From contig NZ_BARG01000052.1 in the NCBI RefSeq assembly GCF_000376565.1, forward strand, positions 124,001-188,000: a stretch of DNA of 64,000 bases. Reading direction: 5' to 3'. The notes beneath the pieces are model-generated. The model was not told the origin of the DNA. It saw only the letters and a list, made by a program, of their open reading frames with translations, and did not search any database. The stretch's first letter is position 1. Each line of letters opens with the position of its first letter. Made by a program: the position numbers and the translations under genes. This stretch comes from Streptomyces hokutonensis (lineage in GTDB: Bacteria; Actinomycetota; Actinomycetes; Streptomycetales; Streptomycetaceae). Below are positions 1 through 64,000 of this stretch, piece by piece.

Positions 1-2
1 GC

Positions 3-1574
<1,572 letters not shown>

Positions 1575-1592
1575 CCGAACGCGCCACCACAA

Positions 1593-1633
1593 CGGGTACG
1601 GCGGAGACCTGTCCGAGGTCTCCGCCGTACCCG
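1593..1633. terminator. Convergent bidirectional terminator hairpin
   Basis: A perfect 18-bp inverted repeat (1593-1610 and 1616-1633) with a 5-nt loop lies between the convergent desulfurase and binding-protein genes. No T-run is needed for such hairpins in GC-rich actinomycetes, and the symmetric stem can serve both strands. Confidence 0.8.
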
Positions 1634-1638
1634 TCGGG

Positions 1639-3324
1639 TCACTTCTTCAGCCAGCCCACCTTCGTGTAGTCGACGTCCGCGAGGCCGCTCGCGCCGTAGT
1701 TGGCGAGGTTCGAGCGGACCGCGAGGACCTGGGGGCGCTGGTAGACCGGGATCGAGTGGCCCAGAGCCCAGATCTTGGCGTCGGCCTCGTTGTAGAGCTT
1801 GTTCGCCTCGGTGGTGTCCGTGGTCTCGGTGGCCTTCTTCAGCAGGGCGTCGACCTCGGGGGAGCCGACCGAACCGTAGTTCTGGTACAGGTTCTTGCCG
1901 GACGGCTCGCGGTAGATCGGGTACGCCTGGGAGCGGAAGATCTGGTCGACCCAACGGAAGCTCGTCAGGTCGAAGTTGCCGATCGTGACGTACTTGGAGA
2001 AGTAGTCGTTCGTCGGCACCTTCACGATGTTGAGCTTGATGCCGACCTGCGCCAACTGCGCCTGCACCAGCTCTGATTGGTCCACCTGCGCGGAGGTGGA
2101 ACCCGCGCTGAGCGTGTAGCCGAGGGTGAGTTGCTTGCCGCTCTTGACCCGCTTGCCGCCCTGGAGCTTCCAGCCCGCCGCGTCCAGCAGCTCGCCCGCC
2201 TTCTTCAGGTCGTACGTGCCGTAGGTACCGGAGTTGTCCTGGTAGCCGGCCTGGTTGGGCATGAAGAAGTGGCTGCCGTACGGCTTCAGTTGGACGGGGA
2301 GGTCCTTGCCGAAGGCGGTGGCGATGGACTTGCGGTCGATGGCGTGCTGAAGTGCCTGGCGGACACGCACGTCCTTCAGTGGACCGCGCGCGCCGTTGAA
2401 CTCGATGTGCACCTCGTCCCAGCGGGCGCCGACGCGGATGTCGGTGCCCGCCGCCTTGTACAGCCGCTTGTAGTCCTCGGGCAGGAGCGCGGCGGCGTAG
2501 TCGATCTCCTTGTTGAGGTAGGCGTCCGTCCAGGCGGTGTAGTCCAGGGCGCGGTAGACGATGGAGTCCAACTTGGGCTTCGTTCCCCACCAGTTGGGAT
2601 CCGGTACCGCCGTGATGGTCTGCGCGGTCTTGTCGTACGAGGAGATCTTGAAGGCGTTCCCGGTGATCGGGATCTTCTCCGTCCAGCCCTTGTTGAACTT
2701 GTCCGGGGTGTCGATACCGGCGGCCGGCAGCAGCGGGTTGAACAGGTGCTTCCAGTCGGCGTAAGGCGTGGTGAAGGTGACCTTGACCTGGTGCGCGTCC
2801 GCGCCCTGTTCGACCTTGCCGATCTGTTCGTAGCCGGAGGTGTCGGCGGCCTCGTACGCCTTGTCCGTGCCGTTGTTCGCCTTCCACAGGGCCTCGAAGT
2901 CCCGCCAGTCGATGGCCTTTCCGTCGGACCACTTCGCCTTGGGGTTGAGTTTGTAGAGGACCGTCTGCGGGCTGGTGGAGGTCACCGCGACGGAGAGCAG
3001 GAAGTCCGTGTCGGGGTGGGACTCGCCCTGGGCGTCCGCCCAGAACAGCCGGGGCTCCACGAGCTCGTTGATGTCCTGCGCGTCGCCCTGGTTGCCGTTG
3101 GCGGTGTAGCGGTTGAAGTCCGCGATCCACTGCGAGATCGCCAGCTTGAGGGTGCCGCCCTGCTGGATGTCGTTCAGCGGACGGGCGTTGATGGCCTGGC
3201 TTCCTGCCGGGGCCGCGCTTCTCTGCGCGACGGGTTTGCCGTCGTCGGAGGAGCCGCAGCCGGTCACCAGTAACGCGGTGGCCGCGGTGGCGGCGACCCA
3301 GGCTGCGGCGGAGGTCTGTCGCAT
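1639..3324 (-). CDS. ABC transporter substrate-binding lipoprotein (SBP family 5)
   Basis: This 561-residue extracellular solute-binding protein belongs to the peptide/nickel/opine (DppA/OppA) family. A signal peptide ends in a lipobox LVTGC with the lipidated cysteine at C23, so it is anchored outside the membrane. The long mature part, including the segment beginning DVRVRQALQHAIDRK, is typical of the family. It is transcribed divergently from the permease gene at 3471 and would feed that permease and ATPase set. The ligand cannot be read from sequence. The neighbouring SsuD-like monooxygenase suggests an organosulfur compound, which is inference. Confidence 0.9.
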   Translation of the reverse strand: MRQTSAAAWVAATAATALLVTGCGSSDDGKPVAQRSAAPAGSQAINARPLNDIQQGGTLKLAISQWIADFNRYTANGNQGDAQDINELVEPRLFWADAQGESHPDTDFLLSVAVTSTSPQTVLYKLNPKAKWSDGKAIDWRDFEALWKANNGTDKAYEAADTSGYEQIGKVEQGADAHQVKVTFTTPYADWKHLFNPLLPAAGIDTPDKFNKGWTEKIPITGNAFKISSYDKTAQTITAVPDPNWWGTKPKLDSIVYRALDYTAWTDAYLNKEIDYAAALLPEDYKRLYKAAGTDIRVGARWDEVHIEFNGARGPLKDVRVRQALQHAIDRKSIATAFGKDLPVQLKPYGSHFFMPNQAGYQDNSGTYGTYDLKKAGELLDAAGWKLQGGKRVKSGKQLTLGYTLSAGSTSAQVDQSELVQAQLAQVGIKLNIVKVPTNDYFSKYVTIGNFDLTSFRWVDQIFRSQAYPIYREPSGKNLYQNYGSVGSPEVDALLKKATETTDTTEANKLYNEADAKIWALGHSIPVYQRPQVLAVRSNLANYGASGLADVDYTKVGWLKK

Positions 3325-3470
3325 GTCGGTGTCCTTCGTGAGGCCGGTGGTCGTCAGTGGGGGGCGCCGGAACTAGGGGTGGGCGCGCCGGACTTCAGGT
3401 GGATGTACCGAACGTAGAACGGCCTACGACCCTCGGGGGAGACCCCCTGGACACCTGACATGTTCTCTTC
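3325..3470. promoter_or_regulatory. Divergent promoter region between binding protein and permease genes
   Basis: This 146-bp gap must carry both divergent promoters. It contains two small hairpins: CGTAG-AACGGC-CTACG at about 3411-3426, and a G-run/C-run stem closed by GAGA near 3435-3450. No SAM riboswitch core and no cysteine leader peptide like those before the sister operons was found on either strand. Confidence 0.4.
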
Positions 3471-4493
3471 ATGAAGTGGCAACAAGACACCTGGACCATT
3501 TCTACTGTGCCTGCCTACCTGGCCAAACGACTCGGCTACTACGCCCTGTTGCTCCTGGCCGCCGTCTGCCTCTCCTACCTGCTGGCCTCGCTCGCGCTCC
3601 ACCCGCGCGAGTACTACGCCGGCCGGCAGCCGCCCATCCCCGCGGCCTCGGTGAACCACCATCTCGACGAGATCGGCGTCAACGACCGCACCCCACTGTT
3701 GAACCGCTTCCTGCGCTGGTCAGGGCATGCGGTCCGCGGCGACCTCGGCGAGACCATCGACGGCACCTCCGTCGACGCCGAGTTCGGCCGCCGACTCGGC
3801 GTCAGCCTGCGGCTGTTGCTCGCCGGGACCGTGTTCGGGACCGTCGTAGGAGTGCTCGTCGGGGCCTGGACGGCGGAGCGGCAGTACCGGTTCAGCGACA
3901 GGGCCGTCACCCTCGCCTCCTTCGCGTTGCTCTCGACTCCCGTTTTCCTGCTGGCGATTCTTCTCAAGACCGGCGCGATCTGGTTCAACCAGTCGACGGG
4001 CACGGACCTGATCCAGTTCACGGGAGAGAAGAGCCCCGGCGTGACCGGCGGCCTCTGGACGGTCCTCAAGGACCGGAGTGTGCATCTGCTCCTGCCCACC
4101 CTCTCCGTCGCCCTCTTCGCCGTCGCGAGCTACAGCCGCTACCAGCGCAACACGATGCTCGACGTCCTCGGCTCGGACTATCTGCGCACCGCGCGGGCCA
4201 AGGGCCTCGCCCGCCGCACGGTCTTCCTCAAGCACGGACTGCGGACGGCCCTCATCCCCATGTCGACCTACTTCTCCTACGGCTTCCTCGCGCTGTTCAC
4301 CGGCGCCATCTTCACGGAGACGATCTTCGGCTGGCACGGCATGGGGGAGTGGTTCATCGCGTCCATCGGCAAGAACGACGTGAACTCGGTGGTCGCCGTG
4401 AACCTCTTCGCCGCCGTCACCGTGCTGCTCTCCGGCTTCCTCGCCGACCTCCTGCACGCCGCGCTCGACCCGCGCATCCGGCAGGCGTCATGA
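3471..4493 (+). CDS. ABC transporter permease, DppB type
   Basis: This 340-residue inner-membrane permease has an N-terminal membrane segment (about 20-40), an extracytoplasmic stretch, then a five-segment binding-protein-dependent transport domain. The EAA-like loop reads DYLRTARAKGLARRTV. The first ATG has no clear ribosome binding site, so the transcript may be leaderless; a GTG at codon 13 is the alternative start. It overlaps the next permease by 4 nt, so the two are probably translationally coupled. It pairs with the divergent lipoprotein and the fused ATPase at 5386. Confidence 0.9.
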   Translation: MKWQQDTWTISTVPAYLAKRLGYYALLLLAAVCLSYLLASLALHPREYYAGRQPPIPAASVNHHLDEIGVNDRTPLLNRFLRWSGHAVRGDLGETIDGTSVDAEFGRRLGVSLRLLLAGTVFGTVVGVLVGAWTAERQYRFSDRAVTLASFALLSTPVFLLAILLKTGAIWFNQSTGTDLIQFTGEKSPGVTGGLWTVLKDRSVHLLLPTLSVALFAVASYSRYQRNTMLDVLGSDYLRTARAKGLARRTVFLKHGLRTALIPMSTYFSYGFLALFTGAIFTETIFGWHGMGEWFIASIGKNDVNSVVAVNLFAAVTVLLSGFLADLLHAALDPRIRQAS

Positions 4494-5389
4494 CCACGGC
4501 CGTCATCGCCGAAGAGGCACCCGTCGCCGCCCCGCCCGCCGGCCGCGCCACCGTCGTCCTGCGCCGCTTCCTGCGCAACCGCACCGCCCTCGGCGGAGCC
4601 GTCGTCCTGGTGCTGCTGTTCCTGCTGGCCTTCGTCGGGCCCTACGCCACCAAGTGGTCCTACAGCCACATCGACTACACCGCGCTGCGGGCCGCACCCG
4701 GCGCCGACCACTGGTGGGGCACCAACCGCATCGGCCAGGACGTGTTCGCGCAGACCGTGCGCGGCCTGCAGAAGTCCCTCGTCATCGGACTCCTCGTCGC
4801 CGTGCTGTCCACCGGACTCGCCTCGCTCGTCGGCGCCTGCGCCGGATACTTCGGCGGCTGGACCGACCGGCTCCTCATGTTCCTCGTGGACCTGCTGCTG
4901 GTCTTCCCCTCCTTCCTGATCATCGCGATCGTCTCGCCCCGGCTGAACTCCAGCGGCTGGTTCGCCCTGGTCGGGCTGCTGGGACTCTTCGCGTGGATGA
5001 TCACCGCCCGGGTCGTGCGGTCCATGACGCTCTCCCTCAAGGAACGCGAATTCGTGCGCGCCGCACGGTACATGGGCGTGGGACCCTTCCGGATCATCTG
5101 GCGGCACGTGCTGCCCAACGTCGCCTCCTTCCTCATCATCGACGCGACCATCCAGGTCGGCGGCGCCGTGATGAGCGAAACAGCCCTGTCGTACTTCGGC
5201 TTCGGCGTCCAGCCACCCGACGTCTCGCTCGGCACGCTGATCGCCGACGGGACGAGCGCCGCGGTCACCTACCCCTGGATGTTCTTCTTCGCGGCCGGGC
5301 TCCTGGTCGTCTTCGTGCTGGCGGTGAACCTGGTGGGCGACGGGCTGCGGGACGCGCTGGACCCCACCTCGAAAGGGGCCTCCCGGTGA
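4490..5389 (+). CDS. ABC transporter permease, DppC type
   Basis: This 299-residue permease is the second membrane subunit of the importer. It has an N-terminal membrane helix (about 35-52), the conserved GTNRIGQDVFAQ segment, and the transport domain with EAA loop REFVRAARYMGVGPFRIIWR. Its ATG overlaps the upstream stop (ATGA), and the fused ATPase starts in its own stop (GTGA). The extra upstream reading frame is not coding; the ATG at 4490 is chosen because of the overlap and the family-typical length. Confidence 0.9.
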   Translation: MTTAVIAEEAPVAAPPAGRATVVLRRFLRNRTALGGAVVLVLLFLLAFVGPYATKWSYSHIDYTALRAAPGADHWWGTNRIGQDVFAQTVRGLQKSLVIGLLVAVLSTGLASLVGACAGYFGGWTDRLLMFLVDLLLVFPSFLIIAIVSPRLNSSGWFALVGLLGLFAWMITARVVRSMTLSLKEREFVRAARYMGVGPFRIIWRHVLPNVASFLIIDATIQVGGAVMSETALSYFGFGVQPPDVSLGTLIADGTSAAVTYPWMFFFAAGLLVVFVLAVNLVGDGLRDALDPTSKGASR

Positions 5390-7185
5390 GCCCGATCCTC
5401 CAAGTGACCGATCTGGACGTCGACTTCGACGGACGGCCCGCCGTGCGCGGGGTCGCTCTCACCCTCGAACGCGGTGAAGTCCTCGGCCTCGTCGGCGAGT
5501 CGGGCTCCGGCAAGTCAGCGACCGCGCTCGCGGTCCTCGGACTGCTCCCGGGCAACGCCCAAGTACGCGGATCCGTACGGCTCGACGGGCAGGAACTCGT
5601 CGGCGCCTCGGAGAAGCAGCTCACCCGAATCCGCGGCAGCCGCGTGTCCATGGTCTTCCAGGACCCGCTGTCCGCGTTCACGCCCGTGTACCGGATCGGC
5701 GACCAGATCGCCGAAGCCGTACGGGCCCACCAGGACGTCTCCCGCGAACAGGCACGGCAACGAGCGGTCGAACTGCTCGACCTCGTCGGGATCCCCGAAC
5801 CCGCCCTGCGCGCAAGGGCCTTCCCGCACGAGTTCTCCGGCGGCATGCGCCAGCGCGCGATGATCGCCATGGCGATGGCCAACGACCCCGACATCATCCT
5901 CGCCGACGAACCGACCACCGCCCTCGACGTCACCATCCAGGCACAGGTGCTCGACGTCCTGCGCACCGCGCAACGCGAGACCGGGGCCGCGTTGCTCCTG
6001 GTCAGCCACGACCTCGGTGTCATCGCCGGGACGGCCGACCGGGTCGCCGTGATGCACGAGGGACGGGTCGTCGAGTCGGGCACGGCCGTCGACGTCTTCG
6101 AGCGGCCCCAGGAGCCGTACACGAAACGGCTGTTGGCCGCCGTGCCCCGGATGGACACCCCGCGCGCGCCCCAACCACCGACCGGCGAAACGGTGTTGAA
6201 GGTACGCGGACTCACCAGAACCTTCCCCCTCCTCAAGGGAACGGCCTTCAAGCGCCGCATCGGCTCCGTGTACGCCGTCGACGGCGTCGACCTCGACATC
6301 CGGCGCGGCGAGACACTCGCGCTCGTCGGCGAATCGGGGTCCGGGAAGTCGACGACGCTCTTCGAACTGCTCGAACTGGCCCCGCCGGAAGGCGGATCGA
6401 TCGAGCTGTTCGGCAACGACCTCGCCGGGCTCGGGAAGGCGGAGACGAAGGCTCTGCGCCGCCGTGTCCAGATCGTCTTCCAGGACCCGATGGCCTCCCT
6501 CGACCCGCGCATGCCCGTCGGGGACATCGTCGCCGAGCCGCTGCGCACCCAGGGCGCCGACCGGGCGACGATCGGCCGGCGGGTGCCTCGACTCCTCGCA
6601 CAGGTCGGCCTGGACCCGGCCCACGCGGAGCGCTACCCGCACGAGTTCTCCGGCGGCCAGCGGCAGCGCGTCGGCATCGCCCGCGCGCTGTCCGTCGAAC
6701 CCGAACTGCTCGTCCTCGACGAACCGGTCTCGGCACTCGATGTCTCCGTCCAGGCCGGAGTGCTCGAACTCCTCCAACGCCTCAAGGAAGAACTGGGCCT
6801 CGCCTACCTCTTCGTCTCCCACGACCTCTCCGTCGTACGGAACATCGCCGACCGCGTGAGCGTGGTGTACCTCGGACGCACGGTCGAGGCGGGCCCCGTG
6901 GACGAGGTCTTCGAACGCCCCCGGCATCCCTACACCCAGGCCCTCCTCTCCGCCGTACCCCTGCCGGACCCGACCCGCGAGCGGGCACGGCAACGGTCGC
7001 GCATCCTGCTCGCCGGGGACCCGCCGAGCCCGACGCGACGCTACGACGGCTGCCGGTTCCGGGCCCGCTGCCCGCTCCGCCCGCACCTGGGGGAGAGGGA
7101 GCGGAAACGATGCGAGCAGGAGGCGCCGGTGTTCGACGGGGACGGGGCGGCCTGCCACTTTCCGCGGGTACGGGAGGTCGTCTAG
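5386..7185 (+). CDS. Dual ABC ATP-binding protein (DppD-DppF fusion)
   Basis: This 599-residue cytoplasmic ATPase powers the importer. It holds two nucleotide-binding domains in one chain. Each has a Walker A (GESGSGKS), an ABC signature (FSGGMRQRA, then FSGGQRQRV) and a Walker B (ADEPTTALD, then LDEPVSALD). The C-terminus has the oligopeptide-transporter tail with spaced cysteines (CRFRARCPL, then a further Cys pair). The GTG start overlaps the upstream TGA and follows AAAGGGG. Fused DppDF proteins are common in actinomycetes. Confidence 0.92.
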   Translation: MSPILQVTDLDVDFDGRPAVRGVALTLERGEVLGLVGESGSGKSATALAVLGLLPGNAQVRGSVRLDGQELVGASEKQLTRIRGSRVSMVFQDPLSAFTPVYRIGDQIAEAVRAHQDVSREQARQRAVELLDLVGIPEPALRARAFPHEFSGGMRQRAMIAMAMANDPDIILADEPTTALDVTIQAQVLDVLRTAQRETGAALLLVSHDLGVIAGTADRVAVMHEGRVVESGTAVDVFERPQEPYTKRLLAAVPRMDTPRAPQPPTGETVLKVRGLTRTFPLLKGTAFKRRIGSVYAVDGVDLDIRRGETLALVGESGSGKSTTLFELLELAPPEGGSIELFGNDLAGLGKAETKALRRRVQIVFQDPMASLDPRMPVGDIVAEPLRTQGADRATIGRRVPRLLAQVGLDPAHAERYPHEFSGGQRQRVGIARALSVEPELLVLDEPVSALDVSVQAGVLELLQRLKEELGLAYLFVSHDLSVVRNIADRVSVVYLGRTVEAGPVDEVFERPRHPYTQALLSAVPLPDPTRERARQRSRILLAGDPPSPTRRYDGCRFRARCPLRPHLGERERKRCEQEAPVFDGDGAACHFPRVREVV

Positions 7186-8286
7186 GTGCCAGCCCTCGGA
7201 CAATCTGCGATCGGACCCACGATGAGCCCGGAATTCCTCTGGTACATCCCCAACACCGTCGAGCCTGGCCACCGCGGCGACGACACGACGGACGGCTGGG
7301 GCTCCATCGAGTACTCCACCGACCTCGCCCGCACCGCGGAGCGGCACGGCTGGGGCGGTGCGCTCCTGGGCACCGGGTGGGGGCGCCCCGACACCTTCAC
7401 CGTCGCCACCGCGCTTGCCGCCAGGACCACCACCTTCAAGCCCCTGATCGCGGTCCGTCCCGGCTACTGGCAGCCGGCCCAATTCGCCGTCGCGGCAGCG
7501 ACTTTGGACCAGCTCAGCCGCGGCCGGGTCCTGGTCAACATCGTCAGCGGCCTCGACAACCTGGCCGCCTACGGCGACACCCGCAGCGATCCGGCCCAAC
7601 GGTACGCGCGCACCCGGGAGTTCCTGCATCTCGTACGACGGCTGTGGACCGAGGAGGACGTGACGTTCGCCGGTGAGCACTTCCAGGTGAGCGGGTCCAC
7701 GGCGGCACCCCGCCCCTGGACGACGGCCGACAGAGCGCATCCGACCCTGTACTTCGGCGGCGCGTCCGAGGCCGCCGAACGGGTGTCGGCGGCCGAGGCG
7801 GACGTGCAGCTCTTCTGGGGCGAGCCGCTCGCCGCGCTCGCCGAACGCATCGACCGGCTCAGGAAGTTGAGCGACCAGGTCGGCCGTCGGCACCGCCCGC
7901 TGGAGTTCGGCCTGCGGATCACCACCGTGGTGCGCGAGACAACGGAGGAGGCATGGCGGGTGGCCGAGGAAAGGGTCGCGCGCATGGCGGCGGGTCCGAG
8001 TGACGAGTTGACGTGGACGGGGAACCGGAAGACGGCAGTCGGACAGCAGCGGCTCTACGACCTCGCCGCCCGGGGCGAGGTGCTCGACACCTGCCTGTAC
8101 ACCACGCCGGGGACGGTCGGCGGCGGGGGAGCGGCGACAACCTGGCTGGTCGGCTCCGCCGCCGACGTGGCCGCGGCGCTGGACGACTACCGCAAGCTCG
8201 GCATCACACACTTCGTCCTCTCCGACACGCCCTACAAGCAGGAGATCGTCCGCATCGGAGACCAACTCCTGCCCCGGCTGCGGTGA
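7186..8286 (+). CDS. LLM-class FMN-dependent monooxygenase, SsuD-like
   Basis: This 366-residue luciferase-like monooxygenase resembles alkanesulfonate monooxygenase. It would use reduced FMN and O2 to cleave a C-S bond and release sulfite. The opening EFLWYIPNTVEPGHRG, the segment NIVSGLDNLAAYGD and the length match the SsuD branch. The GTG start at 7186 directly follows the ATPase stop and has GGGAGG nine bases upstream; an ATG at 7222 is the alternative. Position behind an importer suggests it acts on the imported compound. No partner flavin reductase is seen in this operon, so reduced FMN would come from elsewhere. Confidence 0.85.
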   Translation: MPALGQSAIGPTMSPEFLWYIPNTVEPGHRGDDTTDGWGSIEYSTDLARTAERHGWGGALLGTGWGRPDTFTVATALAARTTTFKPLIAVRPGYWQPAQFAVAAATLDQLSRGRVLVNIVSGLDNLAAYGDTRSDPAQRYARTREFLHLVRRLWTEEDVTFAGEHFQVSGSTAAPRPWTTADRAHPTLYFGGASEAAERVSAAEADVQLFWGEPLAALAERIDRLRKLSDQVGRRHRPLEFGLRITTVVRETTEEAWRVAEERVARMAAGPSDELTWTGNRKTAVGQQRLYDLAARGEVLDTCLYTTPGTVGGGGAATTWLVGSAADVAAALDDYRKLGITHFVLSDTPYKQEIVRIGDQLLPRLR

Positions 8287-8826
8287 TTGCGGGTGCTGTC
8301 GAACGCCGCGCTCGTCGTCATCGGCGGACTCCCCGGCACCGGGAAGACCACGCTGTCCCGACTCCTGGCCGCACGCATCGGGGCGGTGCACCTGCGCGTC
8401 GACACCATCGAGCAGGCGCTCGTCCGCTCCGGACTGGCGCGACACCCGGTCGGGCCGGCCGGCTATGTCGTCGGGTACGACCTGGCCGAGGAACACCTCC
8501 GACAAGGGCTCACGGTGGTCGCGGAGTCGGTCAACCCGCTGGCCGTCACCCGGGACAGCTGGCGCGACGTGGGGGCCAGGGCGGGCGTGCCGACCGCGGA
8601 GGTCGAAGTCATCTGCTCGGATCCGGCCGAGCACCGGCACCGCGTGACCTCCCGCTCGGTCGACATTCCCGGTCTGACGCTTCCGGACTGGGAGGAGGTC
8701 CGCCGACGCGACTACGAACCCTGGAACCGTGAGCACATCACCCTCGACACCGCCGGAGCCGTGCCGCAGGAGTCGCTCAACTCCCTTCTCCATCGCCTGG
8801 ATTCACTTCGACCAGGAAACTCTTGA
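8287..8826 (+). CDS. P-loop kinase-like ATPase (AAA_33 type)
   Basis: This 179-residue soluble protein has a Walker A GLPGTGKT (about 14-21), the segment LRVDTIEQAL after the first strand, and a C-terminal lid-like region rich in Arg. The fold resembles small-molecule kinases such as gluconate kinase, APS kinase or chloramphenicol phosphotransferase. The substrate is not identifiable. It begins with TTG directly after the monooxygenase stop, or GTG two codons later, and closes the operon. The promoter of the next operon overlaps its stop codon. A role in phosphorylating the imported compound is possible but unproven. Confidence 0.7.
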   Translation: MRVLSNAALVVIGGLPGTGKTTLSRLLAARIGAVHLRVDTIEQALVRSGLARHPVGPAGYVVGYDLAEEHLRQGLTVVAESVNPLAVTRDSWRDVGARAGVPTAEVEVICSDPAEHRHRVTSRSVDIPGLTLPDWEEVRRRDYEPWNREHITLDTAGAVPQESLNSLLHRLDSLRPGNS

Positions 8827-8851
8827 CGCCGAGAGAACAGTCGATCTACGG
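8823..8851 (+). promoter_or_regulatory. Sigma70-like promoter of the riboswitch-controlled operon
   Basis: The -35 TTGACG (8823-8828) and -10 CTACGG (8846-8851) are separated by 17 nt. The predicted start is near 8857, exactly where the riboswitch P1 helix begins. The -35 box overlaps the stop codon of the kinase gene. Confidence 0.55.
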
Positions 8852-8970
8852 TGAGCGCGAGCTACGAGTTCCGGTGATCAAGCCCTGGCTGGCCGGACGG
8901 CAACCCTCGACGCAGTGGGGTGCCCCAGGTGACGGCTCGGCGGATGTTCCTGTTCTGCAAGTGCGTTCCC
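8850..8970 (+). promoter_or_regulatory. SAM-IV-type riboswitch
   Basis: The segment has the conserved core of SAM-I/SAM-IV aptamers: AAGCCC, then GGCAACCCTC, then GTGGGGTGCCCCAGGTGA. A P1 helix CGAGC (8858-8862) pairs with GCTCG (8935-8939). The downstream GCAAGTGCG segment (about 8958-8966) fits the SAM-IV pseudoknot region. SAM-IV elements occur in actinomycetes before sulfur genes and are expected to switch expression off when SAM is high. A near-identical core is found at 33490-33605 on the other strand. Confidence 0.85.
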
Positions 8971-9009
8971 ACCGGCCCTGGTTGTCGGCGACACCCCTAG
9001 GAGGACGAC

Positions 9010-9087
9010 GTGGCGAACGGCCTCGTGCTGTGCTCCCGGCGTCATGTGGATCTGCTGCTGGTCTCCAGCTGTCTCTGTCACAGCTGA
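9010..9087 (+). CDS. Cysteine leader peptide (25 aa)
   Basis: A GTG start follows AGGAGG with a good 5-nt gap. The short peptide ends SRRHVDLLLVSSCLCHS. The RRH(V/I)D block with C-terminal cysteine codons matches the leader peptides known upstream of actinobacterial sulfur genes, thought to sense charged tRNA-Cys by ribosome stalling. It lies between the SAM riboswitch and the binding-protein gene, 114 nt ahead of the latter. Sister peptides are at 33333, 37615 and 55787. Confidence 0.8.
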   Translation: MANGLVLCSRRHVDLLLVSSCLCHS

Positions 9088-9201
9088 CCGCTCCTCGCAC
9101 AGCACCTCCACCCTCACCCTTCACGCGACAGCGCGCGCCCGGCATGTCCTGCCTGCCGCACCCCTTTCGCGCACCCACCCATGCGGAGACAGAGACCAGC
9201 C

Positions 9202-10827
9202 ATGGCACACTCCAGCACCGTCAGACCCCTCAGCGCCCTGTCCCTCGGCACGGCCCTCCTGGTCGCCCTTACAGGCTGCACCAGCAGCAAGACGTCCACC
9301 GGCTCCGACGGCCCGACGATCACCGTCGGCACCACCGACCAGGTGACCAGCCTCGACCCGGCGGGCGCCTGGGACGCGGGCTCCGGCACCATCGAGAGCG
9401 AGGTCTACGCGACCCTCCTCAGCGTGAAGAACGGCGCCACCGAGGTCTCCCCGGACCTGGCCACCGGCATCAAGCTGACGGGTCCCAAGGAGTACACGGT
9501 GACTCTGAGGAAGGGCCTGAAGTTCGCGAACGGCCACCAACTCACCTCCTCCGACGTCAAGTTCAGCTTCGACCGCACGCTGAAGATCGCCGACGAGAAC
9601 GGCCCCTCGTCCCTCCTCTACAACCTCGCCTCGGTCGCCGCCCCGACACCGACCACGGTCGTCTTCACCCTCAAGTCCGCCAACGACACCTTGTTCCCCC
9701 AGGTGTTGTCGACCGCGGCGGGCTACATCGTCGACGAACAGACCTTCCCCGCGGACAAGATCCTCGACGACAAGACAATCGTCGCGGCCAAACCGTGGAA
9801 CGGCCCGTACGGCGTCACGAGCTACGACAAGAACTCGCTGGTCTCCTTCACTCACAACAGTGACTACGGCGGCCAGTTGGGCACCCCGAAGACCAAGAAC
9901 ATCCAGCTCAAGTACTACACCGACGCCAGCAACCTGAAGCTCGACGTCCAGCAGGGCACGGTCGACGCCGTCTACCGCACCCTCACCACCGCCGACCTCG
10001 ACGACCTGGCCAAGAAGAAGGACATCAAGGTCCACACCGGCTCGGGCAACGGCATCCGCTACATCGTCTTCGACTTCCAGACCCAGCCCTACGGCACCAA
10101 GACCAAGGACGCCGACAAGGCCAAGGCACTCGCCGTCCGCCAGGCCGTCGCCGACTCCGTCGACCGGGCCCAACTCGCCCAGCAGGTCTACAAGAACAGC
10201 TACCAGCCGCTGTACAGCTCGGTACCCGACGGACTCACCGGCGCCACCGACTCCTTCAAGTCCCTCTACGGCGACAAGAAGGGCGGCCCAGACAAGGCGG
10301 CCGCCGCCGCACGGCTCAAGGCGGCGAAGGTGACCACCCCTGTCACCCTCAACCTCCAGTACAACAGCGACCACTACGGCTCGTCCTCGGCCGACGAGTA
10401 CGCCCTCGTCAAGACCCAGCTCGAAGCCACCGGGCTGTTCAAGGTGAACCTCCAGTCCACCGAGTGGACGCAGTACGGCAAGGACCGCGTCAAGCACCTC
10501 TACCCGCTCTACCAACTCGGCTGGTACGCGGACTACTTGGACGCCGACAACTACCTCTCGCCCTTCTACTCGGCCAACAGCTGGGTCGCCAACGGCTACG
10601 ACGACCCCGCCGTACGCTCGCTGATCCTGAAGGAGGAGACGGAGATCGATCCGGCCAAGCGCACCGAACTCCTCAAGGAGGCGCAGGACAAGGCCGCCGC
10701 GCAGGTGCCGCTGCTCCCGCTGCTCCAGGGGTCGACCGCGATCGTCACCCGTACCGACGTCAGCGGTGTGCCGGACGCGTTGACCAGCGCGTACACCTTC
10801 CGTTGGGCAGGACTCTCGAAGAAGTGA
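9202..10827 (+). CDS. ABC transporter substrate-binding lipoprotein (SBP family 5)
   Basis: This 541-residue extracellular binding protein has a signal peptide ending in lipobox VALTGC, with the lipidated cysteine at C26 counted from the ATG at 9202. An ATG at 9181 would add seven residues and is a weaker choice. The mature sequence starts with a Ser/Thr linker and the family opening ITVGTTDQVTSLDPAGAWD. It heads an operon with two permeases, a fused ATPase and a dipeptidase, so peptides are the likely cargo. Expression should respond to both SAM and cysteine through the two upstream elements. Confidence 0.92.
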   Translation: MAHSSTVRPLSALSLGTALLVALTGCTSSKTSTGSDGPTITVGTTDQVTSLDPAGAWDAGSGTIESEVYATLLSVKNGATEVSPDLATGIKLTGPKEYTVTLRKGLKFANGHQLTSSDVKFSFDRTLKIADENGPSSLLYNLASVAAPTPTTVVFTLKSANDTLFPQVLSTAAGYIVDEQTFPADKILDDKTIVAAKPWNGPYGVTSYDKNSLVSFTHNSDYGGQLGTPKTKNIQLKYYTDASNLKLDVQQGTVDAVYRTLTTADLDDLAKKKDIKVHTGSGNGIRYIVFDFQTQPYGTKTKDADKAKALAVRQAVADSVDRAQLAQQVYKNSYQPLYSSVPDGLTGATDSFKSLYGDKKGGPDKAAAAARLKAAKVTTPVTLNLQYNSDHYGSSSADEYALVKTQLEATGLFKVNLQSTEWTQYGKDRVKHLYPLYQLGWYADYLDADNYLSPFYSANSWVANGYDDPAVRSLILKEETEIDPAKRTELLKEAQDKAAAQVPLLPLLQGSTAIVTRTDVSGVPDALTSAYTFRWAGLSKK

Positions 10828-11906
10828 GCGCCCTGACGCAGGACACCCCCGGCGCCGTCGCCACCCCGGCCGACGGCGCCGCCGGGTACGGACTCGCCCG
10901 CTACCTGGTGGTCCGCTTCCTCCTCATCATCCCCACCGTGTTCATCCTGGTCAGCCTGGTCTTCTTCCTGATGCGCGCCACCGGCGACCCGATCAGCGCG
11001 GCGTTCGGCGACCGGCTCACCCCGGACCAGCTCCAGGCGAAGCTCCACCAGGCGGGCTACGACCGGCCGTTGCTCACCCAGTACCTGGACTATCTGAAGT
11101 CCCTGGCCACCGGCGACTTCGGCCGCACCGTCACCGACAACGAACCGGTCACCCACGTCCTGGGCACCTACGGCGCCGCCACCGTCGAACTCGCCTGCTA
11201 CGCCCTCCTGGTGGCCCTCGCCGTCGGTGTGCCGCTGGGCATGGTGGCGGCCACGTACCGGGACCGGGCGCCCGACGCGGCCCTGCGCCTGTTCGCCGTC
11301 CTGACCTACGCCACCCCCGTGTTCTTCGCGGGCCTGCTGCTGAAGCTCGTCTTCGCCATCCAACTCGGCTGGCTGCCCGCGTCCGGCCGGGCGAGCACCG
11401 ACGTCCAGCTGTTCCTCCAGAACCAGACCAGCACGACCGGCTTCTACCTCGTCGACGCCATACGCAGTGGTGACGGGGCCGCCGTCGCCGACGTCCTGGA
11501 GCACGCCGTACTGCCAGGCGTGGCCCTCGGCCTGCTCGTCGCCGGCATCCTGCTGCGGCTGGTGCGCACGAACCTGATCGGCACCCTCGGCGCCGACTAC
11601 GTCGAGGCGGCCCGCTCCCGGGGCGTGGCGCCCTTCCGCTTGGTGACGCGACACGCGACCCGACCTGCGCTGATCCCGGTCGTCACCGTCCTGGGACTCC
11701 AGGTCGCCGGGCTGCTCGGTGGCGCGGTGCTGACGGAGACCACCTTCGAGTGGAAGGGTCTCGGCTACGAACTCGCCCACTATCTGACGGTCCGTGACTT
11801 CCCGGCGGTGCAGGGCATCGTGGCCCTGTTCGCCGTCGTCGTGGCGGTGACGAACTTCCTCGTCGACGTCGTCGCGGCCCTCATCGACCCCCGAGTGAGG
11901 TATTGA
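10824..11906 (+). CDS. ABC transporter permease, DppB type
   Basis: This 360-residue inner-membrane permease starts at a GTG overlapping the upstream TGA. It has an N-terminal cytoplasmic stretch of about 25 residues, a first membrane helix (VVRFLLIIPTVFILVSLVFF), the DFGRTVTDNEPV extracytoplasmic segment and an EAA loop ADYVEAARSRGVAPFRLV. The C-terminus DPRVRY is typical of DppB. It forms the importer channel with the next gene, three bases downstream. Confidence 0.92.
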   Translation: MSALTQDTPGAVATPADGAAGYGLARYLVVRFLLIIPTVFILVSLVFFLMRATGDPISAAFGDRLTPDQLQAKLHQAGYDRPLLTQYLDYLKSLATGDFGRTVTDNEPVTHVLGTYGAATVELACYALLVALAVGVPLGMVAATYRDRAPDAALRLFAVLTYATPVFFAGLLLKLVFAIQLGWLPASGRASTDVQLFLQNQTSTTGFYLVDAIRSGDGAAVADVLEHAVLPGVALGLLVAGILLRLVRTNLIGTLGADYVEAARSRGVAPFRLVTRHATRPALIPVVTVLGLQVAGLLGGAVLTETTFEWKGLGYELAHYLTVRDFPAVQGIVALFAVVVAVTNFLVDVVAALIDPRVRY

Positions 11907-11909
11907 GCC

Positions 11910-12890
11910 GTGGCCCAACTCCTCGTGCGACGGCCCACGTTGCTGCCGGACCGCCTCCGCGCACGCCTGCGCACCGGTGGCCCGGTGCAGCGCGCGATGC
12001 TCCTCACCGGCGCCCTGCTCACCGTGCTGTTCGTCCTCACCGCCCTCCTCGGACCGCTCCTCGCACCGTACGGATACGCCCAACTCCAGGACGGGGGAAG
12101 GCTGTTCGGGTCGCAGCAACACCCGAGCGGCGCCCATCCGCTGGGTACCACCATCGCCGGGTACGACGTGCTGTCCCGCACGGTGTGGGGCGCCAGGACC
12201 GCGCTGGAGATCATCCTCGCCGCGCTGCTGCTCTCGGTGGTCCCCGGCACCGTTCTCGGACTGGCCTCCGGCTATCTCGGCGGGCGCCTCGACCGGCTGC
12301 TGGTGGGGCTGGCAGACGCGCTCTACGCGTTCCCGCCGCTGCTGCTCGCCATCGTCATGTCGATCGTGATCAGCGGCGGACAGTCCAGCCTCGTCGGCGG
12401 CCTCGGCGCGGCGGCCTGCTCGGTCGCGGTCGCGTTCGTGCCGCAGTACTTCCGTGTCGTACGGGCCGAGGTGACCCGGGTGAAGGCGGAGCCCTTCGTC
12501 GACGCGGCCCGGGTGATCGGCACCGGCACCTGGCGGATCATGTTCCGGCACGTCCTGCGCAACTCGGTCCGCACCCTCCCCCTGATCTTCACCATCAACG
12601 CCTCCGAGGCCATCCTCACCCTCGCCGGACTCGGCTTCCTCGGCTTCGGCATCGAACCCAACTCTGCCTCCGAGTGGGGCTACGACCTCAACCGCTCGGT
12701 CGCGGACGTCACTTCGGGCCTGTGGTGGACCGCGATCCCACCGGGCCTGGCCATCGTGCTCACCGTGCTCGGCACGACCCTGCTCGGCGAGAGCCTCACC
12801 GACCTCGCCGACCCGCGACTGCGACGACGCGGCGGTACGAGCACGAAGGCGACCGCCACCGCAACGGACGGAGGTGCGGACGATGACTGA
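11910..12890 (+). CDS. ABC transporter permease, DppC type
   Basis: This 326-residue permease begins with GTG three bases after the upstream stop. It has the DppC pattern: an N-terminal helix (about 30-52), the segment HPLGTTIAGYDVLSRTVWGART, then the transport domain with EAA loop EPFVDAARVIGTGTWRIMFR and the GFLGFGIEP motif. Its C-terminus is extended by a charged Thr/Asp tail and overlaps the ATPase start by 8 nt. Confidence 0.92.
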   Translation: MAQLLVRRPTLLPDRLRARLRTGGPVQRAMLLTGALLTVLFVLTALLGPLLAPYGYAQLQDGGRLFGSQQHPSGAHPLGTTIAGYDVLSRTVWGARTALEIILAALLLSVVPGTVLGLASGYLGGRLDRLLVGLADALYAFPPLLLAIVMSIVISGGQSSLVGGLGAAACSVAVAFVPQYFRVVRAEVTRVKAEPFVDAARVIGTGTWRIMFRHVLRNSVRTLPLIFTINASEAILTLAGLGFLGFGIEPNSASEWGYDLNRSVADVTSGLWWTAIPPGLAIVLTVLGTTLLGESLTDLADPRLRRRGGTSTKATATATDGGADDD

Positions 12891-14547
12891 CCTCCTGCGC
12901 ATCGAGGACCTGCACGTCACCTTCGACACCGACGCCGGCGCGGCGCCCGCCGTGAAGGGCGTGAGCCTGTCCGTCGCCCCCGGCGAGATACTCGCCCTCG
13001 TCGGCGAGAGCGGCAGCGGCAAGACCGTCACCGCCAAGTCGGTCCTGGGGCTGCTGCCCGCCACCGCGACCGCCCACGGCCGGGTCCTGCTCGGCGACGG
13101 CACCGCCGACCCCGCCGAGGACGTCCTCGCCGCGTCCCCCGCCCGGCTGCGCGCCCTGCGCGGCACCCACGCAGCGATGGTCTTTCAGGAGCCCTCCACC
13201 GCGCTGAACCCCGTGTTCACCATCGGCTGGCAGCTCACCGAAGGCCTGCGCGCCCACGGACACGGCGGCAGCAAGGCCGAACGCCGGACGCTTGCCGTCG
13301 AATGGCTCGACAAGGTCGGCATACCCGACCCCGCCACCCGCGTGAACCACTACCCCCACCAACTCTCCGGCGGCCAGAAACAGCGCGCCGTCATCGCCAT
13401 GGCCCTCGCCCTCGGCACCCGGCTCATCGTCGCCGACGAGCCCACCACGGCCCTCGACGTCACCGTCCAGGCGGAGATCCTCGAACTCCTGCACCGCTGC
13501 CGCACCGACTTCGGCACCGCCGTGCTCCTCATCACCCACAACATGGGCGTCGTCGCCGACCTCGCGGACCGGGTGGCCGTGATGAGCGAGGGCGAGGTCG
13601 TCGAACAGGCCCCGGTACGCGAGCTGTTCGCGGCGCCCGCCCACCCGTACACCCGCGAACTCCTGGCCGCCGTACCGGTCTTCGGGGAACAGAGCCGGAC
13701 ACCGACGTCCACGACGGGCGACGAGCAGCCCGTCGTACGGGCTGCCGAGCTGGTCGTGGACTACCCCGGGCGACTGGGCAGGAAGGGCTTCCGCGCGGTC
13801 GAGGGCGTGAGCTTCGAGATCAGGCCGGGCGAGGTGCTCGGACTGGTGGGGGAGAGCGGCAGCGGCAAGACCACCATCGGCCGGGTGGTCGCCGGTCTGA
13901 CCGCCGCGACCGGCGGTGAACTCACCGTGTTCGGCGAGCCGTTGACGGCTCGGCGTCGCACGCGCGGCCGGGCCGGACACATCGGCTACGTCTTCCAGGA
14001 CCCCGCGGCCAGTTTCAATCCGCTGCTCACCATCGCCGACAGCGTCGCGGAGCCGTTGACCGTCCACCGGCGCGAACTCGGGGCCACGGCGATCCGTGCC
14101 GAGGCCGAGGCGTTGCTGAACTCCGTTCATCTGCCCCGGAGTTACGCCGACCGCTATCCGCACGAACTCAGCGGCGGACAGCGTCAGCGCGCGGCCCTGG
14201 CCCGGGCGCTCGCCCTGCGGCCCCCACTGATCATCGCGGACGAACCGACCTCGGCCCTCGATGTGTCCGTCCAGGCGAAGGTGCTCGACCTCTTCACCGA
14301 ACTGCAAAGGGAGTTGGGCTTCGCGGCGCTGTTCATCAGCCATGACCTCGCGGTGGTGGAGCAGGTCGCCGACCGCGTCGTCGTACTGCACCGGGGCCGG
14401 ATCGCCGCGTCGGGATCCACCGCCGCGGTGCTCGGCAACCCGCAGGACGACTACACGCGGCGGCTGGTCGCCTCCCTGCCCGTCGCCGACCCGGTACGGC
14501 AGGGCCGCCGCGAGCACGCCCTCGACGAAGGAGTGGCAAGCACATGA
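12883..14547 (+). CDS. Dual ABC ATP-binding protein (DppD-DppF fusion)
   Basis: This 554-residue ATPase has two nucleotide-binding domains. The first shows GESGSGKT, LSGGQKQRAV and ADEPTTALD. The second shows [18 protein letters not shown] and ADEPTSALD. Unlike the fusion at 5386, it lacks the cysteine-containing tail after the second domain. The ATG at 12883 has GGAGG eight bases upstream and overlaps the permease gene. The dipeptidase gene starts in its stop codon (ATGA). It energises uptake for the lipoprotein at 9202. Confidence 0.92.
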   Translation: MTDLLRIEDLHVTFDTDAGAAPAVKGVSLSVAPGEILALVGESGSGKTVTAKSVLGLLPATATAHGRVLLGDGTADPAEDVLAASPARLRALRGTHAAMVFQEPSTALNPVFTIGWQLTEGLRAHGHGGSKAERRTLAVEWLDKVGIPDPATRVNHYPHQLSGGQKQRAVIAMALALGTRLIVADEPTTALDVTVQAEILELLHRCRTDFGTAVLLITHNMGVVADLADRVAVMSEGEVVEQAPVRELFAAPAHPYTRELLAAVPVFGEQSRTPTSTTGDEQPVVRAAELVVDYPGRLGRKGFRAVEGVSFEIRPGEVLGLVGESGSGKTTIGRVVAGLTAATGGELTVFGEPLTARRRTRGRAGHIGYVFQDPAASFNPLLTIADSVAEPLTVHRRELGATAIRAEAEALLNSVHLPRSYADRYPHELSGGQRQRAALARALALRPPLIIADEPTSALDVSVQAKVLDLFTELQRELGFAALFISHDLAVVEQVADRVVVLHRGRIAASGSTAAVLGNPQDDYTRRLVASLPVADPVRQGRREHALDEGVAST

Positions 14548-15770
14548 CCGACACCGTGGTGGACCTCGTCGAAGAGGTACTGAGCAGTACTCCCGTCTTC
14601 GACGGTCACAACGACCTGCCCGTGGCGCTGCGTGCCCGCTCCGGCTACAGCGTCGAGGGGCTCGACGCGGGACGTGCCGACCTCCACACCGACCTGCCCC
14701 GGCTGCGCGCCGGCGGGGTCGGCGCACAGTTCTGGTCGGTGTACGTCTCGTCCCAACTCCCCGAACCCGAGGCCGTGGTGGCCACGTTCGAGCAGATCGA
14801 CGCCGTGTACCGGCTCGTCGCCCGCTACCCGGACGCCCTGCGGATCGCCTACACCGCCGGCGACGTCGAGCGGGTGATCGCCGACGGACGGATCGCCTCG
14901 CTGCTCGGCATCGAGGGCGGCCACAGCCTCGCCGAGTCACCGGGCGTCCTGCGGTCGTACGCCCGGCTCGGTGTCCGCTACGTGACCCTCACCCACAACG
15001 ACAACACAACCTGGGCGGACTCGGCCACCGACGAGCCCGGCGTCGGCGGCCTGAACGACACCGGCCGTGCGATCGTCGACGAACTCAACCGCACCGGCGT
15101 GCTGGTGGACCTCTCGCACGTCGCCGAGTCCACCCAGCGCGCGGCGCTCGCCGCCTCGACCTCACCGGTACTGTTCAGCCACTCCTCGGTACGCGCCCTC
15201 AACGATCACCCGCGCAATGTCGCCGACCCGGTCCTGGAGCTGCTGAGGGGCAACGGCGGTGTCATCCAGCTCACCTTCGTCCCGTACTTCATCTCGGCCG
15301 AAGTCGCCGAGTGGGCGCGGGAGTTGCAGGCCGAACGCGAACGTCTCGGGCTGCCCTCGCAGCCCTGGAGCTGGCCGCGCGCACCACGGCCGGGAGAGGA
15401 TCCGGCGCAGGTCGCCGAGGAGCTCGCGGCCGGCTTCTCGGCGAGCGCCGACGACCGGCTGCGGCGCTGGACCGAGGAACATCCCCGGCCCGAGGTGACG
15501 GTGGCCCAGGTCGCCGATCACGTCGAGCACGCCCGCGAGGTGGCCGGGCGCGATCACATCGGCCTCGGCGGCGACTACGACGGCGTCGACCACCAGCCCA
15601 CCGGACTCGCCGACGTCTCCGGCTACCCGGTGCTGCTGCGCGAACTCGCCGACCGCGGCTGGTCCCGGTCCGACCTGGAGGCCCTGACCGGCCGCAACGT
15701 GCTGCGCGTCCTGCGCGAGGCCGAGGACCGCGCGACCGAACCGCTGTGGCCGACGGCTCCGCTGCGGTGA
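14544..15770 (+). CDS. Membrane (renal-type) dipeptidase, peptidase M19
   Basis: This 408-residue zinc dipeptidase has the M19 metal motif HxD at H22-D24 (FDGHNDLP), the bridging glutamate region LLGIEGGHS, then DLSHV, FSHSSVRAL and HIGLGGDYDG. No signal peptide is visible, so it is probably cytoplasmic. Family members split dipeptides, including Cys-Gly and unusual or D-containing ones. Being fused into a peptide importer operon under SAM and cysteine control suggests it releases sulfur amino acids, for example cysteine from Cys-Gly, but that assignment is inference. Confidence 0.9.
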   Translation: MTDTVVDLVEEVLSSTPVFDGHNDLPVALRARSGYSVEGLDAGRADLHTDLPRLRAGGVGAQFWSVYVSSQLPEPEAVVATFEQIDAVYRLVARYPDALRIAYTAGDVERVIADGRIASLLGIEGGHSLAESPGVLRSYARLGVRYVTLTHNDNTTWADSATDEPGVGGLNDTGRAIVDELNRTGVLVDLSHVAESTQRAALAASTSPVLFSHSSVRALNDHPRNVADPVLELLRGNGGVIQLTFVPYFISAEVAEWARELQAERERLGLPSQPWSWPRAPRPGEDPAQVAEELAAGFSASADDRLRRWTEEHPRPEVTVAQVADHVEHAREVAGRDHIGLGGDYDGVDHQPTGLADVSGYPVLLRELADRGWSRSDLEALTGRNVLRVLREAEDRATEPLWPTAPLR

Positions 15771-15988
15771 GCCGCGAACGCCGATGGGCCGACGCGTTCG
15801 CCCGGTGGGTACCGGGGCTGCTCGCGATCGGCTGCTGCCTGGGGGGACTTCTGCTGCCCGTGGTCCCCGCGCGGAGGCCGGGCCCGTACGACGGACCGCC
15901 GTCCGGGCATCCGGAGTGTCTCGCCACGCACATCCCGCCGACGGACGTGGAGCGGGAGTTGTGGTCCGCGCTCGATCAGAGGGTCTGA
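15767..15988 (+). CDS. Small membrane-associated protein, DUF6059-like
   Basis: This 73-residue protein starts at a GTG that overlaps the dipeptidase stop. It has a basic N-terminus, one hydrophobic helix (WVPGLLAIGCCLGGLLLPVV), then a proline-rich tail PPSGHPECLATHIPPTDVER. The tail with a GHPE(x)L-P(x)3-ER pattern resembles Streptomyces DUF6059 proteins, whose function is unknown. It closes the operon. Two adjacent cysteines lie in the helix and one in the tail. Confidence 0.6.
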   Translation: MSRERRWADAFARWVPGLLAIGCCLGGLLLPVVPARRPGPYDGPPSGHPECLATHIPPTDVERELWSALDQRV

Positions 15989-15996
15989 ACAGGGTG

Positions 15997-16041
15997 CGGC
16001 GGTCCGCCGGCGCCAGGTGTCCGGGCGCGGGCGGACCGCCG
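15997..16041. terminator. Convergent terminator hairpin
   Basis: A 12-bp inverted repeat (15997-16008 and 16030-16041) with a 21-nt loop separates the plus-strand dipeptidase operon from the minus-strand EamA gene. It can serve both directions. Confidence 0.65.
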
Positions 16042-16048
16042 GACGTGT

Positions 16049-16996
16049 TCAGTCCTGTGCCAGCACCGGTTCCGACACGTCGGCCGTCTCGGGCGCGGTC
16101 CGCGTCCGCGGCTGACGGCGCGAGAGCCCCACTCCGAGGAGGCACAGCGCACCTCCGGCGAGTGCCAGGCCGGACGGGAACTCGCCCAGCGTGGGCCAGG
16201 CCAGCAGCACGGTGAGGGCGGGCACGATGTAGGTCACCGCTCCCAGCCGCCCCGCCGGCATGTGCGCCAGCGCGTACGACCAGGTCCAGAACGCCAACGC
16301 CGTAGGAAGCAGCCCCAGATACACCACTCCCGCCCAGGCCCCGGCCGACGCGTCGCCCAGATCCGTGACGAGCTGACCCGCGAAGGGCAGGCAGGCGACG
16401 GCACCGATCGTGCTGGCGTAGGCGGTGACCTGCAACGGTGAGGCGTGGGAGAGCGCGGGCTTCTGGAAGATGACGCCCACGGCGTGACCGGCCGCCGCTG
16501 CGAGGCAGAGCAGCACACCGATGAGGGCCGAATCGCCGCCGCCGCTCGACGCCCCGGCCAGCGCCGCGCCCACGAAGGCCACCGCGAGACCGATGAGCAG
16601 GGGGCGCGGGAAGCCCTCGTGCAGCAGGAACCCGGCGAGCAGCGCGACCAGGAGCGGGCCCGCGCCGATGAGCAGGGCCGCCGTCCCCGCGTCCGTGTGC
16701 TGCTCACCCCAGTTCAGCGCCACCATGTACAGCCCGAACCAGAACACGCCCATGCCCGCGATACCGGGCCACGCGGCGCGCGCCGGCAGACCCTCGCGCC
16801 GGAACGCCACGACGGCGAGAAGCGCGACGGAACCGATGAGGAGACGGCCGAGCGCGAGGGGGCCGGGTCGCACGCTCTCGCCGATGTGCCGGATCGCCAC
16901 GAACGCCGAGGCCCACAGGACCATGGTGAGGACTGCGGCGGCCAACGCGGAGACCGGAGTCCTCGGTTCGGCGGGGGACGTCTCATGCTGTGCCAT
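16049..16996 (-). CDS. EamA/DMT-family transporter
   Basis: This 315-residue inner-membrane protein has about ten hydrophobic helices arranged as two EamA repeats. The opening MVLWASAFVAIRHIGESVRPGPLALGR contains the common WASAFVAIR signature. DMT carriers often export metabolites. Its ATG lies inside the end of the ligase gene (14-nt overlap), so it is translated with the chorismatase and aryl-CoA ligase. It may export their product, which is inference. A Pro/Thr-rich C-terminal tail follows the last helix. Confidence 0.85.
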   Translation of the reverse strand: MAQHETSPAEPRTPVSALAAAVLTMVLWASAFVAIRHIGESVRPGPLALGRLLIGSVALLAVVAFRREGLPARAAWPGIAGMGVFWFGLYMVALNWGEQHTDAGTAALLIGAGPLLVALLAGFLLHEGFPRPLLIGLAVAFVGAALAGASSGGGDSALIGVLLCLAAAAGHAVGVIFQKPALSHASPLQVTAYASTIGAVACLPFAGQLVTDLGDASAGAWAGVVYLGLLPTALAFWTWSYALAHMPAGRLGAVTYIVPALTVLLAWPTLGEFPSGLALAGGALCLLGVGLSRRQPRTRTAPETADVSEPVLAQD

Positions 16997-18530
16997 CGGG
17001 CAACTCCCTGTTCGCTCCGCGCAGGACGCGGCGGAGAATCTTTCCCGTGCTGTTCCGGGGCAACGCGTCGATGAACTCGACGTCCTCGGGGACCTTGTAC
17101 CAAGTGAGCTTCGCCGCCGTGGTGGAGCGGATGGTTGCCGCCAGCGTGGCGAGCCGGTCCGCTCCGGGCTCGGCGACGACGTAGGCGCGCAGGCTCGTCG
17201 TCCCGTCGGCCCGGCGCACCGAGCAGACGGCGGCCTCGCGCACCCCGGCGATTCCGGTGATCAGGTCCTCGACCTCGATGGGGTGGACATTGGCCCCGGC
17301 GACGATCTCGATGTCGTCCACCCGCCCGAGCAGCCACACCAGGCCCTTGGCGTCCACGCGTGCGGAGTCCCCGGTGGCGAACCACTCCTCCGGGCCGAGC
17401 CGGTGCGGCGGCAGGCCGCCCCGCTTCACACCGGGGCCGATGCCTGGGCCGGAGATCTGCAACTGCCCGACCTCGCCGTCCGGTACGGCCTCGCCCGCGT
17501 CGTCGACGACCTGCACCCGGTACGGCGCGAGGATCCGGCCCAGGCTGTACGGGTGGATCTCGTCCGGGCCGTTGGCCAGGACGGCGTGCCCGATCTCGCT
17601 GGTCCCGCAGATGTTCAGGAGCCGCGGTCCGAGGACGCGGCGCAGCCTGTCCTCCAGCGGCCGGGGCAGCGTCTCTCCGGCGACCAGAGCGAGCCGCAAC
17701 CGGCCCAGCAGGTCGGCGACTTGAGGGCGGGCGAGCAGCCGGGCGTAGAAGCTGGGCTGGGCGTAGAAGACGCTCACGCCGTGGCGTTCCAGGAGCTGCG
17801 GGACGTTCGTCTCGTCCGCGCGCTGCGGGGACAGGACGACCGCGGCGCCGCGCTGCAGCGGGAGCAGGACCGAGTTGCCCAGCCCGTAGGCGAAGTACAT
17901 GCGCGACACGGAGTAGCAGACCTCGCCCTGGCGGAGCGCGAGGACACCGCCGATCGCCCGGTCGAAGTGCAGGGCGTCACCGTGGTCGTGGAAGCAGAGG
18001 CGGGGCGCGCCCGTGGTGCCGGAGGTGAACACGGCGAAGGCGGGAGCGTCGGACGCCAGCGGCTCCGGAGTGTCGTCGCCGGCGGGGTCGTAGACCTCCG
18101 TCAGTTCCCTCGGCGTCACGCCCCGGCCGCGGAACTCCGCGCGGAGCGACGCGTCGGCGACGACCAGGGAGGCCTCGGCGATCTCCTCGCTGGTGCGCAA
18201 CTCGTCGGCGTGGAAGAAGGTGTTGACCGGTACGGCCACGGCGCCGATGCGCAGGACGGCCAGGAACGTCGCCACGAAGGCGACGCTGTCGGGCAGCGCC
18301 AGCAGCACCCGGTCCCCGCGCCCGACCCCAAGTCCCCGCAGGGCGGCGGCGGTTCGGCGCACCTGGTCGTACACCTCGGCGTAGGAGTAGCGGTGCGTGC
18401 CCTGGAGGTACGCGGTCCGGCCGAGCCAGCCGCCCTGGCGTGCGAGGTCCTCCAGCCGTACGGACAGGTTGCCGGTGGCCGGGACGGTCTCTGCCGGAGT
18501 GGCGGGGCGGTCGGTCAGGATGTCCGTCAC
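16983..18530 (-). CDS. Aryl/acyl-CoA ligase (benzoate-CoA ligase-like, ANL superfamily)
   Basis: This 515-residue adenylate-forming enzyme would activate an aromatic acid as an AMP ester and then a CoA thioester. It shows the P-loop TSGTTGAPR, the motif GTSEIGHAVL, the ATP-binding segment WFATGDSARVDAKGLVWLLGR and the catalytic lysine motif PRNSTGKILRRVLRG. The opening and the CoA-ligase tail resemble benzoate/4-hydroxybenzoate-CoA ligases. The GTG at 18530 overlaps the chorismatase stop (GTGA). The most economical substrate is the hydroxybenzoate made by the neighbouring chorismatase. Confidence 0.85.
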   Translation of the reverse strand: MTDILTDRPATPAETVPATGNLSVRLEDLARQGGWLGRTAYLQGTHRYSYAEVYDQVRRTAAALRGLGVGRGDRVLLALPDSVAFVATFLAVLRIGAVAVPVNTFFHADELRTSEEIAEASLVVADASLRAEFRGRGVTPRELTEVYDPAGDDTPEPLASDAPAFAVFTSGTTGAPRLCFHDHGDALHFDRAIGGVLALRQGEVCYSVSRMYFAYGLGNSVLLPLQRGAAVVLSPQRADETNVPQLLERHGVSVFYAQPSFYARLLARPQVADLLGRLRLALVAGETLPRPLEDRLRRVLGPRLLNICGTSEIGHAVLANGPDEIHPYSLGRILAPYRVQVVDDAGEAVPDGEVGQLQISGPGIGPGVKRGGLPPHRLGPEEWFATGDSARVDAKGLVWLLGRVDDIEIVAGANVHPIEVEDLITGIAGVREAAVCSVRRADGTTSLRAYVVAEPGADRLATLAATIRSTTAAKLTWYKVPEDVEFIDALPRNSTGKILRRVLRGANRELPDGTA

Positions 18531-19564
18531 CTGCACACTCCCTCGATCTCGACCAGCAGGTCGGGCCGGCAGACCGCGACGTTGAAATAAGAGATGTCCG
18601 TGTCGGCGGGGAGCGTCGACTCGCAGATGTTCCGTACGACGGGCAGGTGCTCGGCGTCGCGTACATAGACCTTGACCTGGTCGAGGTCCTTGACGTCGTA
18701 CCCGGCACCGTCCAGGCCGTGGGCCCGGAGATTGTCGCCGCCGACGAGCGCCTCGATGTTGCGCAGCGTCTCCTCGGTCTGGAGGGCGACGTTGTCGACG
18801 TGCACCGTGTCGTCGCCCAGAATGCTGGCCGTGCCCGAGACGAAGAGGCTCCCCGTCCCGGACCCCGGCGCGCCGACGTCCTTCAGGAACGTGGCCCGGG
18901 CGAAGCTCGGCGACTTCGGCCCGTACTGGGAGGGGTACTTGTACGCCGGAGTCTGACGCGGGTTCTCCAGGTGCACGGCCCGGCCCGGCTTCGTGGCCAG
19001 GAAGCAGACGTCGACGCCCGGAGAGAGAGTCCCGATGCCGGTGGCGGCCGGGAGTTGGGGGAAGCGGTCGGCGAAGGCGGCGAACGCCTCCGCCCGGCCT
19101 ATGCAGAAGTCGCGGTAGATCTCCAGGCCGTCCGCGTTCGGACTGGTGATGCCGCCGATGAGGTTCCACATGCGGACCAGGTCGGTGTAGCCGCGCTCCC
19201 AGGTGAACCGCAGGGCGTTCTCGTACAGTTCGCGCACCGGCGAGCGGTACACCGGCTGGGGGCCGAGGCGTACCGCGTAGAAGACGTGCTCGCCGTCCTC
19301 GGCGAAGACGGCGTCGCCGGCGACGCCGGTCCGCACCGGGAGGGCGGTCCGCCAGATCTCCTCGACGGGACGGACGTGCTCGTTGGCCATATGCGTGGTC
19401 AGGAGCGGAGTGGCGTCGTCCAGGGTGGCTTCGGCAGGGGCGTCCGTGAAGCGGATCCGCCCCAGGACGGTGCCGCGAGAAGCCACGAGCCCCTCCGGCG
19501 CGCCGACGGGAACCAGGTCGGACCAGAGGCCCTGTAAGCGTGCCTCGGGCTGACGGTTACTCAT
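18527..19564 (-). CDS. Chorismatase, FkbO/Hyg5/XanB2-like
   Basis: This 345-residue enzyme matches the chorismatase family, which splits chorismate into pyruvate plus 3-hydroxybenzoate, 4-hydroxybenzoate or a dihydroxycyclohexadiene acid. Family landmarks are RMWNLIGGI, YRDFCIGRAEAF, AATGIGT, ENPRQTPAYKYPSQYGP, SPSFARA and LFVSGTASILG. Length equals the family norm. The product class (FkbO, Hyg5 or XanB2) cannot be settled by eye. The start ATG follows AAGGAG. Codon 10 is TTA (19535-19537), the rare leucine codon read by the bldA tRNA. It leads the operon with the aryl-CoA ligase and EamA carrier. Confidence 0.85.
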   Translation of the reverse strand: MSNRQPEARLQGLWSDLVPVGAPEGLVASRGTVLGRIRFTDAPAEATLDDATPLLTTHMANEHVRPVEEIWRTALPVRTGVAGDAVFAEDGEHVFYAVRLGPQPVYRSPVRELYENALRFTWERGYTDLVRMWNLIGGITSPNADGLEIYRDFCIGRAEAFAAFADRFPQLPAATGIGTLSPGVDVCFLATKPGRAVHLENPRQTPAYKYPSQYGPKSPSFARATFLKDVGAPGSGTGSLFVSGTASILGDDTVHVDNVALQTEETLRNIEALVGGDNLRAHGLDGAGYDVKDLDQVKVYVRDAEHLPVVRNICESTLPADTDISYFNVAVCRPDLLVEIEGVCR

Positions 19565-19766
19565 GAATCTCCTTGTCTCAGCCGCGGCCGTCCGGGGTGT
19601 GACGGACACGGTCAACCGGCATGCGCTGCCCGGGTGTTGCGGGACGGTGAACAAAGCACCAGAGGGTTCGGCGCGGGTTCTGTTCCTGTTGAAGAATCTC
19701 CGGGGGCGCCCCTTGCCGGGCAGCCACAGACTTGCGCCAGGCACGATTACGAGGGGGAGACGAACC
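19565..19766. promoter_or_regulatory. Divergent intergenic region between chorismatase and LuxR-type genes
   Basis: About 200 bp separate the two divergent starts and must hold both promoters. The LuxR-type frame is open through this stretch from 19563, but the GTG at 19767 with AGGGGGAG upstream is the better start. I see no clear palindromic operator. Confidence 0.35.
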
Positions 19767-20795
19767 GTGAGCATCGGCGGCATAACGGACCTGCCGGACG
19801 TCCCGCAGGCGGGGACCGCGGCAGGCGACGTATACACGCTCGCCCTACGGAGCGAGTACGTCGACCTCCAACGGTGCGTACGCGAACTCGGCATCTCCGA
19901 GGCGGAGGCTGCGGCGGCCATCGACGACCTGCTGCGGCTGCGGCTCCTGCATCTGGTGCACGGCTGCACCTACGCCTACGTCGCCGTCAACCCGATGTCC
20001 GCCTCCCTGCAACTGCTCGCGGTGCAGGACGAGGCGCTGCGCCAGCGGCAGCACGAACTGGAGCGGCTGCGGCAGCAGATGCACAGCCTGCTGCCGCTGT
20101 ACCGGGCCAACTTCTCGGGCGAACCACAGCATCCGCACGTGCAACGCGTCGAGGACCCGAGAGCCGCCCGGGGGATCCTCACCACGATCACGGTCGAGGC
20201 GAGACGGGAGATCCTGTTCTCCCTCCCCACCCAGGACCCCTGGGAGGAACCCGCCGACCTGGACCGCGGCGCGTGGCTGCGCAGCGCGGGGACACGCTCC
20301 GACCTCCTCAGGGTGCTGCTGCCGGAGTCGGCCAGGTTCGACGTACGGGTACGCGAGCGGGTCGAGACGCTGATCGCCGACGGAGGCCAGGTGCGCACGG
20401 CCGTCTCCCCTCCGGCCTGGCTGCTGGTCGTCGACTCAGAGGTCGCCGTGGTCCCCGCCGAGGAGGGCCCGGGGCTCAGCGTCGTCCGCGAGCAGTCCGT
20501 CGTCGCGGCGCTGCGGCACACCCTCACCGGAGCGTGGGACGAGGCACGGCCCTTCGACGGCAGCTACGACCACGACAGCGCCCGCTCCACCTCGGCCCTG
20601 ATCGACGACGCCATTCTGCGGATGCTGCTCAACGGCCTGGAGGACAAGGTGATCGCCCGACGCCTGGACATCTCCCTGCGCACCTGCCAGCGACGCATCG
20701 CCGACCTCATGGACGCGCTCGGGGCCAGGACGCGTCTCCAGGCCGGCTATGTCCTCGGCCAGCGCGGACACGGCGAGGAACGGAAGGCTGCGTAG
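19767..20795 (+). CDS. LuxR-family regulator with N-terminal TrmB-like winged helix
   Basis: This 342-residue transcription factor has an N-terminal winged-helix-like part (LRSEYVDLQRCVRELGISEAEAAA region), a Gln/Arg-rich linker helix (about 90-120), a central sensor-like region and a C-terminal LuxR helix-turn-helix (NGLEDKVIARRLDISLRTCQRR). This architecture is frequent in Streptomyces. It is divergent from the chorismatase operon, so it is the obvious candidate regulator. The start is placed at the GTG with a strong ribosome binding site; an in-frame ATG at 19563 would add 68 unlikely residues. Confidence 0.8.
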   Translation: MSIGGITDLPDVPQAGTAAGDVYTLALRSEYVDLQRCVRELGISEAEAAAAIDDLLRLRLLHLVHGCTYAYVAVNPMSASLQLLAVQDEALRQRQHELERLRQQMHSLLPLYRANFSGEPQHPHVQRVEDPRAARGILTTITVEARREILFSLPTQDPWEEPADLDRGAWLRSAGTRSDLLRVLLPESARFDVRVRERVETLIADGGQVRTAVSPPAWLLVVDSEVAVVPAEEGPGLSVVREQSVVAALRHTLTGAWDEARPFDGSYDHDSARSTSALIDDAILRMLLNGLEDKVIARRLDISLRTCQRRIADLMDALGARTRLQAGYVLGQRGHGEERKAA

Positions 20796-20855
20796 AGCGG
20801 GGCGCACCGCGGTGTCGGAGGCGATCGGTGAACGTCCTCGCCACGAGCGCCTGGG

Positions 20856-22145
20856 TCAAAGTACCTCCGCCTCGGCCGACGGAGGTACGACCGCGGTGGG
20901 AGCGGGCGGCGATGGCACGGTCCGGCCCAGGAGCGCCGTCGCACCGAGGAGCAGTGCCAGCGCCGCCGCCAGCAGGAGCGTCCCGGTCAGTTGCCACTCG
21001 GCCAGTGCCGCGCCGACCGCGAGGGCGGAGAGCCCGGAGCCGAGGTTGTAGGCGGAGCCGATACTGGCGTTGACCGTGGTGTGCCGATCTTTCGGGAAGG
21101 CCGCTCCGACCAGGACGAAGGCGATGATGTACATCGGCGTGAGTGAGGCACCGACGAGCAGACTGCCCAGCATGACGACGGGGAGGTTGGTGCTGAGGGC
21201 GACGACGGCGACGCCTGCCGCGAGGATGACCGTGGCCCCGAAGTAGCGTCGCCACAACTGGGCCTGCCGGTCGGGCAGACGTCCATAGATGAGACCGGCC
21301 ACGATCCCGCCCACCGAGTCGAGTGCCATCAGCACGCCGGCCAGTTGGGCGTGGGAGTGTTCGAGTGCCCATGCCGGATAGCCCACGCTCAGTGCGCCCA
21401 TGGCCAGGCCGAGGGCGGTCATCGGGGCGAGCACCGCCATTCCGTTGCGGGAGAACAGAATGCCGACCGTGCTCCGTTTGTCGACGCCGGGCCCGGCTTT
21501 GGCGGGCGGGCTCCCGTGCACTACGCGGTCGGCGCCCAGCAGGTGGATCACGCGGCTGAACCACACCGTTCCCACCAGTGCGCACAGGCCGCCCGTGATG
21601 ACTGCCCACTGGGCACCGACGACCAGCCAGATGCCGGAGGTCAGCAGGGGCGCGACGACGAAAGTCGCCTCCTCCACAACCGAGTCGAGGGAGTGCAGCC
21701 TCGTGTTCTCGGCGTCGCTTCGGGCCATCTCCGTCCAGACCGTGCGAAGGACCGCGCTGTTCGGCGGAGCGAGCACGGCGGAAGCGGCGGTCAGTACCAG
21801 CGCGACCGGGTAGAGCACTATCCGTCCGCTCTGGGCCGTCAGAGCCGCCGCGGACGCCGTCACCGCGAAGGCGAGTGCCATGGGCAGCAACAGACGGTGG
21901 GCACCGAACCGGTCGATGAACGCGCCTTTGTACGGGCCGAAGACGGCCGCCCCGATCAGGAAGGCGGCGAATGCCGCTCCCGCCCAGCCCAGTTCGTGCT
22001 TGCTGGTGAAGAGGGCGATCATGCCGAACGGGACCATGCCGGCGGCGAGCCGGCCGATGGTCACCGCCGCGATGGCCGAAGCGACGCGCTTGTCTGTCAG
22101 CAGCGCTCGAAAGGTGGGCGGCGCCGGTTGCTCAGCCACGTTCAT
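20856..22145 (-). CDS. MFS transporter
   Basis: This 429-residue integral membrane protein has about twelve hydrophobic helices and the loop signature GPYKGAFIDRFGAHRLLLP between helices 2 and 3. It is the last gene of a five-gene minus-strand unit and overlaps the glycosylase gene by 14 nt. Coupling to a DNA glycosylase of the resistance type suggests export of a toxic product. The substrate is unknown. The C-terminus is Pro/Val-rich. Confidence 0.85.
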   Translation of the reverse strand: MNVAEQPAPPTFRALLTDKRVASAIAAVTIGRLAAGMVPFGMIALFTSKHELGWAGAAFAAFLIGAAVFGPYKGAFIDRFGAHRLLLPMALAFAVTASAAALTAQSGRIVLYPVALVLTAASAVLAPPNSAVLRTVWTEMARSDAENTRLHSLDSVVEEATFVVAPLLTSGIWLVVGAQWAVITGGLCALVGTVWFSRVIHLLGADRVVHGSPPAKAGPGVDKRSTVGILFSRNGMAVLAPMTALGLAMGALSVGYPAWALEHSHAQLAGVLMALDSVGGIVAGLIYGRLPDRQAQLWRRYFGATVILAAGVAVVALSTNLPVVMLGSLLVGASLTPMYIIAFVLVGAAFPKDRHTTVNASIGSAYNLGSGLSALAVGAALAEWQLTGTLLLAAALALLLGATALLGRTVPSPPAPTAVVPPSAEAEVL

Positions 22146-23241
22146 CCCCCTCGTAGATGACGGTGTCGCAGGAGGTCCAGTGCTTGACGGTGCTGACGGC
22201 CTCTTCGGTGGTCGACGTGGGTACGCTGGCGTCCAACTCGGTGTTCTCGACGACCAATGTCTGCTTGCGGCGGCGCAGCGCGACGCGTCCGACGATGTCG
22301 CAGCCGCGCAGGACCGGCAGGCCGAAGTAGCCGAAGGTCCGCTTCTCGGCGGGTTTGTACGCCTCCAGCTTGTAGTCCTTGCCGAACAGGCGCAGTAGCC
22401 GTTCCCGCGTCCAGACCAGCGAGTCGAACGGCGACAGAGGGGTCACGGCCTCCTCGTCGATCTTGACTGCCGGGTCGGCGTCGGGCGCCAGCCAGACGGG
22501 CTGGCGCCAGCCCGACACCGTACGCCGGTCGAGTCCGAGGGCATCGAGACCACCTTGTGCATCGGCCGTCCGCAGCCGAAAGTAGTCCGCGACGTCCTTT
22601 GTGGTCGCCACGCCCAGCGCATCGACTGCCCGGCGGCACAGCTCTCGGACGCATTCGGCTTCGGACAGTTCGGCATGGCGCAGCGGCTCAGGGATGGCGA
22701 GTTCGGGCAGGCAGTAGACACGCTCCCAGCGGTCCCGCTCGGCACAGACGGCTCCGCCGGTCGCGGCCAGCCATTCCAGGGCCCACCGGTACGCCGAGTC
22801 GCGCGACCAACCGGTGCCCGTCGCACCGCCGAAGTCTCGGAGCCGTACCCGGCCCTCGGCCTCCAGCAGCGTCCGGGCGTGTTTGACCGCCTCCATGTCC
22901 ACGGACGGCCCGATCCATCCCCGCTCGAGGACGCGGCGGCGCCGGAAGCCGAAGGCTGGCCACATGTCGACCGGGACAAGGGACAGCGCGTGGGCCATTC
23001 CCTCGAACGAGGCGCCGGCGCCTTCGGTCGTACCGAGGCGTTGTGTCTCGTCCATCGGCGTACCGCGGCTGAGCAGGACGAGTTCATGGGAGCGGCGTAC
23101 CGCGGACATCGAGTCGATCTGGACGCACCCGAGCCGGTCGAGCACCGCGCGCGGTGTCGTGTCGAGGGTGTTGAGCGTGTGCAGGCCCTGTGCGGCGACG
23201 GCGATGCGCCGCGCCTCGGGAAGAGTCAGTTCAGCGGTCAT
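22132..23241 (-). CDS. YcaQ/AlkZ-type DNA glycosylase (HTH_42 winged-helix family)
   Basis: This 369-residue protein has the family signature CVQIDSMSAVRRSHELVLLSRG, containing the catalytic Q-x-D (Q41, D43). It also has winged-helix segments, and the beta-barrel end GYFGLPVLRGCDIVGRV. Known members unhook DNA crosslinks or bulky alkyl adducts; some, such as AlkZ of the azinomycin cluster, are producer self-resistance proteins. The ATG overlaps the upstream stop (ATGA) and the MFS gene starts within its end, so it is tightly coupled to both. General repair is the alternative, but the operon context favours resistance. Confidence 0.8.
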   Translation of the reverse strand: MTAELTLPEARRIAVAAQGLHTLNTLDTTPRAVLDRLGCVQIDSMSAVRRSHELVLLSRGTPMDETQRLGTTEGAGASFEGMAHALSLVPVDMWPAFGFRRRRVLERGWIGPSVDMEAVKHARTLLEAEGRVRLRDFGGATGTGWSRDSAYRWALEWLAATGGAVCAERDRWERVYCLPELAIPEPLRHAELSEAECVRELCRRAVDALGVATTKDVADYFRLRTADAQGGLDALGLDRRTVSGWRQPVWLAPDADPAVKIDEEAVTPLSPFDSLVWTRERLLRLFGKDYKLEAYKPAEKRTFGYFGLPVLRGCDIVGRVALRRRKQTLVVENTELDASVPTSTTEEAVSTVKHWTSCDTVIYEGDERG

Positions 23242-23894
23242 GACGCCCTCAGTGACTCGGGACCCACGAGGACGATCCTGGCGATCTCCTGCCCCCTGCG
23301 GATGTCGACGTCGGTGCGCGGGCTGATCGCGATGCTGAAGCCGGTCGACTGCATGCGGTCCAGTGAGGCCGGGGTGAGAACACCGACGAGAACGCCCAGT
23401 TCGGGCAGTTCCTCACTGGGGAAGGTCATGACGGACAGCGGCTGAAAGTCGTCCGGCATCCACCCCTGGCGCCACTCGACACTGCCCTGGCCGTTGGGGA
23501 CGAACATGCTGCCCCAGCCGTCGCCGTCGCGGAACTCGTACAGGTGCAGCCATGGCGGCCGGTCCATGGCCAACGCGGTGCCGCCGCGTAACCAGACCTC
23601 CTGCTTGCCGACAGCCCCGGCCGAGGCTTCGGTGTCCTCCGCGGAGATCTCGATCTGTGGCAGGGCGGTGAGCGTGACGTCGACCGGGCTGAAGACCCGC
23701 CATCCGACCCGTTGGCCCAGATTCCACGGCGCGCAGAACTCGGGCTGGCGTGCGGCGCGCAGGTGCCGGAAGTTCTCGCGGTAGAGGCGTTCGCGTTCCT
23801 TCGCCGCCTCGATGTCGACCGTGCGTTGTTCGGGCACCAGAGCCCACGGGTGGATGCGTTCGAACTTCATGCTGAGCGTCTTCACCTCTTCCAT
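23238..23894 (-). CDS. Unrecognised protein, possibly DUF6065-like
   Basis: I do not firmly recognise this 218-residue soluble protein. It contains FCAPWNLGQRVGWRVFSP (about 51-68) and many tryptophans (WLHLYEF, DGWGSMFV, VEWRQGW), a pattern that recalls DUF6065 proteins. There is no signal peptide or membrane helix. The first ATG lacks a good ribosome binding site; an internal ATG at 23870 (KFERIHPW) is an alternative. It overlaps the glycosylase gene by 4 nt and follows the beta-propeller gene, so it shares their pathway. The biochemical role is unknown. Confidence 0.6.
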   Translation of the reverse strand: MEEVKTLSMKFERIHPWALVPEQRTVDIEAAKERERLYRENFRHLRAARQPEFCAPWNLGQRVGWRVFSPVDVTLTALPQIEISAEDTEASAGAVGKQEVWLRGGTALAMDRPPWLHLYEFRDGDGWGSMFVPNGQGSVEWRQGWMPDDFQPLSVMTFPSEELPELGVLVGVLTPASLDRMQSTGFSIAISPRTDVDIRRGQEIARIVLVGPESLRAS

Positions 23895-23984
23895 GGGTAC
23901 GTCGCCGACGAGGGATTCGCCGACGACGTACGCCGTATCCGTGCGTGCCCGGTGTGGCCGACCGAGCCTATCGATCTGCCGGGG

Positions 23985-25049
23985 TCAGCCGGCTGAGCCC
24001 ACCGAACTGCCCGCAATGTGCTGGGCGTTGATGTCGACGTTGTCGAGGCTCACGCGGTCGGTGTCGAACAGCGAGACGCTGCAGGGCCCGAAGCCGACCG
24101 GGATGTCCTCGAAGACCGGCTGGCCTCCCGTTTCGTCGTCCGTGCTCAGGTCGACGTTGTCCATCCGGACCACCGTGATGGCGTGCGGCATGCTCCCGGG
24201 CTGTCCCGCGTGCATCACGGCGCCGCGGGAGAACGCCGACGAGTAGATCGTGAAGTCCGTCTCGTCGACGGCGATTCCCCGGGGCGAGGGTCCGGTCGGG
24301 AGGTACCGGGTGACCTCGAAGGTCTCCATGTCGATGACCGCGATAACCGACTCCCGCTCCAGGGTGACGAGCGCGTGCCGGTTGTCGGGCGAGAACGCGA
24401 CCGCGCGACCACCCTGGCTGGTGACGGGGACCCGCCGCACGACCTTGTCGGTGGTGAGGTCGATCACCGGAACGTAGTCGACGGAGTTGCAGGCGACCAG
24501 CGCGTACCGGCCGGTGCGGTCGACGTTGAGACTGTACGGGTGCGAGTTCTCCTGCACGCGGATACGGGCGATCTCGCGTACGTTGCTGACGTCTCCGGTC
24601 TTGAGCCCGGAGATGTCTATCTTGGATATGTAGCCCGACCCCCAGACGCAGACGTACGCGGACTCGCCGACGATCGCCATGTGCCGGGGGTCGCGGCCGA
24701 CGGCGACCTGGGTCAGTTCGTCGCGCGATTCCAGGTCGACCACGGACACCGTGTTGGAGCCCGAGTTGGAGACCAGCATGTAGCGGTCGCCAGGAAGGAT
24801 GCCGATGCCTCGCGGGCCGGAGCCGACCGTGATCCGAGCTACTTCCCGGTGCGTCAGGGCGTCGATTTCGGAGACCGAGTTCGTGGACGTGTTCGAGACG
24901 AAGCCGCGTCCGTCCCGGGTGAACTTGACGCTGCCGCGAGGTGCGTTTCCGACGGGAATCGCCGTCACGGACGTGTAGCCGTCCGCTTCCTTTCGGATGA
25001 CGGAGATCTGACCCGAATCGGTGTCGGTCGAATAGAGTTCGATTGCCAC
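23985..25049 (-). CDS. YVTN/YncE-family beta-propeller protein
   Basis: This 354-residue protein is built of about seven blade repeats. Typical units are FVSNTSTNSVSEIDALTHRE, MLVSNSGSNTVSVVDLESRD and CVWGSGYISKIDISG. No signal peptide is seen, so it is probably cytoplasmic. Propellers of this type serve as scaffolds, lactonases or, rarely, enzymes. The GTG start has AAGGAG six bases upstream. It is the second gene of the five-gene cluster, 107 nt after the oxygenase-like gene. Its partner or substrate cannot be inferred. Confidence 0.75.
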   Translation of the reverse strand: MAIELYSTDTDSGQISVIRKEADGYTSVTAIPVGNAPRGSVKFTRDGRGFVSNTSTNSVSEIDALTHREVARITVGSGPRGIGILPGDRYMLVSNSGSNTVSVVDLESRDELTQVAVGRDPRHMAIVGESAYVCVWGSGYISKIDISGLKTGDVSNVREIARIRVQENSHPYSLNVDRTGRYALVACNSVDYVPVIDLTTDKVVRRVPVTSQGGRAVAFSPDNRHALVTLERESVIAVIDMETFEVTRYLPTGPSPRGIAVDETDFTIYSSAFSRGAVMHAGQPGSMPHAITVVRMDNVDLSTDDETGGQPVFEDIPVGFGPCSVSLFDTDRVSLDNVDINAQHIAGSSVGSAG

Positions 25050-25156
25050 GTTTTACTCCTTACATCGAGTTGGATGCACAGAGCTGACGTTCCTTTTGGG
25101 CGAGGTGGTGCAACCCGCGCCTTTGCCGTTCAGGAGCGGGTGGTGATTTTCGTTCT

Positions 25157-25846
25157 TCAGCCGCCCGCAGGTCGCAGAGCGACGTCGGGGCTGAAGGTAT
25201 AGGCGAGATTCCACGCAATCGAAATCCGGACATCCGTGTCGTCGTACGGCGGCACCGAGTGCTTCATCCAGCCCGGCAGGAGCAGAAGGTCGCCCGGGCG
25301 GCAGCCGACACGCACGATCTGACCTTCGTTGGCGAAGGTGATACCTGGATCGAAGACGTCCACGTTTGTACGGGGATCGGTCAACTCCAAGTCGCAGGAG
25401 CCGGCCGACGCCACGTAGTAGATGGCCGAGATTGCCGTGTTCGGATGGAAGTGGGCCGCATGATTGTTGCCACTACGATAGACGCTCGCCCAGCTTCGCA
25501 ACGCCGCGACCTGGACATCTGTCGACGAGTTGGCCCCCACGGCCAGATGCAGCGGCTCGCGCCGGACGGTCTCCACGAACGTGCGGGCCATACCCAGCAC
25601 CCATGCGGTCAGCCGGTCCACCTCGGGGTCGGCCCACTCGGTCAGGTTGCCCACCGTCTCGGACTTGAACGACAGGTCCTTGACCTCCGTCGTCATCCGG
25701 TGCAGCACCGACGCGGATAAATTCCCGTTGATTTCCTCTGCGAAAGGGCACGGGATTTTGGCGACAGGCGTGGCGAAAAGGCTGAGCAGCCTGGCCGAAG
25801 AACTATTGACGGGCGTTTCCAATTTGTTGCCGGCCGTTGTGGTCAA
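25157..25846 (-). CDS. 2OG-Fe(II) oxygenase-like protein (TIGR02466 type)
   Basis: This 229-residue protein resembles the TIGR02466 branch of 2-oxoglutarate/iron oxygenases. Candidate iron ligands lie in HFHPN (132-136) and H196 in LLLPGWMKHSVPPY, with R207 for 2-oxoglutarate. It starts with TTG, after GGGGAG, directly following an in-frame stop. Codon 43 is TTA (25718-25720), implying dependence on the bldA tRNA. The 5' half is visibly less GC-rich than its neighbours, a hint of transfer. It heads the five-gene unit running to the MFS gene. Confidence 0.75.
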   Translation of the reverse strand: MTTTAGNKLETPVNSSSARLLSLFATPVAKIPCPFAEEINGNLSASVLHRMTTEVKDLSFKSETVGNLTEWADPEVDRLTAWVLGMARTFVETVRREPLHLAVGANSSTDVQVAALRSWASVYRSGNNHAAHFHPNTAISAIYYVASAGSCDLELTDPRTNVDVFDPGITFANEGQIVRVGCRPGDLLLLPGWMKHSVPPYDDTDVRISIAWNLAYTFSPDVALRPAGG

Positions 25847-25903
25847 CTACGCTCCCCATACGGTGGATCGCTTGCCGCGCACACGACTAGAACACACAGA
25901 GTT

Positions 25904-25957
25904 TCACGCACAGTCATACGAGGGAAATTGCCCGGAATGGATCTTCAGGCCCCGCAT
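25904..25957 (-). CDS. Candidate 17-aa leaderless ORF ahead of the five-gene cluster
   Basis: An ATG at 25957 falls at the start point predicted from the promoter at 25965-25994 and encodes MRGLKIHSGQFPSYDCA. It could be a tiny precursor or leader peptide, or chance. There is no ribosome binding site, so it would be leaderless. Nothing beyond position supports it. Confidence 0.2.
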   Translation of the reverse strand: MRGLKIHSGQFPSYDCA

Positions 25958-25964
25958 CTGGCTT

Positions 25965-25994
25965 AGGCTAGGCATCCAGCAGTGAACCTGTCAA
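25965..25994 (-). promoter_or_regulatory. Sigma70-like promoter for the five-gene cluster
   Basis: On the minus strand TTGACA (25994-25989) and TAGCCT (25970-25965) are 18 nt apart. The predicted start is near 25958, about 110 nt ahead of the oxygenase-like gene. The consensus -35 box is unusual for this window. Confidence 0.5.
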
Positions 25995-26249
25995 CGAGCC
26001 TCCGGTTGAGGAACGCGAACCAGCCACCGATTCCTGGTGCCGAGACCGGCCGATGCCCAGACATTCACCGAGTTCCGACAGCTGATTGAACGACCGCACG
26101 GTCGCCCCGGAGATGTCCGAGATGGCCGACCGTCACGGACCGCTCCCGCCTCGGGCATGATCGCACCCGAACCACGGGCCCACGACCAGGATGCGGAGGA
26201 AGAGCACACGAGACACGGTCTACCGAGGAGATGCTCGAACTCTTCGAGA

Positions 26250-26864
26250 CCCAGCCCGGCCGCAGCCCACCGTCGACGTACAGGTCACTCCGGCTCGGCA
26301 CGACAGCGACAGCCTGCGACCTCAAGTCACAGCCCCCGCCCTGCAGTCGGGCGAATCGCCAGGCCGCCCTCGGTACTTCCTCGAACTCGGCTGTGGTCCG
26401 GGCGCGTACGGGTTCCGTGCCGTGCGTCGTGACGGGCAGGTCGAGGAGCAGCCGTCCGTAGCCGGGCAGCAGATCACCCTGCCAGGCGCCGAAGACGACC
26501 GTGTACCGCGCCGCAGCAGATAGCCGTTGCCCGCGTCGGCGAGGGTACGGGGGCGGTTCGTGTGCGGGGCGTCGCAGAAGTACTGGACGGCCCGCTTGTT
26601 GCCCCGGTTGCCCCAGTCGAAGAACAGCCGTCGGCGTCCGCCGTCGACCGGGCGCAGGATCTCGACGTCCCCGCTGAAGCGCACCGTGCCGTCGCTGTCG
26701 CGCGGTGCGAGGTCGAGGTCGGTGATCGAGCGGAGGGCGGGTTTCGTGGGGTCCACGGTGTAGTGGGCCGTGGCCGTGAGAACTTCGTACTCCCCGCCCT
26801 CGGCGAAGCGATGCCCGTCCGCGAACGGCTCCCGGGCGTGGACCTCCAGTCGTACGGGACTCAT
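26250..26864 (-). pseudogene. Broken alpha/beta hydrolase-domain protein gene
   Basis: The first part (26864 to about 26510) reads as the N-terminus of a large alpha/beta hydrolase-domain protein (MSPVRLEVHAREPFADGHRF, then RLFFDWGNRGNKRAVQYF). After LLRR a one-base deletion near 26507 shifts the frame; the family sequence YTVVFGAWQGDLLPGYGRLL continues in another frame. A further internal deletion joins RARTTAEF to AWRFARLQGGG, and homology stops after GLRPGW. Its ATG overlaps the monooxygenase stop, so it was once the last gene of that operon. Between 25995 and 26249 nothing recognisable remains. Confidence 0.75.
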
Positions 26865-27874
26865 CGCGCGGCCTCCAACTGCGCGGGGCGCCAGCCCAGT
26901 TCGGGTGCGACCAGGTGGAGTACGTCGTGCAGGATCTGTTCGTACTCCTCCCGCCGGAACTCGTACGGCAGCTCAAGGCGCAGCTCCGAGACCGCCGACA
27001 CCACCGGGTCCGCGGCCAGTTGCTCCAGGATCTGCTCCGCCGTGCCGACCACATCGGGTGCGAACAGGGTCCGCCTCGGGCCCTGCGGGGCGAGGGTGCG
27101 GGCGTGACGGCTGTCGGCGTACGTCCGGTAGCGGGCGCGGGTGGCCCGGTCGGCGCTGTCGAACGGGACGACGACGCGGCCCACCGCGACACGGGCGGTG
27201 GGCTGGACGCGCCGGTACTCGGTGAGCAGGTTCGACTGGGCCGTGGTGAAGTCGTCGGTGTTCTCGCCGGTGACGATGTTCCCGGACAGCAGGTTGAGGC
27301 CGCTCTCACCGGCCCAGCGGGCCGAGCGCAGGCTACCGCCGCCGTACCAAATGCGGTCCACCAGGCCGGGGTTGTGCGGTTGCAGGCGCGGGCGCTGGGT
27401 GTTGCCCGGTGACTCGATCACCGTGTCCGGGCCGCCGAGGTAGTCGCCGCGCAGGTTGTCGACGACGCGGGCGACCCTGCCGTACGACAGGTCGAAGGTA
27501 CGCCAGTCGCCGTCGTAGACGAGGTCGCCCAGGAGTTCGGCGTGCGGCATGCCGGTGCTGAAGCCGACCTGGAGCCGGCCACGGGACAGTACGTCGGCCA
27601 GCGCCAGGTCCTCGGCGAGCCGGAACGGGCTCTCGTAGCCGATCGGGATGACCGCGGTCCCCAACTCGACGCGCTGGGTGCGTTGTCCGGCCGCGGCGAG
27701 GAACACCGCGGCCGAACCGACGCCGTGTTCGAGGTGCCGTTGCCGGATCCACGCGCCGTCGTAGCCCAACCGCTCGCCGTACTCGAAGAGTTGGAGGGTC
27801 TCCTCTAGGCCGGTGTACGGGTCGTCGTCGGCGAAGTTGCCCGGGGTGAGGAAGGCGAGGGAGGTGATGGTCAT
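26861..27874 (-). CDS. LLM-class FMN-dependent oxidoreductase
   Basis: This 337-residue luciferase-like monooxygenase has the family segments YGERLGYDGAWIRQRHLEHG, VELGTAVIPIGYESPFRLAEDLA and LSRGRLQVGFSTGMPHAEL. It would use reduced flavin and O2 on a small organic substrate. It belongs to a different branch from the SsuD-like enzyme at 7186 and the DmoA-like pair at 46851 and 48194. The ATG overlaps the ATPase stop (ATGA). Its operon is under the SAM riboswitch and cysteine leader near 33.5 kb, so sulfur release from the imported compound is the likely role, though unproven. Confidence 0.85.
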   Translation of the reverse strand: MTITSLAFLTPGNFADDDPYTGLEETLQLFEYGERLGYDGAWIRQRHLEHGVGSAAVFLAAAGQRTQRVELGTAVIPIGYESPFRLAEDLALADVLSRGRLQVGFSTGMPHAELLGDLVYDGDWRTFDLSYGRVARVVDNLRGDYLGGPDTVIESPGNTQRPRLQPHNPGLVDRIWYGGGSLRSARWAGESGLNLLSGNIVTGENTDDFTTAQSNLLTEYRRVQPTARVAVGRVVVPFDSADRATRARYRTYADSRHARTLAPQGPRRTLFAPDVVGTAEQILEQLAADPVVSAVSELRLELPYEFRREEYEQILHDVLHLVAPELGWRPAQLEAAR

Positions 27875-29592
27875 GCGGTCTGCGTCCTCAGGTCGTGGTC
27901 GTCCCGGCGGCCGGGGATCGCCGCGAGCAGCTCGCGGGTGTACTCGTGGCGGGGGTGCTTGAACAGGTCGTCGGGGGCGCCTGTCTCGACGATGCGGCCC
28001 GCCCGCATGACCGCGACCTCGTGCGCTATCTGCCGTACGACGGCCAGGTCGTGCGAGATGAACAGGTACGCCACTCCGGTGTCGGCCTGCAACTCGGCCA
28101 GCAGGTCCAGGACTTGGGCCTGGACGGAGACGTCGAGCGCGGACACCGGCTCGTCGCACACCACCAGGTCGGGGGAGAGGGCGAGGGCCCGCGCGATCGC
28201 GACGCGCTGCCGCTGACCGCCGGAGAGTTCCGCCGGGCGGCGGTCCAGGGTCGCGGCGGGCAGGGCGACCCGGTCGAGAAGTTCCCGCGCCCGGTCCAGC
28301 CGGGAGGTGCGGTCGCCGACTTTGAAGGCACGCAGCGGTTCGGTGATCACCTCGCCGATGGAGAAACGGGGGTCGAGCGAGGCGTACGGGTTCTGGTAGA
28401 CGAGCTGGGCGCGTCGGCGCAGTTGCCTGGCCTGTGCGCCCCTGGCAGTGGTGACGTCGGTACCGTCGAACAGGATGTGTCCGGCGCTGGCGTCGGTGAG
28501 GCGGAGCACCAGGCGGGCGGTGGTCGACTTGCCCGAGCCGGATTCGCCCACCAGGGCGAGGGTGCGGCCGCGGTGGAGAGTGAGGCTGACGTCGTCGACG
28601 GCACGCAGCGTGCGGGACTCGCCGTTCGCGCGGGGCAGCCTGAACTCCTTGACCGCGTTGCGGAGTTCGACCAGCGGTGTTGTGCCGGTGGGCGGGGGTG
28701 CGGTGGCCTTGGTGCGGGGGATCGCGGTCGTCAGGCTCGGCGCGCTGGCCAACAGGCGTCTGGTGTAGTCGTGTTGGGGATCGGCGAGGACCTCACGGGT
28801 CGCTCCGGCCTCGACCACCCGCCCCTGGGACATGACGACGAGGCGCTGTGCCCGGTCGGCGGCCACGCCGAGATCGTGGGTCACCAGCAGGATCGCGGTG
28901 CCCAACTCCTCGGTGAGGCCCTGGAGATGGTCGAGGATGACGCGTTGCACGGTGACGTCGAGCGCGCTGGTCGGCTCGTCCGCCACGATCAGCCTCGGCC
29001 GCGCGGCGATGGCGATCGCGATCAGGGCGCGCTGCCGCATGCCGCCGGAGAGTTCGTGCGGGTACTGCCGGGCCCGGGTGGCCGCGTCCGGCAGTCCGGC
29101 CCGGTGCAGGATGTCGATCGCCTCCGCCGGCGCGGAGCGGCGGGTCGCGAGACCGTGGATGCGCAGCACCTCGGCGACCTGCTCACCGATGCGTTTGACC
29201 GGATTGAGGGACACCGACGGGTCCTGGGGCACCAGGCCGATCTGCGCGCCGCGCACGGTACGCAGCTCCGCCTCGCTCAGCGCGGTGAGGTCGTGCCGGC
29301 CGAAGCGGATCGTGCCCGCGTCGATCGTGGCGTTGGCCGCCAGCAGCCGGGTGATCGCATGCGCGGTGGTGCTCTTGCCGGACCCGGACTCCCCGACCAC
29401 CGCGGTCACTTCGCCCGGGCGTACGTCGAGATCGACGTCCCGCACGGCTGCTACGGTGCCGCCGCGGGTGCGGTACGACACGGACAGACCGCGTATCTCC
29501 AGCGCGGCGCCCTCGCCGGGGTCCGGGTCGGTGCTCGGTGTCGTGCTCAAGTCCTCATCCGTTCCAGGTGTGTTCGGCGGGCGGTCGCTCAT
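27871..29592 (-). CDS. Dual ABC ATP-binding protein (DppD-DppF fusion)
   Basis: This 573-residue ATPase has two nucleotide-binding domains. The first shows [18 protein letters not shown] and ADEPTSALD. The second shows [18 protein letters not shown] and [10 protein letters not shown] 30-residue Pro/Asp/Thr-rich stretch precedes the first domain, and there is no cysteine tail. Both ends overlap neighbouring genes by 4 nt. It powers the importer whose lipoprotein is at 31478. Confidence 0.92.
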
Positions 29593-30518
29593 GACTGCCG
29601 GGACCATTCGCCGTCCAGCGCGCGTGCGATGCGGTTGGTGGCGAGCACGGTCGCCGCGATCGCGAGCCCGGGCAGCGCCGTCAACCACCAGGCGTTGGCG
29701 AGGTAATTGCGGCCGTCGGAGATCAACGTGCCCCACTCCGGGGCCGGTGGTGGGGCGCCGTAGCCGAGGAAGCTCAGGGCCGACACGGCGAGGATCGAGG
29801 AGCCGAAGTCGAGGGTGGCCAGGACGATCACCGGGCCCGCCGCGTTGGGCAGCACATGTCGGCCCAGCACCGAGTACCAGCGGGCCCCGCACGAGCGCGA
29901 GGCCTCGACGAAGACCGCCTGCCGCACCCGCAGCACCTCGGCCCGAGTGACCCGCGCGAAGCTCGCCACGCTGGCGATACCGACCGCGACCGCCACCTTG
30001 ACCGTGCCGTAGCCGAGCGCGGTGACCAGGGCCAGGGAGAGGAACAGCGCCGGGATGGAGAGGAGTACGTCGACGAAGCGCATCAGCACGTCGTCGATCC
30101 AGCGGCCCACGAAACCGGCGATCAGCCCGATGAGACTGCCGACCACGAAGGCGACCGCGACCGCGATGAGGGTTGCCTTCAGGGAGAGCTGGGCGCCGTG
30201 GACGACCCGGGAGAACACGTCACGGCCCAGTTCGTCCGTGCCGAACCAGTGCGCGCCGCTAGGGCCCCGGAAGTTCTGCGACGGCACGCCCGCCAGCGGG
30301 TCCCGGGAGGTGAACAGGCCCGGCCAGAACGACGCCAGCACCACCAGGACGAGGACCAGGACCGACAGCAGCAGACCGGGGCGGCGCACCACGAACCGCA
30401 GGACCCGGCGCGCGTCGACTCGGCGCGCGGTCCCGGAGCTGCCGGGCCCAGGTTCGACCGGCCGCGCGAGGCCGAGCGCGGCATCGGCGGCGGTGTCGTC
30501 GACAAGACCCTGACTCAT
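29589..30518 (-). CDS. ABC transporter permease, DppC type
   Basis: This 309-residue inner-membrane permease has an N-terminal cytoplasmic tail of about 40 residues, a first helix (LLLSVLVLVLVVLASFWPGLF), the segment HWFGTDELGRDVFSRVVHGAQ, and a transport domain with EAA loop AVFVEASRSCGARWYSVLGR and FLGYGAPPP. ATGA overlaps join it to the DppB gene upstream and the ATPase downstream. Confidence 0.92.
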   Translation of the reverse strand: MSQGLVDDTAADAALGLARPVEPGPGSSGTARRVDARRVLRFVVRRPGLLLSVLVLVLVVLASFWPGLFTSRDPLAGVPSQNFRGPSGAHWFGTDELGRDVFSRVVHGAQLSLKATLIAVAVAFVVGSLIGLIAGFVGRWIDDVLMRFVDVLLSIPALFLSLALVTALGYGTVKVAVAVGIASVASFARVTRAEVLRVRQAVFVEASRSCGARWYSVLGRHVLPNAAGPVIVLATLDFGSSILAVSALSFLGYGAPPPAPEWGTLISDGRNYLANAWWLTALPGLAIAATVLATNRIARALDGEWSRQS

Positions 30519-31474
30519 ACGGCTACCGCCTTCCGGCCCGAGGCCACCACGATCCGCGGGTCGAGCAGCGGATAGACGAGATCGACGAGCAGGTTCGTCA
30601 GGACGAAGATCAGCGCCCCGAACACCACCACCCCCTGCACCAGCGGGATGTCCTGGGCCGTGACCGCGGCGGCCGTCACCCGACCGAGGCCGTCACGCGA
30701 GAACACCGTCTCGACGACCACCGAACCGGCGATCAACTGCCCCACCAGCAGGCCGACCACGGTCAATGCCGGCAGGGACGCGTTGCGCAGGGCGTGCCGC
30801 AGATGGACCCGCCACCGCCCGGCGCCCTTGGCGCGGGCGGTCTCCACATAGGCCTGGTCCAGCGCGGTGAGCAGGCTCTTGGCGAGCACCTGTGCCACCT
30901 GCGCACCGGTCGGGATCGCCAGCGTCAGGGCGGGCAGGACCAGCCCCCGTAGCCCGTCGTTGCCGAACGCGGGGAACCAGTGCAACCGGAACGAGAACGA
31001 CTCGACGAGCAGCAGCCCCACCCAGAACGTCGGGACCGACACCCCCAATGGCGGCAGCGACAGCAGCAGTTGACGCAGCCAGCGGCGTGAGGTGTAGGTC
31101 GCCACGACCGCCAGTCCGCCGCCGAGCAGCACGGCGAGGAGCAGCGCGGCACCGGTCAGCTGGAGGGTCTGCGGGAGGGCGTCGGCCAGCGTCGAGGACA
31201 CCGGCCGACCGGTGGAGACCGAGTCGCCGAAGTCCCCGCGCACCGCCCGGCCGAGGTAGTCCGCGTACTGCACCAGAATCGGCTTGTCGAAGCCGTACTC
31301 GTGGCGCAGCGCGGCGAGTTGGGCCGGATCGACCGTCCCGGAGTCCATTCCGGCACTGGCCATCGCCGTGACCGGATCGCCCGGCAGGAAGTCGAGGACC
31401 AGGAAGGACACCGTGTAGGCGGCCCACAGCACCCCGACCGCCTGGGCGAGCCGTTTGATCGCGTAGCGGCGCAT
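30515..31474 (-). CDS. ABC transporter permease, DppB type
   Basis: This 319-residue permease starts MRRYAIKRLAQAVGVLWAAY, followed by a first membrane helix and the RGDFGDSVSTGRPV extracytoplasmic segment. The EAA loop is QAYVETARAKGAGRWRVHLR. The end DPRIV is typical. Its start lies three bases after the lipoprotein stop. It forms the channel with the DppC gene. Confidence 0.92.
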   Translation of the reverse strand: MRRYAIKRLAQAVGVLWAAYTVSFLVLDFLPGDPVTAMASAGMDSGTVDPAQLAALRHEYGFDKPILVQYADYLGRAVRGDFGDSVSTGRPVSSTLADALPQTLQLTGAALLLAVLLGGGLAVVATYTSRRWLRQLLLSLPPLGVSVPTFWVGLLLVESFSFRLHWFPAFGNDGLRGLVLPALTLAIPTGAQVAQVLAKSLLTALDQAYVETARAKGAGRWRVHLRHALRNASLPALTVVGLLVGQLIAGSVVVETVFSRDGLGRVTAAAVTAQDIPLVQGVVVFGALIFVLTNLLVDLVYPLLDPRIVVASGRKAVAV

Positions 31475-31477
31475 GTG

Positions 31478-33097
31478 TCAGCCGATCCAGGTGTCGTGCA
31501 GCTGGATCCGACTGGAGGCGTCGAAGTTCAGGTTGTGTACCTTCTTCGCCACGCCGATCTGCGTCTGGAGCTCCACCACCGGCACGTCGTAGGCGTTCCG
31601 CACGATCAACTGCTGCGCCTGCTCCACCAGTTGGCTGCGCTTGGTGGCGTCGGTGGTCGCCGCCTGCCCGGTCAGCGCGGTGTCCAGCGGGGTCGTGGGA
31701 AGGCGGTAGAAGTTGGCGAGCTCGGTGGAGAAGGAACTGCGCAGGATGTCCGGGTCGGCGCGGGTCACGTTGCTCCATACGGCGTCGTAGTCGCCGGACT
31801 GAAGTGTCGGGGTGAGCTGGGTGACCTGGACCTGCTTGAGCGTCAGGCCGACTCCGACAGCCTTGAGTTGCTGCTGGATCAGCTCCAACGCGGGCTGGTT
31901 CGTGGCCGAGTTGGGGATCCAGTCGACCGTCAGGCTCAGCTTCTTGCCGTCCTTCGTCCGGATGCCGTCGCTGCCGGCCTTCCAACCGGCCGCGTCCAGC
32001 AGGGACTTCGCCTTGGCCGCGTCGGTCGTCAGGTCCGAGGACAGGTCGGCGTAGTCGGGTGTGGTGTGGGCCAGGATGCTGGTCGCGGGCTGGGTGCCGG
32101 TCGGGAACACCGTGTCGGCGATCTGCTTGCGGTCGATGGCGAATCCGATGGCCTGGCGGACTCGCGCGTCCTTCAGCACCGGCCGCGAGTTGTTGAAGGC
32201 CAGGCCGAACACGACTCCGGGATTGGCCCGCCGTTGAAGGGTTACCTGACCGCCCTTGAGGGCCGCCTCGTTGGCCTTGCCGACGCTGCTGATCGCGTCC
32301 ACCTGACCCGACTGGAGGCTGCCTGCCCGAACTCCCGCCTCGGGTACGACCTTGAAGACCACCTTGTCGAGATAGGCCTCGCCGCTCTTGGTCCACCGTG
32401 AGGACCCCCAGGCGTACCCGGTGCGCTTGGCGAGCGTGATCGACTGGTTCTGCACGTACTGCTTCAGCACGAAGGGCCCGGAGCCGACCACCCCCTGGCT
32501 GCACTTCTCCTGAGGCGACTTCTTCGCGCTCGCCGACGACTCGATGCCCAGCGAGTGCGTCGAAGTGGCTTGCAGGAACTGGGCGTTGGGCTGCTGGAAG
32601 GTCACCTTGACGGTGAGCGGATCGACCACGGTCGTGCTCTTCACGCCGCTCAGATAGCCCTCGGCGAGGGTGCCCAGCGCGCCGAGCTTCGGCACCGCGT
32701 CGAAGTTGTCCTTGACCACCTGCGCGGTCAGCTTGGACCCGTCGCTGAAGGTGACACCCGATCTGAGATGGAACGTGAACGTGGTCGCGTCGGAGCTGAT
32801 GTCCCAGCTCTTCGCCAGCCACGGCACGATCTTGCCGGTCGCGGGGTCCTGGTCGGTGAGGGAGTCCACGATCTGCCGTACTGAGTAGATGGTGTCGTTG
32901 CTGGCCACCTGCTGCGGGTCCACGCAGCCGGCGTCGGAGCCCACCGCGAATGTGAGGGTGCCACCGGACCTGGCCTGTCCGCCGCCGCTGTCGGAGCCGC
33001 CGCCTCCCGATCCGCAGGCGGTCAGCAGGACGCTGGTGGTCAGGAGGGCGGCCAGCGCCGTCCAACGGGTGGGTCGGATATCCGGATGTGCTCTCAC
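31478..33097 (-). CDS. ABC transporter substrate-binding lipoprotein (SBP family 5)
   Basis: This 539-residue binding protein has a signal peptide ending in lipobox LLTAC (C28) followed by a Gly/Ser linker. The mature part has the family segments DARVRQAIGFAIDRKQIADTVFP and AKSLLDAAGWK. The GTG at 33097 is chosen because AGGAG lies eight bases upstream; a GTG at 33121 lacks one. It is the first structural gene after the riboswitch and leader peptide, 235 nt downstream of the leader stop. Confidence 0.92.
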   Translation of the reverse strand: MRAHPDIRPTRWTALAALLTTSVLLTACGSGGGGSDSGGGQARSGGTLTFAVGSDAGCVDPQQVASNDTIYSVRQIVDSLTDQDPATGKIVPWLAKSWDISSDATTFTFHLRSGVTFSDGSKLTAQVVKDNFDAVPKLGALGTLAEGYLSGVKSTTVVDPLTVKVTFQQPNAQFLQATSTHSLGIESSASAKKSPQEKCSQGVVGSGPFVLKQYVQNQSITLAKRTGYAWGSSRWTKSGEAYLDKVVFKVVPEAGVRAGSLQSGQVDAISSVGKANEAALKGGQVTLQRRANPGVVFGLAFNNSRPVLKDARVRQAIGFAIDRKQIADTVFPTGTQPATSILAHTTPDYADLSSDLTTDAAKAKSLLDAAGWKAGSDGIRTKDGKKLSLTVDWIPNSATNQPALELIQQQLKAVGVGLTLKQVQVTQLTPTLQSGDYDAVWSNVTRADPDILRSSFSTELANFYRLPTTPLDTALTGQAATTDATKRSQLVEQAQQLIVRNAYDVPVVELQTQIGVAKKVHNLNFDASSRIQLHDTWIG

Positions 33098-33332
33098 GGA
33101 CAGTGCTCCTACTCGTGTCACTACGCATGTGGTGCCCGGTGGATCACGGCTGCGCGCGGGCGCGCCGCTCCGGTCGGCGCAACGCCGAGGACGGGCAGTG
33201 CAGTTGGGGGGGCAGGCGGGAAGGGACGCGGCGGTTGCGGATCGGGTCCGTGAGCACGGACAGGACCGCGAGAGGCTGCGGGAGAACGCCTACGGGGCCG
33301 CGACAGACGTCAGACGGACGTGGTCAAGGCGG

Positions 33333-33473
33333 TCAGGCGCGACACAGACAGCTGGTGAAGCGCTGCAGGTCGATGTGGCGGCGGCGCGAGAACCGGGAGA
33401 ACACTGTCGCGGCCGTCAGGGAAACGATGGAGACACTCGGGTCACTGCTGTGTCGCACGACCGTCCTCCACAT
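33333..33473 (-). CDS. Cysteine leader peptide
   Basis: The frame ends SRRRHIDLQRFTSCLCRA, nearly the same block as the leader at 9010 (RRHVDLLLVSSCLCHS). The ATG at 33473 gives 46 residues. A GTG at 33458, six bases after GGAGG, gives 41 residues and is the better start. It lies between the SAM riboswitch and the binding-protein gene, the same order as in the 9-kb operon. Ribosome stalling at the Cys codons when tRNA-Cys is uncharged is the expected mechanism. Confidence 0.75.
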   Translation of the reverse strand: MWRTVVRHSSDPSVSIVSLTAATVFSRFSRRRHIDLQRFTSCLCRA

Positions 33474-33489
33474 CTCCGACCCGGCCACA

Positions 33490-33605
33490 GGGCCTCGCGC
33501 TTGCAGAGATCCTCGGTGATCCTGCCGGGCTTTCACCTGGAGCACCCCACCGCGTCGGAGGGTTGCCGGTCAGCAAGCCAGGGCTTCACGCTGACACTCG
33601 ATGCC
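33490..33605 (-). promoter_or_regulatory. SAM-IV-type riboswitch
   Basis: Reading the minus strand, the segment has GTCAGCGTGAAGCCC, GGCTTGCTGACCGGCAACCC, GGTGGGGTGCTCCAGGTGA and, after a spacer, GCAAGCGCG. This is the SAM-IV core with its pseudoknot segment, closer to the consensus than the copy at 8850. It starts at the predicted transcription start of the promoter just upstream and controls the operon down to 26861. Confidence 0.9.
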
Positions 33606-33612
33606 GATCGTG

Positions 33613-33642
33613 ATCGTACGGAGCGTCGTCCTCGTACGTCAA
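33613..33642 (-). promoter_or_regulatory. Sigma70-like promoter of the riboswitch-controlled operon
   Basis: On the minus strand TTGACG (33642-33637) and TACGAT (33618-33613) are 18 nt apart. The predicted start near 33606 coincides with the first bases of the riboswitch. Confidence 0.65.
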
Positions 33643-33694
33643 TGCCGGGTGTGGGCCGACGAGAGGGGGAATCGACCGGACGGTCCGCTCCGGC

Positions 33695-33724
33695 TTGACC
33701 TTGACGCGCGCGTCAACTTCTACC
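33695..33724 (+). promoter_or_regulatory. MerR-type promoter with palindromic operator
   Basis: A -35 TTGACC (33695-33700) is followed by the perfect palindrome TTGACGCGCGCGTCAA (33701-33716) and a -10-like TCTACC (33719-33724) at an 18-nt gap, or CTACCG at 19. An operator lying between widely spaced -35 and -10 boxes is the hallmark of MerR-controlled promoters, and a MerR gene is second in this operon. Confidence 0.6.
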
Positions 33725-33782
33725 GTCGGTGGGCGCCGCCGCAAGGTGTGCGGCGCTCCGACCAGCCGTCAGGAGTCAGCAG

Positions 33783-34802
33783 ATGTCCGCGTCGAACATC
33801 CCCGCCACGCATCGCGAGGTACGTCTCGCCTCCCGTCCCGAAGGCGCCCTCGACTCCGGCCACTTCACCGTGGTGGAGGTTCCCGTCCCGCGACCGGGAC
33901 CAGGGCAGGTGCTGGTACGCAACAGCCTGATGAGCGTCGCCGCGTCGCTGCGCACCCTGATGAAGGAGGACGTGGGAATGCCTTTGCCGTCGTTCGAGGT
34001 CGGCCGGCCGCTGTCGGCTCCGGCGGTCGGCGAGGTGGTGACTGCCCCCGAGGGCGGGACCCTGCGCCCCGGTGATCCGGTGACGCACCGGGCGGGGTTC
34101 CGCGAGTACGCGGTGGTGGAGGCCGACGCGGTGCGACTCGTCGACCTGACGGTTCTGCCGGACCCGGTGGCGTACCTCTCGCAGGGCTCGGCCGCCTGGA
34201 TCGGCGTCGTCCGGGGAGCCGAAGTACGCGAGGGGGACACGGTGTTCGTCTCCGGCGCGGCGGGTGGACTCGGCACCCTGGCCGGGCAGTTCGCCCGCCT
34301 GCGCGGGGCGGGCCGCGTCATCGGCAGCACCAGTTCACAGCGCAAGGCCGACTACCTGGTCGGGACACTGGGATACGACGCGGTCGTGCTGCGCGGAGCC
34401 GGCCCGATCGAGGACCAGCTGCGCAAAGCGGCCCCCGAAGGCATCGACGCGGTCGTCGACACCGTCGGCGGGGAGCAGTTGCGGGCCGCGCTGGCCCTGG
34501 CCCGTCCCGGTGCCCGCGTGGGGCTCGTCGGAGCGCTCTCCGCGCAGGTGGCGGGTGAGAGCACGGCGCCCGTCGAGATCGACACCTACTCGCTCATCGT
34601 GCGGGGGATCCAGCTCCGCGGCATCAGCGGCGCGCGCCACCGGGACGCGCTCGCGGAATACCCGGAGACGTTCGGCCGCTGGATCAGGGAGGGCTCGGTC
34701 ACCGTCCCGCACACCCGGCTGTCCGGAATCGACCAGGCACCCCGCGCCCTGATGGAACTGCTCGAAGGACACCACATCGGCACGGTGGTCGTGGAGTTGT
34801 AG
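33783..34802 (+). CDS. NADP-dependent MDR-family oxidoreductase (CurA/PTGR-like)
   Basis: This 339-residue zinc-free medium-chain reductase has the nucleotide-binding segment VFVSGAAGGLGTLAGQFARLRG and the core KADYLVGTLGYDAV, as in enzymes that reduce conjugated double bonds (CurA, leukotriene/prostaglandin reductases). The ATG at 33783 follows AGGAG by seven bases. The MerR gene follows 30 nt downstream, and the promoter carries a MerR-type palindrome, so it is probably induced by a reactive or electrophilic compound. Confidence 0.85.
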   Translation: MSASNIPATHREVRLASRPEGALDSGHFTVVEVPVPRPGPGQVLVRNSLMSVAASLRTLMKEDVGMPLPSFEVGRPLSAPAVGEVVTAPEGGTLRPGDPVTHRAGFREYAVVEADAVRLVDLTVLPDPVAYLSQGSAAWIGVVRGAEVREGDTVFVSGAAGGLGTLAGQFARLRGAGRVIGSTSSQRKADYLVGTLGYDAVVLRGAGPIEDQLRKAAPEGIDAVVDTVGGEQLRAALALARPGARVGLVGALSAQVAGESTAPVEIDTYSLIVRGIQLRGISGARHRDALAEYPETFGRWIREGSVTVPHTRLSGIDQAPRALMELLEGHHIGTVVVEL

Positions 34803-34832
34803 TCGCCGGCCACCCGACTCCTGGAGGACGGA

Positions 34833-35273
34833 ATGCGTATCGGCGACGCGGCGGCAGTTCTGGGTGTCACCACCCGCACCCTGCGCTACTACGAGCAGCG
34901 TGGCCTGGTCACGGCACGGCGTACGACGTCGGGACAGCGGGAGTACGGCGAGGAGGACGTACGGCGACTCCACGCCGTCCGCGAGCTGTTGGACTCCGGC
35001 CTCACCATCGGCGATGTCCGTCTCCTCATCGAGATCGTCGACGCGCTGCCCGACCGCCCGGAGGTGTCACAGGTCCGCAAGGGGCCCTATCCGGACACCT
35101 GCGTCGTCCCGCAGGTGGCCATCCGGCGGCTGGCCGATCTCGAGGCCCGTATCCGCGGATTGACGGAGGTTCGAGACCGCCTCGCAGACCGGCTCGACCT
35201 ACGGTTCGGTGTCCTGGTCGGCGAACTCATGGGCGTCGACGTCCCCATGAGCGATGCCCGGACGGGTTCCTGA
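34833..35273 (+). CDS. MerR-family transcriptional regulator
   Basis: This 146-residue regulator has an N-terminal MerR helix-turn-helix (RIGDAAAVLGVTTRTLRYYEQRGLV, residues 2-26), then the wing RTTSGQREYGEEDVRRL, and a coiled dimerisation helix. Only one cysteine is present, in PDTCVVP, so it does not look like a metal sensor. The start ATG has GGAGG upstream. It is co-transcribed with the reductase gene and probably controls both through the palindrome at 33701. Confidence 0.88.
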   Translation: MRIGDAAAVLGVTTRTLRYYEQRGLVTARRTTSGQREYGEEDVRRLHAVRELLDSGLTIGDVRLLIEIVDALPDRPEVSQVRKGPYPDTCVVPQVAIRRLADLEARIRGLTEVRDRLADRLDLRFGVLVGELMGVDVPMSDARTGS

Positions 35274-35368
35274 CCACGCCGTCACCTCGGTGCACCGTGT
35301 CGTCAACGGGCTGCTGCACGAACTGCGCAGGCGGAAGAGCGGAGCGGACCCCGGTTCGCGACACTTTC

Positions 35369-35397
35369 TTGAGCGTGCGTTCCAGATAGGTTACTGT
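35369..35397 (+). promoter_or_regulatory. Promoter of the TetR gene giving a leaderless mRNA
   Basis: TTGAGC (35369-35374) and TACTGT (35392-35397) are exactly 17 nt apart. The predicted start falls on the ATG at 35404, which explains why that gene has no good ribosome binding site. The imperfect dyad GAGCGTGCGTTC in the spacer may be the TetR operator. Confidence 0.5.
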
Positions 35398-35403
35398 CGA
35401 GGC

Positions 35404-35982
35404 ATGGCAAGGACCCGGGAATTCGACACCGAGGCGGCCGTGAGCCGCGCGATGGACCTGTTCTGGACGCGCGGCTACGAGGCCACCTCGGTGCGCGACC
35501 TGACCGGGCATCTCGGGATCGGCCAGGGGTCGCTGTACGCGGCGTTCGGCGACAAGGACGGCCTGTACCGGGCCGCGTTGGAGCACTACCGCAGCACTCT
35601 CGCGGCGGACGCCCTGCGGAGCCTCGACGAGGGCGCGGACGCCCGCTCCGCGATCCGCGCGATGCTCGTCGAACGGATCCGCATCGCGGTCGAGCACGGC
35701 GGCCGGGGCTGCCTCGCGGTCAACGGCGTCTGTGAGCGCCTGCCCAAGGACGCGGCGACCCGGCGCACGGTGTGCGACATGCAGGAGGCAAGCCGGGAGG
35801 CGCTCGCGGAGGTGCTGAGCGCGGCGGTGGAACGGGGCGAGATCACGACGGACCGCGACCCGCGGACCCTCGCCGCCTTCCTCGTCACCTTCCTCAACGG
35901 ACTGCTCGTCTCCGCGAAGATCACCCCGGATGCCCGCGCCCTCGAACCCCTCGTGGACGTCGCCCTGGCGGTCCTCGACTGA
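35404..35982 (+). CDS. TetR-family transcriptional regulator
   Basis: This 192-residue repressor-type protein has the TetR helix-turn-helix (TREFDTEAAVSRAMDLFWTRGYEATSV through GIGQGSLYAAFGDKDGLYRAAL) and an all-helical ligand domain containing RGCLAVNGVCER. The ATG at 35404 is chosen from the promoter geometry; longer upstream reading is not supported. Neighbours on the same strand are the MerR gene and an unrecognised gene at 36081, which may be its target. Confidence 0.9.
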   Translation: MARTREFDTEAAVSRAMDLFWTRGYEATSVRDLTGHLGIGQGSLYAAFGDKDGLYRAALEHYRSTLAADALRSLDEGADARSAIRAMLVERIRIAVEHGGRGCLAVNGVCERLPKDAATRRTVCDMQEASREALAEVLSAAVERGEITTDRDPRTLAAFLVTFLNGLLVSAKITPDARALEPLVDVALAVLD

Positions 35983-36080
35983 TCTTTTCGTGCCCTTAAT
36001 CCGTATCGATCGATCCAGAAAGCTGCTGCTCCGCTCTTCTTTCAGCCCCACACCACTTCCTCGACCACACCGGAGGACCC

Positions 36081-37373
36081 ATGGCCCCCGTACGGACCTC
36101 GTCCGCGCCCGCTCTCGGCGGCGCCCGATGGAACACCTTCCCCGAGACCGGCACCATGACTGCCCGTCAGTTCTTCACCGGCACCGTGCCGTTGCTGCAA
36201 GGGGTCGTCGACTCCCTGCAGAGCGTCGACAGCGACGTGTTGAAGGACCAGATCCACGCGACGCTCGGCCTCGGCACCCGCGAGACCTCCTTGCCGCTGA
36301 CCGTCGGTCCGGACCGCGGTTCGGCAAGCCGTGAACTGGGCTCGCAGGCCGACGCCTTGGGCCGGGAGATCGCCTCATGGGCGACCACGGCACTGGACCA
36401 GCTGCTCACCCACCCGATACCGCTGCCCGCCGGCCCACTGGTCGTCCGCAGCCACTGCTACGGCCACCTGCTCACCCACCCCGCGACCGACCTCCTCATG
36501 GGCCGTCGCGGCGGGCCCGTCGCCATACAGCTCTACAACGAGTGGCTGCACCAGATGGTCCTGCTGCGCGATGCCCTGCTGCCCTTCACCAACTGGCAGG
36601 ACGTCCCGCTCCTGGTCACCCCGACCGGACTGCGGCACACCGAGCCGGCGCGTGACGCCTTCCTCACCGAACTCCTGGTCCGCCAGATCCGGCACACCGG
36701 CATCGTGGACTTCGCCCGGCACGTCGTCACCGGCACCTCGGGTCCGACCGGCTACGGCTTCGACCACGGCGGCGGCACCGTCCTGCCCGCAGTGGTCGAC
36801 GGATCGCCCCTCACCGCTCCCAGGCATCTGCTGACCTGGCGTCCCGCTCCCGGTCAAGTGGCCGATGACACCACCACGTATGTCGCCGAAGCGGAGGACT
36901 ACTACGCCGCACCCCGCACACTCGTCGAGGAACTGCCGCCCGCCGCCGGAACATCGGGGCCGGCCTCGGGCCGTGTCGTCAGCGGTCCCGCGACCGACGG
37001 GACGCGCACCGCCCACATCGAGGTGACCCGCGACGGCACCACTGCCCGCGTCGATCTCGGCCAGGCGCTGCGCGGTCATCGCTTCGCCCGCCTGGCCCCC
37101 ACCCCAGAGGCCGCATCGGCCGGTGAAGCCCGGACCGCCGGCCTGTGGGACGTGCTGCGCGCACCCGACCTGGTGTGGACGGAGACCGGCGAGGTCACCG
37201 TGGACGCCACCGCTCAGGACGACCTCGTGGCGCTGGCACTGCTCGGTCGCCTCTACCCGGAGAACGTCGCCCTGCGCCGCACCGGCCGAGACACCGGTCC
37301 GGCAACGGTCGACAGCGACCGACCGGGCCGCATCGTCATCGACCTACCCGACCCCGCGACTCAGCGTAATTGA
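36081..37373 (+). CDS. Unrecognised 430-aa protein
   Basis: I do not recognise this protein. It has no signal peptide or membrane helix. It opens with a Thr-rich stretch and FPETGTMTARQFFTGTVPLLQ, has RSHCYGHLLTHP in the middle and WTETGEVTVDATAQDDLVAL near the end. Composition and codon use match the neighbours, and GGAGGACCC precedes the ATG, so it is a real gene. It lies 98 bp after the TetR gene, which may regulate it. Confidence 0.7.
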   Translation: MAPVRTSSAPALGGARWNTFPETGTMTARQFFTGTVPLLQGVVDSLQSVDSDVLKDQIHATLGLGTRETSLPLTVGPDRGSASRELGSQADALGREIASWATTALDQLLTHPIPLPAGPLVVRSHCYGHLLTHPATDLLMGRRGGPVAIQLYNEWLHQMVLLRDALLPFTNWQDVPLLVTPTGLRHTEPARDAFLTELLVRQIRHTGIVDFARHVVTGTSGPTGYGFDHGGGTVLPAVVDGSPLTAPRHLLTWRPAPGQVADDTTTYVAEAEDYYAAPRTLVEELPPAAGTSGPASGRVVSGPATDGTRTAHIEVTRDGTTARVDLGQALRGHRFARLAPTPEAASAGEARTAGLWDVLRAPDLVWTETGEVTVDATAQDDLVALALLGRLYPENVALRRTGRDTGPATVDSDRPGRIVIDLPDPATQRN

Positions 37374-37579
37374 GCTTCGACCATCACGGAGATCCCGTCC
37401 GTACAGGGTGTGCCGGCGTCTCGCCGCCCACCACCGCGATCACGTCAACGCACTTGAGTCCCGCCCGCATCCGCTCGTGCACCCGGGCGGAGCGGCGGAC
37501 TCAGGTCGGGAGCAACTCCTCGGCACGCGGCGCGCGTTCGCCCTCCGCGGTGTCCTGCCGCGCAGACGCGGACGCCTCG

Positions 37580-37608
37580 TTGACACCCTCCCTTCCAGCT
37601 GCTTGCAT
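37580..37608 (+). promoter_or_regulatory. Promoter of the cysteine leader peptide and sulfite-oxidase-like gene
   Basis: TTGACA (37580-37585) and TTGCAT (37603-37608) are 17 nt apart. The start is predicted at about 37615, the ATG of the leader peptide, so the leader would be translated from a leaderless transcript. The preceding 37374-37579 shows nothing else recognisable. Confidence 0.55.
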
Positions 37609-37614
37609 CTCGCC

Positions 37615-37698
37615 ATGCCGTTGTCGCAGCCGCTGACCCGCCGCCGCGCCGTGGACCTCGTCCGGGTGGCCGCCGCGCTGTGTCGGGCGACCGGCTGA
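37615..37698 (+). CDS. Cysteine leader peptide (27 aa)
   Basis: The peptide ends TRRRAVDLVRVAAALCRATG, the classic form of actinobacterial sulfur leader peptides (RR-x-VDLVRV-x-x-x-L-C-R). The single Cys codon lies five codons before the stop. About 124 nt separate it from the sulfite-oxidase-like gene. That gap contains GC-rich inverted repeats (for example CCGGAAAGGCCGG at about 37735) that could form alternative structures for attenuation. Confidence 0.85.
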   Translation: MPLSQPLTRRRAVDLVRVAAALCRATG

Positions 37699-37822
37699 TC
37701 ACGCACCTCCTCGCCCTTGTGCCAACAGTCGTGCCGGAAAGGCCGGTTGTGCACGCGTCGGCACTTCCCGCGAACTTCCGTGCCGCTCCGCACTTTTCGC
37801 CCAGAGATGACGAGGACACGCC

Positions 37823-39100
37823 ATGTCTGTACCCGCTGCCCCTCCCGGTCGCCACGACGAAACGGACTACGACCGCCGCAGGCTGCGCCAGTGGCTGGCC
37901 GGTGAGGCCAGGGCGGACGGGGTCACCCGCCGTCGGCTGCTCACCCTGCTCGCCGCCACGGCCGCCGGGACCGCGCTCGGCGGCACGCGGACCGCCCGCG
38001 CCGCCGTCCCCGGAATCGTCAAGCCGCTGCCGCCCGAGTGGTTCATCGAGCGGGGCACCAACGCCGAGACCCGCTGGGACGCGCTGCGCGGAACCGGCCA
38101 CCACACCCCCAACGAGCTGTTCTTCGTGCGCAACCACACCGCCACCCCCGTTCTGGACGCCGACGACTGGCGGCTGCGGCTGTGGGGGAGCGGGCTGCGC
38201 GGCACCCCCGGCGAGGACCGGCCGGTTGAGTTCGGGTACGACGATCTGCGCGCCCTGCCCGCCGTCACCCGTACCGCCTTCGTCGAGTGCGCCGGAAACG
38301 GGCGCTCCTTCTACACGACCCAGCAGGGCGACACGGTCACCGGCACCGCGTGGACCCTGGGCGCGATCGGCGTCGCCCGCTGGCGCGGGGTGCGCTTGGG
38401 CGACGTGCTGCGCAGAGCCGGGCTGTCCCGGAACGCCGTCGACGTGCAGCCGCGCGGTCTGGACGCCGAGTACGTCAGTGGCGGCGAGAACCTGGGCCGG
38501 GTACGCCGCCCGCTGCCGCTGGTGAAGGCGCTGGACGACGTCCTGCTCGCGTACGAGATGAACGGCGAGCCGCTGCCGTACGACCACGGGTATCCGGTGC
38601 GGGTGCTGGTGCCCTCCTGGGTGGGGATCGCGTCGATCAAGTGGGTCGGCGACATCGAGGTGTCCGCGCAGCCGCTCTACTCGCCCTGGAACACCACCTT
38701 CTACCGGCTGTTCGGCTCCGCCTACCCGGAGGACGGCAGCGCGCCGCTCACCCGGCAGGTCACCAAGAGCGCATTCGAACTGGCCGGCGGGGCCACGTTC
38801 ACGGCAGGGAGCACGCACGTACTGCACGGGCGGTCGTGGTCGGGCGCGGGCGCCGTCGCCCGGGTCGACGTCAGCACCGACGACGGCGCGCACTGGCGGC
38901 CCGCCCGCCTGCACGACCGGCCCCGCGCCGACACCTGGACCCGCTGGTCCCTGAACTGGCGGCCGGACGCACCTGGCGCCACCCACCTGCTGGCCCGCGC
39001 CACGGACACGGCCGACCGTACCCAGCCGGACATCGCCGTGCCCAACGCCCTGGGCTACCTGTTCGACGCGGTGGTGCGCCACCCGGTGAGCGTGGTGTGA
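37823..39100 (+). CDS. Sulfite-oxidase-family molybdopterin oxidoreductase (SoxC/YedY-like)
   Basis: This 425-residue enzyme has the sulfite-oxidase molybdopterin domain with the molybdenum-ligand cysteine C156 in FVECAGNGR, the segment VRVLVPSWVGIASIKWVGDI, and a C-terminal dimerisation domain. A twin-arginine-like signal (TRRRLLTLLAATAAGTALGG, residues 35-54) suggests Tat export. Family members oxidise sulfite to sulfate or reduce sulfoxides. The cysteine leader peptide upstream ties expression to sulfur status, which supports a sulfur substrate. Confidence 0.88.
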   Translation: MSVPAAPPGRHDETDYDRRRLRQWLAGEARADGVTRRRLLTLLAATAAGTALGGTRTARAAVPGIVKPLPPEWFIERGTNAETRWDALRGTGHHTPNELFFVRNHTATPVLDADDWRLRLWGSGLRGTPGEDRPVEFGYDDLRALPAVTRTAFVECAGNGRSFYTTQQGDTVTGTAWTLGAIGVARWRGVRLGDVLRRAGLSRNAVDVQPRGLDAEYVSGGENLGRVRRPLPLVKALDDVLLAYEMNGEPLPYDHGYPVRVLVPSWVGIASIKWVGDIEVSAQPLYSPWNTTFYRLFGSAYPEDGSAPLTRQVTKSAFELAGGATFTAGSTHVLHGRSWSGAGAVARVDVSTDDGAHWRPARLHDRPRADTWTRWSLNWRPDAPGATHLLARATDTADRTQPDIAVPNALGYLFDAVVRHPVSVV

Positions 39101-39194
39101 CGGACAACGGCGCACCGGGCCCGCTGCCGACGCCTCGTCAGGCCGTCGTCCCGATAACCGTCCCGATCGCCGTCTCACCCGTCGGGATGCTCGG

Positions 39195-39223
39195 TGGACG
39201 CACCCGCAAGCGTGTGCTTTGAT
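39195..39223 (+). promoter_or_regulatory. Possible promoter of the oxygenase-transporter operon
   Basis: TGGACG (39195-39200) and TTTGAT (39218-39223) are 17 nt apart, predicting a start on the ATG of the small ORF at 39230. The boxes are weak matches, so this is tentative. Confidence 0.35.
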
Positions 39224-39229
39224 CCGCTC

Positions 39230-39319
39230 ATGGAGACCACTGGCCAGGCACACACGGTGCTGCTCGACCCGTTCTGGGTGAGCCGCCGCGCCGACCAGTT
39301 CGACGAGATCTGTCGTTGA
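39230..39319 (+). CDS. Candidate leader peptide ending Glu-Ile-Cys-Arg (29 aa)
   Basis: The short frame ends VSRRADQFDEICR. It shares the RR-x-D spacing and a near-terminal Cys with the other leaders but lacks the VDLVRV block. It sits where a leader should be, with a promoter giving a leaderless ATG and 145 nt before the first structural gene of the third importer operon. It may be a diverged leader or chance. Confidence 0.35.
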   Translation: METTGQAHTVLLDPFWVSRRADQFDEICR

Positions 39320-39390
39320 CCGTCGGCCCACGGCCCGCGCTCTCGACCTCCCTTCCCCGACCTGCTCCCGGCGTATACCTCTGCCCTGTC

Positions 39391-39421
39391 GGCAACTGAC
39401 CGTTCCTTTACGGCCGTTGCC
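39391..39421 (+). promoter_or_regulatory. Hairpin between small ORF and oxygenase gene
   Basis: GGCAACTGACCGT (39391-39403) can pair with ACGGCCGTTGCC (39410-39421) around a short loop, with one bulge. It lies 44 nt before the oxygenase start and could be an attenuator or processing stem. Confidence 0.3.
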
Positions 39422-39464
39422 GCGCGAGCCGCCGTGTCCGGGTCTGCTGCCGCGAAGGAATCCC

Positions 39465-40490
39465 ATGGCACAGCCCACCGTCCTCCCCGTCATCGACATC
39501 TCCCGCCTGCGGGATCCCGGCACCGACCGGGACGCCTTCCTGGCCGAACTCCGGTCCGCAGCCCACGAAGTGGGGTTCTTCTACGTCACCGGACACGGCG
39601 TTCCCCCGTCCGTACGGGACGAGGTCCTGCGAGCGGCCCGCGCCTTCTTCGCGCTTCCGGAGGAGGACCGACTGGAGATCGAGAATCTCAACTCGCCCCA
39701 GTTCCGCGGGTACACACGCACCGGAACCGAGTACACGGCGGGCAGCGCCGACTGGCGCGAACAGATCGACATCGGCCCGGAGCGCACGGCTCTCGCCGTG
39801 GGACCGCACGATCCCGACTACCTCCGCCTCGTCGGGCCGAACCAATGGCCCTCCGCGCTACCGGAGTTGCGTGACATCGTGCTGCGCTGGCAGACGGAGG
39901 CGCTGCGCGTGAGCCGGGAGGTGCTGCGGGCACTGGCTGCCGCGCTCGGACAGGACGAGGGCTACTTCGACCAGTGGTTCGACGACGAGGCGGCCGTGCA
40001 CGTGAAGATCGTGCACTATCCGCCGCGCCCCGCCGAGGACGCCGACCAGGGAGTGGGCGCGCACAAGGACTACGGGTATCTCGCGCTGCTGCAGCAGGAC
40101 GAGGTGGGCGGACTCCAGGTCCAGCGCGAGGACGGCGGCTGGATCGACGCCGTACCCGTGGCGGACGCCTTCGTGTTCAACATCGGCGAGATGCTGGAGA
40201 TCGCCACGCAGGGCTATCTGAAGGCCACTCGGCACCGGGTGATCAGTCCCTCGGGCGTGGACCGCTACTCCATCCCCTTCTTCCTCGGCCCGCGCCTCGA
40301 CGCGGTCGTCAAGCCGCTCCAGCTCCCGGCGGAACTCGCGGCCCGCAGCCGCGGTGTCACCGACGACCCCGACAACCCCCTGCTCGCCGCCTTCGGTGAG
40401 AACGCCGTGGTCGGCTGGCTCCGCTCGCACCCGAGGGTCGCCGAACGCTGGTGGTCCGACGTCCTGGCGAAGCGGGAGAGCGAGCGATGA
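39465..40490 (+). CDS. Isopenicillin-N-synthase-like 2OG-Fe(II) oxygenase
   Basis: This 341-residue enzyme has the N-terminal DIOX_N region (VIDISRLRDP, EVGFFYVTGHGVP) and the iron triad H200-x-D202 (GAHKDYGYL) and H257, with the 2-oxoglutarate RxS at R267-S269. It probably oxidises a small molecule using 2-oxoglutarate, iron and O2. The ATG at 39465 follows GAAGGA. It opens a long operon with an O-acetylhomoserine sulfhydrylase-like gene overlapping its stop (ATGA), so a sulfur-containing substrate is plausible. It has no signal peptide. Confidence 0.85.
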   Translation: MAQPTVLPVIDISRLRDPGTDRDAFLAELRSAAHEVGFFYVTGHGVPPSVRDEVLRAARAFFALPEEDRLEIENLNSPQFRGYTRTGTEYTAGSADWREQIDIGPERTALAVGPHDPDYLRLVGPNQWPSALPELRDIVLRWQTEALRVSREVLRALAAALGQDEGYFDQWFDDEAAVHVKIVHYPPRPAEDADQGVGAHKDYGYLALLQQDEVGGLQVQREDGGWIDAVPVADAFVFNIGEMLEIATQGYLKATRHRVISPSGVDRYSIPFFLGPRLDAVVKPLQLPAELAARSRGVTDDPDNPLLAAFGENAVVGWLRSHPRVAERWWSDVLAKRESER

Positions 40491-41803
40491 GCACCCAACG
40501 ACCCTACGACGGCTGGGAGTTCGAGACCCGGCAGGTGCACGCCGGCGCCGTACCGGACCCGGCCACCGGCGCACGTGCCGTGCCGATCCACCAGACCACC
40601 AGCTACGTCTACCGCGACACCGCGCACGCCGCCGCGGCGTTCGAGCTGTCCGACCTCACCACCCACGCCTACACCCGGCTGTCGAACCCGACCACCGCCG
40701 TGGCCGAGGAGCGCATCGCGGCCCTGGAAGGCGGATCGGCGGCCGTCGCCGTGGCCAGCGGCCAGGCCGCCACGGCCCTCGCCCTGCTGAACCTGGCCCG
40801 CGTCGGCGACCACATCGTCGCCTCGTCCTCCCTCTACGGCGGCACCCGCACCCTCCTGGAACACACCTTCGCCGACTTCGGTATCGCGGTCACCTTCATC
40901 GACGACCCGGACGACCTCGGCGCCTGGTACGCGGCCGTACGCCCCGGCACCAAGGCGTTCTTCGGCGAGACCATCGGCAACCCGCGCGGCAACGTCCTCG
41001 ACATCGAGGCGGTTGCCCGTATCGCGCACGAGGTCGGGGTCCCGCTCGTCGTGGACAACACCGTGCTCACGCCCTACCTGCTACGGCCCTTCGAGCACGG
41101 CGCCGACATCGTCGTGCACTCCACCACCAAGTTCCTGTCGGGACACGGCACCGGTATCGGCGGAGTCGTCGTCGACAGCGGCCGTTTCGACTTCGGTGCC
41201 GACCCGGACCGGTGGCCGGGCCTGACCCACCCCGATCCGACGTACAACGGGCTGTCGTTCTGGGACTCCTTCTCCGACCTCGGCCTCGCCTACGCGCTGC
41301 GCCTGCGCACCCGGCTCGTCCGGGATCTGGGACCGGCCGTCTCACCCTTCAACAGCTTCCTGCTCCTTCAGGGGCTGGAGACGCTCAGTCTGCGCATCGA
41401 GCGCCATGTCGCGAACGCCCGGACACTGGCCGCCTGGCTGGAGGCGCAGCCGCAGGTCGGCCGAGTCCACTACGCGGGCCTCGAATCCAGTCCCTGGACG
41501 ACCCAGGCCAAGCGGTACCTGCCGCGCGGGGCCGGAGCGGTACTCGCCTTCGAACTCGCGGACGGGCTGGACGCCGGGCGCCGATTCGTCGAAGGAGTAC
41601 GGCTGTTCAGCCACCTCGCGAACATCGGCGACGTACGCAGCCTCGTCATCCACCCCGCCTCCACCACCCACGCCCAACTCGACGCCGGCCGGCAGGCCGC
41701 GGCCGGTGTCGCCCCGGGTCTGGTGCGGCTCTCCGTAGGTCTCGAAGGCGCCGACGATCTCCTCGCCGATCTGGAGACCGGACTGAGGGCAGCCGCCGGA
41801 TGA
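40487..41803 (+). CDS. O-acetylhomoserine sulfhydrylase-like PLP enzyme (MetY paralogue)
   Basis: This 438-residue Cys/Met-metabolism PLP enzyme would add sulfide or a thiol to O-acetylhomoserine, or act as a lyase on a thioether. It has the opening ETRQVHAGAVPDPATGARAV, the cofactor region SGQAATALALL, VVDNTVLTPYLLRP, and the PLP lysine in HSTTKFLSGHG. It is a diverged copy of the MetY at 54295. Its place before the transporter genes suggests it handles sulfide released from the imported compound. The ATG overlaps the oxygenase stop. Confidence 0.88.
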   Translation: MSTQRPYDGWEFETRQVHAGAVPDPATGARAVPIHQTTSYVYRDTAHAAAAFELSDLTTHAYTRLSNPTTAVAEERIAALEGGSAAVAVASGQAATALALLNLARVGDHIVASSSLYGGTRTLLEHTFADFGIAVTFIDDPDDLGAWYAAVRPGTKAFFGETIGNPRGNVLDIEAVARIAHEVGVPLVVDNTVLTPYLLRPFEHGADIVVHSTTKFLSGHGTGIGGVVVDSGRFDFGADPDRWPGLTHPDPTYNGLSFWDSFSDLGLAYALRLRTRLVRDLGPAVSPFNSFLLLQGLETLSLRIERHVANARTLAAWLEAQPQVGRVHYAGLESSPWTTQAKRYLPRGAGAVLAFELADGLDAGRRFVEGVRLFSHLANIGDVRSLVIHPASTTHAQLDAGRQAAAGVAPGLVRLSVGLEGADDLLADLETGLRAAAG

Positions 41804-41877
41804 GTAACCGCCGTACGGGCGCCCACAGCCCACGCGCTCCACGAACCACCGCTCACAGCCAAGGAGTCAGATCAGCC

Positions 41878-43428
41878 ATGCGCCGCAGAACCGCCCTCCG
41901 GCTCGCCGCCACCACAGTTCTCGTCGGCCTGACCGTGACCGCGTGCGGCACCGGATCGTCCGGCGACCCGGCGAACGCCGGAGGGACCAAGCAGGCGACC
42001 CAGTCCGCCGACATCGACAAGAACGCCACCGTCGACGTCCGGCTCGTGCTGGAACCCACCAGCCTCGACATCGCCTCCACGGCGGGTGCGGCCCTCGACC
42101 AGATCCTGCTCGACAACATCTACCAGGGCCTGCTGACCCGAGACGAGAACAACAAGATCCGGCCCAGCCTGGCCACTTCGTACGAGGCCTCCTCGGACGG
42201 GCTCACCTACACCTTCCACCTCGCGAAGGACGCCACCTTCCACGACGGCTCCCAGGTCACCGCGGCCGACGCCGTCTGGTCGTTGCAGCAGGTCACGGCA
42301 GTCGGTTCGAAGAACCCGGACGCGGCGGCGCTCGCCTCCGTCAAGAGCGTGTCGGCGTCCGGCGACCACACCGTCGTCGTCAAGCTCAAGCACCGTGACA
42401 CCAACTTCACCTGGGGCCTGACCGAACGGGCCGGGATCGTCTTCAAGAAGGGCACCGACTTCTCCACGCTGGCAGGCAAGGAGAACGGCACCGGGCCCTT
42501 CGAACTGGCCGGCTGGAAGCGCGGTTCGTCCATCACCTTCGTCCGCGACGACTCCTACTGGGGTACGAAGGCCAAGGTCGCGAAGGTCGTCCTCCACTAC
42601 ATCAAGGACGACAACGCCGCCAACAACGCGCAGCAGACCAGCCAGACGGACATCGAGACGGCGGCGCAGGCCGACCTGCTCCAGCCGTTCTCGGACACCG
42701 GCAAGTACACGGTGCTGCGCGGCGACACCACCGACAAGTTCACCCTCGCGTTCAACAACGCCTCCGGCCCCACCAAGGACATACGTGTCCGGCGCGCGAT
42801 CCGCCAGGCCATCGACAACGCCGGCCTCGTCAAGACGCTGGGCGGAGCCGCGAAGGCCGTCGGCGGCCCGGTCCCGGCCACCGACCCCGGGTACGAGGAC
42901 CTCACCGCGATCGACGCCTACGACCCGACGAGCGCCAAGAAGCTGCTCAAGCAGGCCGGTTACGGCAGCGGGCTGAAGCTCACCGTGCAGATCCCCAACA
43001 TCTACCCGCCCACGATCGGCGACTACCTGATCTCCGACCTGAAGCAGGTCGGCATCCAACTCACCGTCAAGCAGGTCGAGTTCCAGACCTGGCTCAACAC
43101 CGTCTTCACCAAGCACGACTACCAGCTCAGCCTCGTCGACCACGCCGAGGCCCGCGATCTGTACAACTTCGCCAACCCCGCCTACTACTTCGGCTACGAC
43201 AACGCGAACGTCCAGAAGTGGTACGCCGCCGCGGGCACCGCCACCAGCGACGTGCAGCGCGACGCGTACCTGAAGAAGGCGGCCCGCCAGGTCTCCCAGG
43301 ACGCCGCCGCCGACTGGCTGTTCGTCAACCAGACACTCACCGTCGTCCGCAGCGGAGTCACCGGAGTACCGCGCAACTTCACCAGCAGCCGCTACGACCT
43401 CGCGGACCTCGCCGTGGCGAAGAAGTGA
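41878..43428 (+). CDS. ABC transporter substrate-binding lipoprotein (SBP family 5)
   Basis: This 516-residue extracellular binding protein has a signal peptide with lipobox TVTAC (C23). The mature part begins with an Asp/Lys/Thr-rich linker and DVRLVLEPTSLDIASTAGA, and contains DIRVRRAIRQAIDNAGLVKTL. The ATG at 41878 follows AAGGAG. It is followed by two permeases and two separate ATPases, a full importer. The 74-nt gap to the upstream sulfhydrylase gene shows no terminator. Confidence 0.92.
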   Translation: MRRRTALRLAATTVLVGLTVTACGTGSSGDPANAGGTKQATQSADIDKNATVDVRLVLEPTSLDIASTAGAALDQILLDNIYQGLLTRDENNKIRPSLATSYEASSDGLTYTFHLAKDATFHDGSQVTAADAVWSLQQVTAVGSKNPDAAALASVKSVSASGDHTVVVKLKHRDTNFTWGLTERAGIVFKKGTDFSTLAGKENGTGPFELAGWKRGSSITFVRDDSYWGTKAKVAKVVLHYIKDDNAANNAQQTSQTDIETAAQADLLQPFSDTGKYTVLRGDTTDKFTLAFNNASGPTKDIRVRRAIRQAIDNAGLVKTLGGAAKAVGGPVPATDPGYEDLTAIDAYDPTSAKKLLKQAGYGSGLKLTVQIPNIYPPTIGDYLISDLKQVGIQLTVKQVEFQTWLNTVFTKHDYQLSLVDHAEARDLYNFANPAYYFGYDNANVQKWYAAAGTATSDVQRDAYLKKAARQVSQDAAADWLFVNQTLTVVRSGVTGVPRNFTSSRYDLADLAVAKK

Positions 43429-43459
43429 GGCAAGAAGTGAGGGAAGAGGTGAGTTCCGC

Positions 43460-44410
43460 GTGACCCTCTATCTGCTGCGCCGGGCCGCCCTGTTGGTGGT
43501 GTCCCTGTTCGCCGCCAGCGTGCTGATCTTCCTCGTCCTGCGGCTGCTGCCCGGCGACGTCGCTCAGACGATCGGCGGCATCAAGGCCACCCCGGCCCAA
43601 GTCGCCGCCGTGCGCGAGGACTTGGGGCTCGACCGGCCTCTCGTCGCGCAGTACGGCAGCTGGATCGGGGGAGTGGTGACCGGGGACTTCGGGCGGTCGG
43701 TCCTCGACGGTACGTCGGTCTCCGGACAGCTCGCCGAGAAGTTCGCCGTCACCGGGCCGCTGACCCTGGGCGCGGTGGTCCTCGCGCTCGCCTTCGCCGT
43801 GCCGCTGGGGGTCTTCGCCGCCGTACGGCGCGACTCCTGGCTCGGCGGCGCGGTGAACACGCTCGGACAGTTCGGTATCGCCCTGCCCGCCCTGTGGGTG
43901 GGACTGCTGCTCGTCCTCGTGTTCGCGGTCCAGGTCCGCTGGCTGCCCGCACAGGGCTTTCCCGTCGACGGCTGGGCCGAGCCCGGGCAGGCGCTGCGCA
44001 GTCTGGTGCTGCCCTGGCTGACGCTGGCGCTGTCCGAGGGCGCGGTCCTGCTGCGGTTCGTGCGGTCCGCCGTGCTCGACGTCCTGCACCAGGACTGGCT
44101 GCGCACCGCACGCGCCAAGGGCCGTACCCGCACCGGCGCGCTGCTGAGCCACGGACTGCGCAACGCGGCCGTGCCCGTGGTGTCGGTGCTCGGCCTGCAG
44201 ATCGCCGCGCTGATCGCGGGCGCGGTCGTCGTGGAGCAGGTGTTCGTGCTGCCCGGTGTCGGCCAGATGCTGATCACCGACGTCGGCAACCGCGACCTGG
44301 ACAAGGTGCAGAGCGAGATCCTGCTGCTCACCGGGGCGGTACTGGTGATCGGGTTCCTCGTGGACCTCGTGCACCGGCTGATCGACCCGAGGCTGCGGAG
44401 CGCGGTATGA
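43460..44410 (+). CDS. ABC transporter permease, DppB type
   Basis: This 316-residue permease starts with GTG (LYLLRRAALLVVSLFAASVLIF) and has the TGDFGRSVLDGTSV segment and EAA loop DWLRTARAKGRTRTGALLSH. The C-terminus DPRLR is typical. It forms the membrane channel with the overlapping DppC gene. A short repeated GAAGTGAGG tract lies between the lipoprotein stop and this start. Confidence 0.92.
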   Translation: MTLYLLRRAALLVVSLFAASVLIFLVLRLLPGDVAQTIGGIKATPAQVAAVREDLGLDRPLVAQYGSWIGGVVTGDFGRSVLDGTSVSGQLAEKFAVTGPLTLGAVVLALAFAVPLGVFAAVRRDSWLGGAVNTLGQFGIALPALWVGLLLVLVFAVQVRWLPAQGFPVDGWAEPGQALRSLVLPWLTLALSEGAVLLRFVRSAVLDVLHQDWLRTARAKGRTRTGALLSHGLRNAAVPVVSVLGLQIAALIAGAVVVEQVFVLPGVGQMLITDVGNRDLDKVQSEILLLTGAVLVIGFLVDLVHRLIDPRLRSAV

Positions 44411-45264
44411 GCGTGCCCCTCGCCCTGCGGGCGCTCCTCAGAAGCCGCAACGGCCTCGTCGGCTGCGTCCTCGTCGGTGTCCTCGTGCTGTCCGCCCTGG
44501 TCTCCCTCGTCTGGACGCCGTACGACCCGACGCTCGTGCGTCCGCAGGACGGCTGGCTGCTGCCGTTCTCCGGCGGGCATCTCCTCGGCACGGACCGGCT
44601 GGGCCGGGACGAGCTGAGCCAGCTGCTCACCGGCGCCCGCAGCACCCTGCGCACGGCCCTGCTCGCGGCGGCCGTCGCGGCCGTGGTCGGGCTGGCCCTG
44701 GCACTCACCGCGGTCCTTCTGCCGCGCTGGCCGGGTGCCGCCGTCGTCCAACTCACCGACGTGCTCATCGCGTTCCCCGTCCTGCTGATCGCGATGATCC
44801 TCACCGCCGTCCACGGCGGTTCCACCTGGACCGTGATCACCGCGATCGGCGTCGGAGCGGGCGTCAACCTCGCCCGGGTCGCCCGCGCCGAGGCGGCCCG
44901 GGTCCTGGACACGGACTACGTGCTCGCGGCCCACGCCGCCGGTTCCGGCACCTGGCGCACCGTACGCAAGCACCTGCTGCCGAACATCGCGCCCACCCTT
45001 ATCGTGCAGCTCTCGCTGGTCCTCTCCGTCGCGGTGCTCGCCGAGGCCGCCCTGTCCTTCCTCGGATTCGGCACCCCGGCACCCGCGGTCTCCTGGGGCC
45101 GCATGCTGTACGAGCAGCAGGCGTACATCGCCGCCCGCCCGCTGCTCGTCATCTGGCCCGGGATCGCCGTCGCCGCCTCCGTGCTGGGCTTCAACCTGCT
45201 CGGCGACGGTCTGCGCGAGGCCACGGACGCGCGCCTGCGGGTACGGGAGGTGACCCCCGTATGA
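44407..45264 (+). CDS. ABC transporter permease, DppC type
   Basis: This 285-residue permease has an N-terminal helix, the segment HLLGTDRLGRDELSQLLTGARS, an EAA loop TDYVLAAHAAGSGTWRTVRK, and the FLGFGTPAPAVSWG motif. ATGA overlaps link it to both neighbours. It is slightly shorter than the other DppC proteins in the window because the N-terminal tail is reduced. Confidence 0.92.
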   Translation: MSVPLALRALLRSRNGLVGCVLVGVLVLSALVSLVWTPYDPTLVRPQDGWLLPFSGGHLLGTDRLGRDELSQLLTGARSTLRTALLAAAVAAVVGLALALTAVLLPRWPGAAVVQLTDVLIAFPVLLIAMILTAVHGGSTWTVITAIGVGAGVNLARVARAEAARVLDTDYVLAAHAAGSGTWRTVRKHLLPNIAPTLIVQLSLVLSVAVLAEAALSFLGFGTPAPAVSWGRMLYEQQAYIAARPLLVIWPGIAVAASVLGFNLLGDGLREATDARLRVREVTPV

Positions 45265-46055
45265 GCCTGCTGAAGATCAGCGACCTGAGCGTACGCATCG
45301 GCGGTACGACCGTGGTCGAGGAGGTCGGCCTGGAGCTGGCCCCCGGTGAACGGCTCGCGCTGATCGGCGAGTCCGGCTCGGGCAAGTCCCTCACCGCGCT
45401 CGCCGTCATGGGACTGCTGCCCGACGGCGCCGAGGCCACCGGCAGCGTCCGCCTCGGCGGCGAACAGCTGCTCGGCCTCGGCGACCGGGAGTTGTCCCGG
45501 CTGCGCGGCGAACGCATGGCCATGGTTTTCCAGGAACCCATGAGCGCCCTCAACCCGCTCATGCGCATCGGCAGGCAACTCGCCGAGCCGCTGCGGCTGC
45601 ACCGCGGACTGAACCGGCGACAGGCCGCAGCCGCGGCCGTCGAACTCGCCGCCCAGGTAGGACTGCCGGACCCCGAACTCCTCGTCCGTTCCTGGCCGCA
45701 CCAGCTCTCCGGCGGCCAACGCCAGCGCGTCGGGCTTGCCATGGCCCTCGCCACCCGGCCGGCACTGCTCATCGCTGACGAACCCACCACCGCCCTCGAC
45801 GTGACCGTCCAGGCCGACATGCTCCGGCTCCTCGACGAGCTGGTCCAACAGCACGGCACCGCGCTGCTGTTCATCAGCCACGACCTCGCGGTGGTCGCCC
45901 GGCTGTGCCCCCGGGTCGCCGTGCTCAAGGACGGCCGGCTGGTCGAGGAGGGCGCCACCAAGACCGTCGTAAAAACTCCCCGACACCCGTACACGCAACG
46001 GCTGGTGGCCGCCGCGCGGGCCACGGGCTGGGACACCCCGGAGGTCGCCCGATGA
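45261..46055 (+). CDS. ABC ATP-binding protein, DppD type
   Basis: This 264-residue single-domain ATPase has Walker A GESGSGKS, signature [10 protein letters not shown], Walker B ADEPTTALD and a switch region ISHDLAVVA. It overlaps both neighbours by 4 nt. In this importer the two ATPases are separate genes, unlike the fused versions in the other three systems. The oligopeptide C-terminal tail is absent. Confidence 0.92.
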   Translation: MSLLKISDLSVRIGGTTVVEEVGLELAPGERLALIGESGSGKSLTALAVMGLLPDGAEATGSVRLGGEQLLGLGDRELSRLRGERMAMVFQEPMSALNPLMRIGRQLAEPLRLHRGLNRRQAAAAAVELAAQVGLPDPELLVRSWPHQLSGGQRQRVGLAMALATRPALLIADEPTTALDVTVQADMLRLLDELVQQHGTALLFISHDLAVVARLCPRVAVLKDGRLVEEGATKTVVKTPRHPYTQRLVAAARATGWDTPEVAR

Positions 46056-46837
46056 CGACACTGCTCAAGGGGAGCGGGCTCAGCCGCAGCTTCCGGCTGC
46101 CGCGCACCTCGCTGCGCGCGCCCGCCGTCCACCGTCATGCCGTACAGGACGTGTCGCTGGAGCTGAACGAGGGCAACAGCCTAGGAATCGTGGGGGAGTC
46201 GGGCTCCGGGAAGTCCACCCTCGCCCGGCTCCTGCTGGCCCTGGACCGGCCCGACGCGGGGACGGTGCACTACCGGGACCGTGAGGTACGGCCGGGCGCG
46301 CCAAGGAAGTTGACCTGGTTCCGGCGTGAGGTCCAGGTCGTGCTCCAGGACCCGATGGGCTCGCTCGATCCGCGCGCCACCGTCCGTGACATCGTCGCCG
46401 AACCGCTGGAATGCCTGCGGCTGCCCGGCGACCACGACGACCGGGTGGACGAACTGCTGCGTGCCGTAGGCCTGGAGCCGGCTGTGCGCGGCCGGTACCC
46501 GCACGAGTTCTCCGGCGGACAGCGGCAGCGCATCGCCATCGCCCGCGCCCTCGCACCCGGCCCGAAGGTCCTCGTCGGCGACGAACCGCTCAGCGCGCTC
46601 GACGTGTCGGTGCGCGCCCGGATCCTCGCCCTCCTGGACGACCTCGCCGAGGCCTACGGACTGACGCTGCTGCTCGTGTCCCACGACATCGGTGTCGTAC
46701 GGCATCTGTGTACCGACGTGCTGGTGATGAAGGACGGCCGCGCCGTCGAACAAGGCCCGGCCGCTCAGGTCCTGGCCGATCCCCGACACCCGTACACACG
46801 CCGCTTGTTGGCCGCCGTACCCCGGCTGCCCGCATGA
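46052..46837 (+). CDS. ABC ATP-binding protein, DppF type
   Basis: This 261-residue ATPase has Walker [10 protein letters not shown], signature FSGGQRQRIA and a Walker B VGDEPLSALD followed by VSHDIGVVRHL. The segment LQDPMGSLDPRATV is characteristic of DppF. It pairs with the DppD protein to power the importer. The first DmoA-like monooxygenase follows after 13 nt. Confidence 0.92.
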   Translation: MTTLLKGSGLSRSFRLPRTSLRAPAVHRHAVQDVSLELNEGNSLGIVGESGSGKSTLARLLLALDRPDAGTVHYRDREVRPGAPRKLTWFRREVQVVLQDPMGSLDPRATVRDIVAEPLECLRLPGDHDDRVDELLRAVGLEPAVRGRYPHEFSGGQRQRIAIARALAPGPKVLVGDEPLSALDVSVRARILALLDDLAEAYGLTLLLVSHDIGVVRHLCTDVLVMKDGRAVEQGPAAQVLADPRHPYTRRLLAAVPRLPA

Positions 46838-46850
46838 CCGGAGGCACACC

Positions 46851-48197
46851 ATGACCACCCAGACTCCACGTCGGCTCACCCTCGGAGCCCTCGTCCACGG
46901 CTCCGGCGGACACATCGCCGGCTGGCGCCATCCGGACGCACGGCCCGACGGACAACTCGACTTCGCCTTTCACGCAGATCTCGCCCGGACCCTCGAACGC
47001 GGGCGCTTCGACGCCCTGTTCGTCGCCGACGTCGTGGCGATCTGGGGACACCAGCTCGACTCGCTCTCCCGCACCGGCCGCGCCGAACACTTCGAACCGC
47101 TGACGCTGCTCGCCGCCCTGTCCCTGGTGACCGAGCACATCGGCCTGGCTGCGACGGCGACCACCACCTACAACCATCCCTTCCACATCGCCCGCAAGTT
47201 CGCCTCCCTCGACCACATCTCCGGCGGTCGCGCCGGCTGGAACGTCGTCACCTCGGTCGTCCCGCTGGAGGCGGCGAACTTCGGCCGCGACAGCCACCTC
47301 GAACACGAGCTGCGCTACCGCCGCGCCGACGAGTTCGTGCAGGTCGTCAAGGGGCTCTGGGACAGTTTCGACGACCAGGCCGTCGTACGGGACAAGGAGA
47401 GCGGGCGCTACTACGACCCGGCCGGCCTGCACACTCCGCACCACCGGGGCGAGCACTTCACCGTCCGTGGACCCCTGAACATCTCCCGGCCGCCGCAGGG
47501 GCATCCGGTGCTCTTCCAGGCCGGATCCTCCGCCACGGGACGGGAGTTCGCGGCCCGGCACGGCGAGGTCCTGTTCACCACCCAGCACGAACTGGGGGCC
47601 GCCCAGGACTTCTACGCGGACGTCAAGGCGCGGGCGGCCGGCTTCGGCCGCGATCCCGACGACCTCCTGGTGTGGCCGGGCCTCACTCCGCTCGTGGCCG
47701 CCACCGAGACGGAGGCCCGGCGACGGCTCGCCGAACTCCAGGACCTCATCCACGACGACGTGGCCCGCCGCCTGGTCCAGGACAACATCGGCGACCTCGA
47801 TCTGACGGACCGCCCGGTGGACGGCCCGCTGCCGGACATCCCCGATACCAACCGCAGCAAGTCGCGCAGGGAGCTGCTGCTCAAGCTCGCCCACGACGAG
47901 AAGTTGACGATTCGTCAGCTCGCCCACCGGTTCGCCGCGGGTTCCGCCGTCGCCGGTACCCCCGAGCAGATCGCCGATCACATCGAGACCTGGTTCCGGG
48001 CGCGGGCGGCCGACGGATTCAACATCTCCTTCCCCTATCTGCCGGGCCCCGCCGACGACTTCGTGGACCACGTGGTCCCGCTGCTCCAGCGCCGCGGTCT
48101 GTTGCGCGCCGAGTACGAGGGCGCCACCCTGCGCGAGAACCTCGGCCTGACGCGCCCGGCCGCCCGCGCCCGAGACCTCCAGGAGACCGGCCGATGA
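46851..48197 (+). CDS. NtaA/DmoA-family FMN-dependent monooxygenase
   Basis: This 448-residue luciferase-like enzyme belongs to the NtaA/SnaA/DmoA/SoxA branch (signature HISGGRAGWNVVTS, then NFGRD and PPQGHPVLFQAGSS). Members cleave C-N or C-S bonds, for example in dimethyl sulfide, dibenzothiophene sulfone or nitrilotriacetate, using reduced FMN from a separate reductase. It has a paralogue immediately downstream. Its place behind the importer and beside TauD-like and sulfhydrylase genes suggests desulfurisation of the imported compound. Confidence 0.88.
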   Translation: MTTQTPRRLTLGALVHGSGGHIAGWRHPDARPDGQLDFAFHADLARTLERGRFDALFVADVVAIWGHQLDSLSRTGRAEHFEPLTLLAALSLVTEHIGLAATATTTYNHPFHIARKFASLDHISGGRAGWNVVTSVVPLEAANFGRDSHLEHELRYRRADEFVQVVKGLWDSFDDQAVVRDKESGRYYDPAGLHTPHHRGEHFTVRGPLNISRPPQGHPVLFQAGSSATGREFAARHGEVLFTTQHELGAAQDFYADVKARAAGFGRDPDDLLVWPGLTPLVAATETEARRRLAELQDLIHDDVARRLVQDNIGDLDLTDRPVDGPLPDIPDTNRSKSRRELLLKLAHDEKLTIRQLAHRFAAGSAVAGTPEQIADHIETWFRARAADGFNISFPYLPGPADDFVDHVVPLLQRRGLLRAEYEGATLRENLGLTRPAARARDLQETGR

Positions 48198-49519
48198 GCC
48201 GCCGCACCGACCAACTCCACCTCAACGCCTTCCTCAAGCCGCCTGGCGAGTACCTGGCCGCCTGGCGGCACCCCGACACCGCCGCGGACGCGGGCGTGAA
48301 CATCCGGGAGGTGCTCTCCTTCGCGCAGACCGCCGAACGGGCCGCCTTCGACGCGGTGTTCCTCGCCGATCTCGTCGGCGTGCCGTTCGCGAGCGAGGAC
48401 GTCCTCAGCCGCGTCAGCGTCGTCAACGACTCCTTCGAACCGACGACCCTGCTGGCCGCACTCGCCGCTGGCACCTCCCGGATCGGCCTGATCGCCACCG
48501 CGTCGACCAGCTACAACGAGCCGTACCACGTGGCCCGTACGTTCGCCTCGATCGACCACATCTCCGGCGGCAGGGCCGGCTGGAACGTGGTGACCTCCCT
48601 CAACGACGGCGAGGCCCAGAACTTCGGCCTCGACGCCCACCTCGACCACGCCACCCGCTACGACCGCGCCGAAGAGTTCCACGACGTGGTGACGGGTCTC
48701 TGGGACTCCTTCGAGGACGACGCCTTCCACCATGACCAGGCGAGCGGTGTCTACTTCGACCCCGCCAAACTGCACGCGCTCGACCACGAGGGCAAGCACC
48801 TCAAGGTCGCAGGACCGCTCAACATCGCCCGGCCTCCGCAGGGACACCCGGTCATCGTCCAGGCCGGGGCTTCGGAAGCGGGCAAGCAACTCGCCTCCCG
48901 AATCGCCGACTTGATCTTCTCCGGCATCAAGGATCTCACCCGGGCACAGGAGTTCTACGCCGAGATCAAGGAACGCGCCGCCGCCCACGGCCGCGACCCC
49001 GACCACCTCAAGGTGCTTCCGGCCCTGTCCGTGATCACCGCGCCGACCGAGTCCGAAGCCCGCGACAAACTGGCCCGGCTCACCGAACTCCTGCCCCCGC
49101 AGGTCGCGTTGGCCGACCTCTCCTACTGGCTCGGCGGCTTCGACCTCAGCTCCTACCCACTCGACGGCCCGCTGCCCGAGCTCCCCGTCTCCAACCAGTC
49201 GCAGACCGCACAGCAGCAGATCTACGAGGACGCCCGCCGCGACCACCTCACCATCCGTGACCTGGTGCGAAGGGTCGCCGACGACGACCGGACCGTCACC
49301 GGCACCCCCGAGCAGATCGCCGACCACATCGAGGAGTGGTTCCACGGCCGCGCCGCCGACGGCTTCAACGTCGTCTTCCCCTATCTGCCGGGCACGTTGG
49401 ACGACTTCGCCGACCTGGTGATCCCCGAACTGCGGCGCCGAGGCCTCTTCCGCACCCACTACACCGGCACCACGCTCCGCGACCATCTCGGGCTGCCCCG
49501 GCCACCCCGGCGCTCCTGA
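48194..49519 (+). CDS. NtaA/DmoA-family FMN-dependent monooxygenase (second copy)
   Basis: This 441-residue enzyme shares the family signature HISGGRAGWNVVTS and the segments NFGLDAHLDHATRYDRAEEF and PPQGHPVIVQAGAS with the gene upstream. The two look like a tandem duplication that has diverged in the substrate region. Its ATG overlaps the upstream stop. The pair could act on two steps of one pathway or form a mixed enzyme. No flavin reductase gene is seen nearby. Confidence 0.88.
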   Translation: MSRRTDQLHLNAFLKPPGEYLAAWRHPDTAADAGVNIREVLSFAQTAERAAFDAVFLADLVGVPFASEDVLSRVSVVNDSFEPTTLLAALAAGTSRIGLIATASTSYNEPYHVARTFASIDHISGGRAGWNVVTSLNDGEAQNFGLDAHLDHATRYDRAEEFHDVVTGLWDSFEDDAFHHDQASGVYFDPAKLHALDHEGKHLKVAGPLNIARPPQGHPVIVQAGASEAGKQLASRIADLIFSGIKDLTRAQEFYAEIKERAAAHGRDPDHLKVLPALSVITAPTESEARDKLARLTELLPPQVALADLSYWLGGFDLSSYPLDGPLPELPVSNQSQTAQQQIYEDARRDHLTIRDLVRRVADDDRTVTGTPEQIADHIEEWFHGRAADGFNVVFPYLPGTLDDFADLVIPELRRRGLFRTHYTGTTLRDHLGLPRPPRRS

Positions 49520-49558
49520 CCCACACCCCCGCACCCGCCGTAGCAGAAGGAGAACGTC

Positions 49559-50380
49559 ATGACCACCGTCGCACGTCTCGACATCCTCAGGGCAGGGCCC
49601 CGCTTCGGCGCCGAAGTCGCCGGAGTCGACCTGACCGCGCCCGTCGACGAGAGCACCGCCGACGAACTACGCCGGGCCTTCCGGGAGCACAAGGTCCTCG
49701 TGTTCCGCGGTCAGCATCTGACGCCCGATCAGCAGGTCGCCGCCGTCAGCCTGTTCGCGCGGCCCTTCGGCCATCCGACCGCCGTGAAGCACCCGGCCAA
49801 CCCGCTGGTCTACCCGTACAACGTCAAGCAGACCGGGAAAGCCAGCACTTGGCACATCGGTGGGCTGTGGCGCGAGCCCGTGTTCGCGATCGAGTCCCTG
49901 ACCTACGAGGTGGTGCCGGAGCTGGGCGGCCACACGCTGTGGGCGGACCTCCAGGCCGCGTACGACGATCTGTCGGAGCCGTTCAAGGTGCTGCTGGAGT
50001 CGGTCGGAGCCCTCTACAACGGCAACGCCGAGAACTACGCGCAGGGCAGCAGGAAGGACGCTCCCGGCGAACCCGTCGAGCATCCGGTCGTCCTCACCCA
50101 CCCCACCACCGGCCGCAAGGGCCTCTTCATCAGCAGCTCGGCGAAGCAGCTCACCGGCGTCACCCCGGCGGAGGGCAAGGTGCTCCTCGACCATCTGCTG
50201 CGGCACGCCTCCTCGCCGGACTACACCATCCGCTTCGGCTGGCAGCCCGGCGACTTCGTCCTCTGGGACAACCGGGCGACCTGGCACTACGCCGTCGACG
50301 ACTACGGCGACGGCGAGCGCGTCTACCGCAAGGTCCTCGGTGTGGAGCCGGACGCGGGCGTCACGGAGCGGCACGCCTGA
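49559..50380 (+). CDS. TauD/TfdA-family protein with altered iron motif (HxG)
   Basis: This 273-residue protein follows the TauD fold: an N-terminal LDILRAGPRFGAEVAGVDLT, then RKGLFISS, and the distal segment WDNRATWHYAVDDYGDGERVYRKV. TauD cleaves sulfonates to sulfite using 2-oxoglutarate, iron and O2. Distal H243 and R254 are present, but the first motif, usually WHxD, reads WHIG (H99, G101), so the carboxylate ligand appears to be missing. An HxG or HxA site is the mark of iron halogenases, though altered alignment or lost activity are alternatives. The ATG follows AGAAGGAG. Confidence 0.8.
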   Translation: MTTVARLDILRAGPRFGAEVAGVDLTAPVDESTADELRRAFREHKVLVFRGQHLTPDQQVAAVSLFARPFGHPTAVKHPANPLVYPYNVKQTGKASTWHIGGLWREPVFAIESLTYEVVPELGGHTLWADLQAAYDDLSEPFKVLLESVGALYNGNAENYAQGSRKDAPGEPVEHPVVLTHPTTGRKGLFISSSAKQLTGVTPAEGKVLLDHLLRHASSPDYTIRFGWQPGDFVLWDNRATWHYAVDDYGDGERVYRKVLGVEPDAGVTERHA

Positions 50381-51841
50381 ATGCTCCCGGGAGAAGACCG
50401 CGCCGCCCGCCGCGTACTGCTGGTGTGTCTGGCCGCAGGGGCAACCACCTTGCTGGACCAGGCAGTTCTGAACATCGCGGTCCCGAGCATGCGGCACTCG
50501 CTCGGGGCCGGCGCGGCGGACGTCCAGTGGATCGTGGCCGGCTACTCGCTGGCCTTCGGACTGGCCCTCGTACCCGGGGGCAGCCTCGGCGATCTGCACG
50601 GACGCAAACGGCTCTTCCTCGCCGGCATGGCCGTCTTCCTCCTGGCCGGGGTGGCGGCCGCGACCGGCGGCGGACCGGGGACCGTGATCGGCGCCCGGCT
50701 GGTGCAGGGCGCCGCGGCGGGGTTGGTCAACTCCCAGGTGATCGGCACCATTCAGGACGTGTTCCACGGGGTCGACCGGGGCCGGGCGCTCGGGCTGTAC
50801 GCGGTGACGGCAGGCGTGGCCGCCGCACTCGGCCCGCCGCTCGGCGGCGCCCTCGTCGCCGGACTCGGGCCCGGGACCGGCTGGCGCTACTGCCTCCTGC
50901 TGAGCACGCCGTGCGCGGTGGTCACCCTGACCATCGCGGCCCGCTGGCTGCCGCCGCCCCGGCGCACCGCCCACGACTCCCGGCTGGACATCCTCGGCCT
51001 CGGCCTGGCCTGCGCCTGCACGCTGACGCTGATGGTGCCGTTCATCCGCACCCCGGACAGCGGGGGAGCGGCACTTCTGTGGGCGGCCGGGGTATGCGCT
51101 CTGGCCTGTGCGTTCGTCGCGCATCAGCGGGTACGGGTACGCCGGGGACGGGTGCCGTTGGTTCATCCGGCGCTCGCGTCGTCCAGGCCGTACATGCTGG
51201 GCACGGCCGTCGCCATGGCTCAGTTCGGCTCCTCGATCGCCGCGTCCCTTGTGCTCACCGTCTTCCTCCAGGACGGGCTCGGGCTCTCCGCCCTCCTCAC
51301 GGCGGCGATCTCTCTCCCCTCGGCGATCGCGATGGGCGTCTCCTCGGCGCTCGCCTGGCGGCTGGTGCGACGGATCGGGCTGCGCACGGTGAGCGTCGGG
51401 CTGATGCTGGGGGTCTGCGCCGTCCTCGCCGGGGCGGTGGCCGCGCTCTTCGTACCGTCCGCCGCACTGCCGGTCGTCCTCGCCGCGACCCAGCTGCTGT
51501 CCGGCGCGGCAGGCGGCCTGGCCGTCTCGCCCAACCAGACCCAGGTCCTGCAACACGCCCCGGCCGAGGCCGCCGGAGTGGGCGGCGGCATTCTCCAGAT
51601 GGCCCAGCGCATCGCGGCGGCCGTCTGTCTCAGCGCCGTGTCGGCGGTCTATCTGCACTCGGCGTCCGGCAGCGGCCCGCGCACCGCGTACGCGCTGGCC
51701 TCCTGCGTCTGCGCCGGACTCCTCGCCGCCGCGCTGGTGCTTGCGCGGCTGCGCCGGGTGGCCGTCTCACCCCGTTCGCCGCGCCCCGAGTTCCCGACCG
51801 TGCGGAGTCCCCGGGACGACCGTAGCCCGCAGGAGCGATAG
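50381..51841 (+). CDS. MFS transporter, DHA2 (14-helix) type
   Basis: This 486-residue membrane protein has about 14 helices and the motifs LDQAVLNIAVPSMRHSL, GGSLGDLHGRKRLFLAG and PPLGGALV, typical of drug/H+ antiporters. It starts immediately after the TauD-like stop (no gap), so it belongs to the same operon. It may export a by-product or oxidised compound. Confidence 0.88.
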   Translation: MLPGEDRAARRVLLVCLAAGATTLLDQAVLNIAVPSMRHSLGAGAADVQWIVAGYSLAFGLALVPGGSLGDLHGRKRLFLAGMAVFLLAGVAAATGGGPGTVIGARLVQGAAAGLVNSQVIGTIQDVFHGVDRGRALGLYAVTAGVAAALGPPLGGALVAGLGPGTGWRYCLLLSTPCAVVTLTIAARWLPPPRRTAHDSRLDILGLGLACACTLTLMVPFIRTPDSGGAALLWAAGVCALACAFVAHQRVRVRRGRVPLVHPALASSRPYMLGTAVAMAQFGSSIAASLVLTVFLQDGLGLSALLTAAISLPSAIAMGVSSALAWRLVRRIGLRTVSVGLMLGVCAVLAGAVAALFVPSAALPVVLAATQLLSGAAGGLAVSPNQTQVLQHAPAEAAGVGGGILQMAQRIAAAVCLSAVSAVYLHSASGSGPRTAYALASCVCAGLLAAALVLARLRRVAVSPRSPRPEFPTVRSPRDDRSPQER

Positions 51842-51874
51842 CTCCAACTCACCTGCACCACAAAGGAGTTGCTG

Positions 51875-52654
51875 ATGACGTCAGGTGCCGCGCCCGTCAC
51901 GTTGGTGACCGGCGCCGCGTCCGGAATCGGGGAGGCCACTGTGCGTCTCTTCGCCGAACGCGGTCACCGGGTGGTCGCCGTGGACGTACAGGAGGAGGGG
52001 CTGGCCAAACTCGGCACCCTGGACGGCGTGGCCACCCTCGTCGGTGACGTCTCCGAGGAGTCCACCAACACCGCAGCCGTGGAGCTGGCGTTGGAGCGTT
52101 TCGGGCGTCTCGACGCGGCCGTGCTGAACGCGGGTATCGGTGGGGCCGGTCCGCTGGAGGCGTCCGGTGCGATCGAGCGGTTCGACCGGCTGTTCGCCGT
52201 CAACGTGCGCTCCGTCGCCCTCGGGATCCGGGCCGTCGCGCCCGCGTTGCGCGCCTCGGGCGGCGGCTCGATCGTGGCGACCTCGTCCGTCTCCGGGCTG
52301 CGTGGCGACCCCGGTACCTGGGGCTACAACGCCACCAAGGCCGCTGTCATCAACCTGGTGCGGGCCACCGCCATTGACTACGCGGCCCAGAACATCCGGG
52401 TCAACGCCATCGCCCCCGGCGGCACGGCCACCGCGCTGACCGCTGGCCAGATCGCCGACCCGGACTTCTCCGCGGCCATCACCGGCCGTATCCCGGCGCA
52501 CCGCTGGTCCGAGCCCCGGGAGCAGGCCGAGGTCATCTGGTTCCTGACCTCACCGGCCGCCTCGTACGTCACCGGGGTGACCGTGCCGGTCGACGGCGGA
52601 CTCAGCGCCAACGGAGGCATCCTGCCCCCGCCGCCCGGCCCCGCGGCCCACTGA
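51875..52654 (+). CDS. SDR-family oxidoreductase
   Basis: This 259-residue short-chain dehydrogenase has the cofactor motif TGAASGIG, NAGIGGAG, and the catalytic S-Y-K set in SSVSGLRGDPGTWGYNATK. The end YVTGVTVPVDGGLSANGG is typical. An acidic residue after the second strand (VVAVDVQ) suggests NAD preference. The ATG at 51875 follows AAGGAG by six bases. The substrate is unknown; the operon suggests an aldehyde or alcohol left after C-S cleavage. Confidence 0.88.
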   Translation: MTSGAAPVTLVTGAASGIGEATVRLFAERGHRVVAVDVQEEGLAKLGTLDGVATLVGDVSEESTNTAAVELALERFGRLDAAVLNAGIGGAGPLEASGAIERFDRLFAVNVRSVALGIRAVAPALRASGGGSIVATSSVSGLRGDPGTWGYNATKAAVINLVRATAIDYAAQNIRVNAIAPGGTATALTAGQIADPDFSAAITGRIPAHRWSEPREQAEVIWFLTSPAASYVTGVTVPVDGGLSANGGILPPPPGPAAH

Positions 52655-52703
52655 TCCAGCAATTCACCGATCCACCGATCCGCCGAGAGAAAGCAGGCGT
52701 CAA

Positions 52704-53141
52704 GTGACCGGCACCCACAACAATCACGCCTTCGAGAACGAGACCGAACGCAACAAGTCGGTCGCCCGGCGCTACTTCGAGGAGTTCGTCGACGGACGCA
52801 GGCTGGATGTCCTGGACGAGATCGTCGCCGCGGACGCCGCCGACGAGACACGGGTCGGCGCAGGCGGCACCGGCACCCGCGAGCACGCCGAGTGGCTGTG
52901 GGAGAACGTCGAGGACGTCCACGTCTCCGACCTGCTCGCCGAGGGCGACCGAGTGATCGTGTTCTGGACGATCGAGGGGCTGCACACCGGCAACATCTTC
53001 GGCGTGCCGGCCACCGGCAAGCCCTTCACCGGACAGAGCATCAGCTGGCTGACCGTCCGCGAGGGCCGGATCGTCCGCTACAACGTGCTACCGGACCGCC
53101 TCGGCATTATCCAGCAACTCGCGAACACACACTCCCCGTAG
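52704..53141 (+). CDS. SnoaL-like ester cyclase-family protein
   Basis: This 145-residue protein has the SnoaL/NTF2-like pattern: an N-terminal helix NKSVARRYFEEFVDG, a cone of strands ending with FWTIEGLHTGNIFGVPATGKPFTGQSISWLTV, and an EGRIVRYNVL strand. Such proteins are cyclases, hydrolases or isomerases on small molecules. It is the last gene of the operon that starts at 39465. The metX gene converges on it 11 bp away. Confidence 0.8.
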   Translation: MTGTHNNHAFENETERNKSVARRYFEEFVDGRRLDVLDEIVAADAADETRVGAGGTGTREHAEWLWENVEDVHVSDLLAEGDRVIVFWTIEGLHTGNIFGVPATGKPFTGQSISWLTVREGRIVRYNVLPDRLGIIQQLANTHSP

Positions 53142-53152
53142 AGTCCGGGTCG

Positions 53153-54298
53153 CTAGCCCACGAGTTCGCGGACCAGCGCCGCGACCTGCTCCGTCTCGAT
53201 CAGGAATCCGTCGTGGCCGTAGGGCGAATCGATCACGCGCAGACGGTCCGCGCCGGGGATCCCGGCCGCCAACTCCGCCTGCTGGGACGGTGGATAGAGC
53301 CGGTCGGAGTCGACTCCGGCGACAAGTGTCCGCGCGGTCACCCGGCGCAGAGCCGCTCGCGTGTCACCCCGGTCGCGGCCGATGTCGTGACTGTTCATCG
53401 CCTCCGCCAGCGTGACGTAACTGCCCGCGTCGAACCGGCGCACCAACTTGGCCGCGTGATGGTCGAGATACGACTCGACCTGATACCGGCCGCCGTTCCA
53501 CGGATCCTCCGCGCCCTGCGCCGTACGGCCGAAGCGGACCGCCAACTCCGGCTCGCTGCGGTAGGTGACATGGGCCAGGCGACGCGCGAGGCCGAGTCCG
53601 GCATGGGGACCCCGGCCGGTGCCGTGGTAGTCGCCGCCCTGCCAGTGCAGGTCCGAACGGATGGCGTGCAGCTGGATGTTGGTCCACGCGATCTGCTCGG
53701 CGCTCGCCGAGGCGGTGGTGGCGAGAAGCAGGAGCGCGTCCGTACGCTCCGGATACGTCACGGCCCACTCCAGCGCCCGCATCCCGCCCATGGACCCGCC
53801 GACCACCAACGCCCAACGTGCGATGCCCAGTTCATCCGCCAGGTCCGCCTCAACGGCCACCTGGTCGCGCTGCGTCAGAAACGGGAAGTCCCCGCCCCAG
53901 TGCCGTCCGTCCGGGCGGAGCGACGACGGGCCGGTACTGCCCTGGCAGCCCCCGAGCACATTCGGCGCGACGACGAACCAGCGGTCCGTGTCCAGAGCCC
54001 GTCCCGGTCCGATCAGCGCGTCCCACCAGCCGGACGTGGGGTGACCGGGCCCGGCCGGGCCGGCGGCATGGCTGTCGCCGGTGAGCGCGTGCAGGACGAG
54101 TACGGCGTTCGAGCGGTCCGGTGCGAGTCGCCCCCAGGTCTCGAACGCCAGCCGCACACCCGGCAGTTCACCACCAGCCTCCAGCGCGAGGGGCTTCTCC
54201 CGAGCATGCCACTGACGGCGCCCGGGCGGGTCCCCCTCCCGCCAGGCCCCGGAGGCCGGCGGAAGGGGGACCGCGGACGGAGTCGGTACGGTGTTCAG
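53153..54298 (-). CDS. metX: Homoserine O-acetyltransferase
   Basis: This alpha/beta-hydrolase-fold enzyme acetylates homoserine to O-acetylhomoserine for methionine synthesis. It shows the nucleophile motif GGSMGGMRALEW, the family segment NVLGGCQGSTGPSS, an acid site in GVDSDRLYP and the histidine in YGHDGF. The conserved N-terminal part (AWREGDPPGRRQWH) lies upstream of the first GTG at 54157, and no ATG, GTG or TTG is available there. A CTG at 54298 that overlaps the metY stop (CTGA) is the best candidate, giving 381 residues. The pathway partner MetY is directly upstream. Confidence 0.88.
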   Translation of the reverse strand: MNTVPTPSAVPLPPASGAWREGDPPGRRQWHAREKPLALEAGGELPGVRLAFETWGRLAPDRSNAVLVLHALTGDSHAAGPAGPGHPTSGWWDALIGPGRALDTDRWFVVAPNVLGGCQGSTGPSSLRPDGRHWGGDFPFLTQRDQVAVEADLADELGIARWALVVGGSMGGMRALEWAVTYPERTDALLLLATTASASAEQIAWTNIQLHAIRSDLHWQGGDYHGTGRGPHAGLGLARRLAHVTYRSEPELAVRFGRTAQGAEDPWNGGRYQVESYLDHHAAKLVRRFDAGSYVTLAEAMNSHDIGRDRGDTRAALRRVTARTLVAGVDSDRLYPPSQQAELAAGIPGADRLRVIDSPYGHDGFLIETEQVAALVRELVG

Positions 54299-55656
54299 GA
54301 CGCGCCCTTGGCCGCTCGGAACCCGGCCTCCAAGTCGGCCTTCAGATCGGCGAGGTTCTCGATGCCGACGGACAGCCGCACCAGACCCGGCGAAGTGCCC
54401 GTCGCTGCCAACTGCGCCTCATCCAACTGACTGTGGGTCGTCGACGCGGGGTGGATGATGAGGCTGCGTACGTCCCCGATGTTGGCGAGATGACTGAAGA
54501 GTTCCACGGCGTCCACGAAACGCTTCCCGGCCTCGACCCCGTCACGGAGTTCGAAGGCGAGCACCGCCCCGGCACCGCGCGGGAGGTAGCGCTGTCCCAC
54601 TTCGTACCACCTGTTGGACTCGAGTCCCGGGTAGTGGACGGCGGCCACCTCATCGCGCTGCTCAAGCCACTCGGCCAGAGCCTGGGCGTTGGACGAGTGG
54701 CGCTCGATGCGCAGGCTCAGCGTCTCCACGCCCTGGAGGAGCAGGAACGCGGAGTGCGGTGAGATCGCCGGGCCGAGGTCACGCAGCAGCTGCACGCGCA
54801 GCTTGATGGCGAAGGCGCCCGGACCGAGCGCCGGCCAGTACCGCAGGCCGTGGTAGCTCGGGTCCGGCTCGCTGAAGTCGGGGAAGCGCTCGGCGTGCGC
54901 GCCGAAGTCGAAGGTGCCGCCGTCGACCACGACACCGCCGATGGTGGTGCCGTGCCCGCCGAGGAACTTCGTAGCCGAGTGGACGACGATGTCGGCGCCG
55001 TGCTCGATGGGCCGCAACAGGTACGGGGTCGGCACGGTGTTGTCGACGATCAGCGGGACGCCGGCCTCGTGCGCGACGTCGGCCACGCCCCGTACGTCGA
55101 GGACGTTGCCGCGCGGGTTGCCGAGGGTCTCGGCGAACAGGGCCTTCGTGTTCGGGCGGATCGCCGCCCGCCAGGCGTCCAGGTCGTCCGGGTCGTCGAC
55201 GAAGGACACCTCGATGCCGAACTTCGGCAGCGTGTGGCGGAAGAGGTTGTACGTGCCGCCGTACAGCGATGTGCTGGAGACCAGGTGGTCGCCCGCGGAC
55301 GCCAGTGTCAGGATCGCGAGGGTCTCCGCGGCCTGCCCGGAGGCCAGGGCCACCGCGGCGACACCGCCCTCCAGGGCGGCGACGCGCTGCTCGAAGACGT
55401 CCTGGGTGGGGTTGTGGATGCGGGTGTAGATGTTGCCGGGCTCGGCCAGTGCGAAGAGGTCGGCCGCGTGCTGGGTGTCCCGGAACACGAACGAGGTGGT
55501 CTGGTAGATCGGCGTCGCCCGCGCCCCGGTCGTAGGGTCCGGCACGGCGCCGGCGTGGATCTGCTTGGTCTCGAACGACCATGCAGAGGTGTCCGGACCT
55601 GCGGACTCGTCCTCGGGTGTGTGACCCCCGGTGACGGAGTCGATGGGCTGGCTCAT
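54295..55656 (-). CDS. metY: O-acetylhomoserine sulfhydrylase
   Basis: This 453-residue PLP enzyme combines O-acetylhomoserine with sulfide to form homocysteine. It has the family opening FETKQIHAGAVPDPTTGARA, SGQAAETLAILTLASAGDH, VVDNTVPTPYLLRP, and the PLP lysine in HSATKFLGGHGTTIGG. The ATG at 55656 follows AAGGGAGA. It is the first gene of the metY-metX operon, preceded by a cysteine leader peptide 130 nt upstream. It is the likely housekeeping copy; the one at 40487 is diverged. Confidence 0.92.
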   Translation of the reverse strand: MSQPIDSVTGGHTPEDESAGPDTSAWSFETKQIHAGAVPDPTTGARATPIYQTTSFVFRDTQHAADLFALAEPGNIYTRIHNPTQDVFEQRVAALEGGVAAVALASGQAAETLAILTLASAGDHLVSSTSLYGGTYNLFRHTLPKFGIEVSFVDDPDDLDAWRAAIRPNTKALFAETLGNPRGNVLDVRGVADVAHEAGVPLIVDNTVPTPYLLRPIEHGADIVVHSATKFLGGHGTTIGGVVVDGGTFDFGAHAERFPDFSEPDPSYHGLRYWPALGPGAFAIKLRVQLLRDLGPAISPHSAFLLLQGVETLSLRIERHSSNAQALAEWLEQRDEVAAVHYPGLESNRWYEVGQRYLPRGAGAVLAFELRDGVEAGKRFVDAVELFSHLANIGDVRSLIIHPASTTHSQLDEAQLAATGTSPGLVRLSVGIENLADLKADLEAGFRAAKGAS

Positions 55657-55786
55657 GGTTCTCCCTTGTGCGGGCGTGCGGGTGCGTGGGGCGAGCCGAC
55701 CGCGGGGCCGCTGTCCTGAAAGAAGGCACGACTAATACCGGCGCGGCGCGCTCGTGAAGAGGGGAATCGGATGCCGGAGCGGAGCG

Positions 55787-55861
55787 TCAGCTCAGGGCGG
55801 GACACCCCGTGCTGGTGACACGCACGTAGTCGACGTGGCGGCGGGTCACGAGCACGGTCAT
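55787..55861 (-). CDS. Cysteine leader peptide (24 aa)
   Basis: The minus-strand frame from the ATG at 55861 ends TRRHVDYVRVTSTGCPALS, matching the RRHVD-x-VRV-x-S-x-x-C pattern of actinobacterial sulfur leader peptides. The single Cys codon is five codons before the stop. The 130-nt gap to metY could form attenuation structures. It should tie methionine synthesis to cysteine supply. No SAM riboswitch was found here. Confidence 0.8.
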   Translation of the reverse strand: MTVLVTRRHVDYVRVTSTGCPALS

Positions 55862-55960
55862 GCAGTGAGAGAACCACAGCCGGTGCCGGAGAACCAGCGT
55901 GACGTGGGCAGTTGAAACACGACTGCCACAACCACGCCGACCCCCGGTCCCGTTCACCCT

Positions 55961-56053
55961 GTGGAGGAGGCCGCGGTCGTGATCGCCCGCAGCACCCAGG
56001 AGGCGATCGTGGTCAATCTTCCGGGGCTGTATGTGCTGGGCGCCGGGAGTTGA
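55961..56053 (+). other. Possible gene remnant or small ORF
   Basis: A 30-residue frame from a GTG ends VVNLPGLYVLGAGS and has codon-like third-base GC. There is no ribosome binding site and no family I recognise. It may be the tail of a lost gene. The surrounding 55862-56056 otherwise holds nothing I can identify except the promoter region of the leader peptide. Confidence 0.2.
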
Positions 56054-56056
56054 GGG

Positions 56057-56662
56057 TCAGCCAGGTGTGGTTCTGCGCTCCTCGGCCCTCAGGCGACGGA
56101 GCCTCCAGAGCCCGTACAGCGCCAGCAGCGGTTTGACGATCAGCCACTCGCCGGGGCGGTAGTCGTCCGCGCGCACGAGCCTCTTCGCGAGATCGGGGCG
56201 CTGCCGCCGCAGGTACTCGCGGGCCTTGAGGGCGTGAGCCGGCTGGGAGACGATCTTGATGCGGTCGGCGTCCTCGAGCAGCGGGATCACGTTGGTGACG
56301 TTCTCCCATGTCGTTGTGCTTTCCTCTTCGAGGACTACTGTGCCGGTGAATTCGAGCACCGACCGCGCGTAGTCGGCCATCAGTCGGGCCTCGGACGCAC
56401 CGCCGATGGTCGTCGTACCGCCGCTGAAGATCAAGCGAGTGTCGTGCCTGCCGTCATCGGTGAGGGAGCGAATGCCGGCGCGGACTCGCCAACGGTTGAT
56501 GAGGTTCGCCGTCGCTCGAGGGTTCCGGTATCCCAGCACGACCACGGCCTCGGTAGCACCCTCGTTGTCTCCCACGAGAGTTCGGGACCAGCGCCGGTTC
56601 AGCCACTCGCTCCAGGCCAGGATCACCATTCCAGCCGCCGCCACGCCTGTCCTTTGTCGCAT
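56057..56662 (-). CDS. YdcF/SanA-family (DUF218) protein
   Basis: This 201-residue protein has the DUF218 pattern: VVVLGYRN after a short hydrophobic N-terminus, RLIFSGGTT, EARLMADYA, EEESTTTWENVTN and IVSQPAHALKAREYLRR. Relatives (YdcF, SanA, ElyC) bind nucleotides or act in envelope metabolism. The N-terminal helix (about 8-18) may anchor it. The function is not established. It is divergent from the methyltransferase at 56718. Confidence 0.8.
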   Translation of the reverse strand: MRQRTGVAAAGMVILAWSEWLNRRWSRTLVGDNEGATEAVVVLGYRNPRATANLINRWRVRAGIRSLTDDGRHDTRLIFSGGTTTIGGASEARLMADYARSVLEFTGTVVLEEESTTTWENVTNVIPLLEDADRIKIVSQPAHALKAREYLRRQRPDLAKRLVRADDYRPGEWLIVKPLLALYGLWRLRRLRAEERRTTPG

Positions 56663-56717
56663 TCGGCGACTCTAGGTCACCCTGGTGTCCCTGCCGTTCC
56701 GCAGAGAGGCATCCACC

Positions 56718-57389
56718 GTGTCCGACCGTCTCGACACCCAGATCTCCTACTGGGACGCCGCCGCGGCCACGAAGACCTTCACCCACCCCCTCCATCTGCC
56801 CTGGCTGGCGGGGATCGGCAAGCAGGCGGCGATTCTCGACTACGGATGCGGCTACGGCCGCACGCTCGACGAACTCGAACGGCACGGTTTTGGCAATCTG
56901 ACGGGCGCGGACATCTCACCGGCGATGATCGAGCGGGCCCAACTCCTGCACCCCGCCATGCACTTCACGACCCTGGACACACCCCCGTCCATGCCCTCCC
57001 CGGACGCCGACTTCGACGTGGTGCTGCTCTTCGCCGTGCTGACCTGCGTCCCCGGCGACGACGCCCAACGCCGACTGATCGCCGAGCTGCACCGCGTCCT
57101 CAGGCCCGGCGGAATCCTCTACGCCAGCGACCTCCTGCTGCAGGACGACGAGCGCAACCGAAGCCGCTACGACGACTACGCCACCCTCAACGGCGGCCAC
57201 GGCGACGCCAGTTACGGCGTGTTCCGGACCGGCGACGGCGCCGTGTGCCGCCATCACTCCCGTGAATGGCTCACCGCGCTCCTCGCCGACTTCGAAGGCA
57301 TCGACAGCCGGACCGTGACGGTGTCCACGATGAACGGCCATGAGTCGACGGGGATCCAGATCCTCGCCCGCAAGGCCGCCCTGACGTGA
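56718..57389 (+). CDS. SAM-dependent methyltransferase (class I)
   Basis: This 223-residue enzyme has motif I ILDYGCGYGRTLDEL, an acidic loop TGADISPAMIERA, FDVVLLFAVLTCVP, and a post-motif LHRVLRPGGILYASD. The GTG at 56718 is preferred over 56685 because AGAGAGG precedes it. The substrate is unknown. It stands alone between divergent YdcF and the ankyrin gene. Confidence 0.85.
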   Translation: MSDRLDTQISYWDAAAATKTFTHPLHLPWLAGIGKQAAILDYGCGYGRTLDELERHGFGNLTGADISPAMIERAQLLHPAMHFTTLDTPPSMPSPDADFDVVLLFAVLTCVPGDDAQRRLIAELHRVLRPGGILYASDLLLQDDERNRSRYDDYATLNGGHGDASYGVFRTGDGAVCRHHSREWLTALLADFEGIDSRTVTVSTMNGHESTGIQILARKAALT

Positions 57390-57540
57390 CGTCAGGTCGT
57401 GTCCCGCGCCTGCCGGGCTCGGTCACCTGAATGACAAGTGGCGGACCAGTGCGCCGAGTGTCGCACTCCGAAGAGCTTCGTGAACGCGGTCGTCAAAGCC
57501 ACGATCCCGTCATCAACCAGCAGCCCTCTAATCTCGGCCC

Positions 57541-57972
57541 ATGAAGCAGCGGCAGCAGAAGAAACTCTCCCGGCGGCTCTTCGGGGCGATAGCGGTGGGT
57601 GACGCCGGTGCAGTGAAGGCAGTGCTGCGCGCCGGCGCCGCCCCGGGACGAGCCGACGACGAGGGCACCACGCCGCTCTACGCCGCCTCCGTGAACGGGC
57701 AAGCCGCGATCGTCCGGCTGCTCCTGTCGGCCGGCGCCGTCCTCGACACCGAGAGCAGCGGCATCGGCGCGGAGGGCCTGCCCTTGTGCGCCGCAGCGTG
57801 CTGGGGGCACACCGACACCGTCCGCGCACTGCTCGCTCACGGCGCCGATCCGAACGTACGGGAAGACCACGGCACGGGACGGACCCCGCTGGAGTGGGCG
57901 AACAACGGTCCTCATCCCGCGACGGCCGCCCTGCTCACCGAGGCGGGCGCGACGGCAGTCACGGCCGGGTGA
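57541..57972 (+). CDS. Ankyrin-repeat protein
   Basis: This 143-residue protein contains about four ankyrin repeats, for example AVGDAGAVKAVLRAGAAPGR, DEGTTPLYAASVNGQAAIVR and GLPLCAAACWGHTDTVRALL. It starts with a basic, Gln-rich helix and has no signal peptide. It probably acts as a binding module. The preceding gap 57390-57540 shows a 15-bp palindrome at 57381-57395 and nothing else clear. Confidence 0.85.
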   Translation: MKQRQQKKLSRRLFGAIAVGDAGAVKAVLRAGAAPGRADDEGTTPLYAASVNGQAAIVRLLLSAGAVLDTESSGIGAEGLPLCAAACWGHTDTVRALLAHGADPNVREDHGTGRTPLEWANNGPHPATAALLTEAGATAVTAG

Positions 57973-58020
57973 GGGGGCCCACCGCGCCTTGGTCCGGCCC
58001 GGCAGGGGCGATCGGCGGGC

Positions 58021-60378
58021 ATGGCGGATACTCGGGTATGGCGGGGCACATGGGTGCTGCGCGGGCTGGAGGTGCGCCGGCGTATGGAGAGAACTTGGCG
58101 CGGCCTGCCCGGGCGGATTCCGGCGTGGTTGCGGGACCATGATCCGGGGCTCGCGGCGACGCACAGGGCCGCCCGCACCGCACTGGTGATGCCCGCGTTG
58201 TTCGCCCTGTGCGGCCAACTGCTGAAATCCTCGACGATGGCGACCTATGCGGCGTTCGGGTCGTTCTCGATGCTCCTGCTGGTGGAGTTCACCGGCCCGA
58301 TGGTGCAGCGCCTGCGGGCGCACGTGGGGCTCGCGCTGGGGTGGGCGACGCTCATCTGTCTCGGCACGCTGGTGGCGCGTACGAACTGGCTGGCGGTGGC
58401 CACCATGGTCGTAGTGGGCTTCCTGGTCCTGTTCTCGGGTGTCGTCAGCTCCGTCCTCGCGGGCGCCACGACCGCGCTGCTGCTGGCCTTCATCCTTCCC
58501 GTGACCTCACCGGCCCCGCTGTCGCAGCTGCCCGACCGGCTCGCGGGAGCGGGCCTCGCCGCGGTCGCCGCCATGTTCGCGATCTCCCTGTTGTGGCCCC
58601 GGCCGACCGCGGACCCGCTGAGCGCGCCCGCCGCCCGGGTCTGCCGCGCGGCGGCGGCCCAGCTGCGCACCGACGCCTCCTGGCTGGACGGCGGGCCGCA
58701 GGCGCCGACCGCCCGGCAGTGCGAGGCCGCCGCCGACCGGGCCACCGCCGCCGCGGCGGACCTGCGCAGCGCCTTCGACGCCACTCCCTACCGGCCCACC
58801 GGTCTGTCCGTCGGCTCCCGCGCACTGGTCCGCCTGGTCGACGAACTCACCTGGCTCAGCGCCATCGTGGAGGACAGCGGTCCCGCATCGGACGAACGCC
58901 GGGTCTGTGACGCCGACGCACGCACCGTACGGCGGGCGGCGGCCACAGCCCTGGACGAGGCGGCCGTACTCCTCGACACCCCGCGCGCGGCACCCGAGGC
59001 CCTGCGCGCCGCCCTGGTGAACCTGCGTGCGGCGATGGACGGCATGGAGGACGGCGCCACCCACCGGCTGCCCGTGGAACAGCCGAAGCCGCGCACGGAG
59101 TCGGAGGTCCGTGCCTTCATCGAGACCCTCGATCTGTCGTTCCGCGCCCAGGAGTTGGGCTTCGCCACGCTGCAGATCGCCGGCAACGTGGATCTCGCCG
59201 CGGCCGCCGAGCGGCGCAGCTGGCCGGAGCGGCTGCTCGGCGGAGAACCCGGCGCACTGGCCCAGCCGCTCGGCTCGGCCGTCGAACGCGCCGCCGCCCA
59301 TCTGGAGCCGCGCTCGGTCTGGCTGCACAACAGCCTCCGGGGCGCGCTCGGTCTCGGAATCGCCGTGGCGCTGGCGAACGCGACAGGGGTCCAGCACTCC
59401 TTCTGGGTCCTGCTCGGAACCCTGTCGGTGCTGCGCTCCAACGCGCTCAACACCGGGCAGAACGCGCTGCGCGCCCTCGGCGGCACCCTGGTCGGCTCGC
59501 TCGTGGGCGTCGGGCTGCTCCAGCTCATCGGCCACCACGGCACCCTGCTCTGGTTCCTGCTCCCCGTCGCCGTGCTCTTCGCCGGTATCGCCCCCGCCGC
59601 CATCTCCTTCGCGGCCGGACAGGCGGCCTTCACCGTCGCCCTGGTCATCCTGTTCAACATCGGCCAGGACCCCGACTGGCACATCGTGCTGCTGCGGATC
59701 CAGGACATCGCCCTGGGCTGCGCGGTCAGTGTGCTGGTGGGACTGTTCTTCTGGCCGCGAGGCGCCGGGGCCGCCGTGGACCGGGCGCTGTCCGCGGCGT
59801 ACGACGCCAGCGCCCGCTATCTCGCGGACGCGGTGGAGTACGCGGCCAGCCGTTGCAGCATCGGCTGTCTGCCGACCGACGCACCGCTCGAGGCGAGCCG
59901 GCAGGCGGCCGCCGCGGCCCGCCGGCTCGACGACGCCTTCCGCAGCTACCTCGCCGAACGGGGCGCCAAGCCGGTACGGCTCTCCGACATGACCACCCTG
60001 GTCACCGGGATCGTAGGACTGCGCCTCGCCGCCGACGCCGTGCTGGAACTGTGGCAGCGCAACGGCGGCGACGAACAGATCCAGCCCGACCGCTCCGAGG
60101 CCCGGCTGATCCTCCTCGACACCGTCGTCCGGCTCTCCGACTGGTACCGCGACCTGGCCGCCGGACTCGGCCAACACACCGCCGTACCGGACCCGTTGGC
60201 GCGCAACACCGAAGAAGAGGCGCGCCTCGTCGACTCCCTGCGGCGTGACCTGCGGGACGACGACGGACGCGCCACGGCCACCGCCGTCCGCATCATCTGG
60301 ACGGCGGACCACCTCAACGCGGCCCGCCGCCTCCAGCACGTCCTGACGGCGGCGGCGAAGCCGAGCGTCTCGGTCTGA
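58021..60378 (+). CDS. FUSC-family membrane protein
   Basis: This 785-residue protein has two membrane blocks (about 55-190 and 435-580) of around six helices each, flanking soluble helical regions. The segments TMATYAAFGSFSMLLLVEF and ALGLGIAVALANATGVQHSFWVLLGTLSVLRSN are typical of FUSC/AaeB-type aromatic acid or drug efflux proteins. The start ATG at 58021 is tentative; an ATG at 58084 is the alternative. The substrate is unknown. Confidence 0.85.
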   Translation: MADTRVWRGTWVLRGLEVRRRMERTWRGLPGRIPAWLRDHDPGLAATHRAARTALVMPALFALCGQLLKSSTMATYAAFGSFSMLLLVEFTGPMVQRLRAHVGLALGWATLICLGTLVARTNWLAVATMVVVGFLVLFSGVVSSVLAGATTALLLAFILPVTSPAPLSQLPDRLAGAGLAAVAAMFAISLLWPRPTADPLSAPAARVCRAAAAQLRTDASWLDGGPQAPTARQCEAAADRATAAAADLRSAFDATPYRPTGLSVGSRALVRLVDELTWLSAIVEDSGPASDERRVCDADARTVRRAAATALDEAAVLLDTPRAAPEALRAALVNLRAAMDGMEDGATHRLPVEQPKPRTESEVRAFIETLDLSFRAQELGFATLQIAGNVDLAAAAERRSWPERLLGGEPGALAQPLGSAVERAAAHLEPRSVWLHNSLRGALGLGIAVALANATGVQHSFWVLLGTLSVLRSNALNTGQNALRALGGTLVGSLVGVGLLQLIGHHGTLLWFLLPVAVLFAGIAPAAISFAAGQAAFTVALVILFNIGQDPDWHIVLLRIQDIALGCAVSVLVGLFFWPRGAGAAVDRALSAAYDASARYLADAVEYAASRCSIGCLPTDAPLEASRQAAAAARRLDDAFRSYLAERGAKPVRLSDMTTLVTGIVGLRLAADAVLELWQRNGGDEQIQPDRSEARLILLDTVVRLSDWYRDLAAGLGQHTAVPDPLARNTEEEARLVDSLRRDLRDDDGRATATAVRIIWTADHLNAARRLQHVLTAAAKPSVSV

Positions 60379-60434
60379 CGCCTGACACCTGACACCGGGA
60401 GTGCCGGGATCAAATACGTTGGCCATGCCCGGAG

Positions 60435-61880
60435 TTGGTGCATACCTTTCTGTCCGTGACCGGACTGCTCTCCCGTACCCATCTGGCCGCGACCGCCAGT
60501 TTCGCGGCGGTGATGTTCCTGAGCGGGTTCGCCGCGCTGGCGGTGATGCCGTTGCTGCCGGTGGCCGCCAGGGACCTCGACGGGGTGGTGCTGTATCCGC
60601 TGGTGGCGGGGGCGTTCGTCGCCGCGAGCCTGCTCGGCGGGGTGCTGGGCGGGACCTGGGCGGACCGGGCCGGGCCGCGTCGGCCGCTGATGGCCGGGGT
60701 GGCCCTGACCGTCGTCACACTGCTCGTCTCCGCGACGAGTACGACCATCTGGCAGCTGGCCCTGGGACGGTTCGCGGACGGCATCGCCGCCGGACTGGTG
60801 GCCGTGTCGATCAACGTGGCCATCGGCCAGGCCTACCCGGATCACCTGCGTGCCCGAGCCCTGGCCCTGATGAGCGCCTGCTGGATCGTGCCGTCCCTGG
60901 CCGGTCCGCCGCTCGCCGGGCTCGTGGCCGCGTGGTGGTCCTGGCGCGCGGTGTTCTTCGGCCTCGCGGTTCTCACCCTGATTCCGGCGGCGACAGCGGT
61001 GCTCCTGCTGCGCGGGCGGGGGAAGGAGAGCGGAGGAGAAGCCGCGCGGGCAGCGGGGCCGGTGCGACGGCCGGCCCTCTCCGCCGCGCTGGCGGTGAGC
61101 TTGGCGGCAGCGCTCACTCAGTACGGTGTCTCCGCCTGGGACGTACGGCACGGGGTGTGCACGGTCTCCGGACTGGCGCTGCTCGTGGTGTTCGCGCCGA
61201 GGCTGCTGCCGCCGCGTACCTGGCGGGCCGGGCGCGGGCTCCCCGCCACCGTGTTGCTGCGGGCGCTGACGTCCGGCGCGTACTTCACGCTGGAGGCGTT
61301 CGTACCACTGATGTTGAGTACGGCACGAAGGGTGCCGGGCGTGGTGACGGGGCTCGCCTTCACCGGGGCCGCGCTCGCCTGGGCCGGGGCGTCCTGGCTC
61401 CAGGGACGCCTGCAGGACCGGGTACCGAGGGACCGGCTCGTTGCCGTCGGGGCCGGGGTGATGGCGGCTGCGGTCCTGTCGGCCGTGATCTGCGTCCTGC
61501 CCGCCGTCCCCGCGGCCACGGCGGTGTCCTCGATGGTGCTGGCCGCAGTGGGCATGGGGCTCGCGACGCCTTCGCTGACGCTGCTGTCCCTCAATCACGC
61601 CCCGGCCGGCGGGCAGGGCTATGCGAGCAGCGCGATGCAGACCGCGCAGAACCTTGGGCAGACGCTCGTCCTGGCCCTGGCCTCTGCCCTGTTCAGCGCG
61701 GTGACGGCGGCTACGAACAGTCAACTCGCCCCATTCGTATGGGCGTTCGCGCTGCTGGTGTTGCCGGTCACCGCTACCGCCCGCCTGGCGGCCCGCACCC
61801 GGACGGCGGGCCCGGAGCGGCGACGCGAGTCCGAACCGGCCGTCACCGCCTGCCCCGTCGAAACCGTCGAAGAGAGCTAG
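60435..61880 (+). CDS. MFS transporter
   Basis: This 481-residue membrane protein has around 14 helices with LGGVLGGTWADRAGPRRPLM between helices 2 and 3 and a C-terminal charged tail. It resembles drug exporters. The start is uncertain: TTG at 60435 or GTG at 60438, neither with a strong ribosome binding site. Just upstream is a run of near-repeats of CTGACACC. Confidence 0.85.
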   Translation: MVHTFLSVTGLLSRTHLAATASFAAVMFLSGFAALAVMPLLPVAARDLDGVVLYPLVAGAFVAASLLGGVLGGTWADRAGPRRPLMAGVALTVVTLLVSATSTTIWQLALGRFADGIAAGLVAVSINVAIGQAYPDHLRARALALMSACWIVPSLAGPPLAGLVAAWWSWRAVFFGLAVLTLIPAATAVLLLRGRGKESGGEAARAAGPVRRPALSAALAVSLAAALTQYGVSAWDVRHGVCTVSGLALLVVFAPRLLPPRTWRAGRGLPATVLLRALTSGAYFTLEAFVPLMLSTARRVPGVVTGLAFTGAALAWAGASWLQGRLQDRVPRDRLVAVGAGVMAAAVLSAVICVLPAVPAATAVSSMVLAAVGMGLATPSLTLLSLNHAPAGGQGYASSAMQTAQNLGQTLVLALASALFSAVTAATNSQLAPFVWAFALLVLPVTATARLAARTRTAGPERRRESEPAVTACPVETVEES

Positions 61881-61962
61881 ATCCGGCGGCCGACTGCTGG
61901 GCGTGTGCGCCGGCTCGCGGGATGCTGGCTGGGTGCCCCGACCCGAACGGGAGGCGACCACC

Positions 61963-62946
61963 TTGAAAGCCATCGTGCAGGACGTCTACGGCCCGGCGGA
62001 CGTACTGGAGTTGCGGGACATCGACCGACCGGTGCCCGGCCCCGACGAGGTACTGATCCGAGTGCGCGCCGCCGGTGCCGGGCCCGACGTATGGCATCTG
62101 ATGACCGGCCTGCCCTATCCGGCGCGACTCGTCTTTGGTCTGCGGAGGCCGAAGAACCCCGTGCCCGGCTGGGACGGCGCGGGGGTGGTCGAGGCGGTCG
62201 GCCCCGGCGTGACCGACCTCGAACCCGGAGACGCCGTCCACGGCGAATGCCGGGGCTCCTTCGCCGAGTTCGCCCTCGCCAAGGCCGGCAGGATCGCGCG
62301 GAAACCCGACGGCCTCACCTTCGAACAGGCCGCCGCCGTCCCCTGCTCCGGTGTCACCGCCCTCCAGGCGCTGCACACCAGGGCCGGTCTGCGACCGGGC
62401 CAGCAGGTCCTGGTCATCGGAGCCTCGGGCGGAGTCGGCAGTTTCGCCGTCCAACTCGCCACCGCGCACGGCGCCGAGGCGACCGCGGTCTGCGGTCCGG
62501 ACGCGGCGGACTTCGTCCGATCCCTGGGCGCCGTCGACGTCATCGACTACACCCGCGAGGAGATCACCGACCGCCCGCGCCGGTACGACGTCGTCCTGGA
62601 CGCCGCGGGCAACCGCAGTGTCTCGCTCCTGCGCAGCGTGCTCACTCCGCACGGCACCCTCGTCCGTGTCGGCGGCGAAGGCGGGAGCCAGTGGTTCGCC
62701 GACGCGGGCATCCGACTGGAGATGGGGCTGCGCTCGCTGTTCGGGGGCCCGAAGCTCCGGGGCATGCTCGCGGTCGTACGCCGTGCGGACCTTCAGACTC
62801 TCGACGCCCTCATCGACAAGGGTGAACTCACTCCCGTGGTCGACCGCACCTTTCCACTGGCCGAAGCCGCCGACGCCGTCCGCCACTTGGAGAACGGCCA
62901 CCCGCAGGGCAAGGTCGTCGTCACGGTCGCGGGACCGGGGGACTGA
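61963..62946 (+). CDS. NAD(P)H:quinone-oxidoreductase-like zinc-free MDR enzyme
   Basis: This 327-residue reductase has KAIVQDVYGPADVLELRDID at its start, WDGAGVVEAVGPGV, the cofactor segment VLVIGASGGVGSFAVQLATAHG and DVVLDAAGNRS. The TTG at 61963 follows GGGAGG by eight bases and fits the family start; a GTG at 61903 would add a non-homologous tail. Its 3' end overlaps the convergent phosphatase gene by 26 bp. Confidence 0.85.
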   Translation: MKAIVQDVYGPADVLELRDIDRPVPGPDEVLIRVRAAGAGPDVWHLMTGLPYPARLVFGLRRPKNPVPGWDGAGVVEAVGPGVTDLEPGDAVHGECRGSFAEFALAKAGRIARKPDGLTFEQAAAVPCSGVTALQALHTRAGLRPGQQVLVIGASGGVGSFAVQLATAHGAEATAVCGPDAADFVRSLGAVDVIDYTREEITDRPRRYDVVLDAAGNRSVSLLRSVLTPHGTLVRVGGEGGSQWFADAGIRLEMGLRSLFGGPKLRGMLAVVRRADLQTLDALIDKGELTPVVDRTFPLAEAADAVRHLENGHPQGKVVVTVAGPGD

Positions 62947-63730
62947 CCGTCGACTGCCACAACTCCCGCGCTTCCGCCGCGACTCCGGGCGCGGCCAGCA
63001 GCAACGGCGTGTCGTAGGCCGGGAGTTGCGGCACTGCGACCGCCCCTGCCTCCGTCGCGATCAGCAGCGCCGGGAGACCGTCCACCGGGTGGAACTCGCC
63101 GATCGCGGCGGCGGCCGCCCGGCCCGCCGCGACCTGCACCAGGGACAGTGCCGTCGAGCCCATCACGCGAACCGTGCAGTGCCGGTCGGCCAGTCGGGCC
63201 ATCAGCGCGTCCAGGCCGGGCCAGTGCGCGTGCGCCGCCCACTCCGTCATGAACACATGGCCGGTCAGTGTCGTGTGGTCCGCCGCGTGGATCGGGACGC
63301 CGTTCAGGTGCGCGCCCCTGCCCCGTACGGCCGTGAACACCTCGCCCCGCCACGGGTCCGCGACCAGGCCCAGCAGAGGGGAGCCGTCCGGTCGCGCGAG
63401 GCCCAGCGAGAAGGAGCACCAGCCCAGCCCGTGGGCGTGGTTGGTGGTTCCGTCCACGGGGTCGATCACCCAGTGCGGGGCGTCCGACGCGCCCTCCTCG
63501 ACGCCGTACTCCTCGCCGTCGATCCCCCAGCCGGGGAACTCGCGCCGCAGCACCGACCGTACGTGCCGCTCCACCGCCTCGTCCGTGTCCGTGACGATGT
63601 CGGCCGGGCCCGCCTTCTGCCGGACCGGGCCCGAGGCCCCGCCGTTCCCGCCGCGGATCGTCTCCGATGCCCACGCGGCCAGTTCCACGGCCACCCGAAG
63701 CGCGGCGTCCAGGTCATGCTCGTTCGTCAC
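62921..63730 (-). CDS. Inositol monophosphatase-family protein
   Basis: This 269-residue magnesium-dependent phosphatase has the metal motifs GEEYG and WVIDPVDGTTNHAHG and a C-terminal WxxD-like region altered to EFHPVDGLPALL. It would remove phosphate from inositol phosphate or a related sugar phosphate. The GTG at 63730 after GGGGAAG is preferred; upstream frame to 63826 is less likely. It is convergent with the oxidoreductase gene. Confidence 0.85.
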   Translation of the reverse strand: MTNEHDLDAALRVAVELAAWASETIRGGNGGASGPVRQKAGPADIVTDTDEAVERHVRSVLRREFPGWGIDGEEYGVEEGASDAPHWVIDPVDGTTNHAHGLGWCSFSLGLARPDGSPLLGLVADPWRGEVFTAVRGRGAHLNGVPIHAADHTTLTGHVFMTEWAAHAHWPGLDALMARLADRHCTVRVMGSTALSLVQVAAGRAAAAAIGEFHPVDGLPALLIATEAGAVAVPQLPAYDTPLLLAAPGVAAEARELWQSTVSPPVPRP

Positions 63731-63921
63731 TGCTCTTCCCCACTCCAGTCGTGTGCGGGCGAACCATCCCGGGTCGGCCTCGGTCCAGGAGATCACGTCG
63801 TCGTACGGCTTGGTCGGCGGTCTCACCCGTCGGGCTCACGGATGCCTCGCGGTACGGGGTGCGGGCGTGGTTGGCGGTACATGACGTGCGATGCGGCACG
63901 GTTGCGGTTCGTATAGGCGGT

Positions 63922-64000
63922 ATGCGACGACGAATAACAACCCGGGACGGGCTTTCCCGTCTGTGCGTGGCCGTGATGGTGTCCGGCCTTCTCCTCACCG
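63922..64000 (+). CDS. N-terminus of a secreted or membrane protein (cut by window end)
   Basis: From the ATG at 63922 the frame reads MRRRITTRDGLSRLCVAVMV followed by SGLLLT. A basic start followed by a hydrophobic stretch is a signal peptide or anchor. The rest is outside the window, so no function can be given. Confidence 0.55.
   Translation, partial: MRRRITTRDGLSRLCVAVMVSGLLLT

Follow-up and report, generated by a model that had tools for sequence, protein, structure and literature searches.

The 64,000-nt stretch of Streptomyces hokutonensis DNA that we analyzed (the window) carries a SAM-IV riboswitch aptamer ahead of a peptide-type importer operon, with a short leader peptide gene whose cysteine codons lie close to its stop between the two. 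Judged by comparison among genomes, this stack is a recurrent layout, not a single curiosity, and its SAM-IV part is removable. The likeliest model, to which we give about an even chance, is nested control: SAM-IV gates the leader, and the leader gates the importer. We favor it because the leader begins at the position taken, at other loci, by genes immediately behind SAM-IV.

We refer to this first stack as class B and to another one near 33 kb on the minus strand as class A. Class C is a third leader type, found at 17 loci, in which the leader reads ...ADRAVDLLRVSSALCTAPG.. or near that. L072 denotes the window's own class B copy and L068 the class C copy of the same genome. SAM-IV was called with the Rfam RF00634 covariance model (cmscan; gathering score, 38 bits). 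The sequence-only reading of this DNA had proposed a promoter, a SAM-IV core, an AGGAGG-led peptide of 25 residues with CLC near its end, and a peptide importer-dipeptidase operon behind them. Each of these elements was recovered, and its coordinates for the control region, 8823-9201, were correct.

8823..8852, plus strand: promoter, with -35 TTGACG at 8823-8828, an 18-nt spacer, and -10 TACGGT at 8847-8852, read from the sequence
8860..8969, plus strand: SAM-IV aptamer (RF00634), cmscan 76.0 bits (gathering score, 38), E = 9.9e-12, full-length match (1-116)
8972..8988, plus strand: short hairpin in the interval between aptamer and leader Shine-Dalgarno, from RNAalifold, at the position of the conserved class A hairpin
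8999..9004, plus strand: leader Shine-Dalgarno AGGAGG, read from the sequence
9010..9087, plus strand: cysteine leader peptide gene VANGLVLCSRRHVDLLLVSSCLCHS, GTG start at 9010, 25 codons, TGA stop at 9085-9087
9057..9079, plus strand: leader segment complementary to the lipoprotein ribosome-binding region (9057-9065 with 9192-9200, or 9071-9079 with 9188-9196)
9188..9200, plus strand: proposed sequestered stretch directly 5' of the lipoprotein start codon, from the duplex calculation
9202..10827, plus strand: SBP_bac_5 substrate-binding lipoprotein, Pfam PF00496, 212 bits
10824..11906, plus strand: ABC permease of the DppB type, start read as overlapping the lipoprotein stop; best NCBIfam model (10800-11906) Opp2B, 255 bits, below cut-off
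11910..12890, plus strand: ABC permease of the DppC type; best NCBIfam model Opp4C, 177 bits, below cut-off
12874..14547, plus strand: double ABC ATPase; NCBIfam GsiA model, 518 bits, below cut-off
14544..15770, plus strand: M19 membrane dipeptidase, Pfam PF01244, 351 bits; best solved relative, 3id7

The cysteine codons of the class B leader are UGC at codon 8 and UGU at codons 21 and 23 (UGU CUC UGU at 21-23 of 25). A transcript beginning at the aptamer would carry about 150 nt 5' of the leader start. A consensus scan of 8700-9300 found no intrinsic terminator, and a generic promoter consensus scan of the same interval did not report the TTGACG/TACGGT promoter.

The window also contains a second stack of SAM-IV and leader (33605-33333, minus strand), which was absent from the sequence-only reading. 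Its features are as follows.

33613..33642, minus strand: promoter of the second stack, TTGACG at 33642-33637, 18 nt, TACGAT at 33618-33613, read from the sequence
33492..33605, minus strand: second SAM-IV aptamer (RF00634), 91.9 bits, E = 2.6e-15
33333..33458, minus strand: second cysteine leader VRHSSDPSVSIVSLTAATVFSRFSRRRHIDLQRFTSCLCRA, 41 residues, NCBIfam NF042934, 32.6 bits against a cut-off of 27
31478..33079, minus strand: second SBP_bac_5 lipoprotein, heading the second importer operon; Pfam 289 bits; TIGR04028 342 bits, below cut-off

Exactly two Rfam elements reach their gathering score in the 64 kb, and both are SAM-IV; no other RNA family did so, the T-box included. Both leaders end in RRH[VI]DL....SCLC plus two residues and are followed by an importer operon headed by an SBP_bac_5 lipoprotein. 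The RRH[IV]DL motif occurs twice in the DNA of the window, once per stack, against a mean of 0.00 in 100 shuffles. With NF042934, the class B leader at 9010-9087 scored 19.5 bits (E = 0.00056), under the curated cut-off of 27. The same model matched the genome at 25 places with E ≤ 10, of which 10 exceeded the cut-off. Three of the 25 (those of classes A, B, and C) lie directly 3' of one of the genome's four SAM-IV aptamers, and 9 of the 10 matches over the cut-off stand without SAM-IV. Two further cysteine-leader-like open reading frames, also without SAM-IV, are present in the window.

To compare codons, we took the 16-codon block ending at the last cysteine region and counted differences from the consensus in 22 class A, 6 class B, and 17 class C sequences. 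Substitutions were of the coding type, with synonymous-to-nonsynonymous ratios of 66:31, 13:3, and 34:12, respectively; random single changes would be expected to give 37:107 in class A and 40:104 in class C. Within these blocks cysteine is written TGT:TGC at 63:20 (A, 35:7; B, 11:9; C, 17:4), and the ratio in 16 genes of the window is 5:25. By this comparison the leader is a real gene that evolves as a coding sequence, and the rare cysteine codon TGT sits where stalling would be wanted. All 22 class A and all 6 class B leaders retain at least one cysteine codon close to their end. One cysteine of CLC is missing from certain class A leaders (SSFC in L056/L091, SSLC in L096), and the residues RRHIDL, 5' of the cysteine codons, are strongly conserved.

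Class A orthologues, defined by a lipoprotein of at least 78% identity, were found at 22 loci from 392 Streptomyces genomes. The leader is present at all 22, and SAM-IV scores over the model threshold at 21. One of those 21 aptamers, at L079, shows decay: letters of its core are changed, and it scores 59.5 bits (40 bits with Rfam). At the remaining locus, L090, there is no aptamer and the same promoter stands close 5' of the leader. Class B lipoprotein orthologues occur in 6 of the 392 genomes, our own included, each with SAM-IV (6/6) and leader (6/6); the leader of L076 has the variant SRLHVDL. Among named genomes, a set that probably overlaps the 392 in some genomes, class B was found at 11 Streptomyces loci, with SAM-IV at 10 and an intact leader at 10. 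Among named relatives, the class B lipoprotein is closest to those of Streptomyces sp. MBT53 (97% identity), MBT65 (96%), and P3 (94%). S. longwoodensis (L243) has the leader and promoter and lacks the aptamer; Ag109_O5-1 (L249) has the aptamer, a leader without a stop, and only a fragment as lipoprotein match. Catenuloplanes japonicus (L250; lipoprotein 68%) has neither SAM-IV nor leader. Lipoprotein relatives at 51 to 59% identity (L100-L107) have SAM-IV in 0/8 cases and the leader in 5/8 (L100-L104). Intact aptamers scored 84 to 97 bits in class B and 108 to 117 bits at the other 20 class A loci on the model built here, and those 20 class A aptamers share many invariant columns.

Because L090 and L243 have no aptamer, that of L079 is decayed, and 5/8 distant homologues carry the leader only, SAM-IV resembles a cassette that can be taken off an underlying cysteine attenuator. 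Since the leader is kept where the aptamer is absent, both among class A and B relatives and in those distant relatives, it is the more constant and probably the older part, and SAM-IV an addition open to loss. The leader persists at three loci with no functional aptamer (L079, L090, and L243), which makes SAM control dispensable and counts against nested control.

An RF00634 match is present in at least 118 of 121 Streptomyces genomes. From the matches listed we took 67 loci, comprising the 30 best, 33 at ≤100.9 bits outside our own genome, and the 4 of our own genome, leaving out 84 listed places of intermediate score. At these 67 loci the aptamer is followed 28 times by a cysteine leader (20 genomes), 34 times by a conserved six-codon, Met-type micro-ORF of the kind GTGAGCAAGCGAATGCGATAG, and 5 times by neither, such that an upstream open reading frame (uORF) with cysteine or methionine codons follows the aptamer at 62/67. 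The count of 28 rests on a wider leader pattern that includes the class C type DRAVDLLRVSSALC, which is outside the narrow pattern [RK]H.[DE] (10/37 loci). Elsewhere in 37 of the 67 loci the leader pattern occurred in 10/1988 windows, which we used as background instead of a larger one (301/19492 windows) that includes true leaders. Nine of the 10 read as genuine second leaders (DL[LQ]RVAGALC) at 3.3 to 4.0 kb in class C, and 1/1988 is left once these are set aside.

Within the class Actinomycetes, SAM-IV was found in 150 of 246 genomes. From this search 106 loci were taken (L108-L213); 102 have a recognizable core, and 92 of these are non-Streptomyces. A leader of the RRHxDL or DLRR..S.LC type follows at 6/92 (L151, L178, L181, L193, L194, and L198), and a Shine-Dalgarno-led long open reading frame lies ≤70 nt from the aptamer at 50/92 or more. 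uORFs with two or more cysteines occurred at 15/92 non-Streptomyces loci versus 27/1360 control windows. Micro-ORFs beginning CGAATG were found at 16/102 loci, 9 of them in Streptomyces, and in 0/810 control windows.

The promoter proposed ahead of SAM-IV proved to be shared. At all 26 loci with an intact aptamer in classes A (20/20) and B (6/6), the pattern TTGAC-N18-TAnnnT stands 5' of the aptamer, ending 7 nt from it in 24 loci and 6 nt in 2; the strict pattern occurred in 1/300 and 5/1000 control windows. Class C has TTGACA within 50 nt 5' of the aptamer in 17/17 loci, with a weaker second hexamer, and the strict pattern in 4/17; it was found in 0/34 canonical loci. With the promoter 6 to 7 nt upstream, class A and B RNA should begin with the aptamer. 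The RNA start is predicted at or adjoining the aptamer start.

The leader starts 33 to 36 nt after the aptamer in class A, 38 to 40 nt in class B, and 26 to 33 nt in class C. For comparison, we used 55 non-Streptomyces loci picked from the 92 for a close long open reading frame, which give the usual distance of a direct target and not the frequency of direct control; at 52 of them a Shine-Dalgarno-led frame of ≥120 codons follows, its start at a median distance of 39.5 nt from the aptamer. By these distances the leader stands where a gene immediately behind the aptamer would stand, and the case for nested control rests mainly on this point.

Under nested control, transcription would start at the aptamer of a two-storey 5' UTR ahead of a probable sulfur-scavenging importer. 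Binding of SAM would lower initiation on the leader, about 26 to 40 nt downstream; when SAM is low, the leader would be read, and the rare UGU codons just 5' of its stop would test charged tRNA-Cys. When cysteine is plentiful, the ribosome would run off, and the 3' end of the leader could pair downstream and keep the importer off. Its partner would be the lipoprotein ribosome-binding region in the window's class B copy and, for the second stack, a conserved hairpin's 3' arm. When cysteine is short, the ribosome would stall on the cysteine codons, that pairing would be blocked, and the importer would be made. The importer would be on only if SAM and Cys-tRNA were both low, and SAM would override the cysteine signal because stalling requires that ribosomes first initiate on the leader. 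Comparison among sequences establishes which parts are present and in what order, the promoter among them, that the leader is under coding selection, and that SAM-IV is removable; we infer that the aptamer binds SAM, which way this acts, that ribosomes stall, and that the RNA switches. The sign and step of SAM action are taken from usual SAM riboswitch behavior because the locked aptamer does not mask the leader Shine-Dalgarno in our folding. Both sulfur end products probably have a say before sulfur import, because the same stack recurs, conserved, before other importers. The more specific proposal of a riboswitch-gated attenuator, in which one RNA computes NOT SAM AND NOT Cys-tRNA, a cassette-like SAM layer was put on and taken off a pre-existing cysteine leader in the course of evolution, and the two-storey plan is widely used in Streptomyces, is one that we advance tentatively.

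Folding with the aptamer locked versus free gave no masking of the leader Shine-Dalgarno, which in class A was on average unpaired at 0.53 when locked versus 0.33 when free. It was less open locked than free at 4/20 class A, 2/6 class B, 7/17 class C, and 18/34 canonical loci. Between aptamer and Shine-Dalgarno, class A has a well-supported hairpin (99.2% of cells paired; score reached by 1/500 shuffles, number of doubly changed pairs by 93/500). Class B probably has one as well: in the hairpin at 8972-8988 (A3 columns 124-140), 2/5 pairs have both sides changed in a sequence, and 2 pairs are broken in 1/6 sequences. The class A pairing counts given here and below come from 16/22 loci (A4, without L079, L090, L091, L097, L098, and L099) or 20/22 (A2, without L079 and L090).

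The duplex between the leader and the lipoprotein ribosome-binding region reaches -29.8 kcal/mol in L072 (P = 0.007); it is clear only there and in L073 (P = 0.000), with P = 0.043 in L075. It is not significant in the class B loci L074, L076, and L077, and there are no compensatory changes; L241 and L242 have CUG for CUC in the leader with a ribosome-binding region that does not compensate. In class A, no such duplex beats shuffles (22 loci, P ≥ 0.16). We rejected this pairing as a general mechanism, as it is good in L072 and L073, absent in class A, and without covariation. Class A instead has a GC-rich hairpin 5' of the lipoprotein gene (85.8% of cells paired; score of 0.148 versus 0.097, reached by 0/500 shuffles), with two doubly changed pairs, as shuffles give (426/500). 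The stretch of the leader from the cysteine codons to the stop can pair with the 3' arm of that hairpin (94.5% paired; score of 0.217 versus 0.170, reached by 13/500 shuffles); the doubly changed pairs were reached by 60/500 shuffles, and slid versions gave at most 65.6% paired. Two mutually exclusive pairings of this kind give class A the layout of an attenuator, but the covariation of the leader-arm pairing is modest and such scores are inflated among related sequences, so that the result is no more than suggestive. Folds of 8858-9090 and 9010-9215 were no stabler than shuffles (163/200 and 54/200 at least as good). The interval between leader and lipoprotein gene in L072 is C-rich (57 C and 24 G in 114 nt), a composition that could suit a Rho site.

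The same folding results bear on how the two elements relate. That the aptamer does not mask the leader Shine-Dalgarno would suit two parallel, independent controls, with SAM-IV acting on transcription, termination, or decay of the entire transcript, and separate cysteine attenuation by the leader. The existence of leaders without SAM-IV, in L100-L104 and at 9/10 of the genome's over-cut-off matches, points the same way. We regard this arrangement as possible but doubtful, given that the leader begins where a gene begins behind SAM-IV in other actinomycetes and that a conserved hairpin lies between aptamer and Shine-Dalgarno in class A and probably in class B. How the leader senses its signal could also differ from nested control as set out above. 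The strong conservation of RRHIDL, together with the loss of one cysteine of CLC in L056/L091 and L096, would fit a sequence-specific arrest peptide, in which the RRHxDLxRxxS nascent chain in the tunnel senses cysteine, redox state, or another metabolite and not hunger at cysteine codons. This is unlikely, as none of the 22 class A and 6 class B leaders lacks a near-end cysteine codon, TGT is preferred, and cysteine-rich uORFs of other shapes stand behind SAM-IV elsewhere.

The absences and decay at L079, L090, and L243 might be taken to mean that SAM-IV is a relic in these stacks and that the cysteine leader alone matters, the more so as the reverse case of a kept aptamer with a broken leader is found only at L249, where the lipoprotein match is likewise a fragment. 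The scores of the other aptamers in both classes and the invariant columns of the 20 in class A make this improbable. A chance neighborhood of two unrelated elements is ruled out by the 28/67 loci versus 1/1988 background windows, and with the six recurrences outside the genus we assign it a negligible probability. If control is nested, a single RNA leader checks both end products of sulfur assimilation ahead of import, with a built-in priority. Close relatives with and without the aptamer offer a natural experiment in which the added value of the SAM layer is directly measurable. Many Streptomyces SAM-IV riboswitches may then have the wrong direct target assigned, the first open reading frame being a uORF and not the annotated gene.

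SAM-IV, cysteine leaders, and the interplay of riboswitches with uORFs are each known; their stack is without description in the literature searched. The T-box of Clostridium acetobutylicum ubiG-mccBA senses tRNA-Cys. Cysteine-responsive uORF attenuators of mycobacteria were reportedly described by Canestrari et al. in 2020. The aptamers here resemble RF00634 members in their full-length match with conserved core, actinomycete host, and downstream sulfur genes. In S. lividans, according to the available text of PMC8079986, SAM-IV precedes a cysteine desulfurase gene that is not among the leader-peptide cases. Neither there nor in the available text on Corynebacterium glutamicum (PMC3890552) is a leader peptide placed behind the aptamer, whereas the direct neighbor here is a cysteine leader. 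As in the mycobacterial cysteine attenuators, the leader is a short open reading frame with cysteine codons near its end before sulfur genes, and the NCBIfam leader models NF042934, NF042933 (Ms5788A), and NF042936 (Ms4527A) match in part. The mycobacterial uORFs are described as leaderless in the accessible portions of PMC13236596 and PMC9094748, whereas ours has a strong AGGAGG Shine-Dalgarno and lies behind an aptamer. Cysteine leader candidates also appear in the parts available of PMC1262725 and PMC4633059.

The sequence-only reading had called the arrangement not a textbook one, and we agree: the literature searched, which covered few subscription papers and some sources in part, yielded no description of SAM-IV in a stack with a cysteine leader. 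The close precedent is the set of B12 riboswitches with uORFs at metE and ppe2 of Mycobacterium tuberculosis (PMC11260477, available text), whose introduction states that the effect of riboswitch-associated uORFs had previously not been addressed, the paper itself treating the B12 case. Shared with our stack are a riboswitch-controlled, translated leader and, at ppe2, a downstream gene that depends on it. In contrast, no role in amino acid sensing is described for those uORFs, and the word cysteine is nowhere in the text available. The Xanthomonas SAM-I riboswitch also binds uncharged initiator tRNA (PMC7270179, in the part available), and thus a SAM and a tRNA signal likewise converge on one 5' UTR; there, however, the RNA binds the tRNA directly, the tRNA is initiator Met-tRNA and not Cys, and that text does not mention a leader peptide. 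C. acetobutylicum ubiG-mccBA is under S-box and T-box control (Andre 2008, as relayed in the accessible text of PMC9943018). As here, a SAM signal and a second signal act on one sulfur operon, but the SAM riboswitch is on an antisense RNA and the sign of the SAM effect is opposite. The available text of PMC12452182 treats contiguous riboswitches and nowhere mentions a leader peptide or uORF.

From its gene types, the region around both importers reads as one of probable organosulfur scavenging, sulfur in the substrates being a deduction from those types. Behind the class C leader of L068 lie an ABC permease, a cystine-type SBP_bac_3 protein, a GNAT enzyme, and an NtaA/DmoA-type monooxygenase; the same permease start (MSEPPG..) is found at many other class C loci. 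Genes of the scavenging type also stand behind 3 of the 6 non-Streptomyces stacks, namely an FMN reductase and an NMT1 binding protein (L151), a luciferase-like monooxygenase (L181), and an SBP_bac_3 protein (L194). In the window itself, a luciferase-like monooxygenase and another peptide-type importer lie 5' of the first operon, and a luciferase-like monooxygenase lies near the second operon as well.

Among the 67 loci that we read, 34 canonical Streptomyces SAM-IV loci (L005 to L034, L036, L051, L055, and L071) carry a conserved micro-ORF of six codons, M[SNVMIR][KQM]RM[RC], instead of a cysteine leader. It lies 14 to 63 nt 3' of the aptamer, and in many of these loci its stop codon directly adjoins a hairpin of the form GGGC..GCCC, which carries a tail rich in pyrimidines. 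The variant at L036 reads MRMRMR. At L071, the gene behind the micro-ORF encodes a SufS-like PLP enzyme. It is possible that the micro-ORF is a Met-sensing or a structural element. No mention of a micro-ORF behind Streptomyces SAM-IV was found in the literature searched, which was accessible in part.

Short ORFs also follow the aptamer in further loci. At seven loci outside Streptomyces (L108, L110, L113, L148, L156, L159, and L164), SAM-IV is followed by a very short ORF with CGAATG, most of which contain Cys codons (e.g., MCCCRMN and MCIRRMCCR); these ORFs are possible relatives of the Streptomyces micro-ORF. At L117, L124, L154, and L172, the uORF behind SAM-IV has Cys at or near its end (e.g., MRASLHPLTRCCCR and MRASLRRSDRCCRR), and at L117 a PLP enzyme of Cys/Met metabolism is encoded downstream.

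Cysteine leaders also occur without an aptamer. The Rfam scan of the window returned no SAM-IV at either of two further ORFs:

37615-37698, plus strand: third cysteine leader, MPLSQPLTRRRAVDLVRVAAALCRATG, an ORF that starts 35 nt downstream of a TTGACA
55861-55787, minus strand: fourth leader-like ORF, MTVLVTRRHVDYVRVTSTGCPALS, matching leader-peptide model NF042934 at 19.4 bits, below its cut-off of 27 bits

Class C loci, including the copy in the window's own genome (L068), have a second cysteine leader, DLLRVAGALC, about 3.3 to 4.0 kb after SAM-IV in the same cluster, close to a luciferase-like monooxygenase gene. At L044, SAM-IV itself stands in front of a leader of this kind. At L079, SAM-IV has decayed and the cysteine leader behind it is intact; the class B SAM-IV of the same genome, G183, is intact (L073). 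Just upstream of the cysteine leader at L102, we observed a subthreshold match to Rfam Scr3202 (positions 1189-1280, plus strand; 40.5 bits versus a cut-off of 52). The region annotated as the Scr3202 sRNA might be a leader region.
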